From a virus, in IMG/VR virus record IMGVR_UViG_3300032265_002548, positions 1 to 20,315 of that record: a stretch of 20,315 nucleotides of DNA. One strand, written 5' to 3'. Shown one piece after another: positions 1-20,315 of this stretch. The translations under genes were made by a program, and so were the position numbers. Below the pieces are notes generated by a model. It was not told the DNA's origin. It saw only the letters and a program-made list of their open reading frames with translations, and ran no database searches. The number at the start of each line of letters is the position of its first letter. The first letter of the stretch is position 1.

Positions 1-558
1 AACAGCGGAAGCACTGGTGGAGCTGCTGGAGGCTCAAGAGCTATCGTAATGAAAACACCAACAATTAAAAATGTTGGAACACGACCACCAGATAACCTGA
101 GACTATCTACTCATATTCAGCTTTCATTTGTTTCTACGCACGCAGCAGCTGATCACTGTGCGGTTAGTGGACCAAATTCGGAAAGAATTGTTCAGAATCT
201 ACAACTGTTGGCTCAGAATTGCCTCGAGAAAATCAAAGTCAAATATCCTGATATGAAAGTATCTTCGGGATACAGAAACTATGTTCCTGCAGGTGGTGCA
301 ACAAAATCACAGCACTTATTAGGACAGGCAGCAGATATGCAGTTTAACTGTTCAGCAAGACAGTATTATGAGATCGCGAAATGGATCAAAGATAATGTTC
401 CATATGACCAATTACTTTTGGAGTATAAGAACTTTGGAACAAAGAATCCTTGGATTCATATCTCGTTTAAACCAACGGGAAACAAAAATGAAGTTATGAC
501 TTTCTTTAATCACAAGAAGCATTCTTCTGGACTGGTAAACCTAAGACCGAATGGATAA
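1..558 (+). CDS. C-terminal part of a virion protein with an M15-type peptidase domain (likely baseplate hub/spike)
   Basis: The reading frame is open from the first base of the window, so this is the 3' end of a longer gene. An ATG at 49 lies in frame but has no well-placed ribosome-binding site. The first residues (NSGSTGGAAGG) look like a flexible Gly/Ser linker. The remaining ~170 residues match the M15 zinc D,D-/L,D-carboxypeptidase fold. Counting from the ATG at 49, SSGYR (72-76) is followed by SQHLLGQAAD (87-96), which supplies zinc ligands His89 and Asp96, and WIHIS (135-139) supplies His137. All expected metal ligands are present, so the domain should be active on peptide cross-bridges of peptidoglycan. 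Family knowledge: T4 gp5 carries a lysozyme for local wall digestion during injection, and related phages can carry a peptidase instead. Position before genes 25 and 6 fits a gp5-like hub, but that identity is inference. A separate endolysin is less likely because of the open N-terminal linker. Confidence 0.75.
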   Translation, partial: NSGSTGGAAGGSRAIVMKTPTIKNVGTRPPDNLRLSTHIQLSFVSTHAAADHCAVSGPNSERIVQNLQLLAQNCLEKIKVKYPDMKVSSGYRNYVPAGGATKSQHLLGQAADMQFNCSARQYYEIAKWIKDNVPYDQLLLEYKNFGTKNPWIHISFKPTGNKNEVMTFFNHKKHSSGLVNLRPNG

Positions 559-560
559 AA

Positions 561-586
561 AAGAGGGGACATTTCTGCCCCCTCTT
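561..586 (-). terminator. Intrinsic terminator of the leftward block
   Basis: AAGAGGGG (561-568) and CCCCTCTT (579-586) form a perfect 8-bp stem with a 10-base loop. Read on the minus strand, the hairpin is followed immediately by TTTTTT, the classical U-tract of a rho-independent terminator. It lies just after the last leftward gene (stop at 609). On the plus strand the stem is followed by TTCACT without a U-tract, so it should stop rightward transcription less well, although it sits right after the M15-domain gene and may limit convergent read-through. Confidence 0.85.
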
Positions 587-608
587 CACTCCAGCGATGG
601 AGATTTTA

Positions 609-1181
609 TCAGAAGCTGTGGTTAAGTGCCACAGCAACAGCATCGGAACGAGTAGTACCAGATGTGCGATAATACTTCACACCAACAGTATTACCAGATC
701 CAATATCATATCCAAGTCCACCTTCTAGGCGATCTTCATCAAGACGACGAGTTGCCTTGAATGCTTCGCGATGACGATAACCGATGGTGGCTGAGACTGG
801 ACCATACACTGTGCGCGATGCCTTTGCACCAGCACCCCAGAAAGTATAGTCGTCACCCTGCTTCAGAGCCTGACCGACTTCAGCATACGCGAGCGTATGA
901 AAGCCAAGAACGTCAGGGAGAGCTGGACCAACCTTAGCTGAGATCTTTGAATCAAGTGCACCAGCATGAGCTGCTTGTTTTACTTGAATTTCTGCACCAT
1001 AGGTGAGAAAGGAATTCAAAGGCGCATTATACTGTACGTCATATTCTGTCGAATCAGTTGCACCATTGCGTACATCAGAAAAACGTGCTTCAGCAGTAAT
1101 AGTTCCTGCTGTTCCTGCCATAGCAGGAGTAGAAACAATAACAACAGCAGCTGCGGTTAGAGCAAAAATTGTCTTCATCAT
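609..1181 (-). CDS. Secreted outer-membrane-type beta-barrel protein (phage-encoded)
   Basis: This 190-aa protein begins with a clear signal peptide: MMK, a hydrophobic Ala/Val-rich core (residues 5-19), and a type I cleavage site of the form TPAMA|GT after Ala22. The mature ~168 residues show alternating hydrophobic/polar strands rich in aromatics and Gly (for example around 57-69, 95-105, 111-121, 128-136, 152-160, 165-172). The protein ends in Asn-His-Ser-Phe; a terminal Phe is the usual BAM-recognition signature of outer-membrane barrels. Length suits an 8-10-stranded barrel. It is the last gene of the leftward block, just before the terminator. No exact family is recognised; it resembles small OmpW/OmpA/Opa-type porins only in general design. 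Possible roles (receptor masking, superinfection exclusion, envelope change) are inference. The start is preceded by a weak AAAGAAAG element, and the second ATG is a possible alternative. Confidence 0.75.
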   Translation of the reverse strand: MMKTIFALTAAAVVIVSTPAMAGTAGTITAEARFSDVRNGATDSTEYDVQYNAPLNSFLTYGAEIQVKQAAHAGALDSKISAKVGPALPDVLGFHTLAYAEVGQALKQGDDYTFWGAGAKASRTVYGPVSATIGYRHREAFKATRRLDEDRLEGGLGYDIGSGNTVGVKYYRTSGTTRSDAVAVALNHSF

Positions 1182-1197
1182 AGATTAATTACTTTCT

Positions 1198-1326
1198 TTA
1201 ATTGAGTTTCTTTTTGAGTTCGGAAACAACACCATTCCAGTATTCTTTCGCCCATTTAGATTGAGAATTATTCAATGCTTGATATGCGTTATTAATTCTC
1301 TTTAGAGTCACCATTTCACTTTGCAT
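1198..1326 (-). CDS. Small 42-aa hypothetical protein
   Basis: The longest open frame here would begin at 1440 and overlap the cytidylyltransferase gene by 125 bases, which is unlikely. The ATG at 1326-1324 gives a 42-residue protein (MQSEMVTLKR...SELKKKLN) that overlaps the upstream stop codon by 11 bases. It is preceded by a good AAGGA ribosome-binding site about six bases away, inside the end of the cytidylyltransferase gene. A second ATG four codons later is possible. The product looks helical and basic at its C-terminus, with two Trp residues. No function is recognised. Translational coupling to the preceding gene is likely. Confidence 0.55.
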   Translation of the reverse strand: MQSEMVTLKRINNAYQALNNSQSKWAKEYWNGVVSELKKKLN

Positions 1327-1723
1327 CTTTAATCCTTTTTCGCAATTCACTAGTACTGAGATTGTGGTTGCGGCTATTATAGTAGACATAGATAGGAAGA
1401 TCAGATCCTGTAAATTCTTTGTCCACATAATCTTCCCCAATAATCCTAACGTCGATGTTCATCGTGCTTAGCAGCGTCAGAAGATCTTGTTCAGTTTCAT
1501 AGGGGATGATCTCATTGACAACACTCAGTGCCTTTAGCTGAACGTAGCGCTCAAAGACACTTTGTATTGGTCTATTCTTTGTAACTGGTCGATCAATGGT
1601 AGGGTCTGTATGCAACCCAACAATCAGATAATCACATTGCTCGGCAGCCTCTTGTAGCATCAGCACATGACCAGCATGCAGAAGATCGAAAGCACCAGCA
1701 GTAAAACCAATTTGCATTTTCAT
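1316..1723 (-). CDS. TagD-like cytidylyltransferase (nucleotidyltransferase)
   Basis: A 135-aa protein of the HxGH nucleotidyltransferase superfamily, close in size to glycerol-3-phosphate cytidylyltransferase (TagD, about 130 aa). Visible motifs are the N-terminal GAFDLLHAGH (10-19) with the signature HAGH, RYVQLKAL (59-66), IIGEDY (94-99), and STSELRKRI (123-131), the family's nucleotide-binding Ser/Thr-Ser...Arg motif. These enzymes transfer CMP (or AMP) from the nucleotide triphosphate to a phosphorylated substrate, releasing pyrophosphate; the true substrate here cannot be read from sequence. It starts three bases after the speD stop codon and overlaps the next small gene, so it is co-transcribed. 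Similar genes occur in T4-like cyanophages and related phages, where their role is unclear. Supply of activated precursors for cell-surface or DNA modification is inference. Confidence 0.85.
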   Translation of the reverse strand: MKMQIGFTAGAFDLLHAGHVLMLQEAAEQCDYLIVGLHTDPTIDRPVTKNRPIQSVFERYVQLKALSVVNEIIPYETEQDLLTLLSTMNIDVRIIGEDYVDKEFTGSDLPIYVYYNSRNHNLSTSELRKRIKDAK

Positions 1724-1726
1724 AAT

Positions 1727-2107
1727 TTACTTATCAGCCTGTCTTGTCAAATACATTTGACGTATTGTCTTGGGGTTGAAAAACTTGACCACATTGGCAA
1801 GGACAATATCATCATCAAATTGCTTACAGCTGAAGATGTCAATATAACCTTCTTGAGTATAATCATTGAAATGGGCAACGATGTTTGAAGTCTCAATAAA
1901 CTGTAAAACAGTCCAACCTTCGAGGTGTTCAACACCGTGACCAAAATGAATAATTTGTGGTTCGCCGTAAGGCACCATGTCTATATCGACAACCAGTTCC
2001 TTTACCCATTTTTCTAGGATCTCGGGATTTGTGATTGCTTCTTTATCACACTGAGCGCAATCAAGTAGCAAATGATAGCCCCAATAACCGCTAGTAGTCC
2101 TGATCAT
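1727..2107 (-). CDS. speD: S-adenosylmethionine decarboxylase-like pyruvoyl enzyme
   Basis: This 126-aa protein has the length and pattern of class 1 AdoMet decarboxylase proenzymes (SpeD/SpeH). It shows GYHLLLDC (10-17), then FIETSNIVAH (70-79), with Ser74 as the expected self-cleavage residue that becomes the pyruvoyl group and His79 five residues later, and IDIFSC (89-94) with Cys94. These correspond to Ser63, His68 and Cys83 of the bacterial enzymes. The residue before the cleavage serine is Thr73, not the usual Glu. The enzyme would make decarboxylated AdoMet for spermidine synthesis, or act as an amino-acid decarboxylase, since some SpeD relatives have changed substrate. It overlaps the preceding 59-aa gene by 17 bases and has a GAGGA element 11 bases before its ATG. 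Family assignment is firm; substrate is not. Confidence 0.83.
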   Translation of the reverse strand: MIRTTSGYWGYHLLLDCAQCDKEAITNPEILEKWVKELVVDIDMVPYGEPQIIHFGHGVEHLEGWTVLQFIETSNIVAHFNDYTQEGYIDIFSCKQFDDDIVLANVVKFFNPKTIRQMYLTRQADK

Positions 2108-2270
2108 CTTCGTATAATTCCTCTATGTTTTTTTTCCGTAGAGCATTATTTATTCTCTTCTCATAGCGTTGATTATACTTTTCTTTGATCGCTTTAAACT
2201 GCCCATCGGCTTCATCGTCATATGTTGTATAAAAATTATTACGACGATAATCGTTACGACTGTGTGCCAT
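2091..2270 (-). CDS. Small 59-aa charged hypothetical protein
   Basis: An ATG at 2270-2268 opens a 59-codon frame ending in TAG at 2093-2091. The product begins MAHSRNDYRRNNFYTTYDDE and continues with a Lys/Arg/Glu-rich helical stretch (FKAIKEKYNQRYEKRINNAL), then an acidic end. An AGAAGA ribosome-binding site lies a few bases upstream, overlapping the end of the DUF6433-like gene, whose stop is only two bases away. Its 3' end overlaps speD by 17 bases. It exactly fills the otherwise empty gap between two real genes on the same strand, which supports it being real. Function unknown. Confidence 0.65.
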   Translation of the reverse strand: MAHSRNDYRRNNFYTTYDDEADGQFKAIKEKYNQRYEKRINNALRKKNIEELYEDDQDY

Positions 2271-2272
2271 TG

Positions 2273-2893
2273 TTAGTCTTCTGAGTCCTCGTCATCGGAT
2301 GAGCCATGTACTCTCTTTATGTGCTGGGCTAGAGGTCCTGGCAAAAATAGCTTGTCCTCGTTTGAAGATTCGCAGCCAAAAGGGCAAGGGATTGCTCGGT
2401 CGCGACCTGACCGCCCATCCTTTTTTGGCTCCCCATCCTCCTCGACAATACTAACCTGATTGCTTTCAGGCAGAAGTCCAGGGAATGTTTTGGCAACAAG
2501 ATCATAGGTGATACCCTTGTACGGCATCGTCTTGTCCTTTATTGCTAGGAGAAGGTCGGCGTCATTCGGATCAAGTGCCTCGAGCAGCTGAACGAATAGA
2601 GTTTCGCGACGAAGCTGATGCATCGGCGGAGCAAGTCCCTCGATAAACAGATACAGCTTCTTTGCTTCGCGGTAAAGAGTTCCCTGAGCATCAACACTCT
2701 TTTCGAGCTTTGTGAAATTAGGTGCGCCGTCAGGAAGAACAAACTTAACTTCCGGATGGAAGCAAGCGTGTAGGATTTGAATCAATGCCTTATTGTTTGC
2801 ACATGTGCCAAGAGCATCCTGTCGTTCCTGAATATTTTTAATCTTGGAGATCTCAGAAAGAATCTCAGAAATACCCATGGTATTATTTGCCAT
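2273..2893 (-). CDS. DUF6433-like phage protein with C-terminal zinc-finger-like motif
   Basis: A ~206-aa protein. Its first ~140 residues resemble a family of uncharacterised T4-like phage proteins that I recall as DUF6433, with recognisable blocks such as GTLYREAKKLYLFIEG, LFVQLLEALDPNDADLLLAI and PYKGITYDLVAKTFPGLLPE. After a charged linker comes CPFGC...HIKRVH: Cys170 and Cys174 (x3), then 16 residues, His191 and His196 (x4), a C2H2-like zinc-binding arrangement, and then a very acidic tail (SSDDEDSED). The ATG at 2893 lies nine bases after AAAGG; an ATG two codons upstream (2899) is only three bases from it and is less likely. It overlaps the preceding 55-aa gene. Function unknown; the finger suggests nucleic-acid or protein binding (inference). 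Confidence 0.72.
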   Translation of the reverse strand: MANNTMGISEILSEISKIKNIQERQDALGTCANNKALIQILHACFHPEVKFVLPDGAPNFTKLEKSVDAQGTLYREAKKLYLFIEGLAPPMHQLRRETLFVQLLEALDPNDADLLLAIKDKTMPYKGITYDLVAKTFPGLLPESNQVSIVEEDGEPKKDGRSGRDRAIPCPFGCESSNEDKLFLPGPLAQHIKRVHGSSDDEDSED

Positions 2894-3050
2894 TTTCATT
2901 CGCCTTTAGATATTGTTTGAATTCATTAACAACACCAATAAACCTGCGTAGAACTTCATCGCCATTTGCTTTTTTTACGCTGTATATGTTGTCACCTCTA
3001 TATAGCAAAGCGTATAACTTGGCTGCTTCAGCTTGTTCTTGAGAAGTCAT
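2883..3050 (-). CDS. Small 55-aa hypothetical protein
   Basis: The ATG at 3050-3048 starts two bases after the RNase H stop codon, with GGAGA about ten bases upstream inside the end of that gene. The frame ends at TAA 2885-2883, overlapping the start of the next gene. The product (MTSQEQAEAAKLYALLYRGD...) looks mainly helical and slightly basic, with no signal peptide, Cys residues or recognised motif. It fills the whole gap between RNase H and the DUF6433-like gene, which is the main support for it being real. Function unknown. Confidence 0.65.
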   Translation of the reverse strand: MTSQEQAEAAKLYALLYRGDNIYSVKKANGDEVLRRFIGVVNEFKQYLKANENGK

Positions 3051-3052
3051 TA

Positions 3053-3889
3053 TTAAAAATCTCCAATAGAATCTTGAAGGTTCTTCAGCTTGTATTCAAT
3101 AAAGTAATTGAATAGCTTGCTCTTGTCGCCATATTCCTGACTGTCAAACTGCTCAAGCACCTGAGCCTCGATATAGTCAGGAATGCAGTCAAAGTCAATC
3201 AACTGCTTATTGCGATAGAAGTTACGCTTGGTGTTTTCGTCAACATCATTAGGATCGTATGAGATCTGTTCAATGCGCTTGGCAGTAACAGGCTTCTGAC
3301 GCAGACCCATGACAAAGGTATTATCAGGGGAAAGGCAATTGGGGATACCATCGCCAGCGTCACCCTTGATGATATGTTCCATCAGGTATCGCTCTGGGTA
3401 GGAACAATAAAGTTCCTTCTTGGTCAGAGGGCTATACTGAGTAACAAGAGGGTACTTCTGAAGCTGCTGATAATCCTTATCGCTCGATGCGATCATGATG
3501 CCTTCAGCATGGTAGTGCTTGGTAAGAACTGCGACGATGTCATCAGCCTCGGCTGTCGGCACCTGAATAACCTTGTATGGGAAGTTCTCGCGCAACTCAA
3601 TCTTAAACTTGTCGAGAGCCTTGAAGATGGCATTCCAGTCAATGTCGGACTCTTCACGAGCCTTCTTACGATGAGCCTTGTAGTAAGGGAAGATATCCTT
3701 ACGCCAGTAGTTCTTATCGTCACAAGCGATGACCACGTTACCGTGACCCTTGTACTTATTGAGGATAGTGCGAATGCTGTTAAGAAGAATATGACGAAGG
3801 AGTTCCTCGTCAATATCAACTTTCTTCTGACTACCAATCTGCGCGAACACAGATGAGATCAGGAACTGGGACAGGTCAATAATAATCAT
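3053..3889 (-). CDS. rnh: RNase H / 5'-3' exonuclease of the T4 rnh (FEN-1-like) family
   Basis: A 278-aa protein matching T4 RNase H (305 aa), which removes RNA primers and adjacent DNA from lagging-strand fragments. The acidic metal-binding residues of the PIN/FEN nuclease family are all visible: Asp5 in MIIIDLSQ; Asp57-Asp58 in VIACDDKNYWRKDIFP, followed by the helical-arch motif YYKAHR (69-74); EADD (114-117); SSDKDYQQL (135-143) with Asp137 and Asp139; and GDAGDGIPN (176-184), the helix-hairpin region with Asp177 and Asp180. The gene sits directly downstream of one of the repeated sigma70-like promoters, with a short leader and a weak AAGG element upstream, and leads a run of genes reaching the terminator near 561. 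Assignment is strong because every motif is in order. Confidence 0.93.
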   Translation of the reverse strand: MIIIDLSQFLISSVFAQIGSQKKVDIDEELLRHILLNSIRTILNKYKGHGNVVIACDDKNYWRKDIFPYYKAHRKKAREESDIDWNAIFKALDKFKIELRENFPYKVIQVPTAEADDIVAVLTKHYHAEGIMIASSDKDYQQLQKYPLVTQYSPLTKKELYCSYPERYLMEHIIKGDAGDGIPNCLSPDNTFVMGLRQKPVTAKRIEQISYDPNDVDENTKRNFYRNKQLIDFDCIPDYIEAQVLEQFDSQEYGDKSKLFNYFIEYKLKNLQDSIGDF

Positions 3890-3921
3890 TTCGAGAGCCT
3901 TTTTTGATTGCCTTATTACTC

Positions 3922-3950
3922 ATAATAACTCGAAAAGGAAAATAAAGCAA
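3922..3950 (-). promoter_or_regulatory. Sigma70-like early promoter before RNase H
   Basis: On the minus strand, TTGCTT (3950-3945) and TATTAT (3927-3922) are separated by 17 bases. It lies between the stop of the 118-aa acidic gene (3956) and the RNase H start (3889). It shares the -35 box and the TATTTTC start of the spacer with the other copies but lacks the CTAGG element before the -10, so it is the most divergent of the five. Confidence 0.75.
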
Positions 3951-3955
3951 GCACT

Positions 3956-4312
3956 TTATTCATCATTGGCTGGTATAGGATCTTCGTCTGGTTGCAGCAC
4001 AAACCGATAGCCACCTTCATATTCTTCAATGACAATGCCTTGGTCTTCCATAAACTGCTGAGCCATGTCCTGGAATGGATGCCACTGGTCGACACATTTC
4101 ATAACCAGACCCTTGTACGCTTCAAAGAAGAAAATCATCTCGGCGCTATACTCAATCTTCCTTACGTCTAGATCGTAGAATTCTTGAAGAGCGTTGATTA
4201 TCTCGTTAGCAGTTTCGGTGCAAATTTCGTGAATGTTTTCATCATCATCGATATCGACTCGATCAATCTTTTCTTTCATCTTTGATGTGAAGTCAATTAT
4301 ATTGTCGCTCAT
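3956..4312 (-). CDS. Acidic 118-aa hypothetical protein
   Basis: The ATG at 4312-4310 overlaps the upstream TGA as ATGA, so translation is probably coupled. A TTG two codons upstream extends the frame but has no advantage as a start. The product is acidic throughout (DIDDDENIHEICTE near the start, QPDEDPIPANDE at the end), with a central helical region (EYSAEMIFFFEAYKGLVMKC) and a WHPFQDMAQQFM stretch. There is no signal peptide or membrane anchor of convincing length. Its stop lies five bases before the -35 box of the RNase H promoter. No function is recognised; small proteins of this type are frequent in T4-like genomes. Confidence 0.72.
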   Translation of the reverse strand: MSDNIIDFTSKMKEKIDRVDIDDDENIHEICTETANEIINALQEFYDLDVRKIEYSAEMIFFFEAYKGLVMKCVDQWHPFQDMAQQFMEDQGIVIEEYEGGYRFVLQPDEDPIPANDE

Positions 4313-4551
4313 TGCCAAGTAATTTTCTTTTCTGCTAGACTAAGAGAAGCCATGATCTCATCAGCTTCATCTTCATCAAGTTCTTCAATGGCAATAGGTT
4401 CTGCTTCTTCAAACAGGGAGCCATCCTTGAGCTTCTCTACGAACACAGCGAGTAGTTCTTCCATTTCTTCAGGCTTTCCATCGAAATCCTCAAAGAACTT
4501 ATCACCAAAATGCACAGTGATCTCTTCACCAGAGTCAGTCTTGATCTTCAT
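4309..4551 (-). CDS. Highly acidic 80-aa hypothetical protein
   Basis: The ATG at 4551-4549 overlaps the stop of the preceding 360-aa gene as TAATG, and its own stop overlaps the next gene as ATGA, so it is embedded in a coupled operon. Of its 80 residues 25 are Asp or Glu against 8 Lys and no Arg, concentrated in the second half (EELDEDEADEI). The N-terminal half could form a small beta sheet (KIKTDSGEEITVHFG). No family is recognised. Strong negative charge is compatible with a DNA-mimic or a scaffold for a basic partner, but this is only inference from composition. Confidence 0.72.
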   Translation of the reverse strand: MKIKTDSGEEITVHFGDKFFEDFDGKPEEMEELLAVFVEKLKDGSLFEEAEPIAIEELDEDEADEIMASLSLAEKKITWQ

Positions 4552-5633
4552 TATACCACCTTCAATAAAATTGTATCACCATTGATACGTCCATTCAATT
4601 TAGTATCCGCAGTTTTAATAGCTGGAAGGAAGCCACGAAGCGCAACCTTGCCTTGAATAAAGAAACTCTTAAGCTGTTCCTCTGGCTTACGTAGCTTTTT
4701 GCTGACAGACAACTCAGGATCAAATCCAGTCAGAGTTGTACCCTTGAAGGAGAAACCCTTGGGTGCGTTTGAGTTGTAGACACCCAGAGTTCGGTACTTG
4801 GTGTTATACACCCACAGCTGTGTGGCACCGACAACCTTCTGAGGATCAACCGAAGCCAGCTTCAGAGCAGCGTCAGCAGCCTGATACTTGACGTTCTTAA
4901 CCACATCGGCTGAGGTCTTCAGCTTGATTGCTCGAGGCTTTTGAACCTTGACAGCTTTCTTGTTGTTCAGATAGCGATCGCAGTCGGAGATAATCCCAGA
5001 GAACACCTTCTGCCAGAACTTCAGTTTCTTGCCGTAGGCTTCTTTGACCTGCTCGTCATCAAGGAAAACTTCCTCCATCATAGGCAGATAGAAAGCTCGA
5101 ACAGCGGACGCAGCCTGAGCAGTGGCCATCTTCTTGGTAAGAAAGTCATACATACCAAACTCAGGATTCAGATCAAGCTGCTCTTCAGCGTCTGAGATGA
5201 GATTGTTGATCGCTCGCTTGGTGCGATCCTGAATGCTGATGACATTGCTATTGGTCTTAGGAACATCCTGCTTGATGCCATACAGAGCGTTTTGCTTTAG
5301 ATTCTCATTGAATCGTTCCATCATGGAGTCAGGAATGGTCGAGCCATTCATGGCCATGCGAGCAATCCAGCACTGTGTTCCGTTAGTGCGCCAGTCAGGT
5401 GCGCTACGGATTTCACGAATCAGCTGAGCAGGGCGATTGTCCTTCTTGAGGAACTCAAGCAACCACTGCTTGCCCTTGCTGATATCAAACATGTAATTAT
5501 ACCAGTTAAATGCCACAGTAAACTGGCCATTGGTCGGCGTTCCCTTGATGATAGGTTCATCGCCATAGTGCTTCTGGTCAAAACTTTTGACCTGCGAGCG
5601 AGTCTTTGTCTTCAGTTTCTTGGCAATCGCCAT
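4551..5633 (-). CDS. Conserved T4-like phage hypothetical protein (360 aa)
   Basis: The open frame runs upstream to a TTG at 5645, but the ATG at 5633-5631 has an ideal GGAGA ribosome-binding site six bases before it (the TTG is part of that site), so the protein is taken as MAIAKKLKTKTRSQ..., 360 aa. It has a basic N-terminus, a region that appears mostly helical up to about residue 235 (including FLTKKMATAQAASAVRAFYL), a Lys-rich linker, and a predicted beta-rich C-terminal part with WVYNTKYRTLGVY and FSFKGTTLTGFD, ending in LNGRINGDTILLKVV. I recall proteins with a similar C-terminal pattern in T4-like cyanophages, annotated as hypothetical. It is first in a four-promoter-proximal group after a long structured leader, suggesting dedicated regulation. 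Function unknown. Confidence 0.82.
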   Translation of the reverse strand: MAIAKKLKTKTRSQVKSFDQKHYGDEPIIKGTPTNGQFTVAFNWYNYMFDISKGKQWLLEFLKKDNRPAQLIREIRSAPDWRTNGTQCWIARMAMNGSTIPDSMMERFNENLKQNALYGIKQDVPKTNSNVISIQDRTKRAINNLISDAEEQLDLNPEFGMYDFLTKKMATAQAASAVRAFYLPMMEEVFLDDEQVKEAYGKKLKFWQKVFSGIISDCDRYLNNKKAVKVQKPRAIKLKTSADVVKNVKYQAADAALKLASVDPQKVVGATQLWVYNTKYRTLGVYNSNAPKGFSFKGTTLTGFDPELSVSKKLRKPEEQLKSFFIQGKVALRGFLPAIKTADTKLNGRINGDTILLKVV

Positions 5634-5645
5634 GGTAGTCTCCAA

Positions 5646-5747
5646 AAAATAAAAGGAAGAGAAGTCAGTCCACTTAGGGAATTTACAGAGCGAGGCTCAA
5701 CCCAATTTACGAAAGACCATTCGGGACTTCTCTTCAAGTTATAATTC
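5646..5747 (-). promoter_or_regulatory. Structured 5' leader upstream of the 360-aa gene
   Basis: About 110 untranslated bases separate the promoter -10 box (5748-5753) from the start codon at 5633, unlike the very short leaders of the other units. On the transcript, an 11-base arm (5735-5725) pairs perfectly with an 11-base arm (5666-5656, GAAGAGAAGTC on the plus strand). Between them lies a GAGC/GCTC hairpin (5688-5691 with 5695-5698, 3-base loop). The closing arm is followed by CTTTTATTTTTT and then GGAG of the ribosome-binding site. The arrangement could work as a transcript stabiliser, an attenuator or a protein-binding operator. Structure is read by eye; function is inference. Confidence 0.55.
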
Positions 5748-5776
5748 ACTATAACCTATTTTTTCAAATAAGTCAA
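5748..5776 (-). promoter_or_regulatory. Sigma70-like early promoter before the 360-aa gene
   Basis: On the minus strand, TTGACT (5776-5771), a 17-base spacer and TATAGT (5753-5748), followed by G. The spacer carries ATAGG directly before the -10 box, as in the sister copies (CTAGG). The -35 box begins three bases after the stop codon of the 69-aa membrane protein gene. Confidence 0.85.
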
Positions 5777-5779
5777 GCA

Positions 5780-5989
5780 TTATTTTGCACGATTGAGCGA
5801 AGTCAGATCTGCGCAATAGGAAGCACCATGATACTTCACCACAACCTGTTGCTGAACAAGGCAGAATTCGTCCTTATGCATGGCATCAGCATCTGCTAGA
5901 AAAATCAGAGTTATAATAAACCCGAACACCACCACAAAGAAAATTGGCAACCCGAAGTCAGACAAAAAATTACCGATAGACTTAATCAT
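5780..5989 (-). CDS. Small membrane protein (69 aa)
   Basis: The ATG at 5989-5987 overlaps the upstream TGA (ATGA), so translation is coupled to the preceding membrane protein. Residues 13-33 (LPIFFVVVFGFIITLIFLADA) form one strong transmembrane helix after a short N-terminus; the remaining ~35 residues are polar, with two Cys residues (in EFCLVQ and SYCADL) that could form a disulfide if exported. The stop is followed within three bases by the next promoter. No family recognised. A single-span inner-membrane protein is the supportable description; a spanin or holin role cannot be claimed, especially as it lies in the early-type block. Confidence 0.65.
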   Translation of the reverse strand: MIKSIGNFLSDFGLPIFFVVVFGFIITLIFLADADAMHKDEFCLVQQQVVVKYHGASYCADLTSLNRAK

Positions 5990-6192
5990 TTCAAAACTCC
6001 AAAAAGTAGGATAAGGACAATGAACCCATTGACTGTGATCAGAGCCTTATCCTTCATTACAAAAGCAGCGTATCCCCAGATACCTGCACCGACAATCGAC
6101 AGAAGAAGATCTGCCGTATGTAAATCAAATGCTCGACACGTGGCTGCAGCAATTACGCAACCAGTGCCGATCCATTTTAAAATTTCAAACAT
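5986..6192 (-). CDS. Small multi-span membrane protein (68 aa, DUF6552-like)
   Basis: The frame can be extended upstream to 6264, but that would overlap the 57-aa gene by most of its 3' half. The ATG at 6192-6190, two bases after that gene's stop and ten bases after GGAAGG, gives MFEILKWIGTGCVIAAATCR..., 68 aa. Two to three hydrophobic segments are visible (about 5-19, 28-44 and 50-66) separated by FDLHTAD and KDKAL. The pattern resembles small membrane proteins in alphaproteobacteria and their phages that I recall as DUF6552; this is from memory and uncertain. It is coupled to the following 69-aa membrane protein, suggesting the two work together (inference). Confidence 0.62.
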   Translation of the reverse strand: MFEILKWIGTGCVIAAATCRAFDLHTADLLLSIVGAGIWGYAAFVMKDKALITVNGFIVLILLFGVLK

Positions 6193-6194
6193 TC

Positions 6195-6368
6195 TTAGTA
6201 TGCCTTCCAGCCAGAGATTGGCGAATAGGTAAAGATCAACGATCCATCGCGCAGAACAGTGCACTCAAGACCAGAAGCCTCAGCGTTAACCTGAGCGATA
6301 TCAACACTTTCGCCCGTATACACCGTGGTTCCAAAGTTAGTCAAAACAGTCTGGTAGATCTCAGTCAT
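6195..6368 (-). CDS. Small 57-aa hypothetical protein
   Basis: The ATG at 6368-6366 has an excellent AGGAG ribosome-binding site six bases upstream and lies just downstream of a sigma70-like promoter (-10 at 6393-6398). The frame ends at TAA 6197-6195, two bases before the next gene. The product begins MTEIYQTVLTNFGTTVYTGE and ends FTYSPISGWKAY. It looks like a small beta-rich soluble domain with one Cys. No family is recognised. Promoter, ribosome-binding site and tight spacing make it a firm gene call despite its size. Confidence 0.75.
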   Translation of the reverse strand: MTEIYQTVLTNFGTTVYTGESVDIAQVNAEASGLECTVLRDGSLIFTYSPISGWKAY

Positions 6369-6392
6369 TTCTTTCTCCTCAGCTTATAAACC

Positions 6393-6421
6393 ACTATAAC
6401 CTAGTTTTTAAAATAAGTCAA
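6393..6421 (-). promoter_or_regulatory. Sigma70-like early promoter before the 57-aa gene
   Basis: On the minus strand, TTGACT (6421-6416), a 17-base spacer ending in CTAGGT, and TATAGT (6398-6393). The -35 box overlaps the stop codon of the SprT-like gene (6420-6418). It is nearly identical to the copies at 5748-5776 and 6901-6929. Confidence 0.87.
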
Positions 6422-6882
6422 GCACTTTTATGCTCGACCCATTTATGAAACAGACCGACCTCGCGCCCGAAGGCTTCGACCTCCCAAGGGCTGTCAAAAT
6501 ATTGGTGTTCCTTACCCTTGGGCTTCCAGATCTCGCCCATCCAACGGCTGGTCATTTTGAGACCACCACGAGTAGGAACCATAATTCCGCTTTGAAGCTG
6601 GTTCTTGGCGTACTGGCGGACATGGACCATCTCGTGACCGAGGGTCTTGATCATCTCATTGATGTCCTGCTTTTTGAGACCGATGGTGAACCAACGAGGG
6701 TTTCTGACACCGTCCTCGTTAATACACTCGCCATCAACGGGCGAGCGATTGCTGACCTCGATGTCGAGGGTGAGGCGGCGAACCATCCTAGGATCCATTA
6801 GCTGGGCTGCGAAAAAATTCGCCGCCTCGGTGAGCTCTGCCTTGAGCTTTTTGCTGGTGGTGCCTGTAATCGTGATGTTCAT
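6418..6882 (-). CDS. SprT-like zinc metallopeptidase
   Basis: A 154-aa protein with the zinc-peptidase motif HEMVH (83-87) in a helix of the form MIKTLGHEMVHVRQY. Downstream, SPWEVEAFGRE (131-141) offers Glu134 or Glu136 as the third metal ligand, the arrangement seen in SprT-like/gluzincin-type proteins. The N-terminal half (residues 1-70) is a mixed alpha/beta region with GVRNPRWFTIGL just before the catalytic helix. Similar small metallopeptidases occur in T4-like phages; their substrates are unknown. The start has AAGGAG six bases upstream, downstream of its own promoter. Two sampled 60-base rows of this gene are 52% GC (31/60 each) against 33% (20/60) for one sampled row of the virion operon, so its composition differs from the late genes. 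Confidence 0.82.
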   Translation of the reverse strand: MNITITGTTSKKLKAELTEAANFFAAQLMDPRMVRRLTLDIEVSNRSPVDGECINEDGVRNPRWFTIGLKKQDINEMIKTLGHEMVHVRQYAKNQLQSGIMVPTRGGLKMTSRWMGEIWKPKGKEHQYFDSPWEVEAFGREVGLFHKWVEHKSA

Positions 6883-6900
6883 ATCGATCTCCTTATTCTC

Positions 6901-6929
6901 ACTATAACCTAGTTTTGAAAAAAAAGCAA
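6901..6929 (-). promoter_or_regulatory. Sigma70-like early promoter before the SprT-like gene
   Basis: On the minus strand, TTGCTT (6929-6924), a 17-base spacer ending in CTAGGT, and TATAGT (6906-6901), followed by GAGAATAAGGAG, i.e. a very short leader with the ribosome-binding site. The -35 box starts three bases after the stop of the 43-aa gene. Confidence 0.85.
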
Positions 6930-6932
6930 GGA

Positions 6933-7064
6933 CTATTTTTCAAAATCAAAAGTTTTTGCACGTTTGAAGGATCCCTTGCCTTTTTTGGCAGGGACGACCT
7001 TGGGCTTGTTCACACGGAAACAAACTCGAGCGATCGGATTTCGGGGGGAAGGTATCTTTCTCAT
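6933..7064 (-). CDS. Small basic 43-aa protein (RNP-x-AR type)
   Basis: The ATG at 7064-7062 opens a 43-codon frame (MRKIPSPRNPIARVCFRVNK..., ending KTFDFEK). Fourteen residues are Lys or Arg. Very small basic phage proteins with an N-terminal RNP(I/V)A(R/K) motif are common in unrelated genomes; I recall some of them as DUF7230, but membership is not certain. There is no ribosome-binding site: the ATG lies six bases after the -10 box of the promoter at 7071-7099, so the mRNA probably starts at or within a base or two of the start codon. It is the first gene of the leftward block. Nucleic-acid or ribosome binding is plausible from charge only. Confidence 0.6.
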   Translation of the reverse strand: MRKIPSPRNPIARVCFRVNKPKVVPAKKGKGSFKRAKTFDFEK

Positions 7065-7070
7065 ATTTTC

Positions 7071-7099
7071 ACTTTACCCTAGTTTTGAAAATAAAGCAA
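7071..7099 (-). promoter_or_regulatory. Sigma70-like early promoter before the 43-aa gene
   Basis: On the minus strand, TTGCTT (7099-7094), a 17-base spacer ending in CTAGGG, and TAAAGT (7076-7071). It is the rightmost of the five copies and the entry point of the leftward block. Its -10 box is only six bases from the ATG at 7064. Confidence 0.8.
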
Positions 7100-7131
7100 G
7101 CGTTTTTTTAATCGCCAGTATGACCTCTGAA

Positions 7132-7166
7132 AGTTTCTTGCTGTATTTATATAAATAAAAGAAACT
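7132..7166. promoter_or_regulatory. Palindromic T4-type late promoter of the baseplate operon
   Basis: TATAAATA at 7150-7157, the T4 late-promoter consensus, lies 20 bases before the gene 25 start. It is the right half of a perfect 14-base palindrome (7144-7157), so the minus strand also reads TATAAATA (7151-7144). Outside it, AGTTTCTT (7132-7139) and AAGAAACT (7159-7166) form an 8-base inverted repeat. GGAGG (7169-7173) is the strong ribosome-binding site for gene 25. The rightward promoter is well supported; leftward activity is inference. Confidence 0.8.
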
Positions 7167-7177
7167 CCGGAGGATAC

Positions 7178-7585
7178 ATGGCGCAAGCATCACCGAAGCA
7201 GAAAGAGATTTATTTCTCAGATTTTCTGTTCGACTTTAAGAAAAATCCGCATACTCATGATCTTGTTCGCGTCACGAATGAGCAGTCTGTTATCAACTCT
7301 CTTAAGAAGATTATTAATACCAATCACTACGAAGTGCCATATGCTCCATTCTTTGGTGCTAATATTAGTCGTTATCTTTTTGAGCCATTTACATCAACAA
7401 CAGAATATCAAATTAAAACAGATATTAAGTTTGCTATTGAGCAATACGAGCCAAGAGTTGAGATTATCGATTTGGTTGTAAATGGTATGCCAGATGATAA
7501 CTCTATCAATATAACCCTTACTTTTTCCATTATAAATAATCCAGCGCCGATAACTATAACAACAACACTCATCAGGATTCGATAA
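7178..7585 (+). CDS. 25: Baseplate wedge protein gp25
   Basis: A 135-aa protein matching T4 gp25 (132 aa) and the related T6SS TssE (GPW/gp25 domain). Landmarks are an N-terminal FSDFLFDFKKNP, VTNEQSVINSLKKIINT (33-49), YEVPYAPFFGANI, LFEPF, and the conserved IEQYEPRVEI with the EPR motif that packs against gp6 and the first sheath ring. In T4, gp25 bridges the inner baseplate to the tail tube and sheath and is needed to start sheath assembly. It is first in the late operon, behind a TATAAATA promoter and a GGAGG site five bases from the ATG (GGAGG at 7169-7173). Its stop overlaps the next start as TAATG. Confidence 0.93.
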   Translation: MAQASPKQKEIYFSDFLFDFKKNPHTHDLVRVTNEQSVINSLKKIINTNHYEVPYAPFFGANISRYLFEPFTSTTEYQIKTDIKFAIEQYEPRVEIIDLVVNGMPDDNSINITLTFSIINNPAPITITTTLIRIR

Positions 7586-9345
7586 TGGCAAATAATACTC
7601 TTGCTGTAACCAATTTGGATTATACTGGACTCAAACAGAGTTTAGTCGCGTTCATGCGCAATTATCCACAGTTTAAAGATTATGACTTTGAGGGATCGAA
7701 TCTTAGCACTCTGATTGATCTGATGTCATACAATACATACATCAATTCATTTTACACCAACATGGCGATCAACGAAATGTTCCTTGATACAGCTGTGTTA
7801 AGAGACTCTGTTGTAAGTCATGCCAAAGATCTAAACTATCTGCCTCGCTCGGCACGGTCATCAGTTGGCTATATCGATATTCAGATCACTCCTAATGATA
7901 ATCCTCCATATATCGCTATTCCTGCAGGCACAAAGTTTCAAGGCACAGATGGAACTGGAGTCTACACATTCTCATCGGTTTCTAATACGATCATTACTCC
8001 TGTCAGTAACACTTATATCTCTGTAAATGTTGCTATTCAAGAGGGTGTTTCTCTGTCAGAAACATTCATCGTTAACAATGCCATTCAAGATCAAAGATAT
8101 ATGATCTCAAATCCAAACATCGACACAACCACACTTGTGGTAACTGTAACGAATGATCTTGGCACTGCAGAAACATGGAAATATTATCAGACTCTGTTTG
8201 ACGTAAAGACAACTACCAAGGCATATTTCCTACAGGCTACATCTGACAAATATGAAATTGTGTTTGGCGATGGTGTAACAGGTGCTGCACCTCTAAATGG
8301 TGCCCGAGTTGTTGCGAAATATGTTGCTGGCAATCTAGACAAACCAAATGGTATTACATCATACAAACCAGCAGGAACACTTAGTGGTTATGCAAGTGCT
8401 AGTATTACTCCGACATATTATTCTAATGGCTCGCCAAAAGCAGCCTCTGGTGGTATGTCCCCTGAAACAATCAAGTCTATTCGTTTAAATGCACCAAGAG
8501 CATATCAAACTCTAGAGCGTGCCATTACAGCTGAAGATTATCGCAATATTCTTTTTGCAGAATATACTGAAATTCGCGATATCTTTGTATATGGCGGTGA
8601 TCAGATCGATCCACCAGAATATGGAAGAGTATATATCGCTGTTGATCTGACAAATGCTGTTGGTCTTTCTAATCTCGAAAAAACTAAAATTCAATCATAC
8701 ATCTCCACAAGAGCACCAATGACAATCACACCAGTTGTTATTGAAGCAGATTATACTCTTGTTGGTATTAAATCTGCAGTCAATTTTAATCTTAATCAAT
8801 CAAGTCTTGCTGCGAGTGATGTGCAATCTAAAATAATTGCAGCCATGGAAACATATAATACTGCAAGTCTTCACAAATTTAACGCAAGATTCCGCTACAG
8901 TCAGCTGCTTGCTGCTATTGATGGCGCAGACACTGCTATTGTTGATAACGAAACTTCAACAACACTGATCAAGCATATGATTCCTACTGTAAATTCTAAC
9001 TTCTCAACAGCTCTGAAGTATCAGAATGGCATCAATCCAGGAAGCATCACTTCAACTGCCTTTACATATGGTGGGCTTGAGTGTTCTATTGTTGATGACA
9101 GCTACGGCAATCTGAAGATTAGCTCTACTGTAAACGGTGTCCAAACACCTCTTGTTATTATCGGCACAGTAAATTATACTACTGGTATTGTCAATATCGT
9201 TAATTTAAATGTATCCGCTTATGTTGGTAATTATATCTCTGTATATACAACACCAACTAACCATGACTTTAACTCTTCTCAAAATATTATTATGGAAATT
9301 GATTTTGATAACGTAGCAGTTACTGTCGAAGGAATTAGAATCTAA
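7585..9345 (+). CDS. 6: Baseplate wedge protein gp6 (baseplate J family)
   Basis: A 586-aa protein equivalent to T4 gp6 (660 aa), whose dimers form the continuous inner ring of the baseplate. The N-terminus (LDYTGLKQSLVAFMRNYPQF, GSNLSTLIDLMSYNTYINSFY, LRDSVVSHAKDLNYLPRSAR) is the typical gp6/baseplate-J opening. It is followed by beta-rich arms (YIAIPAGTKFQG), then the central conserved stretch APRAYQTLERAITAEDYR and VYGGDQIDPPEYGRVYIAVD, and the C-terminal dimer domain with ALKYQNGINPGSITS. Start and stop overlap the neighbouring genes by one base (TAATG), with AGGA or AAGGA upstream. A second TATAAATA (7531-7538) lies 47 bases upstream inside gene 25 and could add late transcription, but is unproven. 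Confidence 0.93.
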   Translation: MANNTLAVTNLDYTGLKQSLVAFMRNYPQFKDYDFEGSNLSTLIDLMSYNTYINSFYTNMAINEMFLDTAVLRDSVVSHAKDLNYLPRSARSSVGYIDIQITPNDNPPYIAIPAGTKFQGTDGTGVYTFSSVSNTIITPVSNTYISVNVAIQEGVSLSETFIVNNAIQDQRYMISNPNIDTTTLVVTVTNDLGTAETWKYYQTLFDVKTTTKAYFLQATSDKYEIVFGDGVTGAAPLNGARVVAKYVAGNLDKPNGITSYKPAGTLSGYASASITPTYYSNGSPKAASGGMSPETIKSIRLNAPRAYQTLERAITAEDYRNILFAEYTEIRDIFVYGGDQIDPPEYGRVYIAVDLTNAVGLSNLEKTKIQSYISTRAPMTITPVVIEADYTLVGIKSAVNFNLNQSSLAASDVQSKIIAAMETYNTASLHKFNARFRYSQLLAAIDGADTAIVDNETSTTLIKHMIPTVNSNFSTALKYQNGINPGSITSTAFTYGGLECSIVDDSYGNLKISSTVNGVQTPLVIIGTVNYTTGIVNIVNLNVSAYVGNYISVYTTPTNHDFNSSQNIIMEIDFDNVAVTVEGIRI

Positions 9346-12146
9346 TGGAATTTGACAAGTATATATCTAATCTTGTTGCCCAGCAGTTTCCCTCTTTCTA
9401 TCACGCAGAGGGAGACAATTTCATTGCATTCGTCAAAGCATATTACGAATGGATGGAACAGGAGGGATATACATTAAACGCAAGCAAGAGTCTGCTTGGC
9501 TATAAGGACATCGATAATACAATTGATGAATTCCTTGACAATTTCAAAAATGAATTTCTAACCAACTTCCCTGCCATTACTGCTGCAAACAAGCGTTTTA
9601 TGGTAAAGCACATCAAGGATTTCTATCAGGCAAAGGGCAGCGATCGCGGTATGAAACTGCTGTTTCGTCTGCTGTTTGATGATGATATTGAAATCTACGA
9701 TCCAGGAACAGATATCCTTCGCGCATCCGATGGTGTGTGGAGACTACCACGTTATATTGAAATTGAACACAATCTTAGATCAAGAACATTCATTAATCAG
9801 CAAATAACAGGTTCTAGATCTAATGCTACTGCATTCGTTGAGTCCGTTCATACCAAGGTGATCAATCAGAGATTGATTGATGTTATGACAATCAGTAATG
9901 TTGAAGGCAAATTTCTTTTTAATGAATTGGTTACAAATGATGGTGATCTGTTTAATGCGCCAAAGGTTATTGGTTCGTTAACAGCAATCAACGTCACAGA
10001 TGGTGGAGCCAACAATAAAATTGGTGATGTGTTCGAGGTATATGCATCAACTAATGGTAAAAGAGGTAAGGCGCGAATCACTGCTGTTGAAGATGGAACA
10101 GGAAGAGTTTCTTTCAATCTAGTTGATGGCGGAACTGGTTTCACAACTTCAGGCGATCGGGTACATATTTCAACTAAGGTTCTGAATACAACGAATCGAG
10201 TAGCATCATCAGGAACACCTGATTATACTATATATGACACCGTAAGTCAACCCCTAAATTCAATTTATTTTACTATATCCACACCTACAGTAACAAATAC
10301 TGCAACTTTATATCAGTCTCAGGTTGTTGGTTGGGCTGCTGGTAGTGTTGTTGCCAATGGCTTTATTGTTTCCACTTCAGCAGCAAACACTGTTATCATC
10401 AACGTCACAAATGGTGATTTTGCCACTGCCACATCGATCGGCACACCTGCTAATGCTGTGCTGTTTACTGGATACACCTCGACCAATGTGACTGCTTATG
10501 GTACGGTGACAGGATCGAATGGTAGTGCTGTTGGTCTACATAGCATAAACAACACATTTTATTCTAATGGTGCTATGATCACAAGTAGTGCCAATCTGGT
10601 TGCCAATGTAACTAGTATTTCCACAGGTGCTGGCGCTAACTTTCAGATTGGTTCTCTTTCTGATACTGAGGTTGTATATCTATTCACTGACTTTATTGGT
10701 GGTAACAACGTCAATTATGTACCATACTCAAGTATGATTGTTTCCGGAGGCAATTCTAATACTGGATTACTTCTTGGGACACAGAGCATTACTGCTAACA
10801 GTGGCACAAACCTTGTTACTGGTGTTGGTGGAACAGTGTTCTTAACTGAAATTTCTGTTGGTTCTGGTTTATACAAATATCCAGGAAACACATATCTTGG
10901 CACAGTTAACAACGTAATCAGCGACACAAGTCTTAGACTCGCGAACGTTGCCAAAGCAAACTGTGTTACATCTGCATTTTATTATAATGTAAATCAATAT
11001 GGATTTCCTAAGAATTATACAGCTGGGTATAATAGTATCATCAATGATGCTCTGACTTCTGGTCCATTTACAATCGGAACAATTGCTTCTCTCTCATCAA
11101 TTAACCCAGGAACTAACTATAATGTTAATCCGTTCGTTCTTGTCAGAAATGACTATATTGCTGGATTTGGTAGACGAAACGTCATCCTTCAGGTGCAGAA
11201 TCCTATAGGATTGTTTGCAGTTGGTGATACACTGACACAGTCGATACCAATAACACAGACTACTCTTACGTTTAATGCCAACACTGGTGCATTTACCAAT
11301 GGTGAAGGTATTACACAGATTCGTAGCGGAACAAATGCTTATGCTACGATTCTTAGTGTTGTGGGTGGCACAATTACATTGACTTCAGACAGAGGAACAT
11401 TCTATGGCAATACAGCTGGTGGCGGAGCTCTGGTTGGTATTACCTCAGGTGCATCCGCGAACTGCACAAGTGTTGGGACTGCAGCGTCAACATCAGTGTC
11501 AAAGGGAACTATTCTAAGTCTCCCGAACACAAGCATCATTGAGGTTAAGAGAAGCTCATTTAATGTTTCTTATCAAATAGGAAGCACAGTTACAGCATCA
11601 AGTGGCGGCACCGCTACAGTCTTAGATTCATATCAAAACACCACATCTCAGGCAATGGGTAATAACGCTATTGTTACTGATATTGTTACAACTGCTAGAG
11701 GTATCGCCACACAGCTAGAGATTATCAGCTCAGGATTTGGCCACCAGCCTAACGATACTATTCAGCTAAACAATGCCAATAATATCTTTGCGATTACTGG
11801 TAATGCAAATGTAACGAATCAGGGTATCGGTGAAGGATATTGGGAAAATACTCGTGGTATGCTCAATTCAAATAAATACATCTCTGATGGGGATTATTAT
11901 CAGTCGTTCTCATATGAAATTCAGTCGCGACTGTCAATAGATAAATATGCTGATATATTAAAACAATTGGCGCATGTCGTCGGAACAAAAATGTATGGTA
12001 AAGTGCTTATTGGATCTGCTAAAATTAAGTCATTCTCGTTATCTCCTGTGACGATTGAGTTTGTTACTAATCCAATATATACTAGAACTAATACGCTACT
12101 TGTTGACCGAGCTGGCAATGCGATCGAAGAAAGAGGACTTATTTAA
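9345..12146 (+). CDS. Large baseplate wedge / virion structural protein in the gene 7 position
   Basis: A 933-aa protein directly after gp6, as T4 gp7 (1032 aa) is. The N-terminal 135 residues (YHAEGDNFIAFVKAYYEWME, FYQAKGSDRGMKLLFRLLFDDDIEIYDPG, ILRASDGVWRL) and C-terminal ~110 residues (GEGYWENTRGMLNSNKYISD, IQSRLSIDKYADILKQLAHVV) resemble the structural protein following gp6 in marine T4-like phages. Between them lies a Gly/Thr/Asn-rich beta region (about 145-820) built of insert modules, for example residues 480-540 (SGTNLVTGVGGTVFLTEISV...) and FTNGEGITQIRSGTNAYATI (650-669). Sequence identity to T4 gp7 itself cannot be seen by eye, so the gp7 role is inferred from position, size and end conservation. 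Coupled to both neighbours by TAATG overlaps. Confidence 0.78.
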   Translation: MEFDKYISNLVAQQFPSFYHAEGDNFIAFVKAYYEWMEQEGYTLNASKSLLGYKDIDNTIDEFLDNFKNEFLTNFPAITAANKRFMVKHIKDFYQAKGSDRGMKLLFRLLFDDDIEIYDPGTDILRASDGVWRLPRYIEIEHNLRSRTFINQQITGSRSNATAFVESVHTKVINQRLIDVMTISNVEGKFLFNELVTNDGDLFNAPKVIGSLTAINVTDGGANNKIGDVFEVYASTNGKRGKARITAVEDGTGRVSFNLVDGGTGFTTSGDRVHISTKVLNTTNRVASSGTPDYTIYDTVSQPLNSIYFTISTPTVTNTATLYQSQVVGWAAGSVVANGFIVSTSAANTVIINVTNGDFATATSIGTPANAVLFTGYTSTNVTAYGTVTGSNGSAVGLHSINNTFYSNGAMITSSANLVANVTSISTGAGANFQIGSLSDTEVVYLFTDFIGGNNVNYVPYSSMIVSGGNSNTGLLLGTQSITANSGTNLVTGVGGTVFLTEISVGSGLYKYPGNTYLGTVNNVISDTSLRLANVAKANCVTSAFYYNVNQYGFPKNYTAGYNSIINDALTSGPFTIGTIASLSSINPGTNYNVNPFVLVRNDYIAGFGRRNVILQVQNPIGLFAVGDTLTQSIPITQTTLTFNANTGAFTNGEGITQIRSGTNAYATILSVVGGTITLTSDRGTFYGNTAGGGALVGITSGASANCTSVGTAASTSVSKGTILSLPNTSIIEVKRSSFNVSYQIGSTVTASSGGTATVLDSYQNTTSQAMGNNAIVTDIVTTARGIATQLEIISSGFGHQPNDTIQLNNANNIFAITGNANVTNQGIGEGYWENTRGMLNSNKYISDGDYYQSFSYEIQSRLSIDKYADILKQLAHVVGTKMYGKVLIGSAKIKSFSLSPVTIEFVTNPIYTRTNTLLVDRAGNAIEERGLI

Positions 12147-13852
12147 TGGCTAATACTTTCATTTACCAGATGACAGACACTTGGGCGAATGCTGCCCAAG
12201 AATTTGTCGCTATCAATATGAATGTTACTGATACTGCATCCACCGCAAACTCTGCGCTGTTAAATCTTGCAGTTGGTGGCGCGAACCAATTTACAGTGTA
12301 TAAAACAGGAGATGTTTTTGCTTCTGGTGGTCTTGGTGCCAATACAGTATATACGAACACCGTCAAGGACGGTATCATTATCGATTACGATCCAGTTTTG
12401 ACTACGGGTCGTATTATGGTTGGCGCAAACGATACCTTTGTTTTTTATTCAGGTAACTCTACTGCTGTTGGCGCAAACACTGTAATGATGACAATCAGCA
12501 ACACTGGTGTGACCTCAATGGGTAACACAAGTGCCAATGTGCAGCTCGGTGGTATTACGAGTGCTGGATATTCAGCAGTTGTTACTGGGTTAGGTAACTC
12601 GAACGCCTCCATCGCTATTATTGTTTCGAATGCTAACACAGGTGGTAATACCTCAGCTGACTTTGCTGCTTATGATGGTGGTGGACTATCAGGCGTAAAC
12701 TTCATTGACATGGGTATTTCTGGCAACACATGGTCAAATGCATCATGGACTATTGGTGGTGCATCAGACGGATATCTATACACAGGTAATACTAACCTTT
12801 CTATTGGTACTGCTGGCGGCACGGGCTCAAATGGCTTTATTAACTTCTTCACCAACGGCACATTAATTGCAAACGAAAGAATGCGCATCACTCCAGGTGG
12901 TAACGTTGGTATTGCCAATACTGCACCTGATGCAACTTTTGCTGTTACTGGAACTGCTAATATTTCTGGTGCGGTTCGAATGGCGAGCACATTAACTGTA
13001 GCAAACACATTCACCCATACTAGTACAGCTGGTAACTACGGATCATCTACATCGGCTGCTACATATCAACTAGGTTATGGTGCTACTACGACTGGATTAT
13101 TAAAGACAATCAATCTTGGCACAGGTGGTGCTGCTGGTTCAACGACTAATGTTAATATCGGCTCAACACTTTCTAATACTTTCGTTACAATCAACGCCAA
13201 TACAGTATCTTATACTGGAGCACTTTCTGGTATTACTACACTAGCTGCTGGTAATACTACTATTGTTGGTATACTGGCAATCGGAACTACCGCTGCTAAC
13301 TCAATTGTCAATACAACTTCTCACAGTGTTGCTAATGCTACTGCATACAGCAACGTTGGTCTTGCCACAATTCAAACGACTGCTGGTCAGATTATGGTTG
13401 GAAACCTTGCAACTACCAATGCTGTTGTTAATACTTCTGGTATGTTTGCTTTCGGTAACTCTATTAACTATATTGCTGAAACCACAGCCAATGCTACAGT
13501 TCTTGCTGGTAATGCCACTGTTTATTCGGCAATCAATGCGACTTCAATTGTCACTTCTGGTAACACTCTGATTTTTGCAGGTGGTACAGCTGCAGCTCAG
13601 GCTGCTAATGGTTGGTCTATTCTTCCTAACGGTATGAAGGCGAACTGGGGATGGATTGCTGCGAACACTACAGCTGCTAACGCAACCTTTACCAGTGCCT
13701 TTACTACAGCTTGTCTTCATGTATTCTTGACTCCAGTAAGTGCTACTGCTACTGGTCCATATTTGATTCAGCCAGCGAATACTACAGTTGCTCCTATCAG
13801 AACAACTTCAACTACTTCTGCTAACGTCGCCTACTATGCAATAGGATATTAA
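12146..13852 (+). CDS. Tail fibre protein with gp53-like C-terminal tip
   Basis: A 568-aa protein of fibre design. The N-terminus (YQMTDTWANAAQEFVAINMN, then LLNLAVGGANQFTVYKTGDVFASG) is the attachment and strand-repeat opening found in marine phage fibre-like proteins. The middle contains NERMRITPGGNVGIANTAP (243-261), the common fibre motif of the type RI..(G/S)GNVGI, followed by long Ala/Thr/Asn-rich low-complexity repeats (about 262-480) likely forming a trimeric beta shaft. The last ~80 residues (ANGWSILPNGMKANWGWIAA, ATFTSAFTTACLHVFLTP) match the gp53-like fibre C-terminal domain, a probable receptor-binding tip. No chaperone gene follows in this window. It lies between the gp7-position and gp8 genes, whereas T4's long-fibre genes are elsewhere. 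Host recognition is the likely job. Confidence 0.82.
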   Translation: MANTFIYQMTDTWANAAQEFVAINMNVTDTASTANSALLNLAVGGANQFTVYKTGDVFASGGLGANTVYTNTVKDGIIIDYDPVLTTGRIMVGANDTFVFYSGNSTAVGANTVMMTISNTGVTSMGNTSANVQLGGITSAGYSAVVTGLGNSNASIAIIVSNANTGGNTSADFAAYDGGGLSGVNFIDMGISGNTWSNASWTIGGASDGYLYTGNTNLSIGTAGGTGSNGFINFFTNGTLIANERMRITPGGNVGIANTAPDATFAVTGTANISGAVRMASTLTVANTFTHTSTAGNYGSSTSAATYQLGYGATTTGLLKTINLGTGGAAGSTTNVNIGSTLSNTFVTINANTVSYTGALSGITTLAAGNTTIVGILAIGTTAANSIVNTTSHSVANATAYSNVGLATIQTTAGQIMVGNLATTNAVVNTSGMFAFGNSINYIAETTANATVLAGNATVYSAINATSIVTSGNTLIFAGGTAAAQAANGWSILPNGMKANWGWIAANTTAANATFTSAFTTACLHVFLTPVSATATGPYLIQPANTTVAPIRTTSTTSANVAYYAIGY

Positions 13853-13855
13853 TAC

Positions 13856-15895
13856 ATGAGTTTGTCGAGCAACGCCAATTTTACTCTGCGTCGTAATCTT
13901 TGGATTATGCAGGACAACAATGCGAATACGTATTATACGTTCGCAGCTAAATCTACACCTTGGCCAAACGATGTAAATCCACCTGATATTGATAACTCTG
14001 TTGCTACTCTTGAATTGACCATTCCTAACGAAATGCTTTTTGGTAAGCTGGTTCCTGCAGGATTTTCCAGCACAATGACAAATCGTTATAACTGGACTTC
14101 AGGAGAAATATACGATGCGTATGACGACCAAGACACTTATCTGTATTCAAAAGAATTTTTTGTTCTTACACAAGAAGCTGGTTATTACCATGTTTTCAAA
14201 TGTTTAAACAACAACAATAATGCAGTATCAACTCAACAGCCTCTGACAACAGAAACAGCAGCTGATGACGTTTACTACTCCACATCTGATGGTTATCAGT
14301 GGAAGTACATGTATAGCTTTGATACAATTTCTTATGATAAATTCGCCACCTCTGCTTATATTCCTGTAGTTGCAAATACTGCTGTTGTTGGTAATGCTGT
14401 TTCAGGCGCTCTCGAAACATATAAGATTGTGTCCGCTGGCGGTAATTATAACTCATACACAAACGGTTACTTCACCGACATCGCTGTTGGTGGCAACACT
14501 CAGTACTTTGGTATTCAAGGCACAGATACAACTATTATAACTATTAGCTCGAACAACTTTACTCTTGGTGAAACAGTCACTCAGGTATATGGTGGTGTTA
14601 CTGCCAATGGTGTGGTCGTTAGCCAAGCGACCGTAAATTCTTCTGCGAAGATTCTCACATTAAAGAATGTAAATAATATCTTTGCTCCTACGCTGAATAC
14701 AATTACAGGTTCAACTAGCGGCCAGATATCCACAGTTTCTGATGTGACTTCTCCTGACGTTTCTTCAAACAATAACTTCTATAATGGTTGTTCTATGTAT
14801 ATTGCATCAGGAACAGGTGCAGGACAGGTTCAAACTATCTCGCAATATCTGGTTATCGGTAATGCTCGTAGAGTTCTTCTGGCTAATGCGTTCGCATCTC
14901 TACCTGATCTGACATCAAGATATGTTATTGCTCCAAGAGTTTCTATTACTGGAGATGGCACAGGTGCATCTGCTCTTTCGATAATTGATCCTAATACCAA
15001 ACAGCTGACTGATGTTCGTGTTATCAATCGTGGTTCGGGCTATACTTATGCCAACGTTGCCATTTACGGCAATACAGGATCAACTGCCATTGCTTCGAAT
15101 AATGCTGTTGTTCGCGCTATTATGTCTCCACGTGGTGGTCATGGCTACGATGTTGCTTCTGAATTAAACTCAACATATCTTTGTTATAGTGCGACCTTTG
15201 CCAATAATGAAGGTGGTAATATTCCAGGAACAGGGTCGAAATATCGTCGTGTTGGATTGATTGTCAATCCTCAGTATGCCAATGTTCTTGTTTCTTATAC
15301 GAACACTTATGCAACTACATTTGCTGCTGGTCAGACTGTTACTGGGTCTTTATCTAAAGCCACAGGTATTATCAGCGCATCATATACAGCAAACACAACT
15401 ATTAAGCTGGCCAATGCTGTTGGTGTGTTTAAGTCAGGTGATGTTCTTGTTTCAAACACCGTGACAGCAAGTATTAATGCTGTCACAACAACAGTTACAG
15501 GCGCACCAACGGCATTTGATGCTAGAACTATGTTGGTTTGTCCAACGTCTAGTTTAAGTGGCGGCACATTTACTGTTGGCCAAAAGATTGTTCAGACTGA
15601 TGGTGGTATTGATATTGGATATGCTTATATTGAAAGCATTGATACTATCGGATCCAACAAAAATATCTATTTGACTGAGGTAAAAGGTTACTTCAATTCT
15701 TCCGATATTCCCACAAGTTCATATAAATACATTTATGATGATAGTACAAGACAAGTAAGAATTGAAGTGGATGATATTATTCGTCCAGACATTGTGCCAT
15801 ATAGTGGCAACATTCTTTATGTCGAGAATATCGAGCCTGTGATAAGAAATACTGCACAATCTGAAACAGTCAAACTGATTTATGGATTCAACTAA
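13856..15895 (+). CDS. 8: Baseplate wedge protein gp8 with large insertions
   Basis: A 679-aa protein, twice the size of T4 gp8 (334 aa). Both ends match the family: an N-terminal block with YYTFAAKSTPWPND, then YHVFKCLNNNNN and TSDGYQWKYMYSFD (T4: VYRCLDV, GDGYVWEYLFEI), and a C-terminal block GNILYVENIEPVIRNTAQSE (T4: GEMIYMENRPPIIMAMDQTE) ending in ...VKLIYGFN. Between them are about 340 added residues of beta-rich modules repeated with the pattern F-x-x-G-x-x-(V/I): FTLGETVTQVYGG, FAAGQTVTGSLSK and FTVGQKIVQTDGG. gp8 dimers link gp7 and gp10 in the wedge, so the inserts probably decorate the baseplate surface. It starts three bases after the fibre gene stop, with AGGA about ten bases upstream. 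Confidence 0.87.
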   Translation: MSLSSNANFTLRRNLWIMQDNNANTYYTFAAKSTPWPNDVNPPDIDNSVATLELTIPNEMLFGKLVPAGFSSTMTNRYNWTSGEIYDAYDDQDTYLYSKEFFVLTQEAGYYHVFKCLNNNNNAVSTQQPLTTETAADDVYYSTSDGYQWKYMYSFDTISYDKFATSAYIPVVANTAVVGNAVSGALETYKIVSAGGNYNSYTNGYFTDIAVGGNTQYFGIQGTDTTIITISSNNFTLGETVTQVYGGVTANGVVVSQATVNSSAKILTLKNVNNIFAPTLNTITGSTSGQISTVSDVTSPDVSSNNNFYNGCSMYIASGTGAGQVQTISQYLVIGNARRVLLANAFASLPDLTSRYVIAPRVSITGDGTGASALSIIDPNTKQLTDVRVINRGSGYTYANVAIYGNTGSTAIASNNAVVRAIMSPRGGHGYDVASELNSTYLCYSATFANNEGGNIPGTGSKYRRVGLIVNPQYANVLVSYTNTYATTFAAGQTVTGSLSKATGIISASYTANTTIKLANAVGVFKSGDVLVSNTVTASINAVTTTVTGAPTAFDARTMLVCPTSSLSGGTFTVGQKIVQTDGGIDIGYAYIESIDTIGSNKNIYLTEVKGYFNSSDIPTSSYKYIYDDSTRQVRIEVDDIIRPDIVPYSGNILYVENIEPVIRNTAQSETVKLIYGFN

Positions 15896-15904
15896 GAGGT
15901 AACA

Positions 15905-18900
15905 ATGGGAATCGAAACCGATCTAAATGTATCGCCGTATTATGACGATGCGAACAATGCTATTAACGATAACTACCATCGTATTTTGTTTCGTCCTTCT
16001 GTCCCTGTTCAGGCTCGAGAACTCACACAACTTCAAGATATTCTACAAAATCAGGTTGAGCGTTTCGGTGATAATATCTTTACTGCAGGCACAATCATTA
16101 GAGGTTGTTCGTTCAACTACGATCTTCAGTATAACTACGTAAAGATTCTAGATCTTCGTCCTATTGACACTCAGCCAGTACAGCCATCCAGCTATCCTGG
16201 AATGATTGGTCACGAGCCGACATCAAACTTATATGCTGTTTGTGTAAATTATCAAGATGGCTACGAATCTCAGGATCCAGACCTCAAGACTCTGTATTTC
16301 AAGTATATTAACAGTGGTATCAATGGCCAGACTGCCTTTGCTTCTGGAACACAGATTACATTTTATCAAACAACTGATATTGCTACTGCAGCAGCTAACA
16401 ATGGTATCAATGCATCTTTGTTTACTGATGCTGATGTTACCGTAGCTTCTGTTGCCGATTCAGTCGGCAAGGGTTATGCGATGACTGTTTCTTCTGGTGT
16501 TATTTTCCAGAAAGGTCACTTTATTCAGGTTCCTTCTTCTGAAACAGTAATTGTTTCAAAATATTCAACAACTCCAAGTAATGTTGTTGCTGGATTTTTA
16601 ATCAGCGAAAACCTTGTTACTGAATATCAAGATGTCAATCTTCTGGATAATGCTACTGGATATAGCAATCTAGGTGCTCCTGGAGCTCACCGTCTGCAGC
16701 TTCTGCCTGTTCTAACATCATATGATGTGGCTGATGCTCCATCAAACAACTTCTTCTCGCTCGTTGAATGGCAAAATGGAAATATCACTCGTTCATTCCA
16801 AGAAACGCAATACAGCGTTATCGGAAACGAGATGGCTCGTCGCGAGTATGAAACAAACGGAAACTTTGTTGTTCGCCCATTCAATGTAACAATGCAAGAA
16901 GCCAACAGCACTCATAACTTTGCTGTTGTTTCTGCTGGGCTTGCTCATATTGATGGCCACAGAGTTGAGACGTTAAACAATATCAATGTTCCTGTTCGTA
17001 AAGGCACCGATACGATCATCTCTACAGGGCAAACTGTAAAAACAAGCTATGATAACTCCATTCTTCTTGGGGAATATGTTGGCTCAATTCCAACTCATGT
17101 TGGTCCAACTGTGTCTCTACGCAATGCTGCTGGTGCCAAAGTTTCGAATAACCAGTTTGGTAACGGAACTCCTGCTGGTACTGAAGTAGGAACAGCAAAA
17201 GCGATTGCTATACAACATGATCAAGGTCAGGTCGGAACTGCGACATGTCTTTGGAGACTGTATCTAACTGATATTCGTATGAATCTCGGAAAGAACTTTA
17301 GAGACATTAGAGGTGTGCACTACGCAGGGACTTCGGCTAATGCATTTGGTGACGTGGCAAGATCTATAGATGCAACTCTATCAACATCTACAAACACATA
17401 TATTGCTCAGATCAATAATCCAGCAGATTCTCCCCTTGTATTTCCTATTTCTAAAAGAGGTGTAAGAAATCTTACTCAATCGAGCACGCTACCGAAATAT
17501 ATTTACCGTACAGTTTCAAATTCAACAATTACATACACATCTGGCCAGTCTTCATCAATCACTCTTAGCAACACCACTGTATTCCCTTATGGTGCGAATG
17601 TTACTCTGACTGAACAGCAAGAAAGATCATTGCTTGTTATTCCTTATGCTTTTAGCGGCGGAGCAACTTATGCTAACGTAACGCTGACGAAGTCTGGTAA
17701 CCTAGTAATAACAAGCGGCAGTGCCAATGTTATTGCCAACGGAACAGGCACATCTACTGCGTTCAACAGTCAATATCAGATTGGAGACTTTGTTGCTGCT
17801 GGTGGTGTGATCAATCAAATTCAGAATATCTCAAACAGCACCTTTATGACAATGCAGAGAGTTTATGCTGCGACAAATGCTTCTGCTACTCACGCTAAAT
17901 GTTATCCAATAAATCACCCAATCAATTTGTCTCAGCGCAACTCAAAGATTGAGATAACCGACGCTGCTGCTCAGAACATGAGAATTACTCTCATCTCGTC
18001 AAATAATCAGGCTGAAACTCTGACAGCAAATATGTCAATTTCAGTCACTCACAATGCCAAACAGCCTGCAGCAGCAGACAGAAATATGCAAGCAAATACT
18101 AACATTGTTGTTGGTATTAATACTTCCAACAATACTTCTGGGTCTACAGGTCCATGGTGCTTAGGTATTCCTTATGCATATAATTTGAAGAAGGTTTATA
18201 AGTCTTCGAATAATGGAGTTATTACTGGTAATACAACAAGCGGCTGCACATATATTTCTGTTGCTAGCACTACTGGTTTCTCCAATGGATTTGCTGTTAA
18301 TGGTACAGGAATTCCTGCTGGCGCAACTGCCAATGTTCTTAATTCTACCAATTTTGTATTGTCAGCAGCAGCAACCACAACAACCAATTACAATTATATA
18401 AAATGGGCATATTACTCAACTTCAGCTAATGATGATGTAACAACTTCATTTACTCTGAGAAGAGGTCATAAGGATGCATTCTTTGATCATTCTTTCATTC
18501 AGCTTAATAATAATGGTGGAAGATCAAGCTGCCAAATCGCAAATGGAGATCTCATCACCGTTGTATTTGATGCATTGAAACCAGCAACTCAAGGCTCTGG
18601 ATATATTACATCTGACTCTTACAGCACTCTGGTTAACAATGGAACTCTTGCATGGGAAGATATTCCTTCTCATCATCACCCAAGAGGTAGAGAGAATTTC
18701 CTAAGAGACTCAATCGATTTTCGTTGTTTTGCAGTTAATACTGCTGCATATGTAACAACTACAACAGCAGCTACAATCAATCCAACTTATACCACAACTC
18801 TTGGTGATATTGGTAACAATACACCAACATCTAATACCGAACTTTTTCTTGTTGCCCCAGATCAACTGTTCGAGCATGATGTGTACCATTATGTTGGTCG

Positions 18901-20269
18901 TGTCGATAAGCTGATTATGAATTCATATGGAAAATTTCAAATTGTTGAAGGTCGTCCAGGAAATAATCCTGTTCCTCCTGCCGACGTTAAAGGCACGATG
19001 ACTCTCGCAACAATTACTGTTCCTCCATATCCATCATACGCAAGAACTCTTAATACAAGCAATGTTGCTGCGAGTTATGTATCGGCTTCGACTGTTCAAC
19101 AAAATCGTGTTTACACGATGAAAGATATCTCCAAACTAGATAATCGTGTTGATAATCTTGAGTATTATACCTCATTAAATATGCTTGAGCAGAAAACAAG
19201 CAAACTAATGATTGTTTCGGATGTAACAGGAGCTAATCGTTTTAAAAACGGTATTTTTGTTGACAACTTTCAAACAACGGACATGCTTGATGTTCAGAAT
19301 TCTGAATTTAAAATTGGATTTAGTAGCAGCGAAACAGCTCTCGTTCCGCAGTATACAATGGACACTATTCAGCTGAGATATGCCAATGGTAATGGCACAA
19401 GCGCAAATGGTGATATAATTCGTGTTCAGAGTAATCCAACTGACACAGAAGTTTCTATTATCCATCAAGATTTGGCAACCGAAACACTCAGATGTGCAGA
19501 ATCTGTATATACTCCTGCTCCTGTAATTTCATGTCAGCCACCATTCTCGCCGATCCCAGATCCAGCACCAGTAGTACCAATAGTGCAGCCTCCTGTTGTG
19601 GTGCCGCCGACACCAGTATATTTGCAAGCAGGCTATATATCAAACATAGGTCCAAATTCAGGTAAAGCTCGAGCTGGGGATTCGCTCTTATGGTCAATTG
19701 GTGCTACAGGATATTCAGCGGTGTCTATTTCTATTGTTGGACCAAATACTTCAATTACGCAAAGTTTGACTGCAATTGATACAGCCTTTGGTCTGTTCGG
19801 TGCTGCTGACACCATAAGCCATGCTCTTCCTGGAACGTATACGATAACTGTAACCAAAACAGCAAAAACAGGTTATACTGACAATGGTCTTTGGGGGAAC
19901 CTTCCCCAGTCTTGTGAAGTTATTGCTGTTACTCCTCCTATACCAGAACCAACTCCTGGAGGGCTGCCTACTGTTATTGTCGCGAATACAAATACAATTG
20001 TAATTCCACCAATTCCGCTTACTTTTGGTGGATTCGATGTCACTTCTGGTATTACTTTGAGCTATCCCGGAGTAGGAACATATTCGTATTGGGATTTGGT
20101 TAATTCTTCCGCATGGAACACGTCGATGCTTACTGTTGCAACAGGCACTGCTAACAGTTTAACTACTACGACAAGCTCAGCAAACGTTGTTGCTGCAACT
20201 ACAACGGTAATTCCAGGAATTACTGGTGGTGGTGGACGAACTGATCGTTTTAGAACGAATCAAGTATAA
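15905..20269 (+). CDS. Giant DUF4815-type virion structural protein (gp10 position)
   Basis: A 1454-aa protein. The N-terminus (YHRILFRPSVPVQARELTQLQDILQNQVERFGDNIF, read in two halves) is the hallmark of the DUF4815 phage structural family. Inserted modules occur near residues 597-660 (SGNLVITSGSANVIANGTGT...) and 768-828 (GCTYISVASTTGFS, NGTGIPAGATANVLNSTNFV). HHHPRGRENFLRDSIDFR and the helical MKDISKLDNRVDNLEYYTSL (about 1072-1091) follow, the latter a motif I recall in cyanophage homologues. A Pro-rich linker (about 1205-1237) leads to an Ig-like domain (about 1238-1325), another Pro linker, and a Gly-rich tail. Position after gp8 suggests the gp9/gp10 region of T4 (fibre attachment, wedge tip), but identity with gp10 is inferred from place and size. 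Its stop codon lies inside the next late promoter. Confidence 0.8.
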   Translation: MGIETDLNVSPYYDDANNAINDNYHRILFRPSVPVQARELTQLQDILQNQVERFGDNIFTAGTIIRGCSFNYDLQYNYVKILDLRPIDTQPVQPSSYPGMIGHEPTSNLYAVCVNYQDGYESQDPDLKTLYFKYINSGINGQTAFASGTQITFYQTTDIATAAANNGINASLFTDADVTVASVADSVGKGYAMTVSSGVIFQKGHFIQVPSSETVIVSKYSTTPSNVVAGFLISENLVTEYQDVNLLDNATGYSNLGAPGAHRLQLLPVLTSYDVADAPSNNFFSLVEWQNGNITRSFQETQYSVIGNEMARREYETNGNFVVRPFNVTMQEANSTHNFAVVSAGLAHIDGHRVETLNNINVPVRKGTDTIISTGQTVKTSYDNSILLGEYVGSIPTHVGPTVSLRNAAGAKVSNNQFGNGTPAGTEVGTAKAIAIQHDQGQVGTATCLWRLYLTDIRMNLGKNFRDIRGVHYAGTSANAFGDVARSIDATLSTSTNTYIAQINNPADSPLVFPISKRGVRNLTQSSTLPKYIYRTVSNSTITYTSGQSSSITLSNTTVFPYGANVTLTEQQERSLLVIPYAFSGGATYANVTLTKSGNLVITSGSANVIANGTGTSTAFNSQYQIGDFVAAGGVINQIQNISNSTFMTMQRVYAATNASATHAKCYPINHPINLSQRNSKIEITDAAAQNMRITLISSNNQAETLTANMSISVTHNAKQPAAADRNMQANTNIVVGINTSNNTSGSTGPWCLGIPYAYNLKKVYKSSNNGVITGNTTSGCTYISVASTTGFSNGFAVNGTGIPAGATANVLNSTNFVLSAAATTTTNYNYIKWAYYSTSANDDVTTSFTLRRGHKDAFFDHSFIQLNNNGGRSSCQIANGDLITVVFDALKPATQGSGYITSDSYSTLVNNGTLAWEDIPSHHHPRGRENFLRDSIDFRCFAVNTAAYVTTTTAATINPTYTTTLGDIGNNTPTSNTELFLVAPDQLFEHDVYHYVGRVDKLIMNSYGKFQIVEGRPGNNPVPPADVKGTMTLATITVPPYPSYARTLNTSNVAASYVSASTVQQNRVYTMKDISKLDNRVDNLEYYTSLNMLEQKTSKLMIVSDVTGANRFKNGIFVDNFQTTDMLDVQNSEFKIGFSSSETALVPQYTMDTIQLRYANGNGTSANGDIIRVQSNPTDTEVSIIHQDLATETLRCAESVYTPAPVISCQPPFSPIPDPAPVVPIVQPPVVVPPTPVYLQAGYISNIGPNSGKARAGDSLLWSIGATGYSAVSISIVGPNTSITQSLTAIDTAFGLFGAADTISHALPGTYTITVTKTAKTGYTDNGLWGNLPQSCEVIAVTPPIPEPTPGGLPTVIVANTNTIVIPPIPLTFGGFDVTSGITLSYPGVGTYSYWDLVNSSAWNTSMLTVATGTANSLTTTTSSANVVAATTTVIPGITGGGGRTDRFRTNQV

Positions 20270-20272
20270 ATA
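20265..20272 (+). promoter_or_regulatory. T4-type late promoter at the end of the window
   Basis: TATAAATA, the exact T4 late consensus, overlaps the TAA stop (20267-20269) of the 1454-aa gene and lies about 20 bases before the next start codon, the same spacing as the promoter before gene 25. Confidence 0.75.
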
Positions 20273-20291
20273 AGAGAATCAGAGGAAATAT

Positions 20292-20315
20292 ATGTTAAAC
20301 ACACTTTTTGCAGGG
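20292..20315 (+). CDS. Start of a further late gene (partial)
   Basis: An ATG at 20292 begins a frame open to the window end, giving MLNTLFAG. GAGGAA lies five bases or so upstream, and a late promoter (20265-20272) precedes it. Only eight codons are present, so nothing can be said of its function beyond its being a probable late virion gene in the same direction as the baseplate operon. Confidence 0.6.

Follow-up and report, generated by a model that had tools for sequence, protein, structure and literature searches.

What does a T4-like phage gain from an outer-membrane β-barrel that is encoded apart from its virion genes? The question is raised by a 20,315-base virus record (the window, meaning the whole stretch of DNA analysed), which is a piece of a T4-like aquatic phage genome. 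In the window, gp25 and gp6 lie in a plus-strand virion operon (gp6 of Caulobacter phage Cr30 is 41% identical to the window gp6), and a minus-strand block of genes for RNase H, DUF6433, S-adenosylmethionine (AdoMet) decarboxylase and a cytidylyltransferase has the barrel gene as its last member. The relevant features are as follows.

49..558, plus strand: 3′ part of a gp5-type baseplate hub gene, including an M15 peptidase domain; converges on the barrel gene
560..587, minus strand: intrinsic terminator hairpin, a 12-bp stem and then a U run, directly past the barrel stop codon
609..1181, minus strand: outer-membrane barrel coding sequence, ATG start, 190 aa, stop included
612..1115, minus strand: predicted mature ten-strand barrel, the exchanged segment (AlphaFold2 model and nucleotide alignment)
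1116..1181, minus strand: signal-peptide codons 1–22 (MMKTIFALTAAAVVIVSTPAMA), upstream anchor of the exchange
1182..1197, minus strand: spacer with a ribosome-binding-site-like AAAGAAAG
1198..1326, minus strand: 42-aa ORF between the cytidylyltransferase and barrel genes
1316..1723, minus strand: cytidylyltransferase-like protein (PF01467, phrog_7878), barrel-gene block
1727..2107, minus strand: AdoMet decarboxylase (PF02675), barrel-gene block
2273..2899, minus strand: DUF6433 protein (PF20025, phrog_461), barrel-gene block
3053..3889, minus strand: T4-type RNase H / 5′-3′ exonuclease, barrel-gene block
7144..7157: two overlapping divergent TATAAATA motifs of the T4 late-promoter type (motif search)

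By inspection, the N-terminus of the barrel protein, MMKTIFALTAAAVVIVSTPAMA followed by Gly, is a Sec signal peptide with cleavage between AMA and Gly; the n, h and c regions and the AxA-type cleavage site are preserved across the aligned relatives. The protein ends in VALNHSF, and the terminal Phe is common to most relatives (Leu in contigs L070 and L072). An independent contig carries a 98%-identical copy. An AlphaFold2 model from 11 sequences of the long barrel type described below (the window's own and IMG/VR relatives) has ten antiparallel strands within residues 27–189 (27–35, 44–54, 59–70, 76–87, 94–106, 112–126, 129–140, 148–161, 164–175 and 179–189), with pLDDT 78.0 and pTM 0.73; an earlier model from five sequences was poor (pLDDT 38.5). 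When the mature sequence was shuffled 20,000 times, 2 shuffles equalled the in-out alternation of the modelled strands. A fold search matched the model to OpcA (Z 20.9, rmsd 2.7, 166 residues), Pla (Z 15.7), the designed TMB10 (Z 14.2) and OmpT (Z 13.9), so that an even number of antiparallel amphipathic strands superposes on closed ten-strand outer-membrane barrels. Since the alternation exceeds that of shuffled sequences and the matches are ten-strand barrels, the structural reading of the preliminary description, which had predicted an outer-membrane barrel from the signal peptide, the alternating strands and the C-terminal Phe and had proposed structure prediction as a check, is right. We are highly confident of both fold and location: on this model the protein is a ten-stranded outer-membrane barrel, encoded among non-virion genes and probably no part of the virion. 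Its expression in infection and its insertion into the host outer membrane would follow from signal and fold.

The fold is common to OpcA, OmpT and Pla, but identity to OpcA and the omptins is 9–12% and the loops of the window protein are much shorter. We rejected an omptin protease (no match to an omptin profile of Pfam or NCBIfam at the thresholds applied, despite Z 13.9–15.7) and an OpcA adhesin (no OpcA profile of Pfam matched even at E 1, despite Z 20.9) as identities. No protease or adhesin role is implied by the likeness in fold.

The gene had also been read as standing apart from the virion operon. Its strand, the gene content of its block and the absence of the exact TATAAATA late-promoter motif from the 160 bases upstream of it and of its relatives' genes agree with this; yet a minus-strand copy of the motif lies 6 kb upstream of the barrel gene, ahead of the block. 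This copy belongs to the pair at 7144..7157, a near-palindrome that separates the minus block from the gp25-gp6 virion operon, and the minus block might be transcribed late from it. In the barrel gene, GC at third codon positions (0.277) resembles that of the virion genes (about 0.26–0.34), most other minus-block genes being higher (up to 0.66); this hints at late-type codon usage, not uniform among relatives. Thus the gene does lie outside the virion operon, but its convergent 3′ neighbour, beyond a terminator that folds with −25.5 kcal/mol (z −5.1, positions 550–600), is a virion gene, the gp5 hub. The hub is complete in the relative L002 (738 aa, L002 2115-4331). The gp5-like hub fused to an M15 peptidase (window 49-558, L002 2115-4331) adjoins a separate OB-domain protein, and Sinorhizobium phage phiM12 is annotated with a similar hub / OB-domain split. 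The window also encodes a putative HExxH metalloprotease-like protein (GHEMVH; phrog_10499) at 6418-6882, and such a protein occurs near the barrel gene in L157 too, on an otherwise different contig.

The arrangement of cytidylyltransferase, barrel and convergent gp5 is present in L002, L003, L004 and L024; in L027 and L028 the cytidylyltransferase is followed by the barrel and the gp5 side is missing or different. Two types of barrel fill this slot. The long type (188–212 aa) is found in the window, L002 and L024, and elsewhere in L070/L072 and L293-L304. The short type (156–166 aa overall) is found in L003, L004, L027 and L028, where it has 156–159 aa; it matches PF13505 and, from its sequence pattern, is predicted to have eight strands. 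A profile comparison of the two types gives a probability of 96.9%, to which the signal peptide contributes a part.

We compared the window at the nucleotide level with L003, the closest of its relatives to have the alternative allele. Flanking proteins of the two genomes are 67–94% identical, whereas the barrels are about 31% identical (190 versus 159 aa). In nucleotides, the upstream 42-codon ORF is 93.0% identical and the signal-peptide codons are 84.8% identical; identity falls to 49.1% over alignable columns of the mature region (with 105 gap columns), and is 96.6% in the terminator stretch. The gp5 3′ end is 74.0% identical, hence conservation is weaker at the downstream boundary than at the upstream one. 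Trees of flanks and barrels conflict strongly: concatenated flank proteins group the window with L003 (window+L024 rejected, AU P-value 4e–62), and the barrel tree groups it with L024 (window+L003 rejected, AU P-value 1e–7). Alignments and trees together thus support well what is new here, namely that the mature barrel acts as a cassette open to exchange, while the signal peptide before it and the terminator after it stay conserved. Because L024 is the next relative by flanks, the simplest history makes the long barrel the older one in the clade; as to direction, the L003 lineage would have acquired a short barrel behind the old signal peptide. The L003 barrel is 84% identical to that of L161, whose contig has no other shared neighbours, and therefore a wider allele pool exists; short-type barrels are found in other phages in several unrelated contexts. 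The AdoMet decarboxylase gene (window 1727-2107) looks mosaic too: its product is 91% identical to that of L003 and 61–65% to those of L027 and L033, and only 29–33% to those of L004, L006, L024, L026 and L028, despite much closer other neighbours.

Within the long type, insertions amount to 97 residues in predicted extracellular loops or edges versus 12 in periplasmic turns, and the loops of the barrel are short (3–8 residues). Near the first predicted extracellular loop, the short-type barrels of L161 (5001-5498) and L160/L157 carry either a tandem duplication (FDAELYVGFDAELY) or insertions of 5 residues. One contig of the clade, L029, extends 6.5 kb past the AdoMet decarboxylase gene and has no barrel, so the barrel is dispensable. 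Between the window and L002 copies we counted 4 synonymous changes and 3 nonsynonymous ones; the resulting dN/dS of about 0.26 comes from a very small sample, and with just 7 substitutions we make no claim of positive selection.

The preliminary description had asked whether the gene is a captured host porin, and the answer depends on the type. An alignment scan of bacterial genomes for the short type, based on two short peptide patterns and of correspondingly limited taxonomic reach, found 46 loci, nearly all in genomes that are named as Sphingomonadales, and Sphingomonadales are a plausible guess for the hosts. A tree built from 12 short-type phage proteins and 24 from hosts has a branch, supported at 98/100, that sets all the phage copies apart as a single clade. 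On this ground we rejected the idea that the short type was captured recently as a host porin; the same branch speaks for an old entry of the short type into phages and against captures that were recent and repeated. For the long type, 385 alphaproteobacterial and 298 order-level genomes, searched without a cellular positive control, yielded no convincing relative; three borderline fragments came up (best E 1.5e–4). A capture of host origin therefore fits the short type in having Sphingomonadales relatives, but not in its separate phage clade, and it finds no cellular counterpart for the long type. Queried by tblastn, 50,697 phage records contained nothing that matched the window barrel, nor the barrels of the short and L293 types; the barrel family is one without cultured members in that collection.

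The earlier statement that phages rarely carry such proteins proved too strong. Fold models of uncultured Caudovirales barrels in BFVD (A0A6J5KT01, A0A6J5TAD3 and others; 181–213 aa) reach a TM-score of about 0.8 against the window model at 18–30% identity, and the many phage barrels there include those of Aeromonas phage phiAS5 and Vibrio phage nt-1. Members of phage_OMP PF24653 and phrog_417 are, like the window protein, phage-encoded, barrel-like and located outside the virion genes of T4-like phages. Phrog_417 is weakly similar to it in sequence (E 4e–4), but members have 118–129 aa as against 190, and the window protein scores 18.5 bits against PF24653, below the curated cut-off of 27 bits (26.0 bits for the L003 allele). 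Cyanophage members of PF24653 are Syn9 gp222, P-SSM2_246 and P-SSM2_247; the P-SSM2 gene pair (AY939844 188757-189737), annotated DUF680, directly precedes pstS. PF13505 (OMP_b-brl, cut-off 28.7 bits) has no match in the window protein and scores 45.6–54.6 bits with L003, L004, L027 and L028. The PF13505 barrels of Sphingomonadales and phages are comparable in that the syntenic phage copies share the window's slot and have a similar signal peptide; they differ in size and predicted strand number, as given above. In the T4-like Pelagibacter phage HTVC008M, an 'outer membrane porin' (AGE60376.1) is encoded between gp5 and gp25/gp6, but it has 285 aa, lies on the strand of the virion genes and has no family-profile similarity to the window barrel. 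The window protein does not match the Lom family (phrog_108), for which L027 alone gave a weak match (E 0.016). Barrels thus recur in T4-like phages, and that of the window is of a kind already known there. Our searches of openly accessible papers turned up no work on the function of such a barrel.

The outer membrane seems to be the destination of several proteins of these phages. CsgG and CsgF, with a curlin-repeat-like protein in L295, are encoded in barrel-carrying T4-like phages (G001 36567-37193, L326 18371-18874, L295 7340-9280), and CsgG also occurs in some contigs with other barrel alleles and in the cultured phages Melnitz and HTVC008M.

We suggest that the barrel would serve to remodel the surface of the infected cell. 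The phage would produce it in infection, the cell would export it by Sec and insert it into its own outer membrane, and the host surface would be changed as a result. The chief benefit would be that competing or sister phages could no longer adsorb or inject, through superinfection exclusion or interference with the receptor, and variants would be exchanged as different competitors or host surfaces require different barrels. We prefer surface remodelling against competing phages because it explains best why the exposed domain alone was exchanged, and the pattern of allele exchange favours a surface role, as does the concentration of long-type insertions in the predicted extracellular loops. 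Our commitment is tentative, and we put remodelling, most likely against superinfection, at somewhat less than an even chance. That T4-like phages of aquatic habitats reserve a locus for the cell surface, at which the barrel cassette is swapped and a phage-type-specific surface decides which phages enter, seems to us rather doubtful. For the LPS genes of P-SSM2, a change of the infected cell's surface against other phages has been proposed (PMC2984593), and a similar surface role has been proposed for an S-layer-type protein of Melnitz (PMC9004378). Against remodelling, the exchange of a surface protein also fits host-tuned nutrient uptake or envelope support. Extracellular loops are, moreover, the most variable part of any outer-membrane protein, and we further count against remodelling the short loops, the lack of a barrel in L029, the match of L293 to a virion PHROG and the possible late transcription.

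Envelope physiology, in which the barrel would serve as a structural element or a small channel and preserve the integrity of the outer membrane or aid uptake in place of host proteins that are no longer made, is in our judgement unlikely, if well short of negligible. The position of the P-SSM2 PF24653 pair before pstS, which encodes a phosphate-binding protein, is the best hint for uptake, and the annotated porin of HTVC008M at a comparable position and the small-molecule enzymes in the barrel gene's block point the same way. However, the lumen of ten-stranded barrels this small is usually filled with side chains, and free diffusion is therefore unlikely; the window protein also scores under the PF24653 cut-off, and the barrel alleles vary while the adjacent enzymes are mostly constant. 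The remaining explanations are weaker than both remodelling and envelope physiology. The barrel could help lysis, weakening the outer membrane or joining phage CsgG/CsgF pores in timing or completing it, given that CsgG is encoded in the near-identical relative G001 and the relative G002, and CsgF in G001, and that phage CsgGF has been proposed as a lysis regulator (PMC9004378). We consider this improbable, as the barrel gene of G001 is not adjacent to csgGF, no late-promoter motif is near the barrel gene, and some barrel contigs, though fragments, have no CsgG match. Hardly better placed, and a shade less probable, is passive cargo, a host-derived gene that circulates among phages with little benefit: the barrel is not universal in the clade and occurs in unrelated contexts, but its reading frame, signal peptide and fold are preserved across deep divergence, all 12 short-type phage copies lie together apart from the 24 host proteins, and the low dN/dS, for what so small a sample is worth, also speaks against it. 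Least probable of all is a virion component that travels with the particle and takes effect when the next cell is infected. The long-type L293 barrel weakly matches phrog_8260, a virion structural protein (E 0.0047), and the barrel gene of L028 is directly followed by gp25 and gp6 in equal direction; but in the window the gene lies on the strand opposite to the virion genes, and a signal peptide with a barrel fold would be ill-suited to a T4-like virion assembled in the cytoplasm.

Competition for hosts is known among lytic phages, but of the outer-membrane barrels that lytic phages make, few have a known role. At this locus, barrel alleles are swapped precisely between signal peptide and terminator in otherwise closely related genomes, which provides a natural pair for comparison. 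A comparison of the two alleles would make the function of the outer-membrane proteins that recur in T4-like phages of marine and fresh waters testable.
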